A stretch of 64,000 bases of DNA, from contig JAAYAX010000008.1 in NCBI GenBank assembly GCA_012719175.1, positions 62,001 to 126,000 of the forward strand. Direction: 5' to 3'. Source of the stretch: Methanomassiliicoccus sp. (lineage in GTDB: Archaea; Thermoplasmatota; Thermoplasmata; Methanomassiliicoccales; Methanomassiliicoccaceae). Both the position numbers and the translations under genes were made by a program. Shown piece after piece: positions 1-64,000 of the stretch. How positions within the stretch are numbered: the stretch's first letter is position 1; every line of letters starts with the position of its first letter. The notes under the pieces were generated by a model. It was given only the letters and a program-made list of their open reading frames with translations, made no database searches and was not told the DNA's origin.

Positions 1-247
1 GCCCGATGTCATTGTCCCCCACCATTCCCAGCAGCTCGTCACCATCCATCACTAGGACCAGGCTGCTGTTCTTCTCGGTCATCTCGTTCAGGACGTCCTC
101 CAATGAACCGTCGCTCGGTAACCTGGGAGGGTCTCCTCTCATGAAGGCTTTCACCTTCGGCGTCTCATCCTCCTCCATCATTTCTTGCATGGCAATACCT
201 TCGGAACCGGAGGGATATAGCCTTGCGGGTGCTTCAATCTCTTTCAT
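1..247 (-). CDS. CBS-domain protein, partial (C-terminus beyond window edge)
   Basis: About 82 residues are visible, read leftward from an ATG at 245-247 to the edge. The run MTEKNSSLVLVMDGDELLG, followed by MVGDNDIG, is typical of one half of a CBS domain (a helix, then a beta-alpha turn ending in G-x-x-x-x-x-D). CBS pairs usually bind adenine nucleotides or SAM and regulate an attached or partner protein. The N-terminal 25 residues are not recognised. An in-frame ATG at 188-190 is an alternative start. It is divergent from the GGPP synthase gene. The CBS call is fair; the role is unknown because the rest of the protein is missing. Confidence 0.6.
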   Translation of the reverse strand, partial: MKEIEAPARLYPSGSEGIAMQEMMEEDETPKVKAFMRGDPPRLPSDGSLEDVLNEMTEKNSSLVLVMDGDELLGMVGDNDIG

Positions 248-385
248 GAGGTCTCAGACCGCCCTTGGATCCTGAGATGGACAAAGCCAACCGAGGCGTG
301 TGCCGTCTTGGAGGACGCTGATACCTTTCATTTCTATTTCGCCAGGCCAATAACGATTAAGTAATCCCTCCGTATTATCTCGCGC

Positions 386-1354
386 ATGGCAAGCTGGGAC
401 GCTCATATAAAGGACGAGCTCCGCCTTGTAGAAGAGGAGATCGTGAGGAGCGCCAGCTCGAGGCAGCCCCTTCTCAGAGAGATCGCCATGCACGTCATCC
501 AGGGGGGCGGCAAGAGGCTGCGGCCTGGAGTCGCTCTTCTCTCCTTCCGCGCTGTGGGAGGGGAGGACACCGGAAGCGTGATCAAGGTCTCCGCCGGGGT
601 CGAGCTTATTCACTCTGCCACTCTCATTCATGATGACATAAATGACGGTTCGGACACCCGACGGGGCCGCATCGCCGCTTACAAGAGATACGGGATCCAG
701 AACGCCATCATCACTGGTGACTTCCTGTTCGTCCAGGGGTTCCGTTTGGGTGCTTCCCACGATAGCCGGGAGATCGTGGAAATTGTGGCTGATGCCTGTA
801 GCGCCATGGCCGAGAGCGAGATCCTGCAGCTGGATGTCGAGCGGGATTCCAGCTTGCCCTTGGAGACGTACATGAGCATCATCGACGGTAAGACCGCTCG
901 ACCCATAATGGCGAGCGCGATGGTGGGAGCTTATTTCGGCAAGGGTTCGGTTGACCAGATAGATGCTCTGGGAAAGTACGGGCTGAACATAGGCTATGCG
1001 TTCCAGATCGTGGACGACATCCTGGACATCGATGGTAAGGAGACTGCCATCGGGAAACCGCTGGGAATGGACATAATGGACAGCAAGGCCAACCTTCCCC
1101 TGATGATCGCCATGCATGGGAAGGGAAAGGAGAGCGAACGCATCCGGGAGATCTTCAGCGCGCCCAAGAAAACAAAGGAAGAGGTCGATGAGGCCCTGGC
1201 CTTGGTGCGTTCCAGCGGAGCTGTGGATGAGGCCAGGAAGAATGCGGCGGCCTTCAGGGACAAGGCCTTGAGCTCCCTGGATGAGATACCTTCTTCCAAG
1301 TACCGCGACAGCCTGAGGGAGCTGGCGGCCACGGTGCTGGAGCGTAGTAACTGA
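386..1354 (+). CDS. idsA: Geranylgeranyl diphosphate synthase (polyprenyl synthetase family)
   Basis: This enzyme extends allylic diphosphates with IPP to make the C20 (possibly C15) chain of archaeal ether lipids. It shows GGKRLRP at residues 41-47, a first aspartate-rich motif DDIND at 83-87 followed by DTRRG, and a second DDILD at 210-214. These aspartates bind the magnesium-diphosphate of the substrates. The length of 322 residues is normal for the family. The start is the ATG in a short window after an AT-rich tract at about 351-362. Its stop overlaps the start of the next gene by one base (TGATG), so it is translationally coupled to a geranylgeranyl reductase, which fits a lipid operon. 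Product chain length cannot be read reliably from sequence alone. Confidence 0.93.
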   Translation: MASWDAHIKDELRLVEEEIVRSASSRQPLLREIAMHVIQGGGKRLRPGVALLSFRAVGGEDTGSVIKVSAGVELIHSATLIHDDINDGSDTRRGRIAAYKRYGIQNAIITGDFLFVQGFRLGASHDSREIVEIVADACSAMAESEILQLDVERDSSLPLETYMSIIDGKTARPIMASAMVGAYFGKGSVDQIDALGKYGLNIGYAFQIVDDILDIDGKETAIGKPLGMDIMDSKANLPLMIAMHGKGKESERIREIFSAPKKTKEEVDEALALVRSSGAVDEARKNAAAFRDKALSSLDEIPSSKYRDSLRELAATVLERSN

Positions 1355-2436
1355 TGAACACCGACTATGATGTGGTCGTAGTGGGAGCAGGGCCGGCAGG
1401 CAGCACCACGGCCGAGTACGCCGCCCTCGGAGGGGCCCGGGTACTGGTCCTGGAAAGGAAGAAGGCGGTGGGGGAGCCAGTAGCGTGCGGGGAGTTCCTT
1501 CCCTCGACCGAGGAGGTCAAGGCCATAATCCCCAAGGCCGATGATCTGCACCCCCTTTTCGAGGTACCCTCCAACTTGATCTCCAGGCCCATGGAGACGT
1601 TCCGCATCTACTCACCCCGGGATCGCCCCTGGAACATCCCCTTCGATGGATACACAACGGACAGGGACCGCTTTGACAAGCACCTCGCGTCCAAGGCCCA
1701 GAAGGCCGGGGCCACCGTGCTCACCGATGCTCTGGTGACCTCGGTGCAGGGGAACGAGGTCAGGACGCGGGACGAGGTATATCGGGCGAAGGTCATCGTG
1801 GGAGCGGACGGCCCGGTATCTCGGGTGGCCAAGGGCCTTGGCCTCCCGCCCAACAAGGAGCTGTACCCTGCGGTGACCCAGCAGGCCGTGGGAGACTTCG
1901 AGCCGGTCATGGAGATGCACTTCGGGATCGCCCCTGGAGCATATGCCTGGGTGTTGCCCAAGGCGAAGGGCGCCAATGTGGGGGCGGGGATCTCCCCGAG
2001 ATGGGCCAAGAAGAGGGCGGGAGACTACTTCCAGGACTTCGTTAGGACCAGGAAATTGGAGACCGTGGGGAGGATGATGGGCAAGTACGTTCCCTCCAGC
2101 GGGCCCATCGCCCGGTCGTGCACCGAGGACGGCATGCTGGTAGGCGATGCTGCCGGCCATGTGATAGCAGTAAACGGCGGAGGGGTCCCCATCGCCATGA
2201 TATGCGGGCGCCTTGCAGGCCGGGTGGCCGCGGAACGCGTCAACAAAGGAACACCGCTATCCCGCTACGAAGAGCTGTGCAGGGACCAAGTGTACAAACC
2301 CCTGCGGACCGCGGTCCACACTCAATGGCTGGCCTCCTTCTTCTTTGGGAGCGCCCGGCGCCTGGAGTTCTCCATGATGGTCCTGGGAGAGAGGAGGATG
2401 GGTAACATCCTCAGGTGCAGGCCTTCATTCCCGTGA
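1354..2436 (+). CDS. Geranylgeranyl reductase family flavoprotein (digeranylgeranylglycerophospholipid reductase type)
   Basis: An FAD enzyme expected to saturate the double bonds of geranylgeranyl chains in archaeal membrane lipids. The N-terminus has the dinucleotide-binding motif GAGPAG (residues 11-16) and the ERKKAVGEPVACGE region typical of the family. A second FAD motif, LVGDAAGHV, lies near residue 260. At 360 residues it is of ordinary length. It starts one base inside the stop of the GGPP synthase gene. Its last 12 bases overlap the 3' end of convergent nob1. A second family member lies at 47016-48197, so substrate division between the two is open. Confidence 0.9.
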   Translation: MNTDYDVVVVGAGPAGSTTAEYAALGGARVLVLERKKAVGEPVACGEFLPSTEEVKAIIPKADDLHPLFEVPSNLISRPMETFRIYSPRDRPWNIPFDGYTTDRDRFDKHLASKAQKAGATVLTDALVTSVQGNEVRTRDEVYRAKVIVGADGPVSRVAKGLGLPPNKELYPAVTQQAVGDFEPVMEMHFGIAPGAYAWVLPKAKGANVGAGISPRWAKKRAGDYFQDFVRTRKLETVGRMMGKYVPSSGPIARSCTEDGMLVGDAAGHVIAVNGGGVPIAMICGRLAGRVAAERVNKGTPLSRYEELCRDQVYKPLRTAVHTQWLASFFFGSARRLEFSMMVLGERRMGNILRCRPSFP

Positions 2437-2901
2437 CCGGAAGGAGCGCAGCGCGCTGCCGCAGACGGGACAGTCAGGGTGGTTCTCATCCCATACTTTA
2501 CGGCAGCCGGTGCACCGGTACTTCCACTTTACTACCTCTTTTATCTCTTTCAACCCCACTCCCATATGCTTCACACCCATGACCCTGGCGACGTTCTGAA
2601 TGGAGTAGTCATCGGTAAGCAAGAAGGCCTTGATCTCTGCCGCCAGTGCCAGGACCTCCACGTCAGTGGGGGACAGCCTTGCATCGTCCCCTGTCCTCCG
2701 TGCCGCCTCCCTTACCTCCTCGACAGCGGCGGGACCGGGCGAGGAGACGTTCAGAAGGTCCTCCCAGTACCGGAGCCTTGGGTCATTGTACTTGCGCAGC
2801 TCCCGCAATACCCCTGGGGTCACATGCACCTCTCCTGGAGGAAGGTCCTGCATGGAGAACAGTGCCGAGGTGTCTAGAACGTATCGCACGAACGCACACA
2901 T
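2425..2901 (-). CDS. nob1: Nob1-like rRNA maturation endonuclease (PIN domain plus zinc ribbon)
   Basis: Nob1 cleaves the 3' end of pre-16S rRNA during small-subunit maturation. The start at 2901 gives 158 residues beginning MCAFVRYVLDTSALF, with the first PIN acidic residue in LDTSALF. Later acidic residues lie in SPTDVEVLALA and LLTDDYSIQN. The C-terminus is a four-cysteine zinc ribbon (CTGC and CPVC pairs). A longer in-frame start at 2961 is disfavoured because it would place the coding region across the TATA-like element and inverted repeat at 2921-2945. The 3' end overlaps the convergent reductase gene by 12 bases. Confidence 0.9.
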   Translation of the reverse strand: MCAFVRYVLDTSALFSMQDLPPGEVHVTPGVLRELRKYNDPRLRYWEDLLNVSSPGPAAVEEVREAARRTGDDARLSPTDVEVLALAAEIKAFLLTDDYSIQNVARVMGVKHMGVGLKEIKEVVKWKYRCTGCRKVWDENHPDCPVCGSALRSFRSRE

Positions 2902-2920
2902 GTCGCAGGGCCGACAAATA

Positions 2921-2945
2921 GGTTCGTAACCGTAATATACGAACC
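2921..2945. promoter_or_regulatory. Inverted repeat around a shared divergent TATA box
   Basis: Perfect 8-bp arms GGTTCGTA (2921-2928) and TACGAACC (2938-2945) flank a 9-bp centre containing the AT-rich TAATATAC. That element is about 25 bp from the ATG at 2961, implying leaderless transcription rightward. It is about 35 bp from the nob1 start at 2901, implying a short leader leftward. The symmetry suggests a regulator site covering a bidirectional promoter. Promoter function is inferred from spacing only. Confidence 0.55.
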
Positions 2946-2960
2946 CGATAATGCCGTACA

Positions 2961-3212
2961 ATGCAACGCATAACGGTCGATCAGGAGGTCATTGATTTCA
3001 TCTTGCATAACAAGAGGGACTACAGGGTCTCCACCTCCTGCTCTGGACCGGTGATCGTCCCTACAACAGTGAAACCACCCAAGGATACCGATCTCAAGGT
3101 AAAGGTGGGGCAGAACACGCTTTACATCTCCAGGGTACAGGCCAGATATATCGATAGGGTCACTCCCGATATGCTCGATGAGACTAGGCTGGAAAGCTGC
3201 TCGCTGTTCTGA
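2961..3212 (+). CDS. Small conserved-looking protein, function unknown (83 aa)
   Basis: An 83-residue protein with no confident family. The segment from about residue 23 (RVSTSCSGPVIVP) through a hydrophobic LYISRVQARYIDRV stretch, with Cys27 and a late Cys80, faintly recalls the GCsG region of HesB/IscA-type iron-sulfur carriers. The similarity is weak and the usual C-terminal CxC is absent. Codon use matches its neighbours. The ATG lies about 25 bp from the TATA-like element in the divergent nob1 promoter, so the message may be leaderless. Its 3' end overlaps the convergent PP-loop gene by 29 bases. The coding call is good; function is unassigned. Confidence 0.7.
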   Translation: MQRITVDQEVIDFILHNKRDYRVSTSCSGPVIVPTTVKPPKDTDLKVKVGQNTLYISRVQARYIDRVTPDMLDETRLESCSLF

Positions 3213-3834
3213 GGGGGACGGCCTCTTCAGCCGCGCGGCGCGCCACCGATTCTAGGTCCAATCTCTCCTCCTGAGCCCTCATCAGATCGGGCGTGGTAAT
3301 GGTAGCTGGACGGTAGGGCACCAAGTTGCAGGGATTGGACCTCCTTATCGATATCTCATAGGTGCCGATGCGTCTGGCGATGCTCTCGATCTCCAGCTTG
3401 TCCAGGCCGATCAGGGGCCTCAGCACGGGGAAGCCCAGGCCGGCCTGCTCTGAGACCAGGTTGTGGAGGGTCTGGGAGGCTACCTGCCCTAGGGATTCCC
3501 CGGTTACGACCGCGTCGGCACCGATCCTCCGCGCCACGTTCCTGGCCACCTTGAGCATGGTGCGCTTGCACAGGACGCACTGGAGGTTGCGCTGGCAACG
3601 TTCGTATATCTGAAGCTGGCTCGGACCATGCGGAGCGGTGTAAAGCTCCACCCTGCGTCCCAGCGTTCTCTCCAATTGCGCTGAGAGGTCCATCACCTTG
3701 CCGAGGTCCGTATCATCGCAGTAAGGCCGGTTGTCCATGTGTAGGAGCACCAGGTCCGCTCCGCTCCTTCCCATCGAGTATGCGGCTACTGGGGAGTCGA
3801 TACCTCCAGACAATAGGCAGACGACCTTTACCAT
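3184..3834 (-). CDS. ThiI-type PP-loop ATPase domain protein without THUMP domain
   Basis: This protein carries the PP-loop motif SGGIDSPVA at residues 9-17, the signature of ThiI-type tRNA 4-thiouridine (s4U8) sulfurtransferases, which adenylate the target uridine. The Cys pair in CVLCKRTM and the later VTGESLGQVASQT block also match the ThiI catalytic domain. At 216 residues it holds only that domain: the usual N-terminal ferredoxin-like and THUMP RNA-binding domains are absent, and so is a C-terminal rhodanese. RNA recognition may therefore come from another protein. It is the last gene of a leftward series and overlaps the convergent 83-aa gene by 29 bases. Confidence 0.82.
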   Translation of the reverse strand: MVKVVCLLSGGIDSPVAAYSMGRSGADLVLLHMDNRPYCDDTDLGKVMDLSAQLERTLGRRVELYTAPHGPSQLQIYERCQRNLQCVLCKRTMLKVARNVARRIGADAVVTGESLGQVASQTLHNLVSEQAGLGFPVLRPLIGLDKLEIESIARRIGTYEISIRRSNPCNLVPYRPATITTPDLMRAQEERLDLESVARRAAEEAVPLRTASSFPA

Positions 3835-3884
3835 GGGTACCGTCCTGTTCTTTCGTGACCTACACCGATCTCAAGAAAAATGGA

Positions 3885-4061
3885 TCAGTTGTTGAAGCGA
3901 GGTACGTCCTGAACGAATCCGGGATAGTTGACCTCTTCTTCCTCACCCTCATCGGACTCCATGACCATGGAGAACAATACGTTCAGGACCTCTCTCATCT
4001 GCTTCATCTCGTTCTTGAGCTCATTGATCTCACGGATGAGGTCTTCGTTGTTCTTGGTCAT
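3885..4061 (-). CDS. Small acidic coiled-coil protein, function unknown (58 aa)
   Basis: Starts at an ATG preceded by AGGTGG a few bases upstream, giving 58 residues beginning MTKNNEDLIREIN. The first half is a heptad-like amphipathic helix (INELKNEMKQMREVLNVLF). The second half is very acidic, with an ESDEGEEEE run, and ends FVQDVPRFNN. It lies between csl4 and the PP-loop gene on the same strand. Small acidic helical proteins near exosome genes are plausible RNA-machinery partners, but nothing in the sequence proves that. Confidence 0.6.
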   Translation of the reverse strand: MTKNNEDLIREINELKNEMKQMREVLNVLFSMVMESDEGEEEEVNYPGFVQDVPRFNN

Positions 4062-4174
4062 GTTCCACCTGTTGGCGACTAATACTGACCATTGATATAA
4101 GCATATTCCCGGCCATACCAAAGAGGTGCTGGACATGCAAAAGGGCGTCCAGGCAGATGTTGGTGGATGGTGTT

Positions 4175-4732
4175 TCAGAAGTTTATGTCGCCGTAATCGT
4201 CGGCGACCTTGCGGTTCTCCACGCGCTCGCACGGCTCGCACCTGAGCGCCTTGCCATGAACGCTGAGAGGGGCGCGGCACTTACGGCATGATGCCTTGAC
4301 CACTCCGAAGTGAGGCTCCTGCGTTGACAGCTGGACCGAGGGCTTGGTCTGGATGACCTTTGCCCGGATCAGGTCCCCCGGGCGGAACTCCCTGCCTACT
4401 TCCTGAACGTAGTCCGAGGACAGCTTGGAGATGTGGATGGTCGCGGAGGTGTCTCCGGTGATGTCCCTATCCTTGCCTTCCGCGGCAAATATCTCGCATA
4501 TGGCCATGCTCGCACGGACATCGGTTATCCTGCAGAACACGCTGTCCCCGTTCTTCAACACCACCAGGGGGTTCTTGGGGGTCACCTTGGCTAGCTTCTC
4601 CTCCTGGTCCAGTTCCAGGTCTCCCGCGAGACTAGCAAGTATCTTGCCATCGTTCTCGTAAGTGCCCTCTGCGGGCATGTACTCCTCGGCGACCGCTACT
4701 TCGTCACCGGGAAAAACCGTCTTCTTGGTCAT
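4175..4732 (-). CDS. csl4: Exosome RNA-binding cap subunit Csl4
   Basis: Csl4 forms part of the RNA-binding cap of the archaeal exosome, which degrades and tails RNA 3'-5'. The N-terminal domain (FPGDEVAVAEEYMPAEGTY) is followed by an S1 fold (GDSVFCRITDVRASMAICEI to FRPGDLIRAKVIQ). A C-terminal zinc ribbon has cysteines in CRKC and CEPC. The start at 4732 was chosen because it overlaps the upstream methylase stop as ATGA, a coupling signal; an upstream in-frame ATG at 4756 lies inside that gene. It gives 185 residues, normal for the family. Confidence 0.93.
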   Translation of the reverse strand: MTKKTVFPGDEVAVAEEYMPAEGTYENDGKILASLAGDLELDQEEKLAKVTPKNPLVVLKNGDSVFCRITDVRASMAICEIFAAEGKDRDITGDTSATIHISKLSSDYVQEVGREFRPGDLIRAKVIQTKPSVQLSTQEPHFGVVKASCRKCRAPLSVHGKALRCEPCERVENRKVADDYGDINF

Positions 4733-5337
4733 TTTGTCACTTCCGATGATATGCACAACAGCACAACTTCGATCTCTTTCTTCTTCCTGTCGTGGAACTC
4801 GAACAGATGAGGAATCTCGAATTTATAGCTTTTATGGAAGAATATTCTCGCGTCCATGGCCCGGATCATTCCCTCTAGGAAGTCCAGGGTCCGGGCGTTG
4901 TGAAGGGAGTACGCCCGGGGAGCGATCCTCAGAGCCGTCTCCAGGAACGGACGGTCTGCGTTACGGCGCTGGGCCCCGAAGGGAGGGTTCATTATGACAG
5001 TGTCCGCTCTCAGGTCCGCGTCCCTGATGTCCATGTTAAAAAGTTCCACGTTAACCCCTGACTCCTCGACGTTTCGCTGGGCGTCCTCTATGGCATGGGG
5101 GTCCACGTCGATGCCCGTCACCGACTCCGCACCGAGGAGAGCGGCCCCGATGGAAAGGATGCCCCCTCCGCAGCCCAGATCGACCACTTTCCTTCCTTCC
5201 ACATCGCCATAGGAGTGGGCGGTGTAGAGCATGTCCGCAGCTATCGTCGCCGGTGTTGAATATTGCTCCAGGTCCGGCCGGGGTCGGCTGTGGGGGGTCA
5301 CGCGCTGCAGGGCCCGCTCCAATTCTTTCTTCTTCAT
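4729..5337 (-). CDS. METTL5-type RNA N6-adenine methyltransferase
   Basis: A class I SAM methyltransferase with motif I VVDLGCGGGILSIGA, an acidic GIDVDP after strand 2, and the catalytic NPPFG motif of N6-adenine methylases (NPPFGAQRRNADRPFL). Small single-domain archaeal proteins of this type are orthologous to METTL5, which methylates one adenine of small-subunit rRNA. The length of 202 residues fits. Its stop overlaps the csl4 start by four bases. A 4-base gap separates it from the HTH-CBS gene, so the three genes are very likely one transcript. The rRNA substrate is inferred from the family. Confidence 0.87.
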   Translation of the reverse strand: MKKKELERALQRVTPHSRPRPDLEQYSTPATIAADMLYTAHSYGDVEGRKVVDLGCGGGILSIGAALLGAESVTGIDVDPHAIEDAQRNVEESGVNVELFNMDIRDADLRADTVIMNPPFGAQRRNADRPFLETALRIAPRAYSLHNARTLDFLEGMIRAMDARIFFHKSYKFEIPHLFEFHDRKKKEIEVVLLCISSEVTK

Positions 5338-5341
5338 GATT

Positions 5342-5974
5342 TCAGTGCAGCCCCAGGTCCAGGAAGTCAGCGCTGGTTAGTATCCCGATGATCGTGCCGC
5401 GCCTTGTGACCAGGACCGCCTCCTCACGTTGCAGGTGCAGGGATGCCAGCTCTATGGGGGTGTCCTCTGCCAATATGGGGAAGGGGGGCTCCATGATGGA
5501 GTCCACCTTGGTCTGCATGACATCATCGTAGGACATGCGCTGATTCCTCGTCTGCTCAATGGTGTAATCGCGTATACGGTCGTCGGTCACTCCGCCCACG
5601 ATGCGTTCTCCGACCATCACCGGCAGCTGGGTGAAACGCCCTTTCATCATTTTGTCCACCGCCTCCGCCAGGGTGGCCTCGGGTGTGATCGATATCACTC
5701 CCCGCGTGGCCAGGTCCCCCACGGTGAAGCGGGCTCCGGTGTTCTTCCCCTCCAACGCCCTCTTCTTTAGGATCCCTTCGAAAGCATTGAAGATCTTGCA
5801 TACGTTGTCGTAGGAAGGATCTATGCTCCCTTTCTCGATCTTGGCTATAAGCGATTGAGACACTCCCGCAAGCGATGCCAGCTCCCGTTGGGAAAGGTCC
5901 AGTCTCTTCCTCATTTGCCGGATCTCTGCCAGATCGGGGAGCTGCGGAACAAGGGTCAATTTCAATGACGACAT
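5342..5974 (-). CDS. HTH (XRE-type) transcriptional regulator with paired CBS domains
   Basis: Residues 15-70 form a Cro/C1-type helix-turn-helix (LSQRELASLAGVSQSLIAKIE). Two CBS domains follow, from about 83-140 (FTVGDLATRGVISITPEATL) and 150-210. HTH-CBS proteins of this layout are widespread in archaea and are thought to respond to adenine nucleotides or SAM; the ligand here is unknown. It is the first gene of the methylase-csl4 operon. A TATA-like CTATAAGA lies near 6020, about 45 bp upstream of the ATG, so it may control its own operon. Confidence 0.85.
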   Translation of the reverse strand: MSSLKLTLVPQLPDLAEIRQMRKRLDLSQRELASLAGVSQSLIAKIEKGSIDPSYDNVCKIFNAFEGILKKRALEGKNTGARFTVGDLATRGVISITPEATLAEAVDKMMKGRFTQLPVMVGERIVGGVTDDRIRDYTIEQTRNQRMSYDDVMQTKVDSIMEPPFPILAEDTPIELASLHLQREEAVLVTRRGTIIGILTSADFLDLGLH

Positions 5975-6443
5975 ATACCGTCACCGTCTCCCTGCTATAC
6001 CTCGGTCATCTATATAGAATCTTATAGTAATCTAATAGGCTGATCTTTGATTACCGTAAAATTGCTTTTTTTCCCTCTGGATGTTGCGATTTAAAGCGTG
6101 ACGTCATTCTAGGAGGAATCATAGAACAGGAGGCCGCTGGAGGGGACTGCTTTTGAATGCGATTGCCCATGGTGTGACGATCATCCCTTATCAACGATGG
6201 GGGGAGTGTTTCCAAAAGAACTCATAAAAAATACCGCTACTAGATATTCATCTATTTCCAAAATATCTATATAGATGATAATTTAAACAATAAGCTCCTT
6301 GCTGAATGAAAATCTAAATATCTATTCCAAATGGAATCAAATAAATAACAACGATTAATAAATGGAGCGGTTTAAAAGGGTGAAAACCTTGCATTTGTGC
6401 AGGTGCCCTCAGGCATCCGCGGTCCATTGGCAGGTAGAATGTT
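5975..6443. other. AT-rich divergent intergenic region with two promoters
   Basis: This 469-bp region has no convincing gene. Leftward it carries a TATA-like element near 6020 for the HTH-CBS operon. Rightward, TTTAAAAG at 6371-6378 is a good TATA candidate for glutamate synthase, predicting a leader of about 45 nt and an AGGTAG ribosome site at 6432-6437. Between them lie a T7 tract (about 6066-6072), a perfect 12-bp palindrome ATCTATATAGAT (6265-6276) and the imperfect repeat ATTCC-AAAT-GGAAT. These may be regulator sites for nitrogen assimilation, but no known operator is recognised. Confidence 0.45.
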
Positions 6444-7673
6444 ATGAATATGGGGTACGACAACGACGATGGGTTCGATAGAAGGGACGATTTTCCCTTA
6501 CTTCCGAGCTTCGGGGCTCAGCGGCCACCCGGGCTCCAGTACATGATGGGCGGTTGTGGGATCGCTGGCACCATTGATGTGAACGGAGGTAAGATATCGG
6601 GCAGCACCATCACCAGCATGCTCACAACCATGAGGGAGCGCGAGAACGGCCTGGGGGCTGGATACTCGGCGTATGGGCTCTTTCCAAAGGAGTACAAGGA
6701 CCACTACTGCATGCAGTTCTTCTTCGATGACGAGGACGCGAGGATCGCCGTGGAGGAGTACCTGAAGGACCGTGGGGAGATAGTGCGAGAGGGCTCTGTG
6801 CCAACGAAGAGGGTCCGCTCCATGAGGCCTCCACTACCTAACGTCTGGCGCTATTTCTTCGATCCGCAGCCCAGGTCCAACAGGTTCGTGATACGGGACC
6901 AGTCCCCTGATGAATGCATCGTGGACATCGTTCTGGGCATAAACGGGACCATCCCCGGAGCCATGTGCGTGTCCAGTGGGAAGGACATGGCGGTGTTCAA
7001 GGGCAACGGTTACTCTTACGAGATCGCCGAGCATTATGACCTAGAGCGTTACCAGGCCTCCATGTGGCTCTCTCACTCCCGGTTCCCCACCAACTCTCCG
7101 GGGTGGTGGGCAGGTGCACATCCGATCAGCATCCTGGATTGGTCCGTTTGCCACAATGGGGAGATAACATCGTACGGGGTGAACCGAAAGCTGGTGGAGA
7201 TGAACGGCTACCGGCTGTCCCTTCTTACCGACACCGAGGTCGTCACGTATCTGTGGGACCTCCTGGTCCGCCGCCATAACCTGCCGCCTCAGGTGGCGGC
7301 GTTCGCCCTTGCTCCACGTTACTATTCGGAGATCGAACGCATGGACGAAAGAACCAGGAAGCTCGCAGAGCAGATCCGGGTCACTTACAAGGAGGCGTTC
7401 CTCAACGGACCGTTCTCCATCCTGGTGGGCAGGAGCAGGCCCGAGATCGCCATGATCGCCATGGCCGACCGCAAGAAGCTCCGGCCCCTTCTGTTCGGCC
7501 GGTCCCTGGATGGCAGCCGCTACTACGCCGTCTCCGAGGAGAGCGCGGTCCGGGTCGTGGAGGAGCAGGCCAACACCTGGGTGGGCAATCCCGGCAACCC
7601 CATGATCGCCCAGGTGGGCAAGGGCCTTGTGCGCAAAGGTACGGAAGCACCGTTCGAGGGGGTGATCAGATGA
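6444..7673 (+). CDS. gltB1: Archaeal glutamate synthase subunit 1: glutamine amidotransferase (class II)
   Basis: The amidotransferase part of glutamate synthase, releasing ammonia from glutamine for channelling to the synthase subunit. The Ntn-type catalytic cysteine is expected at Cys38 in GGCGIAG, so the first 37 residues would be a propeptide that must be removed to expose it. Conserved class II elements are visible, including SHSRFPTNS and CHNGEI. At 409 residues it matches only the N-terminal domain of bacterial GltB. The ATG at 6444 has AGGTAG upstream; Met3 at 6450 is an alternative. Its stop overlaps the next start by four bases (ATGA). Confidence 0.9.
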   Translation: MNMGYDNDDGFDRRDDFPLLPSFGAQRPPGLQYMMGGCGIAGTIDVNGGKISGSTITSMLTTMRERENGLGAGYSAYGLFPKEYKDHYCMQFFFDDEDARIAVEEYLKDRGEIVREGSVPTKRVRSMRPPLPNVWRYFFDPQPRSNRFVIRDQSPDECIVDIVLGINGTIPGAMCVSSGKDMAVFKGNGYSYEIAEHYDLERYQASMWLSHSRFPTNSPGWWAGAHPISILDWSVCHNGEITSYGVNRKLVEMNGYRLSLLTDTEVVTYLWDLLVRRHNLPPQVAAFALAPRYYSEIERMDERTRKLAEQIRVTYKEAFLNGPFSILVGRSRPEIAMIAMADRKKLRPLLFGRSLDGSRYYAVSEESAVRVVEEQANTWVGNPGNPMIAQVGKGLVRKGTEAPFEGVIR

Positions 7674-9229
7674 GCGACGGCGAAAGAACGAACAGACGTA
7701 AGGACTCAGAGAGCATATACCGCAACGTTATTCATGAGAAGTTCAAGCCCTCGATCGACCGCAACATCTGTATCCGGTGCAAGAGGTGCGTCAAGGAGTG
7801 CAGCTTCGGGGCCCTGGAATCGGACGATGATGGCAACATAAGGTACAAGGGGAACTGTGTCGCGTGCCAGAGATGTGTGGCGACCTGCCCGGTGAAGGCC
7901 ATCGACATAGTCCATCTCCCAACCCAATACCCGCCTCATGCCAGCTACACGGAGAGGGTGAGACAGGCCATTACGGCGCAGGCCACCTCTGGGGGCGTTC
8001 TCCTGTCGTCTTGCGGTACGGACATGCCGTATGGCATGATATTCGACGACCTCATCCTCGACTCCGCGCAGGTCACCAACCCTTCCATCGATCCCTTACG
8101 GGAGGAGGTGGAGACGCGAACCTATGTGGGCCATCGTACTGGGAAGATTACCCTGTCCAGCGACGGTTACATCACTGGTAGCGATTCCGTGGGCCCCATC
8201 GTGGCCATGGCCATGCCCCTGATGATCGGCCACATCTCCCTAGGGGCCATAAGCTACAACACCCAACTGGCGCTGCTGAAGGCAGCCAAGAACCTCGACA
8301 TACTGGCGGGTTCCGGCGAGGGTGGTCTGCATGCCGACTTCAACCCCTTCGCCGACCATGTCGTCAGCGAGGTCGCCTCCGGCCGCTTCGGCGTCACCGC
8401 AGACTATCTGCAGAGGACGGCGGCAGTGGAGATCAAGATCGGCCAGGGTGCCAAGCCCGGCGTTGGGGGCCATCTGCCGGGGGAGAAGGTGACGGACCTC
8501 ATATCCTCGTCAAGAAGGATCCCGCTAGGGACCGACGCCCTGTCGCCCTACCCTCACCACGATATCTACTCCATCGAGGACCTTCAGCAGCTCATCGCCG
8601 CCCTTAAGGAGAGCACGGAGCACCGTGTCCCCGTGGGGGTCAAGATAGCCGCCGTTCACAACGTGGGGGCTATCGCCTCCGGTGTGGTCCGGGCGGGGGC
8701 GGACTTCATCACCCTCGACGGGTTCCGGGGGGGCACGGGCTCCTCACCACGGGTCATAAGGGACCATGCAGGCCTGCCCATAGAGGTGGCGACCGCGGTG
8801 GTGGACAAACGGCTCACCGCCGAAGGCCTGAGGAACCGCATCACCCTGATCGCCGGGGGCTCCATCCGCAGCTCGGCGGACATGATCAAGGCTATCGCCC
8901 TTGGGGCTGATGTGGCCAGCGTGTGCACATCGGCCCTCATCGCCATGGGCTGTCAGGTGTGCCAGTCCTGCCACCGCGGGGTCTGTGCCTGGGGGATCAC
9001 CACCCAGCGGCCGGACCTGGTCTCCCGCCTGGATCCAGACATAGGGGCGGCCCGGGTCACCCGCCTGTACACAGCGTGGAACGAGGAGCTTAAGGAGATG
9101 CTGGGGGCCATGGGCATCGACTCCGTGGAGTCCCTTGTGGGTAACCGTGACCGGTTACGCTACTTTGGCCCCAACCCCAAGATCGCTGAGATCATGGGCG
9201 TGAAACACGTCGGTGAAGGATGGGGGTGA
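7670..9229 (+). CDS. gltB2: Archaeal glutamate synthase subunit 2: ferredoxin plus FMN-binding synthase domain
   Basis: This subunit reduces 2-oxoglutarate plus ammonia to glutamate. Residues about 34-75 are a 2x[4Fe-4S] ferredoxin domain (CIRCKRCVKEC and CVACQRCVATCP). After that comes the FMN TIM-barrel of glutamate synthase, with GQGAKPGVGGHLPG, FITLDGFRGGTGSSP and GGSIRSSADMIKAIALGAD. CQVCQSCHRGVC near residue 430 supplies the cysteines for the [3Fe-4S] cluster. The 519-residue length fits the archaeal form. The fused ferredoxin suggests ferredoxin-type electron input rather than a GltD partner; no gltD is present nearby. Confidence 0.93.
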   Translation: MSDGERTNRRKDSESIYRNVIHEKFKPSIDRNICIRCKRCVKECSFGALESDDDGNIRYKGNCVACQRCVATCPVKAIDIVHLPTQYPPHASYTERVRQAITAQATSGGVLLSSCGTDMPYGMIFDDLILDSAQVTNPSIDPLREEVETRTYVGHRTGKITLSSDGYITGSDSVGPIVAMAMPLMIGHISLGAISYNTQLALLKAAKNLDILAGSGEGGLHADFNPFADHVVSEVASGRFGVTADYLQRTAAVEIKIGQGAKPGVGGHLPGEKVTDLISSSRRIPLGTDALSPYPHHDIYSIEDLQQLIAALKESTEHRVPVGVKIAAVHNVGAIASGVVRAGADFITLDGFRGGTGSSPRVIRDHAGLPIEVATAVVDKRLTAEGLRNRITLIAGGSIRSSADMIKAIALGADVASVCTSALIAMGCQVCQSCHRGVCAWGITTQRPDLVSRLDPDIGAARVTRLYTAWNEELKEMLGAMGIDSVESLVGNRDRLRYFGPNPKIAEIMGVKHVGEGWG

Positions 9230-9233
9230 GAGC

Positions 9234-10058
9234 ATGAGCCCCATCTATAAGGTGACAGTTCGCAAGAACAGGGACGGGATCTCAGAAACAATAATCGATG
9301 CCACCAGCAGGGATCGTTGGGGTCGGCCGCTGGAGCACATGGCCCTGAACGCCGAGATCCGCAAGGCCATCCATGAGGGGGCCAGGCGCATCATGATCGA
9401 CGGAGTCCTGGGGCAGAGGTACATCGCTTCCGCGGCCAAGGCCAAGGACCTGTACGTGGGCATCAGGGGGACGCCGGGCAACGACCTGGGGGCGTTCCTG
9501 GACGGCCCCACCCTGGAGGTCTTCGGCAACGCCCAGGACATGACCGGCAACACCATGTCCTCCGGCCGCATAGTCATTCATGGTAACGCCTGGGACGTCA
9601 CCGGCCTTTCTCTCCGAGGGGGGCGTATCCTGGTCCGCGGAAGCTCCGGGTTCCGCGTGGGCATCCATATGAAGGAGTTCGGCGAGGACAGGCCTGCCAT
9701 CGTCATCGGGGGCAGCACCGGCGACTACCTGGGGGAGTACATGGCCGGGGGCAACGTCCTGGTGCTGGGCGATGGGGTCCCGGAGAACGAGTCTCCCGTG
9801 GGCTCCTTCGTTGGCACCGGCATTCACGGCGGGTGCATCTTCGTGCGCGGGAAGGTGGAGAAGCACCAGCTAGGTATGGGAGCTTCCATCTCCGACCTGA
9901 CCGATGATGACAAGATACTTCTCGAGGAGCTCATCAGCGACTTTGAGAAGTCCTTCGAGACCAAGGTGGAGAGGGATTGGAGCAAGATCGTCAAGATCAA
10001 GCCCCTGTCCTCACGGCCGTTCACTGGAAGGTTCGATTCCACGCCTATCTGGAATTAG
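9234..10058 (+). CDS. gltB3: Archaeal glutamate synthase subunit 3: GXGXG domain
   Basis: Equivalent to the C-terminal beta-helix domain of bacterial GltB, also found in FwdC/FmdC. It shows repeated glycine-rich turns such as GTPGNDLGAFLDG, GGSTGDYLGEYMAGG and GTGIHGGCIFVRG. Its role is structural, helping hold the ammonia tunnel and subunit interface. The ATG at 9234 is chosen because GGGGTGAG sits just upstream; a GTG at 9213 lies inside the previous gene. It gives 274 residues. The gene ends in TAG and overlaps the convergent Lrp-type regulator by four bases. Confidence 0.9.
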   Translation: MSPIYKVTVRKNRDGISETIIDATSRDRWGRPLEHMALNAEIRKAIHEGARRIMIDGVLGQRYIASAAKAKDLYVGIRGTPGNDLGAFLDGPTLEVFGNAQDMTGNTMSSGRIVIHGNAWDVTGLSLRGGRILVRGSSGFRVGIHMKEFGEDRPAIVIGGSTGDYLGEYMAGGNVLVLGDGVPENESPVGSFVGTGIHGGCIFVRGKVEKHQLGMGASISDLTDDDKILLEELISDFEKSFETKVERDWSKIVKIKPLSSRPFTGRFDSTPIWN

Positions 10059-10480
10059 ATCCCGGGGAAGCGCATGACCGATTCCAGGATGATCCGGACC
10101 TCTACGTCCTTCAAGCCCAGGGGGATGATGGAGCTGGCGATGGTGCTCTCCAGGGTGTGATTGTCCGGAGCGTGCAGCCGAATGAGGACGCCTCTCCCTC
10201 CGCTGACGAGGAGAACCTCCATCACCCCATCCACGTTGCGGAGCTTGCTAAGGTCCTTTATGGTCACCCCATCGCCGATGTTGGCGAGCACGATGGCATC
10301 GGACTCCATGCCCATGAGCTCGTTGTTGACGATGGCCGAATACCCTAGGATCACGTCGAAGTCCTCCATCCTCTTGATCCGATCGCGGACCGTGGAAGGT
10401 GATCTCCGAAGCTTCTCTGCGACCTCGCGGTAGGTCATCTTCCCGTCCATCCTCAGGAGCCTGAGTATACGCTGGTTCAT
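10055..10480 (-). CDS. Lrp/AsnC family transcriptional regulator
   Basis: An N-terminal winged HTH (MNQRILRLLRMDGKMTYREVAEKLRR, with recognition helix SPSTVRDRIKRM) and a C-terminal RAM-like ligand domain are typical of Lrp/AsnC proteins, which sense amino acids. The start at 10480 gives 141 residues, normal for the family. The longer frame from 10582 is unlikely because a TATA box (CCTATAAAT on the minus strand, about 10540-10547) lies inside it. Convergent contact with glutamate synthase (4-bp overlap) makes control of glutamate or nitrogen genes a reasonable guess, but no ligand is visible. Confidence 0.87.
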   Translation of the reverse strand: MNQRILRLLRMDGKMTYREVAEKLRRSPSTVRDRIKRMEDFDVILGYSAIVNNELMGMESDAIVLANIGDGVTIKDLSKLRNVDGVMEVLLVSGGRGVLIRLHAPDNHTLESTIASSIIPLGLKDVEVRIILESVMRFPGI

Positions 10481-10538
10481 CTCATCGACGGTGACCGTTG
10501 TCCCACCACCTACCCGCCGCTTCAATGGTTTGCCGGAC

Positions 10539-10548
10539 GATTTATAGG
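10539..10548 (-). promoter_or_regulatory. TATA box of the Lrp/AsnC gene
   Basis: Read on the minus strand the element is CCTATAAAT. It predicts a transcription start near 10518 and a leader of roughly 40 nt with a GGTGGTGGG purine run, so it decides in favour of the ATG at 10480. Confidence 0.5.
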
Positions 10549-10950
10549 TTGGCTCCTGAACCCCTCGGAGAGGGGACGTCAACGCTCATACGGCGGTAAG
10601 GTGGTGTTAGAATCGCCGAACGGAGGGTCTTGACGTGTTGACATCCCTGAGTTTATTTTCCTGGCATCCTGCAATTATCTTGTGTTCCATATTTTGAGCT
10701 GGGACGGAGGGCTCATAAGGTCGTGCCTATCCTGGCTCCCAGAGAACGATCGAGGGACGAGAGGGAACGAAAACGCAGGGTGCCAACGGCCACCACTTCT
10801 AATTAACAAGCCCGACCGCGGCATTTCGCCAATGTGTATAAGCCGACCTGGCCTTTCATCTGGCAGAGGTGTGGTAGATTGCGGGAAAGCTCGTGTGCAA
10901 CGGCCTGATGAAGGGGAGGTGGCGGGAGCGCTGAGCCCCAGGCCTCCGGC
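10549..10950. other. Intergenic region without convincing genes
   Basis: About 400 bp between the Lrp-type regulator promoter and the 3' end of ADH synthase. A 90-codon frame at 10682-10954 has no recognisable family, no ribosome site and a composition unlike the neighbours. A TATA-like GTGTATAAG sits near 10834 on the plus strand with no gene behind it. No RNA gene, repeat or attachment site was recognised. Confidence 0.35.
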
Positions 10951-11745
10951 CTAGATCTCCTTCAGGGCCTCCTCTACGCTCCAGCCCTGGTGCACGATCC
11001 CGGATATGGCTCGTAGCATCCTCACGGGGTCCTCGGCCTGGAACACGTTTCGACCCATGGCCACGCCCCCGCCGCCGGCCTCCACGGAATCGTGGACCGT
11101 CTCCATCAGCTCCTTTGTGGTCTCCATGCGCGGACCTCCGGCCACAACGACTGGGACCGGGCATCCCTTGGTCACCTCACGGAATGACTCCACGCTTCCA
11201 GTGTAGTTGGTCTTGACTATGTCCGCGCCCATCTCCGCCGCCGCCCGGGCAGCTATCTTCACATACTGGGCCGAGGTCTCGGAGTCTATCTTGCGGCCCC
11301 GGGGGTACATCATCGCAAGTAGGGGCATCCCCCATTCCCGGCACTTGGTGGCGGTCATGCCCAGCGAGCGCAGCATCTCCCCCTCCGTCTCCGCGCCCAC
11401 GTTGATGTGGACGGAGACGGCGTCCGCGCCCATCTTCAGAGCCTCCTCCACAGGCGTCACCAAGACCTTGTCGTTGGGATCGGGGGAAAGGGAGGTGGAC
11501 GCTGATAGGTGCATGATCAGCCCGATATCCTTGCCGTGACGGCGGTGCCCGTGAAGGGGCAGGCCTATATGGCCCAAGACGGCGTTGGCGCCTCCCTCGG
11601 CGATCCTGTCCACGGTCTCCGTCATGTTCACCAGGCCCTTGATAGGCCCCAGGCTCATTCCATGGTCCATGGGGACGATGACCGTACGCCATGTCCTGCG
11701 GTCCATGATCCTTTCCAAGCGAACTGCCTTTCCAGTGTAGCTCAT
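10951..11745 (-). CDS. aroA': 2-amino-3,7-dideoxy-D-threo-hept-6-ulosonate (ADH) synthase, class I aldolase
   Basis: First dedicated enzyme of the archaeal aromatic amino acid route, joining 6-deoxy-5-ketofructose 1-phosphate to L-aspartate semialdehyde. The fold is a FbaB/LsrF-type class I aldolase. Catalytic residues equivalent to Asp33, Tyr153 and Lys184 of MJ0400 are Asp27 ([11 protein letters not shown]), Tyr147 (MMYPRG) and Lys178 (IVKTNYTG). Their spacing is conserved with a constant offset of six. Length is 264 residues. The partner dehydroquinate synthase II (AroB') is not in the window. The start is preceded by GAGGTGAG. The promoter region carries two inverted repeats, described separately. 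It ends in TAG. Confidence 0.93.
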
Positions 11746-11781
11746 TTCATCTCACCTCAAAGATAAAGGATGGAAAATGGG

Positions 11782-11820
11782 GGCCTGCCCTGCTTACGCT
11801 GGCAGGCCATCAAAATATAA
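11782..11820 (-). promoter_or_regulatory. TATA box and 8-bp inverted repeat at the ADH synthase promoter
   Basis: The arms GGCCTGCC (11782-11789) and GGCAGGCC (11801-11808) are perfect and separated by 11 bp. A TATA-like TTATATTTT (minus strand, about 11812-11820) predicts transcription starting near 11790, within the repeat. A repeat centred on the start site looks like a repressor site; an RNA hairpin at the extreme 5' end is the alternative. A GAGGTGAG ribosome site lies just before the ATG. Confidence 0.5.
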
Positions 11821-11825
11821 TGGCA

Positions 11826-11873
11826 GAGCTACGGAACGAGAAGAATGAAGGACCGATGTCGAATCCGTAGCTC
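11826..11873 (-). repeat. Perfect 10-bp inverted repeat downstream of the ViaA-like gene
   Basis: Arms GAGCTACGGA (11826-11835) and TCCGTAGCTC (11864-11873) with a 28-bp spacer. On the minus strand the hairpin is followed by TGCCATTATATTTT. It could end transcription of the RavA-ViaA pair or be an upstream operator of the ADH synthase promoter that begins right after it. Confidence 0.5.
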
Positions 11874-11988
11874 ATTTTACCATCCTAGTAGGTGATAGTG
11901 ATGTCCCATATTAACAATTCTTTCGCCGGGCAGGAGGTTCCCCCCTTTTTTTTCGGACCTTATCTTCAGGTCCCATGGTGAGAAGCTC

Positions 11989-13446
11989 TTACCCTTTGGC
12001 GATGAGCTTGATCAGACCTGAGGGGCTCCCCTCCACATCCCACTTGCCCATGGGAAGCGTCCAGATCTTGTCCGAGACCTGCTCCAGTCCCCCCGCTGTA
12101 TCATTGTTGACGATGAGTGTGTATATCTTGGAGCTGGTGCGGAGCTTGAAGTCGTTCCACTCGTCTATCAGGACCTCGTTGTTCAGGTTGGACTCTCCGT
12201 CGGTGAAGAGGATGACATCGGCCGCGTGCCATTCCTTCCCCTTGACATTGTCCAGGCCCACGCGCAGGGCGGAGTTGAAGTCGGTGTATCCCTCGAAATG
12301 CCGGACCATGAGGTCCAGAAGGTTCTTGGCCACCTTCTTCTTGTCCGCCAGGTCGATCTCCAGCTTCCAGTCGGAGGCGGCGAACAGAATGACCTTGATG
12401 TTCCTTCCTTCCCGCTCCATGCGCTTGGCCAGCATGAGGATGAACGCCTTGGCCAGTATCTCCGGCTCCCCATACATGGAGCCAGAGGCGTCGATGAGGG
12501 CGATGACCGGCCCCTTCTTCTTTGGCGGCATATTTTCAGGATCGTCCTGCCCCTTGAGCTGATACGTCAGGAGCGCCCCTTCCAGCATCTGAGAGAAGAA
12601 CAGCAGGCGAAGTATGGGGTCCTGCAGCTTGAGCAGTTCCACTGGTAGGACGTGGCGGATGTCCTTTGACAGGCCCAGGTCATAGGCCTCGGTGGTGGTG
12701 AAGCTCTTGGCCTTCTCCTGCTTGGCCCCGTACTCCACGTCCAGTTTGCCCATCAGGTCTATGATGCGCTGTAGGTCCTTCCTCTGACGGAGAAGCTGGG
12801 CCATGCTCTCGATGTTCTGCATGTAGGCCTGGAAGACCTCCTCCACGAAGGTCTCGTCATCGCCGGAGGGAAGCATCTTCTTCATCATCTCCAGCATCTC
12901 CATGTAGCTCTCCATCTGCTCGACCACAATGGTTAGCCGCTCCTTCAACACCGATCCCAGAGAGCCCAGGGCCTCCCCCCGGACGTCTGTCGACTCGAAC
13001 TCCTCCACGCCGCGGGCCAGCATCTCCATGTTGACATCGCTGTGGCGCTGCCAAGCGATCAGGGTGAGGGCCGTCAGGCCCCTGAGGCTCCTCTCCGCCT
13101 CGCTCGATGCCGGCAGGGGGGCCGTCCTGTCCAGGAGGTCAAGGACGACCATCGTGGTGTATCGTAGCGAAAGAGCAGCAAGGATATCGCTCCTGGCGGC
13201 CATGCCCCGGAGCTTCTCCCAATCCTCCGTTCCCTTCAGAGCCTTCAGAACAATGTAGAACGAGCCGTAGCGGGCGGCCTGCCTGCGGACATCTATCACC
13301 GATCTCCGCTCCAGGATCTCCTGCGCCAGTATGGACGCTATCTCCTCCCTGCGTTTCCGTGGTATCATCCTCGGCCGCCCCACCACCAGGCGCACGGAGT
13401 CATCGTTCAGGGCCTTCCGGCAGCGTACGCTGCTCGTTTCCGCCAT
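11989..13446 (-). CDS. ViaA-like VWA-domain protein
   Basis: A 485-residue protein with a helical N-terminal part and a C-terminal von Willebrand A domain. The MIDAS metal site is LIDASGSM (Asp319, Ser321, Ser323), followed by a threonine in GYTDFNSA and an aspartate in LFTDGES. This layout matches ViaA, which works with the MoxR-family AAA+ ATPase RavA. The partner is directly upstream with a 7-base gap. RavA-ViaA has been linked to metal-centre or respiratory complex assembly and stress in bacteria; the archaeal role is unknown. The inverted repeat at 11826-11873 may end this transcript. Confidence 0.85.
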   Translation of the reverse strand: MAETSSVRCRKALNDDSVRLVVGRPRMIPRKRREEIASILAQEILERRSVIDVRRQAARYGSFYIVLKALKGTEDWEKLRGMAARSDILAALSLRYTTMVVLDLLDRTAPLPASSEAERSLRGLTALTLIAWQRHSDVNMEMLARGVEEFESTDVRGEALGSLGSVLKERLTIVVEQMESYMEMLEMMKKMLPSGDDETFVEEVFQAYMQNIESMAQLLRQRKDLQRIIDLMGKLDVEYGAKQEKAKSFTTTEAYDLGLSKDIRHVLPVELLKLQDPILRLLFFSQMLEGALLTYQLKGQDDPENMPPKKKGPVIALIDASGSMYGEPEILAKAFILMLAKRMEREGRNIKVILFAASDWKLEIDLADKKKVAKNLLDLMVRHFEGYTDFNSALRVGLDNVKGKEWHAADVILFTDGESNLNNEVLIDEWNDFKLRTSSKIYTLIVNNDTAGGLEQVSDKIWTLPMGKWDVEGSPSGLIKLIAKG

Positions 13447-13453
13447 GGGGACC

Positions 13454-14872
13454 TCAGGGCTCTACCACGTCCTCCGATAGAACGATCTCCCGCGTCTCGG
13501 AGTGCAGCTTCTTCATCTTGACCATGGCCTTGGTCTTGATGTCATACTGGGCCATGATACCCTCTCGGTCCCTGGGAGTAAGCCAGATGTTATTGTTGAG
13601 TATGTTCACCAGGACCTCTCTCTCCTTGCCCAGGTCCTTCTCGAGGATCCCCAGGTCCTCCTGGAAGTCGGTCAGCTCCTTGATGTACAGCTCCTTGTCC
13701 TGAGGGGAGGCGGTGAGTATGACGGGATGTCCTCTGCTCGCGTACAGCTCGATGAGGTTGGGGAGAAGATGCGGTGACACCTTATGCTTCCACAGCTGGT
13801 AGAGGTTGTCATCGTCCGGGAGCATGTAGGCGTGATCATGAAAGGCGGAGGCGTGCACCTGCAGTCCCTTCCAATTGGAGAACCGTTGCCCGCACGACTT
13901 GCACGTTACGATCTCTGGCAGCTCGAAATCCTTCAACTGCTTGGCGGAATCGTGTAGGTCCTGCAGGTACTGCTGCTCCTTGTCTAGGTTCAGACCTCCT
14001 GCCACGGCCATCTCCACCAGGCGCTTCCCGATGGTCACCTTCTCCTCCGGTCGGTTCCAAAGCATATGCTTCAGAATGGGGAGCATGCTCTTGTCCACAT
14101 TGGAACGGCCGAGGCTGTGGGCGGCCACCTTGAGGACCCCCACCATCTTCTTCCACCTGCGGTCGGAGATGGAGATGCTGGAAGTGCGGAACTCTTTCCG
14201 CAGGGCGACGATGGAGTCCATGACGTCGTTGTCGATGGTGACATCGGCCGATTCCTGCAGCTCCTTCCTGATCTCCTCCACGGTTAGCTGCACCGAGGGC
14301 GTGAAGTTCTCGGAATGCCCCAGGATTATGTCCACGAAATTGGTCTCGTCCTGCACGTATCCTATATAGAAGCGGAACAGGAATCGATCGTACAGCGCCT
14401 CCAGGGACTCGTTCTCCTCCGGCAGCTCGTTGGAGGCCCCGAAGACAGATATGAGGGGCACGTCCAGGATCTCGCATCCGTTGTGATACTTGCGCTCGTT
14501 GAGGATGGTGAGCAGTGAGTTCAGGATGGAGGAGTTGGCCTTGAAGATCTCGTCCAGGAACGATACATGGGCTGTCGGCAGGTATCCCTCGATGTTACGC
14601 CGGAAGATGTCCTCCTGGAGCGAGCTCAGTGACAGGGGCCCGAATATCTCATCAGGGGTGGTGAAGCGGGTGAGCAGGTAGTAGAAGAAATTGCCTTCTT
14701 TGATAGACTTGCACAGCTCCCTGGCGAGCATGCTCTTGGCCGTTCCGGGCGGGCCGATGAACAGTACGTGCTCCCCTGACAGCATCGCCAAAAGGGAGCC
14801 AGCGATCTCCTCGTCGCGTTCCCTAAAATTTTCGTTGAGCTCCTTGCTCAACGTAATGATCCTTGACCTCAT
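13454..14872 (-). CDS. MoxR/RavA-type AAA+ ATPase with an embedded C2H2 zinc finger
   Basis: Walker A GPPGTAKS lies at residues 40-47, Walker B VSFLDEIF at 103-110, and a sensor segment FGASNELP at about 144-151. These make it a MoxR-family ATPase of the RavA branch, predicted to remodel a target together with the ViaA-like protein encoded downstream. After the AAA+ core, residues 324-345 spell a classical C2H2 pattern: Cys324-x2-Cys327-x12-His340-x4-His345, with Phe331 and Leu337 at the usual core positions. Such a finger is not part of the RavA architecture I know. A TATA-like element lies between this gene and the ATT-rich stretch near 14900. Confidence 0.88.
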   Translation of the reverse strand: MRSRIITLSKELNENFRERDEEIAGSLLAMLSGEHVLFIGPPGTAKSMLARELCKSIKEGNFFYYLLTRFTTPDEIFGPLSLSSLQEDIFRRNIEGYLPTAHVSFLDEIFKANSSILNSLLTILNERKYHNGCEILDVPLISVFGASNELPEENESLEALYDRFLFRFYIGYVQDETNFVDIILGHSENFTPSVQLTVEEIRKELQESADVTIDNDVMDSIVALRKEFRTSSISISDRRWKKMVGVLKVAAHSLGRSNVDKSMLPILKHMLWNRPEEKVTIGKRLVEMAVAGGLNLDKEQQYLQDLHDSAKQLKDFELPEIVTCKSCGQRFSNWKGLQVHASAFHDHAYMLPDDDNLYQLWKHKVSPHLLPNLIELYASRGHPVILTASPQDKELYIKELTDFQEDLGILEKDLGKEREVLVNILNNNIWLTPRDREGIMAQYDIKTKAMVKMKKLHSETREIVLSEDVVEP

Positions 14873-14948
14873 CTTCTCGCCCCAATTAAGGTGGACTCAC
14901 TATAAATTATACTCTGGAGAATGAAGCACGTTCACTATGGGACGATTT

Positions 14949-15914
14949 TCACATCTGGCCTCGGTAAAGTTGTACATCATACGCGCCCTCCGGCCGCCGT
15001 CCTTCGCTCAACATGCGTTGTACGTACTGACCGCAGTTGCTGCCTATCCGGTTCTCCACCTCTTCTCCCAGGCTGAGAATCACCTCGTAGCCCTCGTCAT
15101 AGAGGGCGTTCATCAGGTCCATACAGGTCTCAGGACAGCCGTGCTGCAGCACGGACCTTATGCCATGGTCCATCGATCGTATCGTGGGGTTCAACGGCGT
15201 TAGCTTTATAATGAAGAACTCTGGATCGAAGTGCTCATTCAGCTTTGTGGCATCTATCGGATAGCCGACAAGGGGGGCGAAATTCAGGACCACTTTCCTA
15301 TCAGCATGACGGCGATTATAGAAACGCTCCCCATATTCCGCAATTTGTTCAAAGGTCCAGGTCTCGGCCGGTATGAGGGCCCTCCTCTTCTCAAGGTCCG
15401 TGGTGTGGATGGAGAACTGCAACTGGAACCTGCCATTACGGTACATCTCCTCCTTGATGTGCAGGAGCTTTTCGAAGAAGCCGGAGGCTCGTGCTGGAGC
15501 GATGGTGGACAGTGATACCATCAGTCCAGGAGCGTCGAACCATCCAGGCAGGGCTCTCATGGTTTCAAGGACCGCCGGGTTCATGGACGGTTCGCCCATG
15601 CGCGAGAACTGCACCTTGAACTTCCTGGAAGGTACCCTGCGGTCGGGGTATCTCCTCAACACACATTCATCGATCTGTGCAAGTATCTCCGGGGAGGTCA
15701 GTGGACCGGCGTAGTCACCGCCGGCGTCGCACATCATGCAACCGATGGGGCAGCCGAACATGGATGACACGATTATCACCCACTTTTCCTCCCTTGACAG
15801 GGGGGGCTGAACGGATTCCACGAACTCGACCACAGATCGGGGGTCCTCCCTTCTCATCTGGGCGACGAAGACGCTGGCCAGTGTATCGTTCCCGTAATGT
15901 TCGAGCACGTCCAT
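14949..15914 (-). CDS. RlmN/Cfr-like radical SAM protein
   Basis: Counting from the alternative ATG at 15929, the radical SAM cluster cysteines are Cys60-x3-Cys64-x2-Cys67 (CPIGCMMC). A C-terminal Cys299 in SNCGQY matches the methyl-carrying cysteine (CGQL) of RlmN and Cfr. GEPSMNPAVLETM matches the GEP(x)2N motif of that family. These enzymes methylate adenine 2503 of 23S rRNA or tRNA by a two-cysteine mechanism; the archaeal substrate is not known. I prefer the ATG at 15914, which has GGGAG nine bases upstream; the ATG at 15929 overlaps the flavoprotein gene. It is third in an operon with an isochorismatase-like hydrolase and a flavoprotein. Confidence 0.82.
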   Translation of the reverse strand: MDVLEHYGNDTLASVFVAQMRREDPRSVVEFVESVQPPLSREEKWVIIVSSMFGCPIGCMMCDAGGDYAGPLTSPEILAQIDECVLRRYPDRRVPSRKFKVQFSRMGEPSMNPAVLETMRALPGWFDAPGLMVSLSTIAPARASGFFEKLLHIKEEMYRNGRFQLQFSIHTTDLEKRRALIPAETWTFEQIAEYGERFYNRRHADRKVVLNFAPLVGYPIDATKLNEHFDPEFFIIKLTPLNPTIRSMDHGIRSVLQHGCPETCMDLMNALYDEGYEVILSLGEEVENRIGSNCGQYVQRMLSEGRRPEGAYDVQLYRGQM

Positions 15915-15918
15915 TGTG

Positions 15919-16809
15919 TCAACTCCCATCCACGTATCTTTCGGCCTTCATTGCCGCGCTCATCCCGCTCCCGATGGCTATGCCGACCTGCCGCTCCATC
16001 CCACCCACAAGATCGCCTGCCAGAAATAGTCCGGGGACAGGCGATGGGGAGGGCACAATGGACATCTGGGAGAGGAGCGTTGGGCTCAGTATCTCGACCC
16101 TGGGTTCCCTCCCGCAGGCCAGTAGGACCTTGTCCACTATCATGTGGTCTCCTTGTCCCATATCCAGCACCGTACCGTCCTGGTCTTTTCTCACATTGAC
16201 GATCGGCAAACCATCCACTAGAGGAATGCCTCTCATCCTCGCCCGCTCTCGGAGCAACGGTAAGCACCTGGGTTCAGAACGGCACTGTACGGTCACCTCG
16301 TGGCCTTCCTCCCTCAGCCGTATGGCCTGGTCGAAGGCGGCATCACCGCCACCATAGACAAGGATCCTATCGTGGCCTCCTGCTGCCCTGGACAGCTCGA
16401 AGAGATCGTAGAACGCGGAGATGCCCTCCAGCCCTTTCAGCCCGGGTATGTCGATGGTACGGGGCCTGGTACCTGTGGCCATGATGACCGCGTCCGATTC
16501 GACCGTCCCCTGGGAGGTGGCGATGGTGAAGGTTCGTTCCGTATCGCGGTCGATCCGCTCCACGGAGGCGATGGTGACCTTCCCTCCCACCGATAGTAGG
16601 TGATCATGAATGAGAGACGCCAGCCTATCTCCCCCGATGCCCCCGGGGAATCCTGGATAGTTCTCGATCCAGTACCCATACCTCAACAGCCCCCCGGGAA
16701 CGTTCTTTTCCAACAACAATGGTGCCAGACCAGCGCGTTGGAGGTAGATCCCAGCAGCCATCCCTGCTGGTCCTGCGCCAATGATGGTCACTGCCTGCCT
16801 TCCATCCAA
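15919..16809 (-). CDS. Thioredoxin-reductase-like FAD/NAD(P) oxidoreductase lacking the redox CxxC
   Basis: The FAD motif GAGPAG is at residues 11-16, with LLEKNVPGGLL, ENYPGFPG and ATGTRPR typical of the thioredoxin reductase fold. A second nucleotide motif GGGDAA lies at about 153-158, and the C-terminal FAD motif is LFLAGDLVGG. In true thioredoxin reductase a CxxC precedes the second nucleotide domain; here that stretch reads SAFYDLFELS and has no cysteine. It may therefore pass electrons to a separate protein, such as ferredoxin, rather than a disulfide. The length of 296 residues fits. It overlaps the upstream hydrolase gene by 22 bases. Confidence 0.83.
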   Translation of the reverse strand: MDGRQAVTIIGAGPAGMAAGIYLQRAGLAPLLLEKNVPGGLLRYGYWIENYPGFPGGIGGDRLASLIHDHLLSVGGKVTIASVERIDRDTERTFTIATSQGTVESDAVIMATGTRPRTIDIPGLKGLEGISAFYDLFELSRAAGGHDRILVYGGGDAAFDQAIRLREEGHEVTVQCRSEPRCLPLLRERARMRGIPLVDGLPIVNVRKDQDGTVLDMGQGDHMIVDKVLLACGREPRVEILSPTLLSQMSIVPSPSPVPGLFLAGDLVGGMERQVGIAIGSGMSAAMKAERYVDGS

Positions 16810-17447
16810 CTTAGCACCTCCTCTGTGGTCACCACTATGGTGAAGCCGTCGGCCAACGCCCGCAGGCTCCCCATATGGAGGTCCTCATGGTCTGTTGCCG
16901 TGGCATCCATCACAAAGAACACCTCCAGATCGCGCATGAAAGCATCACGAGCTGTGGATTCGCAACATAGGTGGGTCATGACCCCGGTAATGACCACCTT
17001 ATCAGCCCTTAGTCCTCGCAGGATGCCTTCCAGTTCGGTCCCGATGAACGCGCTGTAACGGGTCTTTCGAACTATCGCCCCGTCCTTTTCTGGCTGCAGG
17101 CGGTCATCTATATGCGAGAGCGGGTCCTTATCCGCGGGAACGTCGCCCCACCAACCTCCCATGATGCCGGGGTCTTCATCGCTCCTCACCGCATGCCAAG
17201 TGAAAATGATCGGCCTGTGAGAGAAACGAAAGGAATCGACAAGGCTGATGACGTTCCCCATGATCTCCTCGGCCTCCGGGAATGAAGCATGGGACGATGG
17301 ATCCAGGAAGTATCCCTGCATGTCGATGACAAGCAGGGCCGTTCGCTCAGTGATGAAAGGGAATCTCTCTCTGCGGCTTGGCCTTACATATGGCTGGAGC
17401 TGCTGAATCCGTTTTTCGGTTTTTTTATCTAGGCTGATGGCGGTCAT
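16788..17447 (-). CDS. Isochorismatase-family cysteine hydrolase
   Basis: The catalytic triad of the family is visible: Asp42 (LLVIDMQ), Lys128 (VRKTRYSAF) and a cysteine in THLCCESTARDA (Cys161). Members include nicotinamidases, isochorismatases and N-carbamoyl amidases; the substrate cannot be told apart here. The length is 219 residues. It is the first gene of a three-gene operon whose members overlap or nearly touch. A link to the NAD salvage enzyme nadC elsewhere in the window would be speculative. Confidence 0.85.
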   Translation of the reverse strand: MTAISLDKKTEKRIQQLQPYVRPSRRERFPFITERTALLVIDMQGYFLDPSSHASFPEAEEIMGNVISLVDSFRFSHRPIIFTWHAVRSDEDPGIMGGWWGDVPADKDPLSHIDDRLQPEKDGAIVRKTRYSAFIGTELEGILRGLRADKVVITGVMTHLCCESTARDAFMRDLEVFFVMDATATDHEDLHMGSLRALADGFTIVVTTEEVLSWMEGRQ

Positions 17448-17650
17448 GGTCGTTGGCCACCATCGGTGAACGGCGGCCTTATCCGCCGTTTCCTATTCTT
17501 TGGAGAGGCTGGAAACTGGAAAACAATGCCTCTTTCGATCGTCCCTATACCTCGGCGATCGTTGATATACTTGCCGTTATACCAGATGGACGAAGACATG
17601 CGCGTCCGTTCTAAACTTAAGGCCAGGAAGGAGTTGGAGGACCTTCCAGG

Positions 17651-18490
17651 CTACGAGATCGTTACTGGTTTGGGATCCGATCCCATGATCTTTTTCAGAA
17701 GCACGCACACTAGGAACAGACCTATGCTTATCAGCACGATAGCGCCGCCGGTCGCGAGCCTTTCGTACAATGCCGATGCTACCAGACCAAGGACTACGGC
17801 GATGATGCCTACCACCAGGCTTATGGCCACGGTACCGCGGAACGATTTCGATAGCTGCATGGCCGATGAAGCAGGCAGTATGAGCAAAGCCGAGACCAAC
17901 AAGGAACCGACGATCTTGATCGATACCACCACGGTCAGGGCCAGCACGATGTTGAAGGCCAGGTCCAGGAGGAAGACGGGCACGCCGGACAGCCGGGCAC
18001 CCTGCTCATCGAAGGTGAGGTGCATAAGCTCCTTGAAGAACAGGATTATGAAGACGACGACCACGAGTGACAGGGTTACACTGAGCGTCAGATCGTCCGC
18101 GGAGATCGTGAGGATGGAACCGAACAGGTAATCGAAGAGATCGACGTTGAACCCGTTCCCCAGGCTGGCCAGCACAGCACCAAGACCCAGGCCGAACGAT
18201 ATCATGATCCCTATGGCCATCTCCGAGTACACGATCCGCTTCCGTTGCATGTACGATATTCCGAGTATGCCCAGCAGAGATAGTACGAGGGCAGTGTCCA
18301 AGGGATAGATGGATAGGAAAAGGCCGAGGGCAATACCGCCGAAGGACAGATGCGCGACCCCCTCGCCGATGAGAGCTGCACGACGGAGGACGATGAAGAC
18401 CCCCAGCAGGGAGCACAGCACTGCGGCACAGAGGCCTCCTATGAAGGCTCGTTGGAAGAAGGTGTAGTCAAATGCAGTTATCAGGTCCAT
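17651..18490 (-). CDS. Metal ABC transporter permease (ZnuB/MntB family)
   Basis: About eight hydrophobic segments span 279 residues, in the pattern of ABC-3 permeases that import zinc, manganese or iron(II). The conserved GEGVAHLSFGGIALG and LLVSALLILPASSAMQL stretches are diagnostic. It follows the ATPase gene with a 13-base gap. The C-terminus (KIMGSDPKPVTIS) is soluble. It ends in TAG. Metal specificity is not readable from the permease. The 203-bp gap to the hydrolase gene on its left holds nothing I recognise. Confidence 0.9.
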   Translation of the reverse strand: MDLITAFDYTFFQRAFIGGLCAAVLCSLLGVFIVLRRAALIGEGVAHLSFGGIALGLFLSIYPLDTALVLSLLGILGISYMQRKRIVYSEMAIGIMISFGLGLGAVLASLGNGFNVDLFDYLFGSILTISADDLTLSVTLSLVVVVFIILFFKELMHLTFDEQGARLSGVPVFLLDLAFNIVLALTVVVSIKIVGSLLVSALLILPASSAMQLSKSFRGTVAISLVVGIIAVVLGLVASALYERLATGGAIVLISIGLFLVCVLLKKIMGSDPKPVTIS

Positions 18491-18503
18491 GTTCTAATCA
18501 CCA

Positions 18504-19277
18504 TCATCGAGGAATAATGCAATTGTCACGGTGGTTATGGAACACGAACGTGAAGTGCTCACCGTAGGCATCGCGAAGCGACTTCGTGGGGTCGGTCCCC
18601 GGTGTTATCTCGGTCATCTCCAGCTTGCGGTTGACTATGGCCAGCTTATTGGCCTGGCACATCACGCTGGAAAGGTCATGGGACACTGTCACGATAGTGA
18701 CCCCGGTCTCGTCCCGGAGCTGCCGCAGCAGGTTCACGAACCGGTCCTGGATGGATACGTCGAGACCGCTCGCGGCCTCATCGAGGATCAATAGCTCGGG
18801 ACGTTTGACCAGCGCCTTGGCGATGAAGATACGCTGCTTCTGCCCGCCCGATAGTTCACTGATCTTGCTCTTGCGGACCTCATAGATCCCCACGGCATCC
18901 ATGGCCTCCTTGACCGCTTCCTTGTCCGCAGCGGTGATCCATCGGCCGAGGTTGTTCCGGGAGATGCAGCCCAGGCGGACGATCTCCTCCACCGTGGCAG
19001 GGAACAGGGGATCGAACTGAATCGCATGCTGGGCCACATATCCTATGCGATGGTGCTCTTTGAACTTGCTCAGGTCGGTGCCGAAAAGGCGCACCTCTCC
19101 ATGTGAGAGCTTAACGTTGCCTAGGAGGGCATTAAGGAGCGTGGTCTTCCCTCCTCCGTTGGGACCGACGATCCCCAGAAAGTCTCCCTTCAGGACATCC
19201 AGGTTAACGCCGTCCAGCACGGTAATGCCGTCGTATTTCACCACGATGTCCTTTGCCTCGATTACCTTTTCTACCAT
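18504..19277 (-). CDS. Metal ABC transporter ATP-binding protein (ZnuC/MntA type)
   Basis: Walker A is GPNGGGKTT (about 38-46), the ABC signature is LSGGQKQR and Walker B is LLILDEA, with the switch histidine in VSHDLSS. The 257-residue protein ends with HFTFVFHNHRDNCIIPR, a histidine- and cysteine-bearing tail that could bind metal, as in some ZnuC proteins. Its partner permease follows directly and a binding-protein gene lies 244 bp upstream on the same strand. The promoter has a palindrome next to the TATA box. Confidence 0.92.
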   Translation of the reverse strand: MVEKVIEAKDIVVKYDGITVLDGVNLDVLKGDFLGIVGPNGGGKTTLLNALLGNVKLSHGEVRLFGTDLSKFKEHHRIGYVAQHAIQFDPLFPATVEEIVRLGCISRNNLGRWITAADKEAVKEAMDAVGIYEVRKSKISELSGGQKQRIFIAKALVKRPELLILDEAASGLDVSIQDRFVNLLRQLRDETGVTIVTVSHDLSSVMCQANKLAIVNRKLEMTEITPGTDPTKSLRDAYGEHFTFVFHNHRDNCIIPR

Positions 19278-19308
19278 CTGGAGCCCACCGAATAAATGCT
19301 GAACCGTG

Positions 19309-19337
19309 ATTTAATATTGTGCGATTGCTGGAATCGC
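19309..19337 (-). promoter_or_regulatory. TATA element with adjacent palindrome before the metal ABC ATPase
   Basis: On the minus strand AATATTAAAT (about 19309-19318) is a TATA candidate, 32-41 bp before the ATG at 19277. Immediately upstream lies the perfect inverted repeat GCGATT-N5-AATCGC (19321-19337). A metal-responsive repressor or activator site at the BRE position is a reasonable guess. The remaining 19338-19521 is AT-rich, with no gene. Confidence 0.45.
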
Positions 19338-19521
19338 TGTCGCAGCTCGAAGGGATTATGCGCTCTCCCTCTGCGATGGCGTTCCATTGCGCATGCCGAT
19401 ATCTTATCAACAGATATATCATCTATTATTAACTTTTCATCAATGATTCTTTTTTTCTTAATAAAGGAGAAACTCCAACCGCGGTCATTCGACAAAATAA
19501 GGAATGAGAAGGAAAGATGTT

Positions 19522-20862
19522 TCAGGGGGTCACCTCAAGGCCGGTCTTCAGAGATTCTAGGTTCGCACGCATTATCTCAAAGTAGTCCATATTGGAATGC
19601 GCTCCGGTCCTGCTGTGGATACCATCTAGGACTAGCACCTGCGCACCTGTCTCTTCGGCGATCGTGTCGATAATGCTGTCCGAGAAGATAGGCTCCGAGA
19701 ACACGTAGTCAAGGCCGAGCTGGTCGACCATATCCGCCAGAGCCGCCAGGTCCGCAGCGCTGGGTTGGGCATCGGCGGAGATGCCGATGGCCGCGTACGC
19801 ATCGAAGCCATAGCGCATGGCCAGGTAGTTGAATCCCTCGTGGGTCGTGATGATGGCGTTCTTGGTCCTCTTCGCCAGTCCATTGACGAACTCCTGATTG
19901 AGAACGTCGAGGCGGGACTTGAGATCATCAGCGTTCTGCTGGTAGGCCGTGGCGTTCGAGGGATCGGCGGCGACGAAAGCCTTCAGAATATTGGATACCT
20001 GGGCCTTGGCGCTGATCGGGTCCAACCAAATGTGTGGATCGTTCAGGCCATGTTCGTGGCCTCCCTCTCCCTCCTCCTCCCCGGCGATCATGATCAGCCC
20101 GGTCCCGGTGGAATTGGAGCTGAAGGATATGGAATAGACCTCACCGGCTCCAAGCTCCACGAACTTCGATCCATTGAACTGAGGATAGGAACTCACAGAT
20201 CCACTTTCCAGCTCATACTCCAGCTCGGTACCTGTGGATGATCGTATGGTGAACTCGGTGGCATTGGTGACAAATAGCCTGATGTCCCCTCCGTTCATGG
20301 AACTTACCTTGATATAACCGCCATTCCCGCTGGCCAGGGGGGAGAAGTTAACATTCACGTATCCCTCTGCGCTCATGGTCGGCGCCGAAGCTTCTGAGTC
20401 CGTAGCTGTGACCACAGAGGTGAGGCCGCCATTGAAGGCCTCCACCGCCTGTTCATAGGCCTCCGTTATCTCGTCGGAAAGAAGCAAGGAAATGTTCTGG
20501 GATGAGTCGACCACGACCAGATCATCATTGTCCACGGAGCTTAGGACCGTGTCCATCCACGGCTCGAAACCTTGACCGTTATAGACAAGAATGTCTGCAT
20601 CATTGACCTTGATGATATCAGATGGAGATGGCTCCCATGTATGAGGCTCGGAGTTGTCCGGGATCAGCATGCTGACGTCCACGTGTTCCTTACCGATCTC
20701 CGATGAGAAGTAGTAGAGGGGGTAGAAGCTCGCCACGACGCCCAATTTACCTGTCTTCGCATTGGAGCTGTTCGAGGACAGCAGGACCGCTGTGCCTGCC
20801 ACTATCACAACCGCAACAACTGCGAGTGCCGCAACAATCCGTGTTCTCCTTCCGATGGCCAT
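19522..20862 (-). CDS. Zinc/manganese-type substrate-binding protein (ZnuA family) with a large insertion
   Basis: A membrane anchor or signal at residues 9-29 places it outside the cell. Metal ligands of the A-I family are His74 (EPHTWEPSP), His277 (DPHIWLDP) and His341 (TTHEGF). A short His loop (GGHEHGLNDPH) precedes the second ligand. At 446 residues it is about 130 longer than usual: residues 132-262 are a serine/threonine/glycine-rich beta-type insertion (for example EGYVNVNFSPLA, YIKVSSMNGGD and EVYSISFSSN) between the first lobe and the His loop. It likely feeds the adjacent ABC permease/ATPase pair. Confidence 0.88.
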   Translation of the reverse strand: MAIGRRTRIVAALAVVAVVIVAGTAVLLSSNSSNAKTGKLGVVASFYPLYYFSSEIGKEHVDVSMLIPDNSEPHTWEPSPSDIIKVNDADILVYNGQGFEPWMDTVLSSVDNDDLVVVDSSQNISLLLSDEITEAYEQAVEAFNGGLTSVVTATDSEASAPTMSAEGYVNVNFSPLASGNGGYIKVSSMNGGDIRLFVTNATEFTIRSSTGTELEYELESGSVSSYPQFNGSKFVELGAGEVYSISFSSNSTGTGLIMIAGEEEGEGGHEHGLNDPHIWLDPISAKAQVSNILKAFVAADPSNATAYQQNADDLKSRLDVLNQEFVNGLAKRTKNAIITTHEGFNYLAMRYGFDAYAAIGISADAQPSAADLAALADMVDQLGLDYVFSEPIFSDSIIDTIAEETGAQVLVLDGIHSRTGAHSNMDYFEIMRANLESLKTGLEVTP

Positions 20863-20894
20863 ATTTCATCACTAACTAAATACACAGGTTATCA

Positions 20895-20925
20895 GGATAT
20901 ATAGTAATTTCTATTAACAAGTTAA
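20895..20925 (-). promoter_or_regulatory. TATA box and palindrome before the metal-binding protein gene
   Basis: The minus strand reads ACTATATATCC at about 20895-20905, placed to start transcription near 20875, just before the ATG at 20862. Directly upstream is the perfect repeat TTAAC-N2-GTTAA (20914-20925). The layout matches that of the other two metal transport promoters in the window, although the repeat sequence differs. Confidence 0.45.
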
Positions 20926-21623
20926 CAACATTTGATATAAATTTATTAATCATCTATAGGGGAAAATTTATGGCACTATAAGGAACGTGCATCCCATTTG
21001 CAATGATGCCATTGTAACATAACCGATCTGGCCAGATTGGGATCATGAACATCATAGTATGTTTGTCCCTTCTTTTCTCCATGGAATATTGTAGCATATG
21101 GGCCTCTTAGCAAATGCTGGAACTTTTCGGGAAGACGCCAATCACTTCTAGTTATGTGGCCAAGCTCGACCGTTCGATCCCCTCTGCCAGCAGGTCATCG
21201 AGCCCACCATATCATCGATGAAGATCGGCTCGGCGGCCCATGGGACCTTGAGACCCGGTGAAACATGGAGATTATCATCATCAGGTGCATTCCAGGCGGC
21301 CTTTCGACCTCGACCAGATGGTCGATCTATCTGTGAGGTGCCCAGATAGCGGCCCTGCTCCTCTAGTAAAATGATCATTCTAAGGGAGCCGACAAAGGAC
21401 ATAAGGATAGCTACTATCGTAAGAAATTGATAAATGGATACAAATTATTAGTGTCGGTGATGGGGAGTCGGCCGTCGAACGGGGGAGGTTGTGAGAAAAT
21501 CGTATCGCATTTACCGCCCGGGACCTTGACGAAGTCCCTCCTAGGTCTCAGTAAAGGTCGCAGGCTAGCATACCTTGGGCATATCCGTTCCCAAGCATCA
21601 TCGATGACACTTCTGGGCGGTCA
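20926..21623. other. Intergenic region with palindromes, no convincing gene
   Basis: About 700 bp between the zinc-type binding protein promoter and an MFS gene. A near-perfect 18-bp palindrome (21023-21040) has the perfect core ATCTGGCCAGAT (21026-21037), and CAATG-N4-CATTG lies at 21001-21014. Frames of 84 codons (21148-21402, minus) and 67 codons (21427-21630, plus) show no family signature. The first contains a weak winged-helix-like MIILLEEQGRYLGTSQI, so a decayed regulator gene is possible but unproved. Confidence 0.35.
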
Positions 21624-22901
21624 ATGCTGATGGCCTCGATCGAAGTTGCAAAGAAAGAGAGCACGCCCCCGCCGTGGATGCGTCGGTTCTTCACTCTATG
21701 GGCCGGGCAGGCCTTTTCCCTCCTTGGGAGTGCTCTCGTACAGTGGGCCCTGATGTTCTGGGTCGCGGTCACCACCGCCTCCCCACTGGACCTGGCCATT
21801 GCTGGTGCCATGGGGCTTCTCCCTCAGGTATTCCTGTCCCCGTTCGCCGGAGCGTACGTGGACCGTCACGACAGGAAGAAGGTTATGCTCTTCGCTGACC
21901 TGTTAACCGCTCTGGGCACTCTGATCCTAATGCTCCTGTTCGTTGCCCAGGCCATCGCTCTCTGGCACATATTCATCGTAATGTTCTTCCGGTCAGCCAT
22001 GCAGGCCTTCCACTGGCCGGCGATGCAAGCCTCCACCGCGCTCATGGTACCGAAGGACCATCTTGCACGCATCACCGGCCTCAATCAGTCCGTCATGGGG
22101 CTCACCAGCATCATGGGCCCGGCCCTCGGGGCGTTCCTTTACGTCGCCCTACCCATGTACCTGGTCCTGGGCATGGATGTGGTGACCGCGGCCATGGCCA
22201 TCACCGCCCTGTTGGTGGTGAGGATACCAGAGATCAGGAAGCCCAAGGGGCGTGAGAAGACCCCTATACTCCGAGATCTCGTGGAGGCGTTCCGATACGT
22301 ACAGGCCTGGAAGGGGGCATTGCTGGTGGTAGCGGTGTTCTCCGTCGTTAACTTCCTGATCACCCCGGCGTTCACGTTCTTTAACCTGCTGACACTGTAT
22401 CATTTCGGCCAGGGGCCGTACCAGGCCGCCTTCATGGATGTCATGTTAGGGGCGGGCATGATCACGGGCGGCCTCATACTGGGGATGTGGGGCGGATCCA
22501 AGCGGAAGATCGTCACGTGCATAGGGGCCCTTGCCTCCTCTGGCGGAGGGGTGCTCTTGATAGGCGTGCTGCCTCCTGACGGTTTCCTCATCGCGGCCAC
22601 GACCGCCCTGTTCATCGGCACGGGCCTATCCATAGTCAACGGCATCGTCATGGCAATACTGCAGAAGGGAATCAGGGCCGACATGCAGGGACGGGTGTTC
22701 GCGCTCCTGTCGAGCTTGTCCAGCGGAATGGCCCCCTTGGGGCTGGCGCTCTCTGGCCCATTCGCGGCGGTGTTCGGCATTCAGGCCTGGTTCATCGCCG
22801 GGGGGCTGATAATGGTGGTCGTCAGTGCGTCCCTGTTCTTTGTTCCGGTGGTTTTGAACATCGAGGACCACATTGCCGAGGCGGTAGCGATAGAGCAGTA
22901 G
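21624..22901 (+). CDS. MFS transporter (drug-efflux-like)
   Basis: A 425-residue protein with about twelve hydrophobic segments. The MFS loop 2-3 signature is GAYVDRHDRKKVML, preceded by LPQVFLSPFAG. This pattern is shared with MefA-type macrolide exporters and other MFS_3 members. Substrate is unknown. It begins MLMASIEVAKKE; the third codon is a second ATG, and either may be used. It is flanked by metal transport loci but faces the opposite way, so it is not part of them. It ends in TAG. Confidence 0.85.
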   Translation: MLMASIEVAKKESTPPPWMRRFFTLWAGQAFSLLGSALVQWALMFWVAVTTASPLDLAIAGAMGLLPQVFLSPFAGAYVDRHDRKKVMLFADLLTALGTLILMLLFVAQAIALWHIFIVMFFRSAMQAFHWPAMQASTALMVPKDHLARITGLNQSVMGLTSIMGPALGAFLYVALPMYLVLGMDVVTAAMAITALLVVRIPEIRKPKGREKTPILRDLVEAFRYVQAWKGALLVVAVFSVVNFLITPAFTFFNLLTLYHFGQGPYQAAFMDVMLGAGMITGGLILGMWGGSKRKIVTCIGALASSGGGVLLIGVLPPDGFLIAATTALFIGTGLSIVNGIVMAILQKGIRADMQGRVFALLSSLSSGMAPLGLALSGPFAAVFGIQAWFIAGGLIMVVVSASLFFVPVVLNIEDHIAEAVAIEQ

Positions 22902-22967
22902 CGTTGGGACCGCTGGGAGCGTGTATGAACATCACCGCATTGAGGTGTAAATACCTAGCGGCGTGTC

Positions 22968-23582
22968 TCATTCCTTCCTGGCGACACAGATATAGTAAGC
23001 GTCATCATCCCTCTCGAAGAGCACCGAGAGGCCGCTGTCCGTCATCATTCGCTTTAACCGCTCCATCGACGGTAAAAAGTCGTTGGAGATCTCCACACCT
23101 CCCTCCATGTGGATGCCATTGATCTTCTTCGCCGAGTCGGAGTGCGCGACGGCAAGCCGGCCCCCCTTCCTAAGTGCCCTCGACAGTATCTTGATCGCCA
23201 GGGGCTGATCGACGAAGTGAGGGAAACACGAGTAGCAGACCACCAGATCGAACTCCGAGCAGTATTCGAGATCGTACACATCGGAGATGACGTAGGAGAC
23301 GAATGGATGCTCGCTCTCAGGATACTTGGTCCGGGCGACATCGATCATGTTCTCAGAGTAGTCCACGGCCACAATGGACCCGTTGACCAGACGGGCCTCG
23401 TAATGTGGGATCATTACCCCAGTTCCTGTGCCGATGTCCAGGACCCTTTCGTGGCCCTTTATGGAGAGGATATCGGTTATGTATTCTACCTTACTGCTAT
23501 CGTGGACGGAGATCTCATCCCACACCTTGGCCTTTTCGTTGAAGAACCCCCTCTGCTTCGGATTAATCCTTTTCGTACCCAC
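22968..23582 (-). CDS. SAM-dependent class I methyltransferase at the end of the iron-type ABC operon
   Basis: Motif I is VLDIGTGTGVMIPHY, with VAVDYSENMI after strand 2 and FDLVVCYSCFPHF after strand 4, all typical of class I small-molecule methylases (Methyltransf_11/25). The start is a GTG with GGAAGGG six bases before it. Only 15 bases separate it from the ABC ATPase gene upstream, so it is likely the fourth gene of that operon. Substrate unknown; a tetrapyrrole or chelator is a possibility suggested only by context. Length is 204 residues. Confidence 0.8.
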   Translation of the reverse strand: MGTKRINPKQRGFFNEKAKVWDEISVHDSSKVEYITDILSIKGHERVLDIGTGTGVMIPHYEARLVNGSIVAVDYSENMIDVARTKYPESEHPFVSYVISDVYDLEYCSEFDLVVCYSCFPHFVDQPLAIKILSRALRKGGRLAVAHSDSAKKINGIHMEGGVEISNDFLPSMERLKRMMTDSGLSVLFERDDDAYYICVARKE

Positions 23583-23597
23583 TGAGATCCCTTCCGT

Positions 23598-24353
23598 TCA
23601 TATCGGTATGACCACCGGTATCCCCTTTACCTTTTCCACAAATGCGTCGATATTGTAGACGGCACGAATGTTCTCTGGCGTTATTATGCTATGATCGCCG
23701 GTGGCGAAGATCGCTCCTTCCCTCATCATTATGAACTTGTCTGAATGACGGATCGCCAGGTTGAGGTCATGTATCGTCATGATGGCCGCTATGTGGTTCC
23801 TTCTCGCGATGTTCCTAATCAGATGCATTATCATGTGCTGGTTGGGCAGGTCCAGGCTGCTTGTGGGCTCGTCCAGGAGGATCACCTTGGGCTGTTGCAC
23901 CAGCACCCTGGCGATCTGCACCAGCTGGTACTCCCCGCCGCTTATCTCATTGACATACTTCAGCGCCAGATCGTCCAAGCCCATCAGGTGGATAACTCTT
24001 CCAGCGAGCCTGATGTCCTTTTCGGTGACCTCCCATTCAAAATGCGGTTTCCTCCCCAACAGAACGGAGTCAAAGACCGTCATCCTGGACATCTCGCCCC
24101 TCTGTGATACATAGCCTATTTTTTTGGCGATGTCCCTTCTGCTCATCTTATGGAGGTTCGACCCGTCTATGATGACCGAGCCCATGGCGGGCATCAGGAT
24201 CTTGTTGATGCACTTCATCAAGGTGGTCTTGCCGACACCGTTGGGGCCCATGATCGATGTCACTTCATCCTTCTCGATGGTGAATGTGACGTCGTCCAGG
24301 ACCTTCACGCTCTTGTAGGAGAACTCCACACCGTTCACCTGGAAGAACGTCAT
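23598..24353 (-). CDS. Iron-complex/cobalamin ABC transporter ATP-binding protein (FecE/BtuD type)
   Basis: Walker A GPNGVGKTT, signature ISGGEYQLV, Walker B VILLDEP and switch His in TIHDLN are all present. The 251-residue protein is of the type that pairs with FecCD/BtuC permeases. Its start overlaps the permease stop by four bases (ATGA). The signature has Tyr where Gln is common (GGEYQ), as seen in many archaeal members. It energises uptake of a chelated iron or corrinoid. Confidence 0.92.
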   Translation of the reverse strand: MTFFQVNGVEFSYKSVKVLDDVTFTIEKDEVTSIMGPNGVGKTTLMKCINKILMPAMGSVIIDGSNLHKMSRRDIAKKIGYVSQRGEMSRMTVFDSVLLGRKPHFEWEVTEKDIRLAGRVIHLMGLDDLALKYVNEISGGEYQLVQIARVLVQQPKVILLDEPTSSLDLPNQHMIMHLIRNIARRNHIAAIMTIHDLNLAIRHSDKFIMMREGAIFATGDHSIITPENIRAVYNIDAFVEKVKGIPVVIPI

Positions 24354-25480
24354 TTCCTGTACCTCCTTATCAGCAGGTAGATGAACAGCGGCCCTCCGAG
24401 CATGGATGTGATTATCCCCACCGGTATGACCGATGGGTACAGGATCACCTGCCCCAATCCATCCGCGGCGATCAATATGATGGCGCCCAGGATTATCGAT
24501 AGGGGTATGAGGTGCCGGTGATCGCTTCCAATGATCATGCGAGCTATATGTGGACCAAGGAGCCCTATGAACGCGATGATGCCGAAGAAGGAGACGATGA
24601 CAGCACTGAGGACCGAGGCCAGAACCATGCCTATGATCCTCTCCCTCTCAGTGTGTACACCGAGCCCCATGGCGGTCTCCTCCCCCGCCTCCATGGCGTT
24701 GTAGTCCCATCGCTTGTAGTAGAAGTACAGGGTCACCGATAGCAGGACAGCCATGATAAGGGTGTTCCAGGACCAGGTCGCCTTTCCCAGGTCTCCGAAC
24801 GTCCACATGACGATATTGCCCAGCTGGGAGTCTGTTGCTAGGTACTGCATGAAGGAGAGGCCAGCGGCGAACATGGCGCTGATGGCCACTCCTGCGAGGA
24901 CCATCGTTTCCGCGCTAACGCGGGTCACCCTGGTCAGTAGCAGGATGGCGCCGGTTGCCAGCAGCGAGAACAGAAAGGCGCTGATGGTAGTGACGTAGGG
25001 ATTGCTGATGGAGACTATGGACGTAATGCTGGAGCCAGCGTTCAGGAATATGATGGCGAACGATGCTCCGAACGCAGCGGCGCTGGAGATCCCCAGAGTG
25101 TAGGGAGAGGCCAGCGGGTTCCGCAGGATGCATTGCATGACCACGCCCGCGACCGCCAGACCTGATCCAGCAAGGATCGCACCGACGATCCTGACCATTC
25201 GGATGTTCCAGACGACGCCCCCCATTCCATCATTGTCAAATGTAAAGATGTACCGGATGATGTCAGAGGTGGATATGCTCAGAGGGCCGTTGTGGGCAGC
25301 GATGATGATACATGCGAAGAGGGCCATTAGAGAAAGCACTACAACCAGGCCTTTCCTCCTGACGTATCCGCGATACAAACAGGAGTTGTGAGTGGCCTCC
25401 CCATCGCCATCATCGTAGATGTCGAAGCCTTCCCACTTGTCGTGGTCCGCGGTCATGTCGCCGTTCTTCGTTCTGATCAC
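24350..25480 (-). CDS. Iron-complex/cobalamin ABC transporter permease (FecCD/BtuC family)
   Basis: About ten membrane segments follow a 45-residue cytoplasmic N-terminus rich in Asp and Glu. Family signatures include GSGLAVAGVVMQCILRNPLA near residue 110 and GIIAFIGLLGPHIAR near the C-terminus. Length is 376. The first start is GTG (25480); an ATG at 25456 is an alternative, and neither has a strong ribosome site. It lies 38 bases after the binding-protein gene and overlaps the ATPase gene. Corrinoid uptake and siderophore uptake cannot be told apart here. Confidence 0.9.
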   Translation of the reverse strand: MIRTKNGDMTADHDKWEGFDIYDDGDGEATHNSCLYRGYVRRKGLVVVLSLMALFACIIIAAHNGPLSISTSDIIRYIFTFDNDGMGGVVWNIRMVRIVGAILAGSGLAVAGVVMQCILRNPLASPYTLGISSAAAFGASFAIIFLNAGSSITSIVSISNPYVTTISAFLFSLLATGAILLLTRVTRVSAETMVLAGVAISAMFAAGLSFMQYLATDSQLGNIVMWTFGDLGKATWSWNTLIMAVLLSVTLYFYYKRWDYNAMEAGEETAMGLGVHTERERIIGMVLASVLSAVIVSFFGIIAFIGLLGPHIARMIIGSDHRHLIPLSIILGAIILIAADGLGQVILYPSVIPVGIITSMLGGPLFIYLLIRRYRK

Positions 25481-25518
25481 CGTATTCCAGAAAAAGATTG
25501 GAAGTTGTTTGAAAAATA

Positions 25519-26667
25519 TTACAGCGTCACTTCCCCGCAGCCGTTGCCGCTCTGACCATCAGCGATCTCCGAGTATGTCATGGTTGTTTCTGGATAGAAT
25601 AACTGAATGATCTCATTGGCCTTCTGGTCAAAGGTCCAGGAGAAGGCCTCACCGTTCATCACGGATGCCACGTAGTAGGAGTTGATAAGCTGGTTCTCCC
25701 AGTTGGTTCCGTAGCACTTGTAGACCATTGTAGAAAATATGCTGCCATTCTCTATCGCGGACACGTTCTGAAGCCCGGTCTCGTCCGCAATGTAACCGTT
25801 CATAGATGCCACGCAGTCGCTCAGGCCTATGCTGTCTATGAAAATGTAGTCTGGATCGGCAGCCACCAGTGTCTCTAACGTAATGACATATGGCTGGCCA
25901 TTGCCGGCAGGGGCGATGGCGTTGGTGACGTTGGAGTAGTCAAAGGGGAGGTAGTTCCCCGAGGCCTTGAGGAAAGACGCCCCACCATAGTAGAACATCC
26001 CGCTGGCGTATGCGTTCTCAGTGCTTTCGTTCAATGACCTTGAGGTAATCTCGCTGATCATGTCCGCAATGCCTTTGTTCAGCTTTGCCGCCCTCTCCTC
26101 TTCGCCGAACAGCTTCCCTAGGGATGTAATCTGATCGTAGAAATCATCACCGAACTCCAGATTGGCATTGATGACATAGACGGGGATGCCTGTCTGGTTC
26201 TGCAGGGTATCGGCGGTACCAGCATCCGTTGCGGTGGATGTTATGATCAAGCTAGGGCCCAATGCCAGAATGCTCTCGGCATCGGTGGCGACCTGCGGCA
26301 AGGAGGATAGGTTCCCCTTGTTCACGAGATAATATGTCTGATCGTCCCGCGTGTTGAATGTACCAGCGGTCTCCACGGCCTTCACCTTGTCGAACACGTC
26401 GAAATAAGATACTAGCCTCAGGGAGCAAGCCCCTACACAGAAGACAGAGTCGATCTTCTCCGGCACCTCCACCGGTCTGCCCAATGAGTCTAAGGAGGTA
26501 GCTTTTTCTGCGTTGCTCCCGTTATCCTCGCCCCTGGTTAGCAGGTATGCTGCGCCAGTAGCGGCGATCACCACCACTAGCGCAGCTAATATAGCATATG
26601 TTTTTTTCGTATCGATTTGAACACCCCCGTTCGGAGCCGCCCTTGGTCCCGACAAGTCCAAGGACAT
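25519..26667 (-). CDS. Iron-complex/cobalamin ABC substrate-binding protein
   Basis: A membrane segment at residues 24-44 (YAILAALVVVIAATGAAYLL) with a short positive N-terminus anchors a 382-residue protein outside the membrane. No lipobox cysteine follows it. The body has the PeriplasmicBP_2 pattern: SLGRPVEVPEKIDSVFCVG, then an ESILALGPSLIITS strand and a central helix. It is the first gene of a four-gene operon with permease, ATPase and methyltransferase. The promoter carries a 13-bp palindrome immediately upstream of a TATA box. Confidence 0.88.
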   Translation of the reverse strand: MSLDLSGPRAAPNGGVQIDTKKTYAILAALVVVIAATGAAYLLTRGEDNGSNAEKATSLDSLGRPVEVPEKIDSVFCVGACSLRLVSYFDVFDKVKAVETAGTFNTRDDQTYYLVNKGNLSSLPQVATDAESILALGPSLIITSTATDAGTADTLQNQTGIPVYVINANLEFGDDFYDQITSLGKLFGEEERAAKLNKGIADMISEITSRSLNESTENAYASGMFYYGGASFLKASGNYLPFDYSNVTNAIAPAGNGQPYVITLETLVAADPDYIFIDSIGLSDCVASMNGYIADETGLQNVSAIENGSIFSTMVYKCYGTNWENQLINSYYVASVMNGEAFSWTFDQKANEIIQLFYPETTMTYSEIADGQSGNGCGEVTL

Positions 26668-26704
26668 GATCAGATGATAGGCTGAAATGAGAAGGGCTAT
26701 TAAT

Positions 26705-26729
26705 ACTTTTTAAAAATTCGTATTACGAA
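26705..26729 (-). promoter_or_regulatory. TATA box and 13-bp palindrome of the iron-type ABC operon
   Basis: On the minus strand TTTTTAAAAAGT (about 26706-26717) is a TATA element predicting a start near 26686. The perfect palindrome TTCGTA-N-TACGAA (26717-26729) abuts it on the upstream side. The half-site TTCGTA is the same as in the nob1 promoter repeat at 2921-2945. An iron- or metal-dependent regulator (for example DtxR family) would fit the position, but none is encoded nearby. Confidence 0.5.
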
Positions 26730-27172
26730 ATCGAACGAGGTCGTATGCAGGAACTAACAAGATTGGTGGATTATCAGGTCTTCGTATGTCGCGACCCGGA
26801 ATCAATTAAATGGGTAGGCGACCTGTTCGAAGATTAATGGAACAGAGCAAAGACATGGCACCCATGAACTGGCGGATCTGAGGTAGGAGGAAGGCCATCT
26901 TACCAGAATTTGTGGTGGATAGAGATCTAGGCCAACATTCGAAGCTTGGTTCGATTAACGATAATGGTCTGTTCTCAAATTATCTGGCCCTTCATATCGG
27001 CTCCCCTTTTTCACGCTCCATTCCTTGATCTGGCGAATCAGCCTGAGAGCGCTCATCGTTCGCATCAGATGATAGAGGGACAACTTCAAACCAGGAATGA
27101 AATGCAAGGCCAGAGGGATTGTCCGGGAGATTAGCTAGATCACAAACGTCAATAACAGGGAAAATTGAAAAG
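26730..27172. other. Intergenic region between the iron-type ABC promoter and tRNA-Val
   Basis: About 440 bp with no supportable gene. A 62-codon frame at 26946-27134 has no family signature. A few further TTCGTA or TCGTATG fragments (26749-26756, 26779-26786) lie near the operon promoter and could be weak extra sites. Confidence 0.3.
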
Positions 27173-27245
27173 TGGGCTCAGCCGGATTCGAACCGGCGGT
27201 CTCCTCCGTGTGAGGGAGACGTCATAACCGCTAGACCATGAGCCC
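27173..27245 (-). tRNA. tRNA-Val (anticodon CAC)
   Basis: On the minus strand the acceptor arm GGGCTCA pairs with TGAGCCC. The D arm is GTC/GAC. The anticodon arm TCTCC/GGAGG carries loop CTCACAC with anticodon CAC, reading GUG valine codons. The T arm is GCCGG-TTCGAAT-CCGGC. The discriminator is A at 27173 and CCA is not encoded; CTTTTC follows and may end transcription. The variable loop is five bases and there is no intron. Confidence 0.95.
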
Positions 27246-27496
27246 GTGCGTGAGTCTGAAACCGCTGACCGTATATGAATTTTTGGCCATGGGGACGGTC
27301 GGAATTGGCCTTGGGTAAGCACATGAACCAGCATTTGGATCTGTTGCGAATTCCCGCGCCGCCATTGCCGTCATCCCATCATCAGAATCGGAGTCTCAGC
27401 CCTGGCATGTTCAAATAGGATGGCGTCTATAATAAGAGAAGGCTGCCGACCTGTTCTTCCAGAGGAAGTCGGCGGGCACTAACGTGAGGTATTGAG

Positions 27497-29353
27497 ATGA
27501 AAGATGATCACTTACCGGAAGTTAGGAACAGCGAAGGAGTGGAAGAGGACCTCTGGACGGAGCATCAGAGAGCATCGGCACTGGAAGAGATAGACATTGA
27601 TGATCTCAAGCAGGTAGCCCCTGCCCTATTTGATGACATATGCTCGAGCTCTGACCTGGAGGTGGTCAGGGAACGGGCGTTCAAAAGCCTCTATGAGCTG
27701 GAGCTAACCTATCATTTGCCATCGTGGACCGCGAGTTCGCTGGAGCGGGTGAACGCGCTGTATTGCATCCAGGTTCTCAGGAACTTCCTATCACCAAGGA
27801 ACGAGAAGATAAGCGGATGCAGTACGCTCAAGGTGCTGCACCAGCTCGTTAATGAAGGCCAGATTGCTGCTGGCAACAGAGCCTTCTTCGTGGACATCTA
27901 CCACATAATCAAAGGAGCGGTAGGCCTTTCCGAGCTGGCGCTGGAGGAGTCTCCGGACCTCTCCCAGACGTCCGGAAGGGAGGCGGCGAAGATCAGATCG
28001 GACTTTCTGGACGTGCTCTCTGAGAGGGCATGTCAGAGGATACAGTCGTACCCTACCGGCCTGGACCCTGAGGTCGTGGAGCGACGGAAGGAGAACCGCG
28101 AGCGCATAATCGAGGCCCTGGGAGGTGATCCTGAGAAGTGGCAGAGCTATAAGTGGCAGCTGATCAACGTCCTCAGGAACACGCAGGACCTCGATGGTCT
28201 CGTGGAGCTAACTGACGACGAGCGTAAGGCCATAGATATGGCTGTCAGCAACCGGATACCCTTCGGCATAACTCCCTACTACCTGTCCCTCATGGACATG
28301 GAGCCTCATCGTTGGTACGATCATGCCATTCGTGCTCAGGTCATCCCCCCATTGAGCTATATCGACGGCATCCTCCGGATGAGGGGGACAGAATCGTTGG
28401 ACTTCATGCGGGAAGGTGACACCTCCCCCATTGATCTGGTTACCCGGCGTTACCCGATGATTGCTATCCTCAAGCCCTACAACAGCTGCGCCCAGATATG
28501 CGTCTATTGCCAGCGCAATTGGGAGATCGATGAGGCCGTCAGCCCCGACGCCCTCGCCCCCATCTCCAAGCTGGATGAGGCCCTGTCATGGTTCCAGGAG
28601 CATCCTTTAGTGTCAGAGATACTCATCACCGGTGGGGACCCTGCGCTGCTTCCCAACAATCGCATCCGCCGTCTCCTCTCCAGGGTGGCGGAGCTGGACC
28701 ATATCAAGCGAGTGAGGCTCGGGACGAGGCTACCCGTGGTTCTCCCCATGCGCTTCGATCAGGAGCTCATAGACATGATGGGCGATTTCAACGATCCCTC
28801 CAAGAGGGAGCTGTGCGTGGTCACCCATTTCGAGCATGCCTACGAGGTCACGCCCGAGGTCATGTGGTGCATCAACAAGATCCGCCGGGCGGGTCTTTCG
28901 GTGTACAACCAGCAGGTCTTCACCATGGAGAACAGCCGCAGGTTCGAGACCGTGGCCCTCCGCCTGTTGCTTAAGCAGATTGGTGTCGACCCATATTATA
29001 CGTTCAACACCAAGGGTAAGGAGGAGACGGACTGGTATCGAGTACCTATCGCCCGCATCCTGCAGGAGAGGAAGGAGGAGGCGAGAATGACCCCGGGGCT
29101 CGCCCGCACCGATGCCGCGGTGTTCAACATACCTGCCCTAGGCAAGAACAACATCGATTCCTGGCAGAACCATGACCTCATCATGATCTCCTCTGCGGGG
29201 GAAAGGATCTACGAGTTCCATCCCTGGGAAAAGAACATCGTGGCAGCACCTACGTACGTCTACCGTGACGTCCCCATACTAAAATACCTCAGGAGATTGC
29301 AGGAGAGGGGAGAGGACCCCATGGAGTACAACAGCATGTGGTACTACTTCTAG
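27497..29353 (+). CDS. KamA-family radical SAM aminomutase, probably glutamate 2,3-aminomutase
   Basis: A 618-residue PLP and radical SAM enzyme. The cluster motif is Cys331-x3-Cys335-x2-Cys338 (CAQICVYC), and ITGGDPALLPN follows. The PLP lysine is probably Lys550 in NIPALGKNN. At the two positions where lysine 2,3-aminomutase has Asp293 and Asp330 to hold the lysine side chain, this protein has Lys506 (YYTFNTKG) and Asn544 (VFNIP). The same Lys/Asn pair is known for glutamate 2,3-aminomutase, which makes the osmolyte beta-glutamate. The N-terminal 230 residues are a helical extension longer than in bacterial KamA. The gene stands alone and ends in TAG. Confidence 0.82.
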   Translation: MKDDHLPEVRNSEGVEEDLWTEHQRASALEEIDIDDLKQVAPALFDDICSSSDLEVVRERAFKSLYELELTYHLPSWTASSLERVNALYCIQVLRNFLSPRNEKISGCSTLKVLHQLVNEGQIAAGNRAFFVDIYHIIKGAVGLSELALEESPDLSQTSGREAAKIRSDFLDVLSERACQRIQSYPTGLDPEVVERRKENRERIIEALGGDPEKWQSYKWQLINVLRNTQDLDGLVELTDDERKAIDMAVSNRIPFGITPYYLSLMDMEPHRWYDHAIRAQVIPPLSYIDGILRMRGTESLDFMREGDTSPIDLVTRRYPMIAILKPYNSCAQICVYCQRNWEIDEAVSPDALAPISKLDEALSWFQEHPLVSEILITGGDPALLPNNRIRRLLSRVAELDHIKRVRLGTRLPVVLPMRFDQELIDMMGDFNDPSKRELCVVTHFEHAYEVTPEVMWCINKIRRAGLSVYNQQVFTMENSRRFETVALRLLLKQIGVDPYYTFNTKGKEETDWYRVPIARILQERKEEARMTPGLARTDAAVFNIPALGKNNIDSWQNHDLIMISSAGERIYEFHPWEKNIVAAPTYVYRDVPILKYLRRLQERGEDPMEYNSMWYYF

Positions 29354-29385
29354 GGCTAGGACCATGCTCGTGAACCTCTCTGGCA

Positions 29386-29397
29386 AATTATTTATAG
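29386..29397 (+). promoter_or_regulatory. TATA box of the Hsp20 gene
   Basis: AATTATTTATAG lies between the aminomutase stop and hsp20. It predicts transcription from about 29417 and a leader of roughly 47 nt that contains GGAG at 29451-29454. Confidence 0.5.
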
Positions 29398-29463
29398 AAG
29401 TGCTTACAATGTGAGATAAGGATGTAAACCATCGGTTGTTTAGATCTACAGGAGATGGTACCA

Positions 29464-29928
29464 ATGGTAATCAGAAAGAGGGACATTGGCTTGGTGCCCT
29501 GGGGTTTCTGGGGCCCCGTAAGCATAATGAGAGAGATGGACCGGATGTTCGACGAGATGGGCAGGGGATTCTCCTACGTGTCCATGACACCTCCCGGGAC
29601 ACGGATGCCAGCCGTTGATGTTCGCGACGATGAAAAGCACTACACTGTGGAAGCCGAGCTTCCTGGCCTGTCCAAGGAGGATGTCAGCTTGGAGATGGAC
29701 GAGGAGTCCCTAGTGATCAAGGCGGACAAGGAGACATCCAACGAGGACAAGGCAGAGGGTTATGTACGCCGGGAGAGGGGAAGGATGTCCTTCTACCGCC
29801 AGGTCAGCCTGCCCGCCGATGTAGATGTTACCCAGGTGTCCGCTAAGATGGAGGACGGGGTGCTTAGGATCGTGCTTCCTAAGAAAGAGAAGGCCGAAGG
29901 CAGCAAGAAGAAACTGGATATCCAGTGA
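29464..29928 (+). CDS. hsp20: Small heat-shock protein (Hsp20/alpha-crystallin family)
   Basis: The alpha-crystallin domain runs from about residue 50 to 145: MPAVDVRDDEKHYTVEAELPG, then SLVIKADKE and the late signature AKMEDGVLRIVLPKKE. It is an ATP-independent holdase that forms oligomers. The start at ATG 29464 is chosen because GGAG at 29451-29454 is nine bases upstream; an ATG at 29455 is too close to that site. It gives 154 residues. It has its own TATA box and a hairpin-T7 terminator, so it is a single-gene unit. Confidence 0.92.
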   Translation: MVIRKRDIGLVPWGFWGPVSIMREMDRMFDEMGRGFSYVSMTPPGTRMPAVDVRDDEKHYTVEAELPGLSKEDVSLEMDEESLVIKADKETSNEDKAEGYVRRERGRMSFYRQVSLPADVDVTQVSAKMEDGVLRIVLPKKEKAEGSKKKLDIQ

Positions 29929-29952
29929 GGAGAACCCTTCTCCCCTTTTTTT
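29929..29952 (+). terminator. Hairpin and T-tract after hsp20
   Basis: GGAGAA-CCC-TTCTCC (29929-29943), then two C residues and seven T residues (29946-29952). Archaeal termination depends mainly on the T-tract, which is present directly after the stop codon. Confidence 0.6.
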
Positions 29953-30031
29953 CTGTGTTCCTTCCGTTCAATATTGAGATGGAAGGAAGAGCGTCACTGC
30001 CCTTCTTTTCAGTGGAAGCGACAGAAGCTCA

Positions 30032-30754
30032 TCACTCGGTGATGACCTGGGTGGCTCGGAACTTGCTCTCAGAGAATAGAAGTGAGAAGTAGCCGGTCTT
30101 GTGGTTGGTGCTCCTCAGCTTTATGCATCGTATGCGTCTCTGAATGTCCGTTTCCCCGATCTCTTGGAGCTTCAGGGAGATAACGCCGTCGGCGAGGTAC
30201 CCTTCATCGAAGCGGTTCTCGAACATGTTGTCGGGGGTGGTCTCGGAGATCAGGAACGATGTCACGTTAAGGTTCCTCAGCCATTCGAAGAGGTAGAACA
30301 GCTCGGTACGGCGGCTTCCCTCCATCTGGGCGGCCATCTCCAGGACGTCCAGGGAGTCGACCACGAGGATATCGTAATCGAAGCTCTGCTTGAGGTTGTC
30401 GGCGTACATCTTGAACACCTGCATCCATGTGCCCTTGGCGCTCAATTGTGTGAGCGACTTTCGTATGAGACCAAGGTCTAGGATCTGGATGTAGTCCTGT
30501 GCCTTCTTGTCGTCCATGCCTAGGGAGGTCATCTGTTGCAACAGGTTCTCCCTGGACTGTTCCAGAGTCATGTACACGGACTTGATCCCTTTCTCCAGCG
30601 CATTGTAGTATAGTATGCTGTATGCCACTGAGGACTTCATGGTTCCTGGCGTGCCAGTGAGAAGGACAACCTGGTTCTTGGGTATCCCGCCCTGGAGGTT
30701 CTCATCGAAGTTCTGAATGTAAGTCCTCACGCGCTCGATCTGCAAGGTGTTCAC
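30032..30754 (-). CDS. KaiC/RadA-like single-domain ATPase (third of a triplet)
   Basis: A RecA-superfamily ATPase of 240 residues with Walker A GTPGTMKS (34-41) and Walker B ILVVDSLD (Asp133). In KaiC a pair of adjacent glutamates follows strand 2; here the position reads LEQSREN (Glu65-Gln66). The C-terminal block RRIRCIKLRSTNH is shared with the two neighbours. Related archaeal proteins include the gas-vesicle regulator GvpD, and many are signalling or regulatory ATPases; no substrate can be named. It has its own TATA-like TTAAATATA (about 30780-30790) and a GGAGTG ribosome site. Confidence 0.82.
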   Translation of the reverse strand: MNTLQIERVRTYIQNFDENLQGGIPKNQVVLLTGTPGTMKSSVAYSILYYNALEKGIKSVYMTLEQSRENLLQQMTSLGMDDKKAQDYIQILDLGLIRKSLTQLSAKGTWMQVFKMYADNLKQSFDYDILVVDSLDVLEMAAQMEGSRRTELFYLFEWLRNLNVTSFLISETTPDNMFENRFDEGYLADGVISLKLQEIGETDIQRRIRCIKLRSTNHKTGYFSLLFSESKFRATQVITE

Positions 30755-30806
30755 TCCTTTCCTAATTAATTGGCCTAAGTATATTTAATCCCCGAGTAGC
30801 TTGGTA

Positions 30807-32291
30807 TCAATCCCCGGATTGAGGGGACGCTCTCATCATGGGCAGGCTCAGAATGAACGTGTTGCCTGCGTGCATCATGTTGTGGAATCGGGGGTCTATG
30901 TTGGCCCCCCTCATCTTGATGCATCTAATCCATCTCTGGATGCGTGAATCTCCAACCTCCTTGAGGGCCAGCTCCAACGCGCCATCGGCAACGTACAGCT
31001 CCATGGCGCCATCGTTCTCGAGCTTGGTCATGGGGGTTTCCGATATTACGAAGGTCGTCAAACCCAGGGAGCGAAACCAGTCGAACAGGTCCTGGGTCTC
31101 GATACGGGAGAACTTGACCTCGCTCATGGATATGAACGATTCCAGGGAATCCAGGGCAATAAGCTGGAAGGGGCAGTCCTTCATAACATTCTCTACGTAG
31201 CGCTGGATGATGTTTCTCCAGTCCCCGCTCTGGCCCTCCATACTCCGGCGGAGATCGACAAGGTCCACTATTATCAGGTCGTCCAAGGACTCCTCGCGCG
31301 GCATGCCGAGCCTCTCCATCTGTCTGAGCAAGGAATCGCGGTCCTGTTCCAGCGATAGGAACAGGCTTTTCACCTTGTCGCGTGCGGAGTGGTGTAGGAT
31401 GTGATATGCCAGAGAGGTCTTCATGCTCCCCGCGGGACCGTTGATAAGTACGACGCTTCCAGCGGGGATGCCACCTGAGAGCAGCTTGTCCAGGCCCTCG
31501 ATGCCTGTTCGGACCGTATGGTCCCCCTGCCCCTCAGCCATGCCCGCCCCTATCTGGGAGCTCAGGACCTGGGTGATCTCGCCCAACACTTGTTTGATAT
31601 CGATGGGGGACGGTTCCGATAGTCCCTGTGACTCTCTGATGGTGGCGTTAGCAGCCTTCAGCTCGGCCTCCAGCTGAGCTATGCGGCTGAGCTGGTCTGC
31701 CATGTCCCTCTCGATCGATCGTCGGATGCGGGCCCTCTCCTCCTCCAGGACCTCTCCCAATTCCGCCTGGTGGGCCATCAGCTCCTTGAACCGCTGGACC
31801 CCTTCCTTGTCCGACGTCACGGTCCTCTGGTATTCCTGTGCCGCCATGGCCGTCTCCTGCACTATCAGGGCCATGGCGTCAAGCTCGTCCTCTCTCTCTT
31901 GGATGCGCTTCTTCGAGGCCTCTATGGAAAGGCGCTCCTTCTCCAGCTCCATGGCCACGGCCTCCAGCTCCTTGGACTCCTCTTCCAGGGCATCCATGGC
32001 CTCCCGCAGCTCCTTCTCGCGGTCCTGGAGCTCCTTCTCCCTCCCGTTATAATCGCCCGTTACCAGCGGACGCAGGGAGGAATTGGTGGTGGAGCTCTCC
32101 CTGGGCCTAAGGTCCTTGATGTCCTTGATCCCCGGAGCCGGGCTCTTACCTACGGCAGATGAGGCCTTGGCCTTGGGGTTGCCCTTCAACGGCTCGCCGC
32201 AGCGCCAGCACTGAGAGTCAGTGTGGCTTATACCGGCACCGCACCTAGCGCACTCCAAGATCTTGGGCATCGGAACACCGACCTTACTCAC
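30807..32291 (-). CDS. KaiC-like ATPase with N-terminal zinc ribbon and long coiled coil
   Basis: The 494-residue protein begins with a zinc ribbon (Cys14, Cys17, Cys28, Cys31). A linker follows, then about 135 residues of heptad coiled coil (85-222, rich in Glu, Lys and Arg), and a C-terminal RecA-type domain with Walker A GPAGSMKT (285-292) and Walker B LIALDSLE. The glutamate-pair position is LEQDRDS, again Glu-Gln. The domain order suggests a scaffold linking two single-domain KaiC neighbours. The GTG at 32291 overlaps the upstream stop by eight bases; ATG 32270 is an alternative start. Confidence 0.8.
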   Translation of the reverse strand: MSKVGVPMPKILECARCGAGISHTDSQCWRCGEPLKGNPKAKASSAVGKSPAPGIKDIKDLRPRESSTTNSSLRPLVTGDYNGREKELQDREKELREAMDALEEESKELEAVAMELEKERLSIEASKKRIQEREDELDAMALIVQETAMAAQEYQRTVTSDKEGVQRFKELMAHQAELGEVLEEERARIRRSIERDMADQLSRIAQLEAELKAANATIRESQGLSEPSPIDIKQVLGEITQVLSSQIGAGMAEGQGDHTVRTGIEGLDKLLSGGIPAGSVVLINGPAGSMKTSLAYHILHHSARDKVKSLFLSLEQDRDSLLRQMERLGMPREESLDDLIIVDLVDLRRSMEGQSGDWRNIIQRYVENVMKDCPFQLIALDSLESFISMSEVKFSRIETQDLFDWFRSLGLTTFVISETPMTKLENDGAMELYVADGALELALKEVGDSRIQRWIRCIKMRGANIDPRFHNMMHAGNTFILSLPMMRASPQSGD

Positions 32292-32997
32292 TTATAGCCT
32301 TGGTAACCTGGAACCGGCATCCGGAGAATAAGAGGGAGTAGTAGGAGGGGTCATGGTTGGTCTCCCTCATCTTCACGCAGCGTATCCTTCTCTGCGTTTC
32401 CACCTCCCGCACCACCTGCATCTTCAGCGTGATTATCCCGTCAGCAAGGTACCCTTCGTCGTATGCTCCCTCGAAGAGCCGGTCCGAGGAGACCTCGGAG
32501 ATCATGAAGACGGTGGAGTTGAGGTCCCTCAGCCACTCGAACAGGTAGAACAGGTCGGTACGCCGGTTGCTCATATCTGAAATGGTCTCCAACACTCCTA
32601 GGGAGTCGATGGCGATGACATTGAAGTTCATGTCGTTCTTCAGGGAGCTGAGGTATCCTTTGAAGACCTGCATCCAGGACTCTCCGCCCGCTGCGTGCCT
32701 GAGGTTCTTGCGTATCAGGCCCAGGTCCAGGACGTGCAGGTTCTGCTTGACGTCCTCAGTGCGCATGCCCATCTTTTCCATCTGACGCAACAGGGAATTT
32801 CGGGACTGCTCCAAGGTCACGTAGACGCAGGTGGTCCCGTTCTCCTTGGCCATGTTGTAGAGCATATAGTACACAAGGGAGGATTTCATGGTACCGGGAG
32901 TACCGGCCATGAGAACGATGTGCCCCTGGGGGATGCCCCCCTCCAGTATCCTGTCGAAGCCTTCGATGCTCGTCTTAAGCCTTGGTGTCTGCTCCAA
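32284..32997 (-). CDS. KaiC/RadA-like single-domain ATPase (first of a triplet)
   Basis: A 237-residue RecA-type ATPase with Walker A GTPGTMKS (32-39), Walker B FNVIAIDSLG, the Glu-Gln position LEQSRNS and the shared C-terminal block RRIRCVKMRETNH. It closely resembles the third gene of the triplet throughout, including the final ISE versus ITE, so the two are probably duplicates. The start is a TTG with AGGGGA about seven bases upstream. It is the first gene of the leftward cluster. Confidence 0.8.
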   Translation of the reverse strand: MEQTPRLKTSIEGFDRILEGGIPQGHIVLMAGTPGTMKSSLVYYMLYNMAKENGTTCVYVTLEQSRNSLLRQMEKMGMRTEDVKQNLHVLDLGLIRKNLRHAAGGESWMQVFKGYLSSLKNDMNFNVIAIDSLGVLETISDMSNRRTDLFYLFEWLRDLNSTVFMISEVSSDRLFEGAYDEGYLADGIITLKMQVVREVETQRRIRCVKMRETNHDPSYYSLLFSGCRFQVTKAISE

Positions 32998-33095
32998 ATC
33001 AATGTCCCCTAAACATAATTGCTATGCGATAAAAATCAACGATAATGATACTAAAACCTTGGCGGCTCGATGATGCTATTGATAATGATTCTTGT

Positions 33096-33797
33096 TTAGA
33101 TATCACCGCGGATGATGACCTTGCGTACGTAAAGGCCAGCGGTCTCGGCCATTCCCTTGAGGGCTGCTCCTGAGTATGGTTTCACGACCTTCAGGCTAGG
33201 GTCCAGGGTGTTGCCCGGACGGAACTGCTGGAGCGCATATCTCTTGGTGCCTCCGATGTATGCGGCCATTGACTCCACGTCATGCGCGGTCAGCAGGATG
33301 GGTACGACGGTGGTGCGGAACTCGTGATCGATCCCTGATATCTCGAGGATCTCGATGGAGCGCTTGATGTTCTCCAGATCTACCTTGACCCCGGCAAGCT
33401 CATCATACTTCTCGTTGAGAGGTGCCTTGAGGTCCATGGCAACATAGTCCACTAGGCCGGCATCGATGAGATCGCGAAGCATCCTAGGATTCGTGCCATT
33501 GGTGTCCAGTTTCACCTTGACCCCCAGTTCCTTGATCTGCTGGAGCAGCTGTGGAAGGTCCTTGTGCATCGTCGGCTCGCCGCCTGTCACCACCACCCCG
33601 TCAAGGAACTCGGAGTGGGAGCGAACGTAATCGGCGATGACCTGAAAAGGGATCTCGTCGAAGGAGCCAGGGTTCAGCACCAAGTCCTGATTATGGCAGA
33701 AGGGGCATAGAAAATTGCACCCTGGTAGATAGATGGACGACACCACATGACCATCCCAGTCCAAAAGGGAGGTCTTGATGAAACCGACGATCCTCAT
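33096..33797 (-). CDS. nrdG: Glycyl-radical enzyme activating protein (NrdG-type radical SAM)
   Basis: The radical SAM motif is CNFLCPFC (CxxxCxxC) near residue 27, preceded by SIYLPGCN. VVVTGGEPTMHKDL is the SAM-binding GGEP motif, and LDTNGTNPRML and YVAMDLKAP complete the activase core. At 233 residues it matches NrdG2-type activators of anaerobic ribonucleotide reductase, common in archaea. No nrdD or other glycyl-radical enzyme gene is in the window, so the partner is inferred. It lies 98 bases after the KaiC triplet's start, on the same strand. Confidence 0.83.
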   Translation of the reverse strand: MRIVGFIKTSLLDWDGHVVSSIYLPGCNFLCPFCHNQDLVLNPGSFDEIPFQVIADYVRSHSEFLDGVVVTGGEPTMHKDLPQLLQQIKELGVKVKLDTNGTNPRMLRDLIDAGLVDYVAMDLKAPLNEKYDELAGVKVDLENIKRSIEILEISGIDHEFRTTVVPILLTAHDVESMAAYIGGTKRYALQQFRPGNTLDPSLKVVKPYSGAALKGMAETAGLYVRKVIIRGDI

Positions 33798-33968
33798 GAC
33801 CTTTCAGGGCAAAGCCTCTCTGAACTTAACCCTTGCTCTGGGTGCTTCGATTGCGGTCGGTCGAGGAAACGGCGTTTCCACGTCCTCTGGGGTCGCCGTC
33901 CTTCCTTCGTTCATCGGGGGCGACGGCCGGGTAAGGATTAAGAGGCCATACGGTCTCCAGGAGGACCA

Positions 33969-34397
33969 GTGACCGATGTGGAGCCCTGGCAGCCGAGAGT
34001 GGTGGCGTTCTGCTGCAACTGGTGCGCCTATGCCGGGGCTGACCTGGCAGGTGTGTCCCGTAGGCAGTACTCTCCCAGCGTGAGGATCGTGAGGGTGATG
34101 TGCTCCAGCCGTATCGATGCCGGGCTAATACTACAGTGCTTCGAGAAAGGTGCCGACGGAGTGATGGTCCTGGGCTGCCACCCCGGAGATTGCCACTACA
34201 TATCCGGCAACCAACGGGAAGAGATGCGGGTACAGGAGGTATGGGAACTGCTCGATCTCCTGGGGATCGGAAGGGAGAGGCTGGTGCTGAAGTGGATCTC
34301 CGCGGCCGAGGGTGAGCTCTTCGGCTCCACCGTGGACAGCTTCGTCACTTTGCTCCAGAGCAAAGGCCCGGTGGGGAGGGTAACGGATGGACCGTGA
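33969..34397 (+). CDS. mvhD: MvhD/HdrA-type [2Fe-2S] electron transfer subunit
   Basis: MvhD carries electrons from the F420-non-reducing hydrogenase to heterodisulfide reductase. The 142-residue protein shows the family cysteines: FCCNWCAYAGAD (15-24), MCSSR (44-46) and GCHPGDCHY near residue 70. The GTG start at 33969 has AGGAGG four bases upstream. Hydrogenase large and small subunits are absent here. It overlaps the hdrD-like gene by 11 bases, so the two proteins likely act together, perhaps as an alternative donor or acceptor module. Confidence 0.88.
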   Translation: MTDVEPWQPRVVAFCCNWCAYAGADLAGVSRRQYSPSVRIVRVMCSSRIDAGLILQCFEKGADGVMVLGCHPGDCHYISGNQREEMRVQEVWELLDLLGIGRERLVLKWISAAEGELFGSTVDSFVTLLQSKGPVGRVTDGP

Positions 34398-35538
34398 CGA
34401 TATCTTCCGCAAGTTCCACGCTGAGGCCTGCATCGGCTGCGGCCGGTGCACATATGCCTGTGTGGCCGCCCAGCGCTACGACGGCTTCTCTCCTCGAACA
34501 GTGGCCGAGCGGGGACTTAGCGGACGGGGCGGTGAAAAGGTCACGCAGCTGTGGTCGTGTACCTCCTGCGGAGCGTGCACCCAGGTCTGCAACGTGGGAG
34601 TGGACTTCCCGCAGCTGATCCGCGGCCTGCGGTCCTTGGCGAGAAGGGACGAGGTTCCCATGGCCGCGCACCATGGAGTGCTCACCGCCGTGGGGAGGCT
34701 GACGTCCTCCCCCACCCTGCGTCCCCGGTCCGCCAATTGGGTCACTCCCGACCTGCAGACGGACCCCCACTCCCATACCATGCTGTTCGTCGGCTGCGTG
34801 CCCTATTTCGATGTCGCTCTGCGCTACATCCGAGATGATCTCCTGGATATACCGCGAGCGGCGGTCCGGCTGCTTAACGCAATGGGTGTGCGACCGAGGC
34901 TGGACCCCTCGGAGCGATGCTGTGGACATGATGCTTACTGGGCCGGTGATGATGCGCTGTTCGAGAGGCTGGCCCGTGAGAACTGGCAGACTGCAAGGGA
35001 TGCCGGGGTGGAAGAGATCGTGACGTTCTGTCCCGAGTGCGCGTCCGTGTGGCGTGACCTGTACCCTCAGGTGATCGGGGACACCGGCATCAGGGTCAGG
35101 ACCATGGCCGAGGTGCTCGCCGAGGCCATCGCCGTAGGAAAGCTAGAGCTCGTGGCCGGGGAGGATGTGGTGACATATCATGACCCCTGCAGGCTCTCCA
35201 AGGGGGCGGGGATCGTGGATCAGCCGCGCAAGGTCCTGCGTTCCCTGAGCGAACTAAGGGAGATGCCCCGCAGCGGCCTCCTGAGCGCCTGCTGCGGCAC
35301 CTCGGGGTGGGTCGATTGCGATCATACCGCGAAGAGGGTCCAGGTGGAGCGACTGCAGGAGGCCGCGGCCACAGGGTCTGAGGTTCTTGTCACCGCTTGC
35401 CCCAAGTGCCTCGTGCACCTCTCCTGCGCCGACAGGCACCATGCCTCAGAGCTTTCCAGCAGGGTGCGCATCGAGGACATTTGCGTACTTACGGCCCGCC
35501 GCCTTCACAGAGAGCCGGTCTCATCCACCAAGGAGTAA
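34387..35538 (+). CDS. HdrD-like Fe-S oxidoreductase (HdrC-HdrB fusion)
   Basis: The N-terminal ferredoxin domain has two cluster motifs (CIGCGRCTYAC and CTSCGACTQVC). Two CCG domains follow: one with VGCVPYFD, RCCGHDAY and CPEC, the other with DPCRLSK, ACCGTSGW and CPKC. CCG cysteines bind the non-cubane clusters that split CoM-S-S-CoB in HdrB/HdrD. Length is 383 residues. Whether the substrate is the heterodisulfide is open, since many HdrD paralogues act on other disulfides or quinones. It is translationally coupled to mvhD. Confidence 0.85.
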   Translation: MDRDDIFRKFHAEACIGCGRCTYACVAAQRYDGFSPRTVAERGLSGRGGEKVTQLWSCTSCGACTQVCNVGVDFPQLIRGLRSLARRDEVPMAAHHGVLTAVGRLTSSPTLRPRSANWVTPDLQTDPHSHTMLFVGCVPYFDVALRYIRDDLLDIPRAAVRLLNAMGVRPRLDPSERCCGHDAYWAGDDALFERLARENWQTARDAGVEEIVTFCPECASVWRDLYPQVIGDTGIRVRTMAEVLAEAIAVGKLELVAGEDVVTYHDPCRLSKGAGIVDQPRKVLRSLSELREMPRSGLLSACCGTSGWVDCDHTAKRVQVERLQEAAATGSEVLVTACPKCLVHLSCADRHHASELSSRVRIEDICVLTARRLHREPVSSTKE

Positions 35539-35653
35539 CCTTTAAAAGCAAGCTCGATCAGCAGGACGATGCCCCGTGCTGTCATCGCATGAACGGTGCC
35601 ACCCATCAATGCTGACGAAGCGGGTCATGCCGATGGGTCCGAGTTCCCGAACA

Positions 35654-35836
35654 TCACTCCTTCCCCGCCCTCTCCCTCTCCTGGGCCTCGCGCTTGGCCT
35701 TGATGTGGCCTGCCGGCCCTCCGCGCTCTTGCATTGCCCGCTCCGCGCACTCGTCACGCTCGCAGATGAAGGCGCAGAACTGGAAGTTCTTGGCCGTCCG
35801 TCCGCAGAACTGGCACTTCTCCTTCTCAATGTCCAT
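35654..35836 (-). CDS. Small zinc-finger-type protein, 60 aa
   Basis: A 60-residue protein starting MDIEKEKCQFCGRTAKNFQF. Cysteines at 8, 11, 21, 25 and 30 (CxxC ... FCAFICERDEC) suggest a small zinc site, and the C-terminal half is a charged helix rich in Glu, Arg and Lys. A weak TATA-like CATTAAGAG lies about 28 bp upstream, so the message may be leaderless. It lies between the hdrD-like gene and the zinc-ribbon membrane gene. Coding status is likely from the cysteine pattern, but the family is not recognised. Confidence 0.6.
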   Translation of the reverse strand: MDIEKEKCQFCGRTAKNFQFCAFICERDECAERAMQERGGPAGHIKAKREAQERERAGKE

Positions 35837-36110
35837 GATGCCAGAACTGTGTTATCAGCTCTTAATGTCATCGCGCATTCAGGGGCTTCTGCCCGAAGGT
35901 TGAATCCCTTTTACGGTTGCCTTAGATCATGCCGGGATGCAGACCCTATTGTTTCCGCATTATAACCGCTCATGCATGTTATGTCCAGTAGAACAAGGAT
36001 GATGATACGATATCACCGGCATCAGGAGTGGGACCGACCTTGGAGCCGAGCCGTTCATCAAGGAAGGAGGTTGAGGTGTTTTTCAACAAGATGAGCGTTT
36101 TTCGCGATCG

Positions 36111-36878
36111 TCATCTAATGTAAAAATACCAGGCTGCGAGCAGTGCACCCGCCAAGATAAGGATTATCGCCGCAGCGGCGATGATGTTATCCTTCCATTC
36201 CTCCTTGCTCCATTTCCTCCTGGGAAGCTCATCGTATTCGTCATCAGAGGACCTCGTCTCCACCTCCTCCGAAGGTGGAGCCCCCTCGTTCGAGGTTGCG
36301 GGAGGAGCTACCGACGGGGAAGCTGGTGACGGTGTCGTTCCCGCCAGCACCATTTGATTCTCCTCCCTGGACTCCCTTCTAGACTCCCAAACCATCAACG
36401 CTCCGCCTAGCGCGAACGAGATGACCGAGATCCAGCCGATCCAGTTCAGGAAGAGGTAAAGGCCGACGGCGGCTACCCACATCAATATACCTCCGGCCAT
36501 CTTGTAGCGCTCCAGGAAGCACCCGGCCAGACCAACGACGGAGAACAGAACGATGAGGGATGCCGCCCTATAGACCTCGGTGCTGTCCCCTCCCAGGGCG
36601 TCACCGATGCTCGCTATCCACAATATGAAGATGGCGAGGTTCAGTCCCACGATGCCTCCTACCATGCCAGAGATGATGCCCAGGGGAAACCTGGCCTTGG
36701 AAGGGGCCACCATCATCACCTGCTGAACGATCTCCGTTGGCGGGGGCACGGGCGGGAACACAGTATGTACCGGTGGCCGGTAAAATCCGGTCAGGGGGAC
36801 GTACGAGTCCTGGCCGCATTGCGGACAGAATCTCTCCTCGTCTTCGAGCTTGTTACCGCACTTCTGACAGTAAGGCAT
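36111..36878 (-). CDS. Zinc-ribbon membrane protein, function unknown
   Basis: The N-terminus is a four-cysteine zinc ribbon (CQKC and CPQC). A proline-rich linker follows, then four hydrophobic segments (about residues 67-190), a Ser/Pro/Glu-rich acidic region and a final membrane helix (IIAAAAIILILAGALLAAWYFY). ATG at 36878 is preferred over GTG 36884 because GGAAGG sits just upstream. Zinc-ribbon membrane proteins of this sort are common in archaea and have no assigned role. The gene has a single-gene look, with a 274-bp gap on its left holding nothing recognised. Confidence 0.72.
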   Translation of the reverse strand: MPYCQKCGNKLEDEERFCPQCGQDSYVPLTGFYRPPVHTVFPPVPPPTEIVQQVMMVAPSKARFPLGIISGMVGGIVGLNLAIFILWIASIGDALGGDSTEVYRAASLIVLFSVVGLAGCFLERYKMAGGILMWVAAVGLYLFLNWIGWISVISFALGGALMVWESRRESREENQMVLAGTTPSPASPSVAPPATSNEGAPPSEEVETRSSDDEYDELPRRKWSKEEWKDNIIAAAAIILILAGALLAAWYFYIR

Positions 36879-36965
36879 ACGCACCTTCCCATCGCTGCGA
36901 GCTGGATAGGATAGCTTAAAGATTACTGGTAATGGTAACGGCCGTTCCTGATACTTCGCGGTGCA

Positions 36966-37460
36966 TCAGGTCATTATCTTCACTATCGATATCTTCACGA
37001 GCCCTCTCTCCACGTCATAGTTCAAGGTCCAGTTGCCCATTGGTTGATCGCCTATCGCACTGATACGGCCCATGATCACGGAACCATCCATGTGCTCGTC
37101 GTCGATCAACATGAACGGAAAGCTCGTCCCGTTAAACGTTGACGCTCCCTCAGGGAATCCTGGGATGGTCACATTAAAGATGACAGAAGAGCTGGTGATG
37201 CCTTCCACGAAGATCCCGATAGCGGTCCAGCTCTCATCGACCGCAAAGGTCTCGTAACCGGACATATTGTTCACAAAAAGCTCCTTCTCGATGGCCCTCA
37301 CCTCATTGGTCATCGATGAGGGATGTGCTCTGGGATCGTATATCGTTCCCTCGCTCGATCCCGAGGTCAACGGCCCCATCATTACTAACGCTGTCAGCAG
37401 CACCACGATGATGCCTAGCGCGATCAACGCCACCATCTTAAACTGGTTGTTGTTCAGCAT
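36966..37460 (-). CDS. Membrane-anchored exported protein, function unknown
   Basis: Residues 8-29 (KMVALIALGIIVVLLTALVM) form a single N-terminal membrane segment. The remaining 130 residues are outside, with several N-x-S/T sites (NMSG, NVTI, NGTS, NWTL) that could be glycosylated. The exported part is beta-rich. GGGGAAGAG before the ATG gives a good ribosome site. The zinc-ribbon membrane protein gene lies 87 bp further along on the same strand, so they may be cotranscribed. Confidence 0.68.
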   Translation of the reverse strand: MLNNNQFKMVALIALGIIVVLLTALVMMGPLTSGSSEGTIYDPRAHPSSMTNEVRAIEKELFVNNMSGYETFAVDESWTAIGIFVEGITSSSVIFNVTIPGFPEGASTFNGTSFPFMLIDDEHMDGSVIMGRISAIGDQPMGNWTLNYDVERGLVKISIVKIMT

Positions 37461-37501
37461 CTCTTCCCCGATCGCCGAGAGCTAGGTGTTAGGTGATAAA
37501 T

Positions 37502-37528
37502 CTCTCTCGTTCAAAGAACTGGAGAGAG
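37502..37528. promoter_or_regulatory. Stem-loop in the divergent region before hdrC
   Basis: CTCTCTC-GTTC-AAA-GAAC-TG-GAGAGAG forms an 11-bp stem with a 2-base bulge and a 3-base loop. It lies between the starts of the exported protein gene (37460) and hdrC (37628). It may be a regulator site or an RNA hairpin; no family is recognised. Confidence 0.35.
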
Positions 37529-37627
37529 TGCCTTTTCATCAAACGTGCTCTATGTCGCCATCAAGGTTCGCTGCCAGCGGGACCAACGGGGCAAAGGAGT
37601 ATATGGCCGGGAACGCTTGCCATTGGC

Positions 37628-38113
37628 GTGAGGAAGACCGTTTACGATAGGGACTTGGCCCTATGGTTGGAGAGCGTGGCCCCACTGGCCATGCTGTGCC
37701 AGCAGTGCGGTGGATGTGCCGCGGTATGTCCCAGCCAGAGGCATGGCGGCATCCGTCCCGCAGAGGTGATGGCCCGGGCGGTCTCCGGTTCCTGCGATAC
37801 GCTTCTCAAGGATTCGCTGTGGCTGTGTGCCCGGTGCATGAGCTGCTCGGAGAGATGCCCCTCCGGAGCAGACCCTGGCGAGGTCATCGCCCACCTCAGG
37901 GAAAGTGTGGTGTCAGGCGGCGAGGTTCCCACCTTCCTTCGGGAAGAGGCGCAGCGCTTTCTGACCACCGGCCTTAGCTTTCCCCGCACAGGCATGACCA
38001 AGAAGATGAGAAAGGAGCTGGGCCTGCCTGACGGAGAGGTCCCTGCGGAAGCGGTGGCGGAGGCGCGGGAAATATGCATGCGGACCGGGTTAGGGAGGGC
38101 TGTTCATGAGTAG
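37628..38113 (+). CDS. hdrC: HdrC-like ferredoxin subunit
   Basis: HdrC is the two-cluster ferredoxin that passes electrons to HdrB. Two CxxCxxCxxxCP motifs are visible: CQQCGGCAAVCP and CARCMSCSERCP. A GTG at 37628 is chosen as the start because a TATA element AGTATATGG is centred about 26 bp upstream, implying a leaderless message. It gives 161 residues, and the frame further upstream has no conserved features. Its last eight bases overlap hdrB. No hdrA is present, so an HdrA elsewhere or another partner is needed. Confidence 0.86.
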   Translation: MRKTVYDRDLALWLESVAPLAMLCQQCGGCAAVCPSQRHGGIRPAEVMARAVSGSCDTLLKDSLWLCARCMSCSERCPSGADPGEVIAHLRESVVSGGEVPTFLREEAQRFLTTGLSFPRTGMTKKMRKELGLPDGEVPAEAVAEAREICMRTGLGRAVHE

Positions 38114-38939
38114 ACCGCTGTACCTCTTCTCGGGCTGCCTCATTCCCACCCGATTGCCTTACTTGGAGGCCTCGTCACGGTTCGTCCTAGACAATATGAG
38201 TGTGGACTACGCGGACCTGCCGGGGGCCACCTGCTGCGTGGAACCCATCGGCCTTCGCACCATGGCCCGGGAGACGTGGCTAGCATCCTCAGCTCGACTG
38301 CTGGCCATTGCTGAGGAGGACGGCAGGGACGTGCTCACGTTGTGCAACGGCTGCTACATGTCGCTCCAGGAGGCGCGGCACGTGCTCGAGGACGACCGCG
38401 TCAGATGGAGGATCAACGATGTGCTGGGCGGTGTCGGGAGGGAGTACCGCGGAGAGGCTCGCGTCCACCATCTCCCGGGTTACCTCCTGGAGCACGAGTA
38501 TGAGGTCCGCAAGCTGATCGCAAGGCCCGTGGACCTTAGACTCGCGCCTCATCCAGGTTGTCATATGTTGAGGCCCTCCGAGGTCTTGAGACTCGACCGA
38601 TCGTTCCGACCAGAGGTCCTGGACAGGATCGCCTCCTGGACCGGGGCCAGCGTCGCTACAGGGCCGGAGTGGCCGGCATGCTGCGGGGGCGGCCTGGCAG
38701 GAATCGACGAGGGGCTGTCGGCGAGCTTGCTGAGGGACGCGGTGAAAGGTCCGCAGGCGTCCAAGGTTGATGCCATCCTCACTCCCTGCCCCTTCTGCTT
38801 CGTGCAGTTCGATATAAGGCAGAAGGATGGAGTGCCCGTCCTGTACCTTGCTGAGCTCATGGCATTGGCCATGGGCGCAACGCCGGAGAGTATCGGGCTG
38901 CGCTACCACCGCACTAAGATCGCTCTCCCGTCCCCGTGA
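38106..38939 (+). CDS. hdrB: HdrB-like heterodisulfide reductase subunit
   Basis: Two CCG domains are present. The first has FSGCL near residue 10, TCCVEPIGL, then LCNGCYM. The second has HPGCHML, ACCGGGL and CPFCF. These cysteines bind the two non-cubane [4Fe-4S] clusters that reduce the CoM-S-S-CoB heterodisulfide. Length is 277 residues. It is coupled to hdrC by an eight-base overlap and its 3' end overlaps convergent nadC by 26 bases. A role in a methanogen-type heterodisulfide reductase is likely, but paralogue functions vary. Confidence 0.88.
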   Translation: MSRPLYLFSGCLIPTRLPYLEASSRFVLDNMSVDYADLPGATCCVEPIGLRTMARETWLASSARLLAIAEEDGRDVLTLCNGCYMSLQEARHVLEDDRVRWRINDVLGGVGREYRGEARVHHLPGYLLEHEYEVRKLIARPVDLRLAPHPGCHMLRPSEVLRLDRSFRPEVLDRIASWTGASVATGPEWPACCGGGLAGIDEGLSASLLRDAVKGPQASKVDAILTPCPFCFVQFDIRQKDGVPVLYLAELMALAMGATPESIGLRYHRTKIALPSP

Positions 38940-39744
38940 TGTCCAATGAAAGGTCCACCGCCCGTGAGGAGTGGGTCAGCCAGCCCAATGATATCACGTC
39001 CACGCCCACGGCGTACAGGGGCGCGCTCTCCATAGTGATCCCTCCCGAGGCCTCTACGATGACCCTGCTGTCAATGGCCTTGATGGCGGCGGCGCATTCC
39101 GCGGCCTCCCCCGGGGACATATTGTCCAGAAGCACTATGTCCGCCCCGGCGGCCGCGGCCTCCCGTGCGCCCTCCATGTTCACGACCTCCACCTCCACCT
39201 TCTTGGTGAATGAGTACTTCCTGGCCCTGGCCACGGCCTCGGAGATGCTACCGACCACTGCCAGGTGGTTATCCTTGATGAGGATAGCATCGTCGAGGCG
39301 ATACCTGTGGGGGTCCCCGCCCCCGAGCATGACCGCCTTCTTCTCATAGTGACGGAAGCCGGGGGTGGTCTTCCGCGTGGCCGCCACTATGATCGCGGGG
39401 TTGCGCTCCCGGCATACCGCCAGAACCTGCCTGGTGGCCGTGGCTATCCCGGACATGCGCATAAGGAGGTTGAGGGCCACCCTCTCGCCGGTGAGTATGG
39501 AGCGCAGGTCACCCTCGATGTGCAGTACCTCCGTGCCCGCGGGAACGATGTCCCCATCATCGACGCGTGCCGCGGTCCTCAGCCCCAGGGCATGGAAGAC
39601 GGCCTTCGCCTCCTCCAGTCCAGCTATCGTACAGCTTTCCCTGGCCACGATTCGGGCCATGCCTGGCAGGGCACCTATGAGCGCCTCTGTGGTGATGTCT
39701 CCCTGGCCGATGTCCTCGCGGAGGAACCGTTCGATCCCGTCCAT
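38914..39744 (-). CDS. nadC: Nicotinate-nucleotide pyrophosphorylase (carboxylating)
   Basis: NadC converts quinolinate and PRPP to nicotinate mononucleotide in NAD synthesis. The start MDGIERFLREDIGQGDITTEAL is typical. Other markers are the RMSGIAT segment, AATRKTTPGFRHYEKKAVMLGGGDPHR (quinolinate and phosphate binding) and VEASGGI. ATG 39744 gives 276 residues, the usual length; the frame extends upstream without similarity. No nadA or nadB is nearby. It lies 40 bases downstream of the beta-CASP nuclease gene and ends in TAG. Confidence 0.93.
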   Translation of the reverse strand: MDGIERFLREDIGQGDITTEALIGALPGMARIVARESCTIAGLEEAKAVFHALGLRTAARVDDGDIVPAGTEVLHIEGDLRSILTGERVALNLLMRMSGIATATRQVLAVCRERNPAIIVAATRKTTPGFRHYEKKAVMLGGGDPHRYRLDDAILIKDNHLAVVGSISEAVARARKYSFTKKVEVEVVNMEGAREAAAAGADIVLLDNMSPGEAAECAAAIKAIDSRVIVEASGGITMESAPLYAVGVDVISLGWLTHSSRAVDLSLDITGTGERS

Positions 39745-39784
39745 GGTCCGATAGAACGAGCGTGTGGATAATGAACTTTCCTGG

Positions 39785-41035
39785 TCACAGCTCGACATCT
39801 TCGTTAGCCGAGGGCAGGAGGACCTTGATGTTCTCCTGGCGTATGGCCTCGGCCATGGGCTCGCGGTCGTCAGAGTGCATGATGATGACACGATCAGGAT
39901 TGCAGGCCTTGATGAAGGAGAGCAGCTCCCCTTGGTCGGCATGGGCGCTGAGATCGTACTTCTTGACCTCGCACTTGATGCCCACCGGTAGGGGCATCTC
40001 CTCCTTGCTCCTCTGGACGTTTATCATCCCCTCCCGCAGGAGGCGCCAGCCGTTGGATTCCTCGACCTGGTAACCGGTCATCAGCACGGCGCTCTTGGGA
40101 TCGTTCTTGACATCGTCCAGGTAGGTCAGCACCGGACCTCCGTCGAGCATCCCGCCGGTCGTGACGATCACCTGGGCCTCGCGTCGGGCCCGTTGTCGGT
40201 CCTGAGGCGTGCGGACCTCGTGGAACTTCCGCTTCGCGGCCTTCAATGCCTTCTCCGAGCGGATGTACTCAGGCCGGTCCAGGTACATGCGGTTGATCGT
40301 CTTCCCCATCCCATCGACCCACATGTTGTACTTCAGGTCCTTTAGGATTAGCATGATCTCCTGGGTCCTGCCCACGGCGAAGCAGGGCAGGATGGCCTTT
40401 CCTCCCCGCTCCACGACGGCCTTAACCTTCTCGATCAGCTCGTACTCTGTCTTGAGCCGGTCCGGGTGGAGCCTGCCAGAGTAGGTGCCCTCGATGATGA
40501 GGTTGTCGCACTTGACAGGGTGTGCCCCCCATACCAACTGCATGTTGTAGGTGTGCAGGTCCCCTGTGAACACGGTGGTCTGCTCCCCCTTGATCTCGAA
40601 CATGGCCGCTCCAGGCAGATGGCCTGCGGGGTGCAGACCGACCTCGAAGCCTCCCACGTCCATGACCTCGCCGTAGGTCATGGGTGTGAAGTTATGCATC
40701 ATTGTCTTGATGTCCTGCTCATTGTATGGCTTGGGGTATCCCTCGATGTCCGCGATCTTCAGGGAATCGCGCACCAGCAGCTCGGCGACGTCCACGGTGG
40801 TGGGGGTGGCCACTACCTCGGTGTCGTACTTGCCGCAGAGCCACGGCAGCATCCCACAGTGGTCAAGGTGACTGTGTGTCAGGAACGCCATGTCCACATA
40901 TGGGGCAGGCAAGGGATATGTTGGGGGTTTGGACGCGGTCATGCCATATTCGAAGAGGAGGTTCGCACCCTTGTTCTGCAACAGCATCCCCATCCTGCCG
41001 ACCACGTCGGCGCCTCCTAAGAATTTGATGTTCAT
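39785..41035 (-). CDS. Beta-CASP metallo-beta-lactamase RNase (aCPSF2-type)
   Basis: The metallo-beta-lactamase core shows motif 2 HSHLDHCG (about 54-61), later PAGHLPGAAMFEI and a TGDLH motif. The beta-CASP insert follows with ILPCFAVGRTQEIMLIL, and the ending LSAHADQGELL contains motif B histidine. At 416 residues without KH domains, this fits the shorter archaeal CPSF-like group (aCPSF2) rather than aCPSF1. It is a zinc-dependent RNase acting in RNA processing or decay. It follows the YjbQ gene with a 12-base gap. Confidence 0.88.
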   Translation of the reverse strand: MNIKFLGGADVVGRMGMLLQNKGANLLFEYGMTASKPPTYPLPAPYVDMAFLTHSHLDHCGMLPWLCGKYDTEVVATPTTVDVAELLVRDSLKIADIEGYPKPYNEQDIKTMMHNFTPMTYGEVMDVGGFEVGLHPAGHLPGAAMFEIKGEQTTVFTGDLHTYNMQLVWGAHPVKCDNLIIEGTYSGRLHPDRLKTEYELIEKVKAVVERGGKAILPCFAVGRTQEIMLILKDLKYNMWVDGMGKTINRMYLDRPEYIRSEKALKAAKRKFHEVRTPQDRQRARREAQVIVTTGGMLDGGPVLTYLDDVKNDPKSAVLMTGYQVEESNGWRLLREGMINVQRSKEEMPLPVGIKCEVKKYDLSAHADQGELLSFIKACNPDRVIIMHSDDREPMAEAIRQENIKVLLPSANEDVEL

Positions 41036-41047
41036 TGTTCATGCCTC

Positions 41048-41470
41048 CTAAGGATCTCCTATGATCTGGATTATCACCTTTCTGTCTCGACCGCGGTTGT
41101 CCAGCTCCATGAGGACGACCTGTTGCCAGGTTCCCAGGTCAGGGACCCCCTCGTGAAAGGGCACGCTCAAGGAGGTGCCCAGGAAGGCCGACCGAATGTG
41201 GGAGTGCCCATTACCGTCACCCCACCGGAGGTGATGTTCATACTCCAACTCCTTTGGGAAAAGGCGCTGAAGAGCTTCCCTCATGTCATGCCGGAGCCCG
41301 TCCTCATTCTCGATCGTGAACAGGCCAGCGGTTGAATGTGCTATGAATACGCAGGCTATGCCTTCATTGAACTGTGATGAGCGTATCGCTGAGCTCAAAT
41401 CCTCGGTGAGGTCGATGATATCTCCCTCCGCCGAGGTCCTCAACTTAAGGACCTTCCTGAAGTTACCCAT
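41048..41470 (-). CDS. YjbQ/UPF0047 family protein
   Basis: A 140-residue single-domain protein with the family signature HSTAGLFTIENEDGLRHDM and the metal-binding histidine region LRWGDGNGHSHIRSAFLGTSLSVPF. YjbQ proteins have thiamine-phosphate synthase side activity but their true role is not settled. A TATA element (GTTAAAATA, minus strand about 41505-41513) predicts a short leader. It is the first gene of a leftward unit with the beta-CASP nuclease and nadC. Confidence 0.87.
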   Translation of the reverse strand: MGNFRKVLKLRTSAEGDIIDLTEDLSSAIRSSQFNEGIACVFIAHSTAGLFTIENEDGLRHDMREALQRLFPKELEYEHHLRWGDGNGHSHIRSAFLGTSLSVPFHEGVPDLGTWQQVVLMELDNRGRDRKVIIQIIGDP

Positions 41471-41639
41471 GTATCACTCTGCTACCAAGGCTACATTTGG
41501 TGGAGTATTTTAACTTGATGCTTTTTTTTAACTACTTGAACAAATAACATCTGGAAGGGTCATTCCGCCTTCTATGCGTCCCCTCCTTTTGAGGCTCTGG
41601 AGCTCATCGACGGCGGTAACGACGAAGGTTTCATGGAAT

Positions 41640-41650
41640 AGTATTTTAAA
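41640..41650 (+). promoter_or_regulatory. TATA box implying a leaderless start at 41670
   Basis: AGTATTTTAAA lies about 25 bp before the ATG at 41670. It argues against the longer upstream frame and for the start of the HTH protein given here. Confidence 0.45.
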
Positions 41651-41669
41651 CCACATGGTCTTCGAAGGG

Positions 41670-42029
41670 ATGTTGCCAGAAATGATACCGTACAAATATC
41701 TCCAGCGGGGAGAGATCACAGAGGATAAGGTCTGGCTGTCCTCCAACTATCGGGTGCGCTTGATCCAACAGGGGATCGAGAAGGCCGGTAGCATCAATCA
41801 GCTCGGCCGTGTGCTCGGGTACCGCTCCCGCGTGCATCCAGGATGGAGCGTCCGCCAGATACTGGTTGGAAAACAGCCTTTCCCCTTCGACCGACTGAAG
41901 GTGATGGCCGACTACCTGGGGTGCCCGATGGAGGAGGTCCTGAAGCACCGCATCCGACCGGACAGGGTGACGGTGGACGGGACACGTAAGGCCTTGGAGA
42001 CCTGGGGCATGCATTATTATGTGGACTGA
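41670..42029 (+). CDS. HTH-containing protein, function unknown (119 aa)
   Basis: The stretch SSNYRVRLIQQGIEKAGSIN followed by QLGRVLGYRSRVHPGWSVRQIL is a helix-turn-helix-like fold, and FDRLKVMADYLGCPMEEVLKHRI resembles the last helices of Cro/C1-type domains. A DNA- or RNA-binding role is inferred. I take the ATG at 41670 because a TATA box sits about 25 bp upstream; ATG 41682 is an alternative. It is divergent from the YjbQ-aCPSF2-nadC unit. The family name is not recognised. Confidence 0.7.
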   Translation: MLPEMIPYKYLQRGEITEDKVWLSSNYRVRLIQQGIEKAGSINQLGRVLGYRSRVHPGWSVRQILVGKQPFPFDRLKVMADYLGCPMEEVLKHRIRPDRVTVDGTRKALETWGMHYYVD

Positions 42030-42186
42030 TGAGGTCCGGACACGCCCTGCTTCGCTCATGTAAAGGTCTTCCTGTGGCCGAAAAAGAGAGCGCATTTCTC
42101 ACATGGCCAGTGCCCCATCGTCAACTAGCCTCAGAACAATGGAATAAGCTCAATAATATTTTATAGTCTCCGAGCGTTGAGCTAAA

Positions 42187-42208
42187 CGGTCGGACGAACG
42201 TCGGACCG
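42187..42208 (+). promoter_or_regulatory. 5'-leader hairpin before the membrane protein gene
   Basis: CGGTC-G-GACG-AA-CGTC-G-GACCG forms a nine-pair hairpin with one G-G mismatch. A TATA element ATATTTTATAG at about 42154-42164 predicts transcription from near 42186, so the hairpin would be at the very 5' end of the message, five bases from the ATG at 42214. Confidence 0.4.
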
Positions 42209-42213
42209 CTGGG

Positions 42214-43137
42214 ATGGGAGTGCTGCTTCGGAAAGGGTCCAAGATAAAGGACGGTACAACTAGCTCGCTCGTTCATAACGGAGTCTATCATTTAGCGGAC
42301 ACCTATGACGACGAGGAGGCCAGGAAGTTCGACGGGCCAGTGGTCTACAGCTACTGGAGCGCCGTCAAGTACACCTTCACCCTCTCTCTCCTGCTGTGGT
42401 GGCTCCCGATCTTTGGTCAGATGATCGCTGGATACGTTGGAGGACGACGCGCGGGATCACCCTTCAAGGGCATGATGTCCGCCCTAATCCCGGTCATTTT
42501 CATCTTCGCCGTGACCATGCTGGTGCGTGTCGGCATCATACCTACTGTGATCTTTGGGATCGACCTCAGCCCGGACGCCATCGCTGCGGTGGTGGCCTCC
42601 AACGTCCCGGTAATCCAGCCATACCTGGAGTTCGTGGACATGTATCTTACGTCGTTCTTCACCTCCCTTCATTCCACCGCCAACCTGGGGCTCGACAGCT
42701 ACGTGACCACGGTGGCCTTCGCTTACATCGGAGGAGTGTTGTCGCAGCAGACCCACCGGGAGATGCTCCTGCTATCGCGGATGAGCAAGGGCAACTCCAC
42801 CACCGTGGTCCTGGAGGGCAATACCTTCACGACCAGCCAGCGTCAGCCTGTGGGGAGGCGCCGCGGCCGTGGCTTCGCCGATCTAGAGGTGGTAGGGGGC
42901 ATGTACGACGAGGATGATGATGTCCCCCGCCCCATGCGGGCAGCGAGGAGGGCAGTGATAGAGGATGAAGGGGATGAGTCCATAACTCTCAGGGAACGCA
43001 AGGCCCTGAGAGCACACGCTCAAGCCATGGCCGAAGAGCAGAGAGGAGTTGAGAGGAAGGTCTCCAGACGGTCCTCGGATGATGCTCGACCTCCACGTAA
43101 GTCCAACGGCGGTGCGCGCGACTGGGAGTTCATCTGA
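42214..43137 (+). CDS. Polytopic membrane protein with long charged tail, function unknown
   Basis: A 307-residue protein. Residues 45-70 (VKYTFTLSLLLWWLPIFGQMIAGYVGG) and 87-118 are clear membrane segments, with another hydrophobic stretch around 160-180. The GYVGGRRAGSPFKGMMSALIP segment recalls DUF5518-type archaeal membrane proteins, but this is weak. The last 110 residues are hydrophilic, alternating acidic and basic (GRRRGRGFADLE, DEDDDVPRP, EDEGDESITLRERKALRAH). It precedes the TFS and PCNA genes on the same strand but has a separate promoter. Role unknown. Confidence 0.72.
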   Translation: MGVLLRKGSKIKDGTTSSLVHNGVYHLADTYDDEEARKFDGPVVYSYWSAVKYTFTLSLLLWWLPIFGQMIAGYVGGRRAGSPFKGMMSALIPVIFIFAVTMLVRVGIIPTVIFGIDLSPDAIAAVVASNVPVIQPYLEFVDMYLTSFFTSLHSTANLGLDSYVTTVAFAYIGGVLSQQTHREMLLLSRMSKGNSTTVVLEGNTFTTSQRQPVGRRRGRGFADLEVVGGMYDEDDDVPRPMRAARRAVIEDEGDESITLRERKALRAHAQAMAEEQRGVERKVSRRSSDDARPPRKSNGGARDWEFI

Positions 43138-43215
43138 GACCGGATGTTGGTCCAAAAGGGGTAGCGCAGAACCCTTTTATATGAGCATAATTTACAGCAT
43201 TCTGGCGAGTTAAAA

Positions 43216-43551
43216 ATGTTCTGTCCAAAGTGCGGTGGTCTGCTTAGAGCCAAAGAAGGCTGTAAGGGAGAGTTCGTGTGTCCCAACCCCAAGTGCGAGT
43301 TCGAGCAGAGCGCCAAGGACCTGAGTAAGACGGCCCACGCCAAGACGATCATGGGTAAGAACAAGAAGGAGGTCGAGGACTGTCCCGTTGTCGATGGTAT
43401 CGAGGGAACGATGCCTAAGACCAACGTGCCTTGCCCCAAGTGCAACCACAACGAAGCCTACTGGTACCTACGTCAGACCAGGAAGTCCGACGAGCCTGAG
43501 ACCACCTTCCTCAGCTGCTGCAAGTGCGGTTACCGCTGGCGGAAGTACTGA
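43216..43551 (+). CDS. tfs: Transcription factor S (TFS), RNA polymerase cleavage factor
   Basis: TFS rescues backtracked RNA polymerase by stimulating RNA cleavage. At 111 residues it has an N-terminal zinc ribbon (CPKC and CPNPKC) and a C-terminal ribbon (CPKCNHNEAYW and CCKCGYRW). The catalytic acidic loop is RKSDEPETTF, holding the conserved Asp-Glu pair. A TATA box CTTTTATATG (about 43171-43180) sits about 40 bp before the ATG. It is directly followed by the sliding clamp gene. Confidence 0.95.
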   Translation: MFCPKCGGLLRAKEGCKGEFVCPNPKCEFEQSAKDLSKTAHAKTIMGKNKKEVEDCPVVDGIEGTMPKTNVPCPKCNHNEAYWYLRQTRKSDEPETTFLSCCKCGYRWRKY

Positions 43552-43633
43552 CCCAGTCTGCAATTAAAGCAAGGTTTATCATAGGCGACACGTTTACCTT
43601 CAAGACCACGAACAATTAATCGGGGGGAAATGG

Positions 43634-44371
43634 ATGTTTCATGCTAAGATCAAGTCAGAGACCTTGAAAGGCGTCGTCGATGTGGTCTCCACGCTCGTGG
43701 ACGAGGCCAAGTTCAACATTTTTTCCGATGGTATCGAGCTCAAGGCGGTCGACCCGGCCCACGTGGCCATGGTAGATATGAAGGTGGAGAGGTCCGCGTT
43801 CGAGGAGTTCTCCGCTGACGAGACCGAGCTGGGCATCGATCTGGATAAGATCAAGGAGGTCCTCCGCCTGTCCCGGGCCGGCGACATCATCGAGATGGAG
43901 CAGGATGAGGCCAAGAACCGCTTGGTGCTCCATGTGGGCAACATCACCAGGAGGATGAACCTGGTGGACACGGCGGGCATGAGCGATCCCAAGGTACCGA
44001 ACCTTAACCTCCCGGCCAAGCTCGTGGTGACGTCCGATGAGCTGCAGAAGGGAATAAGGGCCGCGGAATCCGTGTCCGATCACATTGCCCTCAACGCCAC
44101 CCCCGAAGGTTTCGAGATGTACTCCGAAGGGGATACCGACTCGGTGAGCCTAAAGCTCCCCAAGGACCTGTTGATCTCCCTGGAGGTAACGGAAAAGGTG
44201 AAGAGCCTGTTCCCCCTCGACTACTTCTCCAACATGGTGCGCTCCATCCCCGCCGGTTCTGTGGTCACCATAAACCTGGGGAGCGACTTCCCGGTGAAGC
44301 TGGAGTTCGAGATCGCGGACAAGCGCGGCAACGTGAACTACCTGTTAGCTCCTCGGATCGAGAGCGATTAA
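43634..44371 (+). CDS. pcn: DNA polymerase sliding clamp (PCNA)
   Basis: A 245-residue clamp subunit. The sequence starts MFHAKIKSETLKGVVDVVSTL and holds the conserved ELKAVDPAHVAMVD near residues 36-49, then a central interdomain connector and the C-terminal LLAPRIESD. It forms the trimer that tethers polymerase, ligase, FEN1 and other PIP-box proteins. GGGGGGAAATGG before the ATG provides a strong ribosome site. A TATA-like element, perhaps GGTTTATCA near 43573, sits in the 82-bp gap after TFS. Confidence 0.96.
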   Translation: MFHAKIKSETLKGVVDVVSTLVDEAKFNIFSDGIELKAVDPAHVAMVDMKVERSAFEEFSADETELGIDLDKIKEVLRLSRAGDIIEMEQDEAKNRLVLHVGNITRRMNLVDTAGMSDPKVPNLNLPAKLVVTSDELQKGIRAAESVSDHIALNATPEGFEMYSEGDTDSVSLKLPKDLLISLEVTEKVKSLFPLDYFSNMVRSIPAGSVVTINLGSDFPVKLEFEIADKRGNVNYLLAPRIESD

Positions 44372-44426
44372 GAGGAACGACAAACCACTTACCCCTAACT
44401 TATCCAGTCTCCACTTTGATCCCCTT

Positions 44427-44445
44427 GATGCCAAAAAATGGCGTC
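44427..44445 (+). other. Hairpin after PCNA
   Basis: GATGCCA-AAAAA-TGGCGTC, seven pairs including one G-T, lies 56 bases past the PCNA stop. It has no T-tract right after it; a TTTTTT run follows about 25 bases later (44472-44477). It may help end the PCNA transcript, or be incidental. Confidence 0.3.
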
Positions 44446-44523
44446 TGGCTTAACGCGTGGTATCTACAAAAGTTTTTTAATCAATGCCATATTATGACAA
44501 ATCCCCATCCTGAGGTGCCCTAA

Positions 44524-45360
44524 TTGACATTATATGATGATCGGACCATCCAGATGTTGGAGGCCAAAGCTAATATCCTCCGCCGCCACGTCATCAAGAT
44601 GACCTACGCCGCACAGTCCGGCCATCCTGGGGGGTCCCTCTCTTACGCGGACATCATCACCGCTCTGTTCTTCAAGATCATGCGCTTCCGTCCCCAGGAA
44701 CCCATGTGGGAGGGGCGCGATAAGTTCGTCCTCTCCAAGGGCCACGCCGCGCCTGTTTACTACGCGGCCTTGGCGGAGGCTGGTTACTTTCCGGTGGACG
44801 ACCTCCTCTCCCTGCGCAAGCTTGGTTCCTATCTTCAAGGGCATCCCTGCCGCATGAAGACGCCGGGGGTGGAGATCTCCACGGGGTCCTTGGGCCAGGG
44901 GCTCAGCGTCGCCAACGGGATGGGATTGGCCGCGAAGCTGGACCGCCGGTCGTCACGCATCTACTGCCTTCTCGGAGATGGGGAACTTCAAGAGGGACAG
45001 AACTGGGAGGCGGCGATGCTGGCATCGCATTACAAGCTTGACAACGTGACCGCCTTCGTGGACCGCAACAAGATGCAGATCGACGGGCCCACCGAGCAGG
45101 TCATGTCCCTGGAGCCTCTGGTCGACAAATGGAAGGCCTTCGGATGGAACGTCATCGAGATCAATGGGCATGACATGAGGCAGATCCTGGATGCCTGCGA
45201 GAAGGCCGCCGGGGTCATGGGACGTCCGACGATGATCATCGCCCACACCATCAAGGGGAAGGGCGTGTCCTTCATGGAAGGGGCGGTGGCATTTCACGGG
45301 AAAGCGCCGAACGCCGAAGAGTATCGCATCGCCCTTCGCGAGCTGGGGGAGAACATATGA
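44524..45360 (+). CDS. tktN: Transketolase N-terminal subunit
   Basis: The ThDP-binding half of a split transketolase. Markers are QSGHPGGSLSYADI, SKGHAAPVYYAALA, the GTGSLGQGL-type STGSLGQGLSVANG, and the ThDP-Mg motif GDGELQEGQNWEAAMLASHY. It is 278 residues long. The start is a TTG at 44524 with GAGGTG seven bases upstream; no in-frame ATG fits as well. It overlaps the C-terminal subunit gene by four bases (ATGA). Without a known oxidative branch in such archaea, it likely works in making pentose phosphates. Confidence 0.94.
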   Translation: MTLYDDRTIQMLEAKANILRRHVIKMTYAAQSGHPGGSLSYADIITALFFKIMRFRPQEPMWEGRDKFVLSKGHAAPVYYAALAEAGYFPVDDLLSLRKLGSYLQGHPCRMKTPGVEISTGSLGQGLSVANGMGLAAKLDRRSSRIYCLLGDGELQEGQNWEAAMLASHYKLDNVTAFVDRNKMQIDGPTEQVMSLEPLVDKWKAFGWNVIEINGHDMRQILDACEKAAGVMGRPTMIIAHTIKGKGVSFMEGAVAFHGKAPNAEEYRIALRELGENI

Positions 45361-46304
45361 AGTGGGTGTACACCAGCCAGAGGAAGGAGTATGCCAACGC
45401 CCTGCTGGACATAGGGCAGAAGCGCACTGACGTGGTGGTATTGGATGCGGACCTGTCATCCTCCACCAGGACCTCGGAGTTCGCGAAGAAGTTCCCCGAG
45501 CGTTTCTTCAATGTGGGCATCGCGGAGCAGAATCTAATGGGGACCGCGGCCGGCCTCGCCGTATCCGGCAAGACCGTTTTCGCCTCCACCTTCGCCGTCT
45601 TCGCCACCGGCAGATGCTGGGACCAGATCCGGCAGTCCATCGCCTATCCAAACTCCAACGTGAAGATCGTGGCAACCCACGCGGGCATCACAGTGGGGGG
45701 CGATGGGGCCTCGCACCAGGCCCTGGAGGACATTGCCCTGATGCGGACCTTGCCAAATATGTACGTGATCGTCCCCGCCGACGGCGTGGAGGCGTACAAG
45801 GCGGTGAAGGCCGTGGCCGAGCACGTCGGTCCCTGCTATGTACGCCTGGGTAGATCGGACGTGCCCATGGTGACCGCGATCGACTCTCCGTTCGAGATCG
45901 GCAAGGCCACCATACTGCGTGAGGGTTCAGATGTCTCCCTTGTAAGCTGCGGGCAGATGGTGGCGGTCTGCCTGGACGCCGCCGAGGCGCTCCAGGAGAA
46001 GGGCATATCGGCCGAAGTGGTCAACATGTCTACGGTCAAGCCCCTGGACGCTCAGACCCTCCTCCGCTCTGTACGCAAGACGGGGTGCGTTGTCACCGCA
46101 GAGGAGCACTCGGTGAGGTCTGGACTGGGAAGCGCGGTCGCATGCGTGTTGGCCCAGCATCATCCTGCCCCCATGAAGATGGTGGGAACGCCGGACTGCT
46201 TCGGAGAGTCGGGGGAGAGCGCGGAGCTTATGTGCCGCTACGGCCTCACCGCCGACGAGGTCACCTCCTCTGCCGAGGAGGTCATCGGGAGAAAGATAAC
46301 ATGA
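45357..46304 (+). CDS. tktC: Transketolase C-terminal subunit
   Basis: Supplies the pyrimidine-binding half: [35 protein letters not shown] with the ThDP-activating glutamate, [21 protein letters not shown], and a C-terminal Rossmann-like domain starting [10 protein letters not shown]. At 315 residues it is normal. It is coupled by ATGA overlaps to the N-terminal subunit before it and the transaldolase after it, so the three proteins are made in balance. Confidence 0.95.
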
Positions 46305-46948
46305 AGATATTCATCGACACTGCTAACTTGGACAAGATAATGGAGGTAAACAGCTGGGGCATCCTCGACGGAGTGACCACCAACCCCAGCCTCGTGGCCA
46401 AGGAGAACACCGACTTCGAGACCTTGGTCAAGGAGATATGCAAGATAGTGGACGGTCCCATCAGCGCGGAGGTCATGAGCACCAAGGCTGCTGACATGGT
46501 CGCTGAGGCCAGGAAGCTGGCCAAGATCCATTCCAACATCGTGATCAAGGTGCCCATGACCGAGGAGGGCCTCAAGGCCACCTGCACACTGGCGACGGAG
46601 GACATCAAGGTCAACATGACCCTCGTCTTCTCCGCTGCCCAAGCCCTGCTGGCCGCCAAGGCCGGGGCCAGGTACGTTTCCCCGTTCGTGGGACGCCTGG
46701 ACGATGTAGGCCAGGACGGAATGAAGCTGATAGCGGAGATCATGAACGTCCTCGACAACTATGACTTTGACACCGAGGTCATCGTCGCATCCGTGAGAGA
46801 CCCCATCCACGTCGTGGAGGCGGCCCAGTTGGGGGCCCACATCGCCACTATCCCCTACGATGTGCTCAAGAAGATGTTTCTTCACCCCCTCACTGACGTG
46901 GGCATCAAACGCTTCCAGGACGATTGGGCAAAGGTGCCCAAGAAGTGA
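46301..46948 (+). CDS. tal: Transaldolase (TalC/fructose-6-phosphate aldolase family)
   Basis: A 215-residue small transaldolase beginning [16 protein letters not shown]. The Schiff-base lysine is in [13 protein letters not shown], and [29 protein letters not shown] is the family core. It transfers dihydroxyacetone units between sugar phosphates and, with transketolase, interconverts fructose 6-phosphate and pentose phosphates. The start at 46301 overlaps the transketolase stop by four bases. A longer frame reaching back to 46085 lies within that gene and is not real. Confidence 0.94.
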
Positions 46949-46985
46949 TCGGGGGCCTTACCCCGTCCTTCTTTCGTATATAGGA

Positions 46986-46994
46986 TTTTTATAA
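46986..46994 (+). promoter_or_regulatory. TATA box implying a leaderless GTG start at 47016
   Basis: TTTTTATAA is centred about 26 bp before the GTG at 47016, and no ribosome site is seen. This matches leaderless transcription of the second geranylgeranyl reductase gene. Confidence 0.5.
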
Positions 46995-47015
46995 CTAGCG
47001 TTCGTTCAGAGAGCC

Positions 47016-48197
47016 GTGGATGCTGAGGTTGTCATCATCGGCGGAGGGCCGGTGGGAAGCACGTTCGCGGCACAGACCGCCTCCCTGACCACGGTGATAG
47101 TGGAGGAGCACGAGCAGATCGGCGCTCCCGTTCAATGCACCGGATTAGTCCACCCGCGGGTTGTGGAGATGGCGCAGGCGCAGTCCTCGGTGCTGAATAA
47201 CATCAGCGGGTTCCGCCTCACCTTCCCCGGCGGGAGGACCATGGAGGTGCGGTCCAACGATACCAAGGCCGTGGTGATCGACCGCGGCAAGTTCGACCGC
47301 CACTGCAGCGAGAGGGCGGAGCTGGAAGGGGCGGATATAATCACTGGAAGGGAGTTCGTGGGATTCCAGCGCGAGGGCCGTAAGATGACGCTCACCCTGA
47401 ATGGCCCGGACGGACTGGAGAAGATGACCGCGGACCTTCTGGTGGGTGCCGACGGCTACAAGTCCCGAGTGGGCGAGCAAGCTGGACTGGGCACTGCCAA
47501 GGAGCATATCCGCGGTGTGCAGGTGGAGCTGGACGTGCGCATGGAGGAGCAGTCCCTGGTGGAGATCCTGGTCGGTAAGAGCGTTGCTCCAGGGTTCTTT
47601 GCATGGATCTTGCCCTGTGGCGATGTTACCCGAGTAGGATTGGGCGTCTCCCAGGAGGGCGAGGCCCCCAACCACTATCTCAACGCCCTGCTGAAGAAGC
47701 GGGGGCTGGACAAGGTAGGGCGCAAGAACATCATCTCTGGAATAATCCCAATTGGACCTCCGCGGAAGACCTATGCAGATAACGTTCTCATCGTCGGTGA
47801 CGCCGCGGCCCAGACCAAGCCTGTCTCTGGCGGGGGCATCTACACCGGGATGCGGGCGGCGAAGTGGGCGGCCCTCACCGCGGTGGACGCAGTGGAGGAG
47901 GGGGACCTCAGCGCCAAGAGGCTTTCCGAATACGATGACCGTTGGAGATCGGACATCGGGAGGGAGCTGGACAGGGGACTAATGATCCGCAAGGTCTTCA
48001 CCAACCTCACCGACAAGAAGCTGGACGATGTGGGAAGGATGCTCGACCGGGATGATGCCAAGGAGGTGCTGGCAACCGGAGACATCGACTACCCGTCGAA
48101 GCTGGCCTCGCCCCTCCTGAAGGCCGTACCGTCCTTGATCAAGTTCTCCCCTCAGCTCATAGGATCCTTGATAAGGAAAGAGCAAAGAGTGATATAA
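47016..48197 (+). CDS. Geranylgeranyl reductase family flavoprotein (second paralogue)
   Basis: The FAD motif GGGPVGS lies at residues 9-15, with EEHEQIGAPVQCTGLV typical of the family, and VLIVGDAAAQTKPVSGGGIYTGM is the second FAD block. Its 393 residues make it longer at the C-terminus than the copy at 1354-2436. The GTG start is placed by the TATA box 26 bp upstream. It is likely involved in saturating isoprenoid chains of lipids, or of quinone-like or polyprenol chains. Which of the two copies makes the main membrane lipids cannot be said. Confidence 0.88.
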   Translation: MDAEVVIIGGGPVGSTFAAQTASLTTVIVEEHEQIGAPVQCTGLVHPRVVEMAQAQSSVLNNISGFRLTFPGGRTMEVRSNDTKAVVIDRGKFDRHCSERAELEGADIITGREFVGFQREGRKMTLTLNGPDGLEKMTADLLVGADGYKSRVGEQAGLGTAKEHIRGVQVELDVRMEEQSLVEILVGKSVAPGFFAWILPCGDVTRVGLGVSQEGEAPNHYLNALLKKRGLDKVGRKNIISGIIPIGPPRKTYADNVLIVGDAAAQTKPVSGGGIYTGMRAAKWAALTAVDAVEEGDLSAKRLSEYDDRWRSDIGRELDRGLMIRKVFTNLTDKKLDDVGRMLDRDDAKEVLATGDIDYPSKLASPLLKAVPSLIKFSPQLIGSLIRKEQRVI

Positions 48198-48218
48198 TCC
48201 GGTCTTTTCATCACCATC

Positions 48219-49241
48219 ATGCTCCTTGCCAAGGTGCCCAACGGTCGTGCTGAAGCGGTACGCAAGGTGCTTTTCCGCAAGGGGCTGGGACGTAAGGACC
48301 GCCGCATTCTCAGGGAGGGCGGCTTCATCTTCATACCCTTGTCTGCGGAGCCACCCACCATTCTTAGGGAGGAGCTGGGGCTGGAGCTCGTGGAAGGGGA
48401 GACCCGGGAGAAGAGCTGCTATCGCCCGCCCCACGATGTCATTGTGGAGAGGGCGGACATCCCCGATCATCTCAAAGAGCTGGTCCCGCGCCACTGGGAG
48501 ATGTTAGGGGATGTCCTGGTCCTGCGCCTCCCGGAGCAGCTGGTCCCGTATCGTGAGAGCCTGGCCGCCACCTACGCCTCGGTGCTGGGGGCGAGGACGG
48601 TGCTTCGGGAGCGCTCACACATCGGGGGAGTGTACCGCATCCCCGACATGGAGGTCCTGTGGGGCGATGGGACCGAGACCGTCCACCTGGAGAACGGGAT
48701 CCTGTATAAGCTGGATGCTGCCCGCTTGATGTTCTCCTCCGGGAACATCGATGAGAAGCTACGAATGGCCGCCCTGGACTGCAGGGGCGAGATCGTTGTG
48801 GACATGTTCGCCGGAATAGGTTATTTCACCCTGCCCCTGGCCTTGCACGCCCGGGCCTCCAAGGTCATCTCCTGCGAGATCAACCCCCTGGCATTCCATT
48901 ACCTGTGCGAGAACGTCCAGCTCAACGGGCTGGAGAGCGTTGTGGAGCCAGTACTGGGCGATAACCGGGACCTCCCGGGCAAAGGCATAGCGGACCGGGT
49001 GGTCATGGGTTACGTTCGCACTACGGCGCAACACCTGTGCACCGCCTTCCGGCTGGTGCGGAAGGGAGGTACGATACACTATCAGGACACGTTCCCCCTG
49101 GAGGTGTTCCCGGAGATGGCATGGGAGAACCTGGCCTCGGCGGCTGATGGACGCAGCTACGAGGTTCGCCTCATGAAGGAGGTCAAGTCGTACTCCCCCG
49201 GGGTGTCCCACATGGTCCTGGACGTCGCGGTGCTGGATTAG
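48219..49241 (+). CDS. taw2: Taw2-like tRNA-Phe wybutosine-precursor methylase-fold enzyme (Trm5/TYW2 family)
   Basis: The class I SAM fold has motif I DMFAGIGYFTLPLALHA, followed by CEINPLAFHYLCEN and a MGYVRTTAQHL segment. Trm5 m1G37 methylases have NLP at the last position; GY there points to Taw2/TYW2, which moves the aminocarboxypropyl group of SAM onto the G37-derived base of tRNA-Phe. The 340-residue length fits. It ends in TAG and overlaps the stop of the convergent 509-residue gene by four bases. Trm5 remains a less likely alternative. Confidence 0.82.
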   Translation: MLLAKVPNGRAEAVRKVLFRKGLGRKDRRILREGGFIFIPLSAEPPTILREELGLELVEGETREKSCYRPPHDVIVERADIPDHLKELVPRHWEMLGDVLVLRLPEQLVPYRESLAATYASVLGARTVLRERSHIGGVYRIPDMEVLWGDGTETVHLENGILYKLDAARLMFSSGNIDEKLRMAALDCRGEIVVDMFAGIGYFTLPLALHARASKVISCEINPLAFHYLCENVQLNGLESVVEPVLGDNRDLPGKGIADRVVMGYVRTTAQHLCTAFRLVRKGGTIHYQDTFPLEVFPEMAWENLASAADGRSYEVRLMKEVKSYSPGVSHMVLDVAVLD

Positions 49242-50767
49242 CCTTTCTTCAACTTCTCATTGGAGCCTGAGGCCTCCAGGAGCAGTGACAGGGCCTCGGC
49301 GTAACCCTCCCCCTTCTCCACCAGCAGCCTCTGGGCAAATGGTGCCAGGTAGGAGCCGAAGTCCATCTCCTCACGGGTGAACTGCCACGACCGCGACTGC
49401 CCCTCCCCCAGCGCGGTGAGGAATGCATAGGATACGGAACGTGTCTTGTGGTCGGAGCCCTTCCCCTTCTCCACCTGCCGCAGGGCTGCCTCTTTGCCTT
49501 CTGTCTTGGTGGTCCGGGCCACCCGGTCGGCCATGCTCCCTAATGGCCCCAGGCCCTCGAGCGCGGGAAGCTCCCCCTCGATACCCCGGTACCCTTCCAG
49601 CCGCTCCGCCTCCACCACCATCTGCGACGGCGTCAGCTCCGACCTCTCGGACAGCACACGCCTTACGATGTCCGGTGAGGCCACCGCGCCCAGGAGGTCC
49701 TCCTTGTGCTCTGACCACAGGTCCGAAAGCAGGTTCGCGGTCTGGTCCGTGCGGGAGAGCACGCAGACCTTCTTTGAGGATATCAGACCGGAGATGGCCT
49801 TCTTCTCCGCCTTGGTGCCGCGGAGGGCCGCCAGGAAGCGTTCCTTGTCCTTCCCATAGCAGGTGTCCCCGATCATGTAGACCTCCTGCTCCCGCTGCCG
49901 GACGGAGGCGGACCGGGCCTTGAACTGCTCCTCCAGAAGGGTAGTGTCGTTAAGCTCCGCCTTGAGGTACCTGTCCACCAGGTCCTTGGACAGCTGGTAC
50001 GCCTCCTTCACCCGGCAATCATCACAGGAGGAGGTGCACTTGAGATCGCTGATCACCTCAACAGCGAAATCGTCCGTGGGGTCCTCGGCGGCGATACGGC
50101 TGGCCAGGACGTGAACGGTGTTGATGTCCTTGACGCAGGAGGGGCACACTCTTACGGTCTGGCCCCCGCCTCTCCACGTTACCTTTATGCCCCGCCCCTC
50201 CTTCGCATGGGGGCAGTCATTGTTATCGTCCAGATCATACGGTAATAGGGACAGGACCTCCTCCACGTACTCGGCGGGAGGGCGCGGTCCATCCGGGGAG
50301 CAGATAGCCTCTTTCTCCGTGGAATAGATGTGCAATCCCCTCTTCTGCGCTGTGGACCAAAGCGCCAGGAGCCTCAGCTCGGGGTGGTCGAAGTGCTGCA
50401 CCCCAATCAGCTTGTCCCGGTCGACCTTTCCCCGCATGGCGAAGGAGACCTCTCCCATGGGCGTCTTGGTGGTGGCGAGATATGGCACCTTCCCGGCCAC
50501 GTGGAGGGAGATGGTGGCCGCATAGGCACGAACCAACTGGTCCCCCCAGTTCATGGAGAAGTCCAGCTTCTTGGGGTCCATGCGCCTGCTGGACACCTTT
50601 TCCATCTTCTCCACGGCCTTCTTCAGGTCGCAGCCCCGGCACTCCTTGGTGCACCGCGGCAGGAGGAGATGGGGGTCCTCTGCCAGCATTTTCGCTTTCT
50701 CCAACAGGTCCTTCTCGAGGGTCTTGGGGGTGGCCTTGGCCCCTCTGAACCTTGCACGCCTTCCCAT
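49238..50767 (-). CDS. Cysteine-rich protein of 509 aa, function unknown
   Basis: No family is recognised. Two Cx3Cx2C clusters stand out: Cys39, Cys43, Cys46 (CTKECRGC) and Cys244, Cys248, Cys251 (CTSSCDDC). Cys185 with His187 (DCPHAKEG) and the Cys208-Cys211 pair (CPSC) lie between them. These could bind zinc or iron-sulfur clusters. The C-terminal half, from about residue 270, is helical and charged, with repeated Glu/Lys/Arg stretches and no cysteines near the end. Codon use matches its neighbours. The 159-bp gap to the DUF835 gene carries divergent promoters. Confidence 0.75.
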   Translation of the reverse strand: MGRRARFRGAKATPKTLEKDLLEKAKMLAEDPHLLLPRCTKECRGCDLKKAVEKMEKVSSRRMDPKKLDFSMNWGDQLVRAYAATISLHVAGKVPYLATTKTPMGEVSFAMRGKVDRDKLIGVQHFDHPELRLLALWSTAQKRGLHIYSTEKEAICSPDGPRPPAEYVEEVLSLLPYDLDDNNDCPHAKEGRGIKVTWRGGGQTVRVCPSCVKDINTVHVLASRIAAEDPTDDFAVEVISDLKCTSSCDDCRVKEAYQLSKDLVDRYLKAELNDTTLLEEQFKARSASVRQREQEVYMIGDTCYGKDKERFLAALRGTKAEKKAISGLISSKKVCVLSRTDQTANLLSDLWSEHKEDLLGAVASPDIVRRVLSERSELTPSQMVVEAERLEGYRGIEGELPALEGLGPLGSMADRVARTTKTEGKEAALRQVEKGKGSDHKTRSVSYAFLTALGEGQSRSWQFTREEMDFGSYLAPFAQRLLVEKGEGYAEALSLLLEASGSNEKLKKG

Positions 50768-50926
50768 GCATTGCCTCTACGCCACCAGCGTTCTTAAGCC
50801 TTGGGTATGTTCCATTAGGGTCCAATAAACAAAAAACGAAGGTGTTCCAAGCGCTGGCTGGGACGATACTGGATTGTTTTGGAAGAACCTATTTATCCGC
50901 GTACTCCCTTGTAATGATGGGATGCA

Positions 50927-51667
50927 TTGCCGGAAGGGAGAGACTTCTATCGCGGTTTGGTCAAAGGATATGAGGTAGGGCTGAACAAGGCCTGGGACGA
51001 CCTCATCGGACTGACCACCAAGGGCTTCAGCCCTAGAGAGATCCAAGTGATGGCCAAGAGCAAGCGCCAGAACATAAATACGGCCGTCAGACAGCTGCGG
51101 TTGGAGATAGAGGAGGAGACCGGCTTTGACATGACCGGGAGGTCCTCCGTAAACCGGGCCAGCGGCAGCGTGGATAACGGCAATGCCTACCTCATCGAGG
51201 TCACCGCCATCACCCAGGCCCTGAGCGTAGTGAACGAGCTGACCTCCGACGGCACCGACGCGCTGTGCATCCTCAGGAGCTTCCCGGGCAATTTCCAGGG
51301 AATGATGAACAACTCAGTAGGCTGCGCCTGGCTCACAAAGTACGAGGGCACCAACTACGATTCCTTCCCCGTTTTCTCAGGTTCTGCCATGGAGAGCATG
51401 GTGACGGAGATACGCAACTTCATGAAGGAAGGGCCGGGGCGGATAGTCCTCTTGGAGGGCATCGAGTACCTCATAATCCAGAACGATCTGGTGAAGGTGC
51501 TGAAGTTCCTCCAGACCATCGTGGACCAGACCGTGCTGACAAAGGGCATCCTTCTCCTGGCCATCTATCCCCATGCCCTGGAGGACCGGGTCCTCAACAA
51601 CCTCCGCTGCAACATCGGTTCGGTTCTGCGAACCCGCTCACCGGGCGAGAACGATCTCAATCGATGA
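50927..51667 (+). CDS. DUF835 protein with N-terminal HTH-like region
   Basis: Residues about 155-215 ([26 protein letters not shown], then [15 protein letters not shown]) match DUF835, common in Thermoplasmatota and methanogens and often joined to signalling domains. The first 60 residues ([37 protein letters not shown]) look like a helical DNA-binding region. The start is a TTG at 50927 and no earlier in-frame start exists before a TGA stop. A TATA-like CCTATTTATCC lies near 50888-50898. A regulatory role is inferred. It overlaps convergent alba by 30 bases. Confidence 0.7.
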
Positions 51668-51937
51668 GACGTTGGTCCTCTCTCCCTGCTCCGAGACCAG
51701 GGCCTCGGTGCCGATTCGTACATCCTTAACGATAGCCTCCCTGATGAACCTATGGCGCACTATCTCCGCCACGTCCACGGCGCGGCTTATGGCCTTGCCC
51801 CGCGCACGGATGATGACCTCATCGGAGCCTGACTTGAACTGGGTGAGGACCGCGGTAACGTAGTCCATCGTATCCTTCCTGCCGATGAACACGATGTTGT
51901 CCTCGGCCATCCCTACACCGTTGCCCCGCTCGCTCAT
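51638..51937 (-). CDS. alba: Alba family DNA/RNA-binding chromatin protein
   Basis: A 99-residue Alba protein. [21 protein letters not shown] opens the fold, the [23 protein letters not shown] segment holds the nucleic-acid-binding lysine, and [13 protein letters not shown] and SSIEIVLAR close it. Alba coats DNA and RNA in many archaea. An internal ATG at 51910 is a second possible start. It is the last gene of a leftward set with an HTH_10 regulator and gdhA, and overlaps the convergent DUF835 gene by 30 bases. Confidence 0.93.
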
Positions 51938-51962
51938 CCTTGCACCGACCTGATCTCCGTCA

Positions 51963-52601
51963 TCATAGCTGGCGGTGCTCGGTGAAGTACCTCATCATGA
52001 TGCGCCTCTGCCCCTTGCGGAGGATCTCGGAGAGAGTGGAGGTGGAGATGTCGAACATCTTCGCCAGCTCGCGAAGGCCGATGCGGCGGGGGAAGTCGAA
52101 GTACCCACGCTCGAACGCCATGCGCGTGATCTGTTCCTGCCTCAGCGTGAGATCGTCGGTATCGGATATCTGGGTCAGCTTCACCAGCTTGGGCGAGGCG
52201 TTTATGCGCTTAAGGTTCTCGATAAGGTCCTGCAGAGCCTTCTTCTGGGTGACCAACATGGTCCAGCTCAATCGCCCGTCCTTTGTGGTGGTGGAGCGGG
52301 TGAGGAAGCATTCCGTGCCTGCCAACAGCCGGCAGGCCATACATTGGTTGGTGGAAAAAACGGCCAAGGCCTTGCTCTTGTCGATGGCGCTTATATCAAC
52401 GTTGAATATGTTGGGGTTGTTGCGAACCTGATCGATGACCTTGGGCAGATCCTCCTCGTTCTCAACCTCGATCTGGACCAGGTCTCTGACCTCAGACTGG
52501 AGGGCCTTGGAGTCGATGATCTTTATGACCGATGGGTAGGCCTCGACTATGTCGGTGATCCAGTTGTCTGGCATATCCAGGGAGACTATCGCTTCCATCA
52601 T
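51963..52601 (-). CDS. HTH_10 (Bat-type) transcriptional regulator
   Basis: The C-terminal 60 residues ([23 protein letters not shown], then [28 protein letters not shown]) are the HTH_10 domain of bacterio-opsin-activator-like regulators. The N-terminal 110 residues, with [13 protein letters not shown] bearing three cysteines (Cys-x2-Cys ... Cys), may sense a ligand, redox state or metal. ATG 52601 is preferred; TTG 52610 is in frame. It lies 23 bases from gdhA, so control of glutamate dehydrogenase is a fair guess. Confidence 0.82.
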
Positions 52602-52624
52602 GTTACTCAATTACGGACATAGGT

Positions 52625-53875
52625 TCAGGGGTATATCCCCCTTAGCTCCATCGCGGTCACGACCTCCCGCACCGCTAGCAAATAGGCCGCGGACCTCATA
52701 TCAGTGCCCTCGTTCAGGGAGCTGGTCAGAACTCGTCCAAAGGCCGAGGTCATTGTCCGGTCCAGCCGCTGGTTGACCTCGGAGCGGGTCCAGAACTGAT
52801 ACTGCAGGTCCTGCACCCACTCAAAGTAGGATGCGGTGGCCCCTCCCGCGTTCGCGAGAACATCGGGTATAAGCATACATCCCTTCTCGAAGAGTATCCT
52901 GTCGGCCTCGGGCAGCGTGGGGCCGTTGGCCCCTTCGACCACCAGGCTCGCCTTGATCTCATCGGCGTTTTGCTCGGTTATCACCTCTCCCAATGCCGCA
53001 GGTACCAGGACCGTGCATTCCAGCTCCAGCAGCTCCTCGTTGGTGATGTTGGTCGCGGAGGGGAGGTCCATCACGGAGCCGGTGGCCTCCTTGTGTTCGG
53101 TCACCTTCTTGATGTCCAGCCCCGAAGGGTCGTAGATGCCGCCGGTGGAGTCGGATACGGCCAGCACCTTCATGCCTAGTTCATCCCGCAGAAGGCGGGC
53201 GGCGTTCCTTCCTACGTTGCCGAAGCCCTGCACGGCCACGGTGGAGCCCTGAGGTGAGAGCTTTCGGGAACGCAGGGCCTCTCGGAGGCAGTTCATGAGA
53301 CCGCGTGACGTCGCCTCCTCCCGGCCCTCCGAGCCGCCCAGGGAGACAGGCTTGCCAGTGACCACCGCGGGGACGGAATGGCCTACGTTGGCGGAGTAGG
53401 CATCCATGATCCAGGACATGGTCTGGGCGTTGGTGTAAACATCTGGCGCGGGGATATCCACGTGCGGGCCTATCACCGGCGACAGCTCCCATGCGAAACG
53501 CCTGGTCATGCGCTCCAACTCCGACCTGCTAAGTTGCTTGGGGTCGCACATCACTCCCCCTTTGGCCCCTCCGAAGGGTATGCCCACCACCGCGCACTTC
53601 CACGTCATCCACATGGCCAGTGCCCTCATCTCCTCCAGGGAGACGGTGGGATGGTATCGTATCCCTCCCTTGTAGGGGCCCCTGGCGTTGTTGTGCTGCA
53701 CCCGGTAACCGGTGAAGACCCTTAGCGAGCCGTCATCCATCTTCACAGGGAAGTTGATCACAAGCTCCCGCCGTGACCTCACCAGGATATCCACGGTACC
53801 TTCATCGAGCTTCAATGCAGTAGCCGCACTCCTTACCTGGTCGACCGCTACCTGATACGGGTTGGACCTGCTCAT
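52625..53875 (-). CDS. gdhA: Glutamate dehydrogenase
   Basis: Interconverts glutamate with 2-oxoglutarate and ammonia. The active lysine is in VGIPFGGAKGGVMCDP, with KGGIRYHP for substrate binding and VQGFGNVGRNAARLL for the nucleotide. The start at 53875 gives 416 residues, the family norm; the frame extends upstream to 53938 but those residues lie beyond a TATA element at 53904-53909. A 7-bp inverted repeat flanks this shared element. NAD versus NADP preference cannot be read. Together with glutamate synthase it gives two glutamate routes in the window. Confidence 0.95.
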   Translation of the reverse strand: MSRSNPYQVAVDQVRSAATALKLDEGTVDILVRSRRELVINFPVKMDDGSLRVFTGYRVQHNNARGPYKGGIRYHPTVSLEEMRALAMWMTWKCAVVGIPFGGAKGGVMCDPKQLSRSELERMTRRFAWELSPVIGPHVDIPAPDVYTNAQTMSWIMDAYSANVGHSVPAVVTGKPVSLGGSEGREEATSRGLMNCLREALRSRKLSPQGSTVAVQGFGNVGRNAARLLRDELGMKVLAVSDSTGGIYDPSGLDIKKVTEHKEATGSVMDLPSATNITNEELLELECTVLVPAALGEVITEQNADEIKASLVVEGANGPTLPEADRILFEKGCMLIPDVLANAGGATASYFEWVQDLQYQFWTRSEVNQRLDRTMTSAFGRVLTSSLNEGTDMRSAAYLLAVREVVTAMELRGIYP

Positions 53876-53891
53876 CGTGTGCACCTTTTCC

Positions 53892-53926
53892 ACATGGACG
53901 TGGTTATATGGTTCTAACTTCCATGT
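53892..53926. promoter_or_regulatory. Shared TATA box of gdhA and polX flanked by inverted repeats
   Basis: TTATAT (53904-53909) is about 31 bp from the gdhA ATG on the left, which leaves a very short leader. Perfect arms ACATGGA (53892-53898) and TCCATGT (53920-53926) surround it. The arrangement resembles the nob1 divergent promoter. Rightward use for polX is possible (start near 53931). Confidence 0.4.
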
Positions 53927-53968
53927 TGCTACGCCCACTAACTAATGACTATTGGTGAAGGTACCTAT

Positions 53969-55681
53969 ATGAACAACGCGGAGATCGCCGACCTGCTCCA
54001 CGAGTTCGCTGACCTGATGGACCTGAAGGGGGATGTCTTCAAGCGAAACGCTTATCGGCGTGCCGCGCAGAACGTCCTGGAGCTCGACGGGGACATCACG
54101 TCATACTACCGGGAGGGAAGGCTGGAAAGCATCCCCGGGGTCGGGGAGTCCATCGCCAAGAAGATCGCCGAGGTCCTCGAGACCGGAAGATCACCGGAGC
54201 TGGAGGACCTCCAAGCGCAGTATCCTCCGGGACTGATCGAGCTTACCCAGGTGCCGGACCTCGGCCCCAAGAAGGCCCTGAGGCTGTACAGGGAGCTGGG
54301 TATACAGGACCTGGCGGGACTAAAGCAGGCGGCGCTGGAGCACCGCATCCGCCGGCTGGAGGGGTTCGGCGAGAGGTCCGAGAAGAAGATCCTGCAGGGC
54401 ATCGAGCTGGTCGAGCGGAATAGCGGCCGCATGCTGCTGGGTGACGCCCTCCCCATCGGCCTGGCGGTGGAATCCTACCTCAGGCAGAACGGCATCGAGC
54501 ATGTAAGCGTGGCCGGCAGCCTCCGCCGTAGGAAGGAGACCATAGGTGACATCGACATCGTCGTGGGCAGCGACCTTCCCCTCGAGGCCATGAGGCTATT
54601 CGCATCCTACCCGCGGCGGGATGCGGTGATACTGCAGGGGCCCACGCGTTCCAGCATTCGCCTCGAGGACGGGACACAGGTGGACCTGCGGGTAGTGCCC
54701 ATTTCCGACTACGGCGCCACCCTCTTGTACTTCACCGGCTCCAAGGAGCATACCGTGGAGCTGCGGAGGATGGCCATCCAGATGGGGTACAAGCTCAACG
54801 AGTACGGGCTCTTCCGCAAGGACGATGGCTCGGTGGTGGCAAGGGAGGAGAAGGACATATACCGAGCTCTGGGGCTGGACCTGGTCCCTCCGGAGTTGCG
54901 GGAGATGAGGGGGGAGATAGAGGCAGCGAAGGACGGCCGGCTCCCGGACCTCCTGAGGTCCGAGGACGTCCGCGGAGACCTCCACGTGCACACCGTGATG
55001 AGCGACGGTCATGCCACCATGCGTCAGCTGGCCCAGGAGGCCAAGCGGCTAGGGTACGAGTACTTAGGCCTCACCGACCATAGCTCGTCCCTGCGAATCG
55101 CCCATGGCCTGAGCGCAGAGGACCTCCTGGACTCGGTGGAAGAGGCACGCCAGGTGTCGGAGGAGGAGGGCATTGTGGTACTGCGTGGCTCCGAGGTGGA
55201 CATACTTGAGGACGGATCGCTGGATTACCCTCGGGAGGTCCTGTCCCAGCTGGACTTCGTGATCGCCTCGGTGCATTCCCTCTTCCATATGCCTGAGGAG
55301 GAGATGACGGAACGTGTCCTCCGGGCTATTAGCGATCCAGAGGTGAACATTCTGGGCCATCCCACGGGAAGGCTCCTCGGGCGCAGGGAGGCTTACAAGA
55401 TCGACCTGGAGCGCGTGATGGAACATGCTCACCATCAGGGTGTGGCCCTGGAGCTGAACGGATATCCGTACCGGCTGGACCTCAACGACCTGAACAGCAG
55501 GAAGGCCAAAGAGCGCGGGGTGAAGCTCTCCATCGGCACGGACGCCCACGCCCTGGAGGACCTGAACCATATGTCACTGGCAGTGGGGACGGCACGAAGG
55601 GGATGGTTGGAGAAGCAGGATGTGATCAACACCCTCTCCCTGGCCCAGATCAGAAGGTTCTTCGAAAGAGGCAGCAGCTAA
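53969..55681 (+). CDS. polX: Family X DNA polymerase with PHP domain (PolX)
   Basis: The N-terminal 8-kDa-type region and HhH motifs (SIPGVGESIAKKI, VPDLGPKKALRL, LEGFGERSEKKI) are followed by the palm with GDIDIVVG and a later VDLRVV. The C-terminal PHP domain starts DLHVHTVMSDGHATM and ends with IGTDAHAL. PolX fills gaps in DNA repair; the PHP domain often gives a 3'-5' exonuclease activity. ATG 53969 is preferred because GGTGAAGGT lies upstream; ATG 53945 is in frame. It gives 570 residues. The next gene starts five bases after its stop. Confidence 0.9.
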   Translation: MNNAEIADLLHEFADLMDLKGDVFKRNAYRRAAQNVLELDGDITSYYREGRLESIPGVGESIAKKIAEVLETGRSPELEDLQAQYPPGLIELTQVPDLGPKKALRLYRELGIQDLAGLKQAALEHRIRRLEGFGERSEKKILQGIELVERNSGRMLLGDALPIGLAVESYLRQNGIEHVSVAGSLRRRKETIGDIDIVVGSDLPLEAMRLFASYPRRDAVILQGPTRSSIRLEDGTQVDLRVVPISDYGATLLYFTGSKEHTVELRRMAIQMGYKLNEYGLFRKDDGSVVAREEKDIYRALGLDLVPPELREMRGEIEAAKDGRLPDLLRSEDVRGDLHVHTVMSDGHATMRQLAQEAKRLGYEYLGLTDHSSSLRIAHGLSAEDLLDSVEEARQVSEEEGIVVLRGSEVDILEDGSLDYPREVLSQLDFVIASVHSLFHMPEEEMTERVLRAISDPEVNILGHPTGRLLGRREAYKIDLERVMEHAHHQGVALELNGYPYRLDLNDLNSRKAKERGVKLSIGTDAHALEDLNHMSLAVGTARRGWLEKQDVINTLSLAQIRRFFERGSS

Positions 55682-55686
55682 ACTAT

Positions 55687-56661
55687 ATGTCATGCCGAGT
55701 GTTTAGTGTGGACCGGGACGGTGAAGCGTTGGGTGTGATCGAGATAGCTGATTCCATCAAGAGCATGGAGATCAGGGGTGCGGGGCTGATCGCCAGGAGC
55801 GCGGCGGAGGCGCTGAGGCAACAGGCCGAGGAGTACCGGGGAGAGGACGTGGAGGAGCTGCGGAGGCGCCTCGAGCAGGGGCGTAGGTCGCTGATAGACT
55901 CCCGTCCCACCGCCATATCGCTGTGGAACGCGGTCCAGGCCACCCTCCGGGGGGCATCCCGGGCGAGGGACGCGGAGGAGCTAAGGTCCCTGGTGATCTC
56001 CAACGCCGAACGGTTCATCGAGCGCTCCGGGAAGGCCGTGGAGACCATCGGGAGAATAGGCTCCCACCGCATCAGGTCAGGGATGACGGTCCTCACCCAC
56101 TGCAACAGCAAAGCCGCCCTGGGGGTCATCAAGGCGGCGCACGCCCAAGGCAAGGACATAAACGTTTATGCGACGGAGTCCCGCCCCTGGAGGCAGGGGC
56201 TGCTGACCGTGAGGGACCTGTCCGAGGCGGGCATCGGCTCCACTCTCATAATCGACAGCGCCGTGCGCTGGATCATGAAGGAGGTGGACGTCGTGGTGGT
56301 GGGAGCGGACACCATCTGCTCCAACGGAGCCTTGATCAACAAGATAGGTACCTCCCAGGTGGCGCTGGCGGCGGACGAGGCGAGGGTGCCTTTCATCGTG
56401 TGCGCGGAGACCTACAAGTTCTCTCCCAAGACCGTACTGGGAGAGATGGTGGAGATCGAGGAGCGGGATGCCAATGAGATCATCGATCCGCGGCAGCTGC
56501 CGGCCGGGGTCAAGGTCAGGAACCCAGTGTTCGATTCCACCCCGGCGGAGCACATAGATTCCATCGTCACGGAGATAGGTCTGATCTCGCCATACGCCGC
56601 ATACGAGGTCATCGTGAAGGAGCTGGGACAAGAGTCCATATTTGAGGCTAACGAGGAATGA
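55687..56661 (+). CDS. Ribose-1,5-bisphosphate isomerase (e2b2/eIF2B-alpha family)
   Basis: Converts ribose 1,5-bisphosphate to ribulose 1,5-bisphosphate in the archaeal AMP pathway. Family marks are GMTVLTHCNSKAALGV near 135-150, VYATESRPWRQG, VVVGADTICSNGALINKIGT and FSPKTVLGEMVEIEERD. ATG 55687 gives 324 residues, as in characterised members, and lies five bases after the polX stop. Its own stop overlaps the RuBisCO start by four bases. The neighbouring genes make the isomerase call stronger than the alternatives (methylthioribose-1-phosphate isomerase, eIF2B). Confidence 0.92.
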   Translation: MSCRVFSVDRDGEALGVIEIADSIKSMEIRGAGLIARSAAEALRQQAEEYRGEDVEELRRRLEQGRRSLIDSRPTAISLWNAVQATLRGASRARDAEELRSLVISNAERFIERSGKAVETIGRIGSHRIRSGMTVLTHCNSKAALGVIKAAHAQGKDINVYATESRPWRQGLLTVRDLSEAGIGSTLIIDSAVRWIMKEVDVVVVGADTICSNGALINKIGTSQVALAADEARVPFIVCAETYKFSPKTVLGEMVEIEERDANEIIDPRQLPAGVKVRNPVFDSTPAEHIDSIVTEIGLISPYAAYEVIVKELGQESIFEANEE

Positions 56662-57902
56662 AAATGGAGTATTCGGAGAAGTACCTGCACCTGGGGGAGA
56701 CAGTGGACCCCGATGCCTACGTCATATGCAAATACAAGATCGTGACCGACATGGACATCAGGCTGGCAGCCGCTGCCGTGGCCACCGAGCAGTCCACGGG
56801 CACGTGGACCGGGATCTCCACCCTCAACGATGAGATCTTCGAGCGGTACCACGGACGCGTCACGGACATCGACGGCAACGTGGCCACCATAGCCTACCCC
56901 GAGGAGGATTTCTCCCTGGACATCGGCGGGGTGCCCCAGGTTCTGAGCGTCATCGCCGGGAACCTTTTCGGCCTGGAGGGGTTGAAGGGCGTACGCCTGG
57001 AGGACGTGGAGTTCCCCAGGAGCATGTTGAGCGAGTTCAAGGGTCCCAAGTATGGCATCCCCGGGCTGAGGAGCGCCCTGAAGAGGCCGAAGAAGCCGCT
57101 GGTGGGAACCATCGTCAAGCCGAAGATAGGCCTGCCGCCTCAGGGCATGGCCGATTACATCTACGAAGCGGGCATGGGCGGCCTCACCAACGGCAAGGAC
57201 GATGAGACCCTGTCGAACCAGAGGTTCTGTCCCCTGGAGGACCGGGTGGTGGCCATCGCCGAGGCCATAGACCGGGTGCGGTCCCAGACGGGGAACGAGA
57301 TGATGCACGCCATAAATGTCTCCACCCGGGGGGACCAGATACTGGAGGTCGCCGATCGGGCGCAGGAGCTGGGAGCCACCGAGCTGATGGTGGACGTCAT
57401 CACCTGCGGTTTTGCCGCGGTCCAGGTGCTGGCCGAGGACCCGTCGATCAAGCTGCCCATCCATGTTCACCGCACCATGCACGGCGCCATAACACGCAAC
57501 AAGGACCTGGGCGTCTCCATGCAGGTGTTCTCCAAGCTCGTCCGAATGTGCGGGGGCGACGCCCTTCATGTGGGCACCTTCGGCGTGGGCAAGATGAAAG
57601 GAACGTCCACCGAGGACCTTGCCAACCAGCGCGCGTGCGTCGGCCCGGAGCTGCCATACGAGAAGGTCATGCCAGTATGCTCTGGAGGGATGCATCCCGC
57701 GCTCATAGAGCCACTGATGAAGATAACCGGTCCTGATGTGCAGATACAGGCGGGCGGGGGCGTCGCTGGTCACCCTGGAGGGGTGCGGGGCGGGGCCCGG
57801 GCCATGGCCCAGGCGGTCGATGCCGCTTACGAGGGCATCCCGTTCTCGGTATACTCTCAGGACCATGAGGAGCTCAGGGAAGCGATAAACAAGTGGGGAT
57901 AG
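56658..57902 (+). CDS. rbcL: Form III ribulose-1,5-bisphosphate carboxylase large subunit
   Basis: Adds CO2 to ribulose 1,5-bisphosphate giving two 3-phosphoglycerates. Catalytic residues line up: Glu44 (EQSTGTW), Asn102, Lys154 (IVKPKIGL), the carbamylated Lys180 with Asp182 and Glu183 (KDDE), His271 and Arg272 (HRTMH), loop-6 Lys312 in GTFGVGKMKG, and Ser342. The loop-6 form with an extra residue is typical of archaeal form III. The residues before the carbamate lysine, GGLTNGKDDE, differ from the common GGxDxxKDDE. Length is 414. Its ATG overlaps the isomerase stop, and AMP phosphorylase follows after two bases. It ends in TAG. Confidence 0.93.
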   Translation: MKMEYSEKYLHLGETVDPDAYVICKYKIVTDMDIRLAAAAVATEQSTGTWTGISTLNDEIFERYHGRVTDIDGNVATIAYPEEDFSLDIGGVPQVLSVIAGNLFGLEGLKGVRLEDVEFPRSMLSEFKGPKYGIPGLRSALKRPKKPLVGTIVKPKIGLPPQGMADYIYEAGMGGLTNGKDDETLSNQRFCPLEDRVVAIAEAIDRVRSQTGNEMMHAINVSTRGDQILEVADRAQELGATELMVDVITCGFAAVQVLAEDPSIKLPIHVHRTMHGAITRNKDLGVSMQVFSKLVRMCGGDALHVGTFGVGKMKGTSTEDLANQRACVGPELPYEKVMPVCSGGMHPALIEPLMKITGPDVQIQAGGGVAGHPGGVRGGARAMAQAVDAAYEGIPFSVYSQDHEELREAINKWG

Positions 57903-57904
57903 AA

Positions 57905-59470
57905 ATGCAGCTTAAGGCGAAGTACGTAGATATGGAGTCAGCAGAGTACACCGCGGTACTGCACACGGAGGATGCGCTGGAGATCGGTGTCAGGGAGCAG
58001 GACAGGGTCCGCATCAAGCACGAGCGCAGCTCCGCGGTGACCTTGGTGCAGACCACTGACACAGTCGTCAACAAGGGCGAGGTGGGCATCCTGGGCAAGG
58101 CCTGGGAGACCCTGGGGCCCGACCCTGACGAGGCCATAGAGGTGGTGGCCACATCCAAGCCCGAGTCGATCGAGTTCATCAAGAAGAAGATGAACGGCAA
58201 GGAGCTTTCCACCGAGGAGATCCGCGCCATCGTCAACGATATCTCCACCCATAACCTCAGCAACATCGAGCTAACCGCATACGTCACCGCCCTGTACATA
58301 AACGGCATGAACCTTCGGGAGACGGCCGACCTGACGCAGGCAATGGTGGAGACCGGCGAGACCATAAAGTTCGACCGGTCCCCCGTGTACGACTTCCACT
58401 CCGTAGGCGGCTGCCCTGGGAACAAGATCACCCTGATAGTGGTGCCCATCGTGGCGGCGGCAGGACTGCTGATCCCCAAGACCTCCTCGCGGGCCATCAG
58501 CTCTGCGGCGGGGACCTCGGACATAGTGGAGGTCTTCGCCCGGGTGGACTTCGACGGTAACAAGCTGCGAAGCATCGCCGAGACCACCGGCGGCAGCCTG
58601 GCCTGGGGGGGATCGGTGAACCTCGCCCCCGCAGACGACCTCATCATAAAGGTGGAGTACCCGCTGGGCATCGATCCCCACGCTCAGCTCCTGGCATCGG
58701 TCATGAGCAAGAAGAAGGCGGTGGGGACGGAGTTCCTGGTAATCGACATCCCCATGGGCGCCGGAACAAAGGTGCCGACCATGGAGAAGGCCCAGGCCTA
58801 CGCCAAGGACTTCGTGGACCTCGGGGAGCGTCTGGGCATGCACGTGGAGTGCGCTATTACCTATGGCGAGCAGCCGGTGGGGAGGGCCGTGGGGCCGGCA
58901 TTGGAGGCCCGCGAGGCCATAGCCATCCTGGAGGGTGAGCTCCACCCCAGCAGCGTGATCGAGAAGGCCTGCGGCATGGCGGGCATGCTACTGGAGATGG
59001 CGGGAATGAAGCGCGGGGAGGCCAAGGCCCGGGAGATACTCATGTCCGGCAAGGCCTTGGACAAGTTCCGCGAGATAGTCGCCGCGCAGGGAGGGGACCC
59101 CAACATCCGCTCGACGGACATCCGGGTGGGCAAGTTCACTCACGACATCACCGCCACCATGTGCGGCTACGTCAACTCCATACGCAACAAGGAGATCGTG
59201 GCCCTAGCCCGGGCCGCGGGATCGCCCCGGGACAAGGGAGCGGGGGTCCTTCTGCACAAGAAGCGCGGCAACCGCGTGGACGATGGGGAGGCCATTCTCA
59301 CCATCTATGCCGATACCCAGGCCAAGCTCGACCAGGCGGTGGAGCTGTCGCGGAAGCTCAACCCCGTGAGCATCGAGGGAATGATCCTGGCGAAGCTGCC
59401 GTACATCAACAGGACGACGGTCATCGAGCGCACGTTCTGTCCTGCGCCCGGAGCGCCTCCGGCAGACTGA
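57905..59470 (+). CDS. deoA: AMP phosphorylase
   Basis: Splits AMP with phosphate into adenine and ribose 1,5-bisphosphate, the entry of the AMP pathway. The extra N-terminal domain of about 84 residues is typical of the archaeal enzyme. After it comes the pyrimidine-nucleoside-phosphorylase-type core with VYDFHSVGGCPGNKITL and KTSSRAISSAAGTSDIVEV. ATG 57905 has GGGGA before it and gives 521 residues; a GTG at 57893 lies inside RuBisCO. Its 3' end overlaps the convergent RuvC-like gene by 50 bases. The trio forms a full AMP-to-3PG module. Confidence 0.95.
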   Translation: MQLKAKYVDMESAEYTAVLHTEDALEIGVREQDRVRIKHERSSAVTLVQTTDTVVNKGEVGILGKAWETLGPDPDEAIEVVATSKPESIEFIKKKMNGKELSTEEIRAIVNDISTHNLSNIELTAYVTALYINGMNLRETADLTQAMVETGETIKFDRSPVYDFHSVGGCPGNKITLIVVPIVAAAGLLIPKTSSRAISSAAGTSDIVEVFARVDFDGNKLRSIAETTGGSLAWGGSVNLAPADDLIIKVEYPLGIDPHAQLLASVMSKKKAVGTEFLVIDIPMGAGTKVPTMEKAQAYAKDFVDLGERLGMHVECAITYGEQPVGRAVGPALEAREAIAILEGELHPSSVIEKACGMAGMLLEMAGMKRGEAKAREILMSGKALDKFREIVAAQGGDPNIRSTDIRVGKFTHDITATMCGYVNSIRNKEIVALARAAGSPRDKGAGVLLHKKRGNRVDDGEAILTIYADTQAKLDQAVELSRKLNPVSIEGMILAKLPYINRTTVIERTFCPAPGAPPAD

Positions 59471-60167
59471 TCTCTCCCTTGGCCACGGCCTCGGCCAGGT
59501 CGTAGGAGATGGTGACCCGGCCGCCGCTCTCAATACGGCTCTGCCGCTGAATGTCCCTAACCTCTCCGGGCGTGGGCTTCACCTCCGGAGGGAACGGCAG
59601 TCGGTAACCGCAGCCCAGGGCGATGGAGATGGCGGCATCGGCGTCCGGCTCCTCTGTCCTTCGGGTAGTGCTGGTCTCATCCACCACCTCCACGTCGTCC
59701 ACCATGTTCCATATCGAGCGGATGATGCGGTTGCGGTTGGTCCGGTCCCCGTGGCCCACGCGAGCGATGATGCGGGAGTGCCGGAAGTTACGACCGTAGC
59801 GGACGATCTCATTGGCCACTTGCTCCGGGGAGGACACGGTCTCGGCGATCAGCACCCTTCCGTCCCCGATCATCGCCAGACCTGGACGGGAACCGGGATC
59901 GATACCGGCCACCAGGGTGGTGAAGGATTCCCGTCCCTTGAGCTGGGAGCGGGCGATGGAGAGCGCCATGTCCGGCTGGTCGTTCGCCACCACCTTCCGG
60001 AAGCGTACTCTTGGCCTCTCCTCTACGGTGGTGACGATCACGCCCACGTTCTCCGGTATGGCGTCATCGAAGTCGAGGGCGACAAAGTGTTCCCTAGATT
60101 CCCGGAGCAGGTGGACCAGCTCATAGAAGAAGTTGAAGTTCTTGGTCATTATCCCGATGACCTTCAT
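59421..60167 (-). CDS. RuvC-like RNase H-fold protein
   Basis: Residues about 88-108 (GIDPGSRPGLAMIGDGRVL) are the first strand pair and catalytic aspartate of a RuvC/YqgF-type RNase H fold. A glutamate in VEVVDETSTT and an aspartate in DADAAISIALGCG complete the acidic triad. The N-terminal 85 residues form a small alpha-beta domain starting MKVIGIMTKN. It may act on branched nucleic acid, but the family is uncharacterised as far as I can tell. Length is 248. Its end overlaps the AMP phosphorylase 3' end by 50 bases, the longest convergent overlap here. Confidence 0.72.
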   Translation of the reverse strand: MKVIGIMTKNFNFFYELVHLLRESREHFVALDFDDAIPENVGVIVTTVEERPRVRFRKVVANDQPDMALSIARSQLKGRESFTTLVAGIDPGSRPGLAMIGDGRVLIAETVSSPEQVANEIVRYGRNFRHSRIIARVGHGDRTNRNRIIRSIWNMVDDVEVVDETSTTRRTEEPDADAAISIALGCGYRLPFPPEVKPTPGEVRDIQRQSRIESGGRVTISYDLAEAVAKGEISLPEALRAQDRTCAR

Positions 60168-60193
60168 CCAGATTACTAATTAGGGCGGATGGC

Positions 60194-61438
60194 TTAACCC
60201 TTTGCCCTTCCCATCCGGCCAGTAGGTCGGGGGGACGCTCCCGACGGCGAACGTCCCAGGATTAGGAAGCCAATAACGCTCACCATGGCGATGGAGGCCA
60301 CCGCCGACCACAGCGCGAAGGGGCTGCCGTGCAGGAGATCGTAAAGCACACCTCCTACCGTCGGTCCCAGGGACCAGCCGAAGTAGAAGAAAATGCCGTA
60401 CACGCCCATGTAGCGACCCTTCTCGTCCTCAGGGCTCAACGATGCCACCATAGCGGTGCTGGACGGCGAGACGGTATTCTCCCCCAAGGTTATGATGATG
60501 ACCGTGATCAGAAGGACCCATCCGATATCGGTAAGGCCTACCAGGAAATAGCCGAGGGCGTACAGAAGGGAACCGGCGGACAGGACCAGGGGCATGCGAT
60601 AGTGGCTGATGAGGCGGGTCATGGGGAACTGAAGGAGAACCACGATGATGCCGTTGAGCGCATACATGTAGCCGACTCCGGCCTCAGGTATGCCCATGTC
60701 CTTCACGCAGAACACCGAGAAGGTTGATGACAGCTGCCCCAGTATTATGCCCAGAGGAAGGGAGGCGAGGCAGAAGATAAAGAACGCCTTGTTGTGCCAT
60801 ATCTTGAGAAGGTCGCGGGGGTGAAAGCGATCGTGCCCCACCGCGACCCGCGCCGGCTCCTTGACCAGCAGCAGGATGACGAGCCCCACAATACTGCAGG
60901 TCATGGCCGTCATCAAGAAGAGATAGGAGAAGGGGAGGAGGACTATCATGAGGCCGGAGATCAGGGGCCCCAACGTCCAGCCGATGTTCTGCCCGATGCG
61001 GAGTATCCCGTAGGCCTCCAGCCTTCGGCCCGGCTCCACGATGTCCGCTATCATGGCGCTGCTGGCTGGATCGAATAAGGACCCCAGGGCGTTGGACACC
61101 GACAGCAGGACAGTAATGCCCCAGATATCACTATGGAGCAGGAAGGCACCGAACAGTAGCAAAAAGACCAGGCCCCGAAGGCCCATGGAGGCGAACATCA
61201 CCGGTCTCCGGCCTATGCGGTCCGCCAGCTCTCCACCCAGGATCTGGCCGAAGGCGCCGGCCACGGCCATGACCAGGAAGACCATGCCCACCTCGCCCAT
61301 GGACAGGGCGAGATCACGGTTCAGATGGATGGCCAGGAAGGGCAGTACGATGGAGAAGCCGGTCGTGGAGATGATCCGACCGCTACATAACAACCAGACC
61401 CTTCGGTCCAGCCCCCTCGGGAAGCTGTCTTTAAGCAT
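60194..61438 (-). CDS. MFS transporter (MdtH-like)
   Basis: About twelve membrane segments over 414 residues. The loop 2-3 signature is GGELADRIGRRPVMF and a central cytoplasmic loop with HDRFHPRDLLKIW separates the halves. It resembles the MdtH/YfcJ-type multidrug exporters. Substrate unknown. It lies 26 bases past the RuvC-like gene's start on the same strand and 45 bases after dnaJ, so it may be read from the chaperone transcript. Confidence 0.85.
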   Translation of the reverse strand: MLKDSFPRGLDRRVWLLCSGRIISTTGFSIVLPFLAIHLNRDLALSMGEVGMVFLVMAVAGAFGQILGGELADRIGRRPVMFASMGLRGLVFLLLFGAFLLHSDIWGITVLLSVSNALGSLFDPASSAMIADIVEPGRRLEAYGILRIGQNIGWTLGPLISGLMIVLLPFSYLFLMTAMTCSIVGLVILLLVKEPARVAVGHDRFHPRDLLKIWHNKAFFIFCLASLPLGIILGQLSSTFSVFCVKDMGIPEAGVGYMYALNGIIVVLLQFPMTRLISHYRMPLVLSAGSLLYALGYFLVGLTDIGWVLLITVIIITLGENTVSPSSTAMVASLSPEDEKGRYMGVYGIFFYFGWSLGPTVGGVLYDLLHGSPFALWSAVASIAMVSVIGFLILGRSPSGASPRPTGRMGRAKG

Positions 61439-61483
61439 TCTAGCCCTCGGGGGGAGAGGGCATGGGCTACATCATCCTTTCCA

Positions 61484-62608
61484 CTAACGGCGTTTCTTGA
61501 ACTTGCCGAGCATGGACTTGTCCTCCCCCTCGGTCTCCGCGAAGCGTTTCAAAATATCCTTCTGATCATTGGTGAGCTTCTCTGGCACCTTAACCTTCAC
61601 CCGGACGTACATGTCCCCTCGGGTGCTGCCGTTAAGTATGGGCATCCCCGAGCCACGGAGCCGGAAGACGGTATCCGGCTGCGTCCCCGGAGGGATGGAC
61701 ACGCGCGCCTTCTTATCGAGCGTGGGTATCTCTATCTCCGCGCCCAGGGCCGCCTGGGGGAAGCTGATGGGCTGATCCATTATCAGGTCAGCGCCCTCAC
61801 GGACGTATTGGGGGTGCTGCTTGACGTGCAGGACCACGTACAGGTCCCCGTTGGGCTCGCCAGGACCGCCAGCCTCACCGGCCCCGGGGATACGGAGCCG
61901 GGAGCCTGTCTCTACGCCCGCGGGTATGTCGATATCGATGTGGGAGCTCCGCTGCATCTTGCCCCGGCCGTCGCATTCCGGGCAGATGTTGGCAACCGAG
62001 CGCCCCGTGCCCCGGCAGCGTCGGCATGGGCCGACCTGGACGAACTGGCTGAAGCCTCTGCTCTGGACCACTCTCACCTGTCCCGAGCCCTTGCAGTCCG
62101 GGCAGGGCACCACCTTGCCGTCCTTGGCGCCCGTCCCCTGACACTTGGGACAATTATCGAACTTGGGCACGGTGATGCGCTTCTTGATCCCTTTGAACGC
62201 ATCCTCCAGGGATATCTCTACGTCCATGCGCGCATCGCGCCCCCCGGAGCGGTGTGACGTCTGCCGTCCGAAGAGCATGTCGAAAATGGAGCCGAAGCCC
62301 CCTCCATCGCCGAAGATGTCCCGCAGGTCCCCCATGTGGGAGAAGTCGCTCCAGTTGAACGAGCCGTCCTGGAACTGGGAGTTGACCCCAGCGTGCCCAT
62401 ACTGGTCGTACAGTCCCCGCTTCTTATCGTCCACGAGGACCTCGTAGGCCTCGGAGATCTCCTTGAACTTCTCCTCGGCGACCTTGCGGTCCTCCTTGGT
62501 GACGTCCGGATGGTACTGCATCGCCAGCTTCCTGTACGACTTCTTGATCTCCTCGACGCTGGCTCCCTTGGAGAGACCCAGTACCTCGTAGTAGTCCCGT
62601 TGTGTCAT
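61484..62608 (-). CDS. dnaJ: Chaperone DnaJ
   Basis: A full type I J protein. The J domain (about 1-70) has the HPD triad in [12 protein letters not shown] and starts [14 protein letters not shown] Gly/Phe-rich part with [15 protein letters not shown] follows. Four zinc-binding CxxCxGxG repeats are visible ([32 protein letters not shown]), and then comes the substrate-binding beta region. It stimulates DnaK ATP hydrolysis and binds unfolded chains. Length is 374. It is 19 bases after dnaK. Archaeal DnaK/DnaJ are generally held to have come from bacteria. Confidence 0.96.
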
Positions 62609-62627
62609 CGGTCAGCTTCCGTGAGGC

Positions 62628-64000
62628 TCAGTCGACGATGTGATAATCGGCGTCCGTGAAATCGCCCTTCCCGCCCTGGTCCTTCTTATCGTCCCCGGGG
62701 GGTGGGGCCTGCGACTGCTGGGCCTGCTGCTCCGCGGCCGCGGCCTGGTAGATGCGCGTGGACACCGTGGACATCTCCTTGACTAGGGCGTCCATCTTGG
62801 CCTTGATGGCCTCAAGGTCATCGGACTTCAGGACCTCCCGCAGCTCGTCACTGGCCTGCTTGATCTTGTCCCGCTCCTCGGCGGTGACCTTGTCCCCCAG
62901 CTCGATGATGGTCTTGTCGGTGGTGTACAGCAGGGTGTCCGCCTGGTTAAGGGTCTCCACCTTCTCCTTGCGCTTCTTGTCTTCCTCGGAGAACTGCTCG
63001 GCCTGCTTCACCATGTTGTTGATCTCGTCCTTGGACAGCTTGTTGGTGGCGGTTATGGTGATCTTCTGCTCCTTGCCGGTCCCCAGATCCTTGGCGGACA
63101 CGCTGATGATGCCGTTGGCGTCGATGTCGTAGGTGACCTCGATCTGAGGAACGCCTCTCGGCGCAGGCGGTATGCCGGTCAACTGGAACTTGCCCAGGGA
63201 CACGTTGTCGGCGGCCATCTCCCTCTCTCCCTGAACGATGTGGATCTCCACGCTGGGCTGGTAGTCGGCAGCGGTGGAGAAGACCTGCGATTTGCGGGTG
63301 GGTATGGTGGTGTTTCGCTCGATTAGCTTGGTAGCGATTCCGCCGAGGGTCTCCACGCTGAGGGACAGGGGGGTCACGTCCAGCAGAAGGATGTCCTTGA
63401 CCTCTCCGGAAAGTACAGCTCCCTGGATGGCAGCACCCATGGACACGCATTCCATGGGGTCGATGCCCCTCTGGATCTTCTTGCCCACCACGTTCTCCAC
63501 GAACCTCTGGACGATGGGCATGCGGGTGGGTCCACCTACAAGGATGATGTTGTTGATCTGCTCCGGGGTGAGCTTGGCATCGCGCATGGCGTTGGTCAAG
63601 GGCGCCCGGCACCGTTCCACTATCGGGTTGATGAGCTCCTCAAGCTTGGCCCTGGTGATGCTCATGGCCAGGTGCTTGGGCCCGTTCTGATCGGCTATGA
63701 AGGGGAGGTTGATCTCTGTGGACATGGTCGAGGACAGCTCGATCTTGGCCTTCTCCGAGGCCTCACGGACCCTCCACATGGCCATCTTGTCCTTGGTGAG
63801 ATCGATACCAGTGTCCTTGTTGAACTGCACAACCACGAAGTTGATCAGGGCCTGGTCCATGTCCGTGCCCCCCAGCTGGGTGTCGCCGGATGTGGATATG
63901 ACCTCGAACACGCCCTCGGAGAACTCCATTATGGTGACATCCAGGGTTCCCCCGCCGAGGTCGAAGACCATGATCTTCTGGGACTGCTTGATGTTGTCCA
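62628..64000 (-). CDS. dnaK: Chaperone DnaK, partial (N-terminus beyond window edge)
   Basis: About 457 C-terminal residues are visible, from a lead-in [17 protein letters not shown] to the stop at 62628. The phosphate-2 motif [51 protein letters not shown], the substrate-binding region and a helical lid are present. The last residues are Gln/Ala/Pro-rich with [11 protein letters not shown] before ADYHIVD. The frame runs to base 64000, so the N-terminal ATPase part lies outside. GrpE would be expected further upstream but is not in view. Confidence 0.96.

Follow-up and report, generated by a model that had tools for sequence, protein, structure and literature searches.

The window, which is the whole stretch of 64,000 nucleotides analysed here, comes from an archaeon of the order Methanomassiliicoccales. 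On its reverse strand it carries a gene for a RavA-type MoxR AAA+ ATPase, whose C-terminal region appears to include a C2H2-type finger, together with a gene for a ViaA-like VWA protein. The features are listed below; residue numbers refer to the ATPase.

11989..13446, (-) strand: gene of the ViaA-like VWA partner (485 amino acids), 7 bases downstream of the ATPase gene
12076..12507, (-) strand: VWA domain of the partner with the MIDAS motif DASGS...T...D (Pfam VWA and VWA_2; sequence)
13454..14872, (-) strand: gene of the RavA-type MoxR AAA+ ATPase with predicted C2H2-type finger (472 amino acids)
13478..13690, (-) strand: C-terminal helices, residues 395-465 (conservation and predicted helices)
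13817..13918, (-) strand: finger module, residues 319-352 (alignment, conservation, and pattern match in 28 copies)
13832..13903, (-) strand: four proposed zinc ligands, Cys324 to His347 (invariant in 28 of 28 copies)
14024..14227, (-) strand: AAA lid, residues 216-283 (Pfam AAA_lid_8)
14342..14857, (-) strand: AAA+ core, residues 6-177 (Pfam bpMoxR and AAA_5; motifs kept in orthologues)

The reading frame of the ATPase starts with ATG, and orthologues from the same genus are colinear with it from residue 1. Its AAA+ core contains the Walker A motif GPPGTAKS, the Walker B motif FLDEIF, an SNELPE sensor region, and the stretch LYDRFLFR; the Pfam domains bpMoxR, AAA_5, and AAA_lid_8 are matched with 193, 110, and 64 bits, respectively. 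Among solved structures, E. coli RavA is the closest (215 bits, residues 3-277), and the next MoxR structure that is not a RavA scores 28 bits. When the family profile is compared with E. coli RavA by hhalign, a probability of 100 is obtained for residues 2-284, across which core and lid are 42% identical; the alignment ends there, just before the arm. The open reading frame with its coordinates, the AAA+/MoxR identity, and the affinity to RavA, all given in an earlier note on this DNA, are borne out, and a MoxR-type lid is present as well. The NCBIfam RavA model is matched with 247 bits, far below its cut-off of 681, and, as judged from its sequence, the protein is assigned to the RavA-type MoxR AAA+ ATPases at the subfamily level. 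The nearest named relative is a 95% identical protein of Methanomassiliicoccus sp. QR_Bin.16, which was also the sole match of a genome-wide scan with the single 472-amino acid protein as query.

The top NCBIfam match of the 485-amino acid VWA protein is ViaA, with 93 bits against a cut-off of 500. Besides lying next to the ATPase gene in the window, a VWA gene adjoins it in 18 of the 20 other loci fetched; one of the two remaining loci lies at a contig end, the other beside an apparent assembly break. The pairing with a ViaA-like protein, as previously claimed, is therefore well founded. No gene common to all fetched loci was found besides this partner, and no conserved neighbour other than the VWA gene points to the target of the finger-bearing RavA.

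The finger module (residues 319-352, PEIVTCKSCGQRFSNWKGLQVHASAFHDHAYMLP) has the layout P-x4-C324-x2-C327-x3-F331-x5-L337-x2-H340-x6-H347-x-Y349-x2-P352. The proposed ligands are Cys324, Cys327, His340, and His347, corresponding to C-x2-C-x12-H-x6-H; in one genome (G005), the last two are spaced as H-x5-H. The earlier note had named His345 as the fourth ligand, and the letters C324, C327, H340, and H345 are present in the window's protein as it stated. Aligning 21 sequences shows no variation at Cys324, Cys327, Phe331, His340, and His347 and either Leu or Met at position 337, whereas column 345 holds Pro in 18 sequences, Ser in one, and His in two, namely in the window's protein and its 95% identical relative. 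Three of the four ligands consequently stand, while His345 was dismissed. Loss of the ligands from close orthologues, which had been named as grounds for abandoning the idea, applies to this one residue, which is replaced by the invariant His two positions further on, so that the finger survives in corrected form.

All 28 copies, which come from 27 genomes and range down to 29% identity, match the pattern P-x3-5-C-x2-C-x3-F-x5-[LM]-x2-H-x4-6-H-x-[YF]. Twenty of the 188 positions of the C-terminal region are invariant; they include the four ligands and no other Cys or His, and by chance all four named positions would be invariant with a probability of about 1e-4, spacing not counted. Outside the fold core, P319 and Y/F349 are kept, as are P345 and P352 in most copies, which suggests a fixed local structure or a contact. 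Searched against the PDB, the profile of the C-terminal region picks up eukaryotic C2H2 fingers, namely, Aart with an E-value of 1.2e-8 summed over six fingers and, more weakly, CTCF, ADR1, SALL, and others at roughly 1e-2 to 1e-5. With Pfam zf-C2H2, the finger scores 16.3 bits against a curated cut-off of 25.2, so that automatic annotation would not report it, although it is the best C2H2 match within its own genome; the long H-x6-H loop probably costs it score. AlphaFold, with an input of two near-identical sequences, gave low-confidence models with a mean pLDDT of 39 for the whole protein and 54 for the C-terminal region. Both models contain a strand-strand-helix (beta-beta-alpha) arrangement at residues 317-343 with a pLDDT of about 50-65 across the finger, while a Foldseek search returned no significant match. 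Taken together, residues 319-352 are best described as a C2H2-type finger that is predicted to bind zinc. Classical C2H2 fingers (Pfam zf-C2H2) share with it the layout hydrophobic-x-C-x2-C-x3-F-x5-L-x2-H-x6-H and the profile similarity; the RavA finger differs from them in being single, in its H-x6-H spacing and conserved P-x-H-x-Y ending, in its location inside an ATPase arm, and in base-contact positions that are not conserved.

E. coli RavA (498 amino acids; PDB 3NBX, 6SZA) resembles the window's protein in its AAA+ core and lid, its operon with a VWA protein, and a C-terminal extension past the lid. In this extension, Pfam marks LARA (residues 335-436) and RavA_C (residues 444-497), following the lid at 227-298. 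In the window's protein, neither LARA_dom nor RavA_C is recognized by Pfam; the lid at 216-283 is followed by the finger (residues 324-347), in LARA's place, and by predicted helices at about 390-465. The finger thus follows the AAA+ module and precedes the C-terminal region, which is where the earlier note had put it in this RavA-type ATPase. The helices at 395-465, which carry invariant L-Y, N-x-W-L, and D-R motifs, are proposed, by position only, to be the counterpart of the C-terminal helical arm of RavA. Since a profile comparison with E. coli RavA_C gave no significant sequence match, assignment of the finger to the position of LARA rests on domain order. LARA forms the tip of the RavA arm and binds LdcI (PMC6987120); it also binds lipid and is dispensable for ViaA binding (PMC9489729).

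Within the order, some RavA-type proteins lack the finger (G127, G087, G072, and G054). They are about 40-43% identical in the AAA+ module and likewise have a VWA gene downstream, but carry a different, longer insert at the finger's place and form a separate, well-supported branch. Short RavA-type MoxR proteins of other Thermoplasmata (loci L108-L115 and L119-L121), mostly about 380-400 amino acids long, have no arm insert and end in a plain helical tail; those of G556 and G562 are about 42% identical in the AAA+ module. The basic form of the family may be such an insert-less protein. If the RavA arm is one with an exchangeable tip (nothing, LARA, other inserts, or a zinc finger), the choice of target would be readable from the insert.

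The C-terminal profile was found in 27 of 147 genomes of the order, representing 8 of 30 genera, and in 9 of 390 genomes of a phylum sample, all of them within Methanomassiliicoccales. When a tree is built from the AAA+ module, all finger RavAs cluster as a single clade (one change, support 90/89) with three family-level branches; their origin within the order is single. A mobile or viral origin of the finger region was discarded, as the C-terminal region had no match in the phage, plasmid, and IMG/VR viral-contig collections; bacterial plasmid matches that run into the finger region (Bacteroides, Aeromonas) turned out, upon translation, to be devoid of the finger. Two copies are divergent, L065:4474-5940 (+) in G068 and L066:5158-6462 (-) in G089, the latter genome encoding one normal copy in addition. 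Their Walker A motifs are altered (GPNGAGKD and GPGGTGRG), Walker B has DD instead of DE, and a stretch of the AAA+ core is deleted; the VWA partner is eroded too, which in G068 affects the MIDAS. From their sequences, they look like ATPase-dead copies retained for the arm. The finger and the C-terminal region are kept in both despite the damaged ATPase motifs, which implies that conservation of the finger does not depend on ATP hydrolysis.

Chaperones made up of a MoxR ATPase and a VWA protein are widespread, and few of their targets have been identified. MoxR-VWA pairs remodel or load their targets, as exemplified by NorQD (PMC9976466) and by RavA-ViaA with respiratory complexes (PMC3893208), and are often tied to the insertion of metal cofactors (PMC9976466). 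The RavA-type ATPase of the window would form a hexameric ring and act with the ViaA-like product of the adjacent downstream gene. Its C-terminal arm would bear a compact module built on the zinc-binding C2H2-type finger (Cys324, Cys327, His340, and His347), occupying the place of LARA, which in E. coli RavA binds LdcI and lipid and not ViaA. This module would dock the ATPase-VWA chaperone onto a particular protein partner, and the ring would then remodel the docked partner using ATP, as other MoxR-VWA pairs do in the assembly or loading of metalloenzymes and respiratory complexes. The zinc-binding domain of ClpX belongs to another ATPase clade, is N-terminal, does not have the C2H2 beta-beta-alpha fold, and is not a relative of the RavA finger. 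Yet it works in a like manner, as a small zinc module that serves as docking platform for partners on an AAA+ ring (PMC7226468). A zinc-stabilised, target-docking module on the RavA arm in LARA's stead is therefore our best guess, and we regard docking to a protein as fairly probable, mainly on the strength of analogy and the absence of a conserved base-reading surface. The partner would probably be different from that of E. coli RavA; such a different target for an archaeal version of the RavA-ViaA system, as envisaged earlier, is the natural reading, given that the finger sits where E. coli RavA has its target-binding LARA. A search of open-access literature turned up no zinc finger in a published RavA or in any further MoxR protein, and the author of the earlier note likewise knew of no RavA of this kind.

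Other readings of the finger have to be weighed against protein docking. A zinc site of purely structural nature, stapling the helical arm without a docking role of its own, is unlikely but deserves attention: the exposed helix face of the finger varies, in contrast to the ligands, F331, and L337, which are kept, and RavA homologues without insert exist, so that the arm itself would be the basic unit. A separate arm module of about 75 residues, in which P319, Y349, and P352 are conserved beyond the core, nonetheless exceeds the need of a staple, and E. coli has a target-binding domain at the same place. A somewhat smaller chance is given to binding of DNA or RNA by the finger, by which the ATPase-VWA pair would be brought to a nucleoprotein target. 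In favour of this reading, the C2H2 finger is a classic nucleic-acid-binding fold, the profile of the C-terminal region resembles DNA-binding fingers, and the spacing C-x2-C-x12-H-x5/6-H is also seen in JAZ-type fingers, which bind double-stranded RNA; against it stand the single finger per chain and the lack of a conserved nucleic-acid gene beside the ATPase-VWA pair. In DNA-binding C2H2 fingers, bases are read by helix positions -1, 2, 3, and 6. Members of the genus have NKGV, AKED, or SKRE at these positions of the RavA finger, and, ranked by variability within the C-terminal region, positions -1, 3, and 6 come at the 67th, 86th, and 74th percentile. Such variation even within the genus argues against specific DNA reading, while loose binding to nucleic acid or RNA would be compatible with it. 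Base-specific reading of DNA by the finger is consequently unlikely, and recruitment to nucleic acid, one of the options of the earlier note, has lost ground as far as it would depend on base reading. Hexamerisation could yield six fingers per ring, which would leave some room for non-specific or RNA binding. Docking of six fingers around the RavA ring on DNA, RNA, or nucleoprotein is a long shot; if true, this would be the first RavA-type system with a nucleoprotein target and not an enzyme or membrane complex.

The Cys/His set might also act as a redox or regulatory sensor for zinc, iron, or another metal, tuning the ATPase in these strict anaerobes. Although MoxR-VWA pairs are often linked to metal cofactor insertion (PMC9976466), the pattern suits a stable finger with a hydrophobic core (F331, L337) and not a labile site, and no metal-uptake gene is conserved beside the ATPase-VWA pair; a sensor is deemed very improbable. 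Practically no weight is left for a chance resemblance without metal, to which the subthreshold Pfam score would lend itself. It was rejected in view of the conservation of the four ligands in 28 of 28 copies, down to the most distant one, and of their being the sole invariant Cys and His residues of the C-terminal region. The four ligands of the finger clade provide a compact, mutable handle by which the target of an archaeal RavA-ViaA system might be sought. They constitute a conserved, predicted zinc site that has been missed by automatic annotation because each single sequence falls below the Pfam cut-off.

Several further genes were observed near the ATPase-VWA pair. A gene of about 650 codons for a protein of the hydantoinase/oxoprolinase type lies, divergently oriented, upstream of the ATPase gene in loci L044-L047, L049-L051, L053, and L054. 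This adjacency is seen for two families of the order but not for the window's own. A functional link with the finger RavA pair is possible, but naming the target from this gene was given up, as it is not adjacent in the window's own family. Neither the ATPase nor the VWA protein was matched by PADLOC, and assignment to a defence system was dropped. Downstream of the VWA gene and convergent with it, a gene with CbiA plus GATase_3 domains (cobyrinate a,c-diamide synthase-like) occurs in one genus (L044, L045, L046, and L054). In the window, the gene directly upstream of the ATPase gene (14949-15929, (-) strand) encodes a protein of 326 amino acids for which Pfam gave no match at E 0.001. It contains a CxxxCxxC stretch, FGCPIGCMMCDAG, that is reminiscent of an RlmN-like radical SAM enzyme, and its location next to the ATPase gene is kept only in the 95% identical relative.

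Follow-up and report, generated by a model that had tools for sequence, protein, structure and literature searches.

Three tandem KaiC-like ATPase genes of Methanomassiliicoccus as the putative core of an archaeal signal-relay complex

The locus described here raises the question of whether three adjacent KaiC-like ATPases, one of them equipped with a zinc ribbon and a coiled coil, act together, and in what kind of complex. KaiC-like ATPases have been proposed as central signalling hubs of archaea (Makarova 2017, as cited in PMC5847659). The window, which is the whole 64,000-nucleotide stretch of DNA that was analysed, corresponds to C8:62001-126000 of a genome of 2.4 Mb in total. The genes, named A, B and C in this order, are all located on the minus strand.

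Gene products and active-site residues

Gene A (32284..32997, minus strand, TTG start) encodes a single-domain KaiC-like ATPase of 237 aa, as indicated by the open reading frame, the PF06745 match (E 3.6e-43) and the ortholog alignment. It overlaps by 8 bases, according to the ORF list, with gene B (30807..32291, minus), whose 494-aa product combines a zinc ribbon, a coiled coil and a KaiC-like ATPase domain. Gene C (30032..30754, minus, GTG start) encodes a second single-domain ATPase of 240 aa; an alternative TTG start at 30745 suits the orthologs better. All three products matched PF06745 with E values from 1e-34 to 4e-43 (119-148 bits, curated cut-off 26.6), in agreement with the three tandem KaiC-like ATPases that a sequence-only reading had recognized. 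That reading had also described A and C as near-identical, which does not hold, as their identity is only 52%. The ATPase domain of B is 35% identical to A.

The four-cysteine zinc ribbon and coiled coil proposed earlier for B were both found. The ribbon (32199..32252, minus) contains C14, C17, C28 and C31, invariant in 16 orthologs, and its identity to the orthologs (48-84%) is similar to that of the B ATPase domain. It is followed by a linker (residues 38-81), unstructured in the AlphaFold2 model and not conserved among orthologs, and by a helical coiled-coil arm (residues 81-221; 31629..32051, minus) modelled as helices 81-158 and 162-221, which differs in length between orthologs and is weakly conserved. 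The KaiC/RecA core (residues 258-486; 30834..31520, minus) gave PDB matches to KaiC CI, PH0186 and SSO2452 with Z scores of 26-28 (27-28 for KaiC CI and PH0186), showing a KaiC fold. The AlphaFold model of C had a pLDDT of 56 and was left out of the analysis.

The canonical Walker A motif GxxxxGK[ST] reads GxxxxMK[ST] in all three proteins, with the Lys and Ser/Thr retained. In A, the motif GTPGTMKS (32881..32904, minus) aligns to G46-T53 of KaiC and has Met where the last Gly would stand; according to the ortholog and subfamily alignments, its counterparts are GPAGSMKT in B (31416..31439, minus) and GTPGTMKS in C (30632..30655, minus). This Gly-to-Met change (G-T-P-G-T-M-K-S) is a second hallmark, absent from the sequence-only reading, which had pointed to a shared LEQ at a place where KaiC-type proteins often have two adjacent glutamates. 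The LEQ of A was found to align on E77-E78 of S. elongatus KaiC CI, of which E77 activates the lytic water and E78 coordinates Mg (PMC2777353). The residues concerned are Glu63-Gln64 in A (32806..32811), Glu315-Gln316 in B (31344..31349) and Glu65-Gln66 in C (30557..30562), all on the minus strand and the latter two placed by the ortholog and subfamily alignments. The shared Glu-to-Gln change is therefore real and lies inside the catalytic site, at KaiC E78. What it replaces is the Mg-coordinating Glu, while the general base E77 is kept; a loss of the catalytic base could thus be ruled out, and catalytic loss is not implied. The adjacent pair of glutamates is not needed for PF06745 membership.

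The RxIRCxK block noted before was also recovered in all three proteins by alignment. It ends at the equivalent of KaiC K224, and the R226 equivalent follows two residues further (Lys209-x-Arg211 in A, 32365..32373, minus; Lys212-x-Arg214 in C, 30113..30121, minus, from the ortholog and subfamily alignments). In KaiC, K224 and R226 act on the ATP of the neighbouring subunit (PMC2777353). Since the block holds this trans-acting Lys, beside its Arg, it supports ring assembly. A, B and C all keep the P-loop Lys and Ser(Thr), the E77-equivalent Glu, the Walker-B Asp, E183 and the trans-acting Lys/Arg.

These residues were tallied in 63 subfamily sequences sampled across the class. The E77 position was Glu in 61/63 and Asp in 2/63, the E78 position was Gln in 61/63, and the Gly51 position of Walker A was Met in 62/63 and Leu in 1/63, with the Walker-B Asp, E183, K224 and R226 invariant (63/63). 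LEQ as a feature specific to the triplet was ruled out by this tally. Among the paralogs of the window genome that were read, LEQ was present in A, B and C only; a further paralog, C11:108211, has the Met together with LEE. Met and Gln thus define a class-wide Thermoplasmata subfamily, not the triplet; this wider family had gone unnoticed in the sequence-only reading.

The triplet proteins resemble cyanobacterial KaiC CI in fold, in the E77 equivalent, E183 and K224/R226 and in the inter-subunit active site, and differ from it by the Met at G51, the Gln at E78 and their single domains. With the two-domain clock model TIGR02655 they scored 35-58 bits against 546, having a single KaiC domain, and no evidence for KaiA/KaiB or a clock was found for the triplet. 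ArlH, the KaiC-like switch protein of the archaellum, is also a single-domain archaeal regulator. A, B and C fall far below its equivalog level (NF052589, 51-55 bits against 215), and there are no archaellum genes beside the triplet.

ArlH is reported to bind ATP and not to hydrolyse it (PMC8978795), and a Met at the Walker-A Gly position is a drastic change. It is therefore conceivable, albeit rather unlikely, that Met and Gln abolish hydrolysis and that A, B and C serve as nucleotide-locked scaffolds like ArlH. Against this, the general-base Glu, the Walker-B Asp and the trans Lys/Arg are conserved subfamily-wide, which would be unexpected if hydrolysis were dispensable everywhere. Such locked scaffolds would still be compatible with a signalling hub, as only the ATP-turnover step is denied.

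Conservation and decay in Methanomassiliicoccales

The triplet was found whole and uninterrupted in the window and in 16 of 20 further extracted loci, which belong to five Methanomassiliicoccales families (f1, f3, f4, f5 and f6). Conserved synteny in relatives, on which the sequence-only reading depended, was thus verified. LEQ and most of the RxIRCxK block persist in these orthologous triplets. Within the order, gene C was detected in 34 of 147 genomes, with no instance among the listed f2 genomes. Between the window and G001, C is the most conserved of the three (94% identity), followed by A (82%) and B (57%); B is the fastest-diverging subunit and yet retains its zinc ribbon.

Decay was observed in family f1. 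The triplet is absent from G008, G010 and G012; G013 is without C and its B is broken, G014 carries an in-frame stop in C, and G009 has lost A and the ATPase domain of B while C is intact. The B homolog of G009 (L054:7932-8960) keeps zinc ribbon and coiled coil. In G008 the site of the missing triplet is still flanked by the NrdG2 gene and a small heat-shock gene. Some of these cases could be assembly errors. Taken as gene content, the triplet seems to decay as a block in this one family; C may not depend on the complete set, since G009 retains it without A. A fourth subfamily paralog in f3 was considered as a hub part and gained no support, its neighbours (named by eye) being threonine-biosynthesis-like, helicase and Lon-like genes.

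The survival of C in G009 after the loss of A and of the B ATPase domain would also fit three diversified paralogs, each forming its own homohexamer in a separate pathway, with the tandem order as a duplication relic. Single-domain relatives do stand alone in many genomes, and a candidate TATA-like element, TTAAATATA, lies upstream of C, which may have its own promoter. The preservation of order and strand across five families, the A/B overlap, the clustering of decay in one family and the recurrence elsewhere of a zinc-ribbon KaiC beside a single-domain KaiC argue against this, and we give it about one chance in four.

No sensor gene is located beside the window's own triplet. Its constant neighbour, which the sequence-only reading had not pointed out, is a NrdG2-type radical-SAM gene (33096..33797, minus; TIGR02495, 209.8 bits, cut-off 131) 98 nt upstream of A. 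That the module works with NrdG2, for instance by regulating anaerobic nucleotide reduction or another radical-SAM process instead of general signalling, is improbable: NrdG2 lies directly upstream on the same strand in all 19 loci whose contig reaches it, but it is also kept in G007, G008, G010 and most f2 genomes, where the triplet is missing, is not beside the f11, f16, f19 and f22 clusters read, and is separated from A by the 98-nt gap.

Other genes were observed in the surroundings. Just upstream of the NrdG2-triplet block, window positions 34387-35538 and 37493-38939 hold HdrB-, HdrC- and TfrB-like heterodisulfide-reductase-like genes and a FlpD-like gene. A Cys-containing 60-aa ORF without Pfam match (35654-35836) shows sequence conservation at 11 loci within the order. 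At 27497-29353 a KamA-family radical-SAM protein of 618 aa with a long N-terminal extension is encoded.

Class-wide relatives and the DUF835 association

At an E value of 1e-40, subfamily relatives were detected in 88 of 201 Thermoplasmata-class genomes, with up to 12 per genome; matches at 1e-60 extend to some further classes within the phylum. One contig scan for relatives returned close relatives only.

A zinc-ribbon-linker-KaiC protein adjoining a single-domain KaiC recurs in f11, f16, f19 and f22. The linker is acidic in f19, TPR-like (by eye) in f16 and f22, and a short coil in f11. Signalling genes were found next to these class-level relatives: in f16 and f19 V4R, a DUF7504 protein that is KaiC-like but inactive, a multi-pass (7TM) DUF835 protein and a small membrane protein; in f11 a receiver-like protein; in f22 both a GTPase-like and a Roadblock protein. 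Subfamily KaiC genes also adjoin Ras-like small GTPases at L103:5733-8833 and L106:7436-8740, with a short coiled-coil protein in between at L103.

The f16/f19/f22 triplet is separate from A-B-C in the tree, although one-clade tests gave p 0.06-0.08, so that orthology is not rejected; addition of f11 weakens the deep nodes. The B-like protein of f11 groups with B (100/97, on long branches) and no longer has the Glu that corresponds to E77. From its fast divergence, the retained zinc ribbon and these f11 homologs without the catalytic Glu, B appears specialised relative to A and C. In the window genome, G000:C11:108211 (L173:4167-6069) consists of the fourth Met-type KaiC paralog, the one with LEE, followed directly by a separate 381-aa protein that has a coiled coil and weakly matches a zinc ribbon; by its architecture, the pair looks like a split-gene counterpart of B.

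DUF835 is classed among the inactivated KaiC domains and occurs fused to receivers in Thermoplasmata (PMC5847659). At least four DUF835 genes were counted in 85/88 subfamily-positive and in 3/113 negative genomes, which are phylogenetically dependent, and the median count over the 201 genomes was 10 where the subfamily is present and 1 where it is absent. As a predictor of subfamily presence, DUF835 reached an AUC of 0.986, compared with 0.843 for response regulators, in the same non-independent genomes. The association was also seen inside family f12 (2-19 genes with the subfamily, 1-2 without). Two exceptions, G066 and G101, are rich in DUF835 genes but gave no subfamily match at 1e-40. In the window genome 10 DUF835 proteins were counted, among them a receiver-DUF835 fusion (L180:5260-6225, G000:C13). 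Other DUF835 matches in this genome fall within open frames some 1,400 aa long, and some of these frames may be reading-frame runs around another gene.

A putative hetero-oligomeric hub

As the subfamily almost always accompanies many DUF835 signalling proteins, A-B-C is most likely the core of an archaeal signal-relay complex. On balance, the comparative data favour A, B and C as subunits of a single ATP-dependent, hetero-oligomeric signalling hub of the type proposed for archaeal KaiC-like proteins. This is suggested by the conserved active-site residues, the best structural matches (KaiC CI and archaeal KaiC-like folds), the conserved gene order, the coupled decay in f1, the specialisation of B, the recurrence of zinc-ribbon KaiC beside single-domain KaiC in f11, f16, f19 and f22, and the signalling neighbours and DUF835 co-occurrence of the relatives. 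Of the signalling or scaffold complex imagined at the outset, signalling is favoured by the class-wide neighbours and DUF835 co-occurrence, while the emphasis on Gln, LEQ and RxIRCxK had to be corrected.

From these data we infer that rings are formed, that A, B and C mix, that B is an adaptor and DUF835 a partner, and that the ATPase is slow or tuned. A and C would make up the core of the ring, where ATP would be bound or slowly hydrolysed at the subunit interfaces, and the active-site Met and Gln would tune Mg/ATP turnover. B would enter through its KaiC domain and, as an adaptor, present the zinc ribbon to partners on its coiled-coil arm. Inputs would come from inactivated-KaiC proteins, such as the receiver-DUF835 protein of the window genome, which could bind or enter the ring.

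A KaiC ring ATPase bearing a coiled coil is known from Rhodobacter sphaeroides (PDB 8DBA), where the coil joins two hexamers and relays their state (PMC10076222). That coil is C-terminal on a two-domain KaiC, whereas the coil of B is N-terminal on one domain, is capped by a zinc ribbon and has two separate putative partner ATPases. The proposed archaeal KaiC hubs with DUF835/MEDS (Makarova 2017, as described in PMC5847659) share KaiC ATPases, DUF835 and sensor neighbours with the present system; relative to that description, the Met/Gln subfamily, the three-gene set with a zinc-ribbon coiled-coil subunit and the quantified DUF835 co-occurrence are distinct. The KaiC-like family and the hub idea are already known. 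No account of the Met/Gln subfamily as a single entity, of the three-gene A-B-C set or of its link with DUF835 turned up in the literature searched, in which Makarova 2017 was represented by its citation in PMC5847659, and the search returned no other paper on a zinc-ribbon KaiC.

The hub proposal for KaiC-like ATPases rests largely on genome comparison. The module offers a concrete test of it: its three subunits are defined, its subfamily can be recognised from sequence, and a putative partner family, DUF835, follows the subfamily across 201 genomes. A more speculative extension, put forward only tentatively, is that Thermoplasmata build mixed KaiC rings from Met/Gln catalytic subunits (A, C), an adaptor (B) and interchangeable DUF835/DUF7504 receptor subunits docking on or in the ring. 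If true, such rings would give archaea a signalling machine comparable in function to one kinase core shared by many receptors, and many unannotated Thermoplasmata proteins would gain a role as their inactive receptor subunits.
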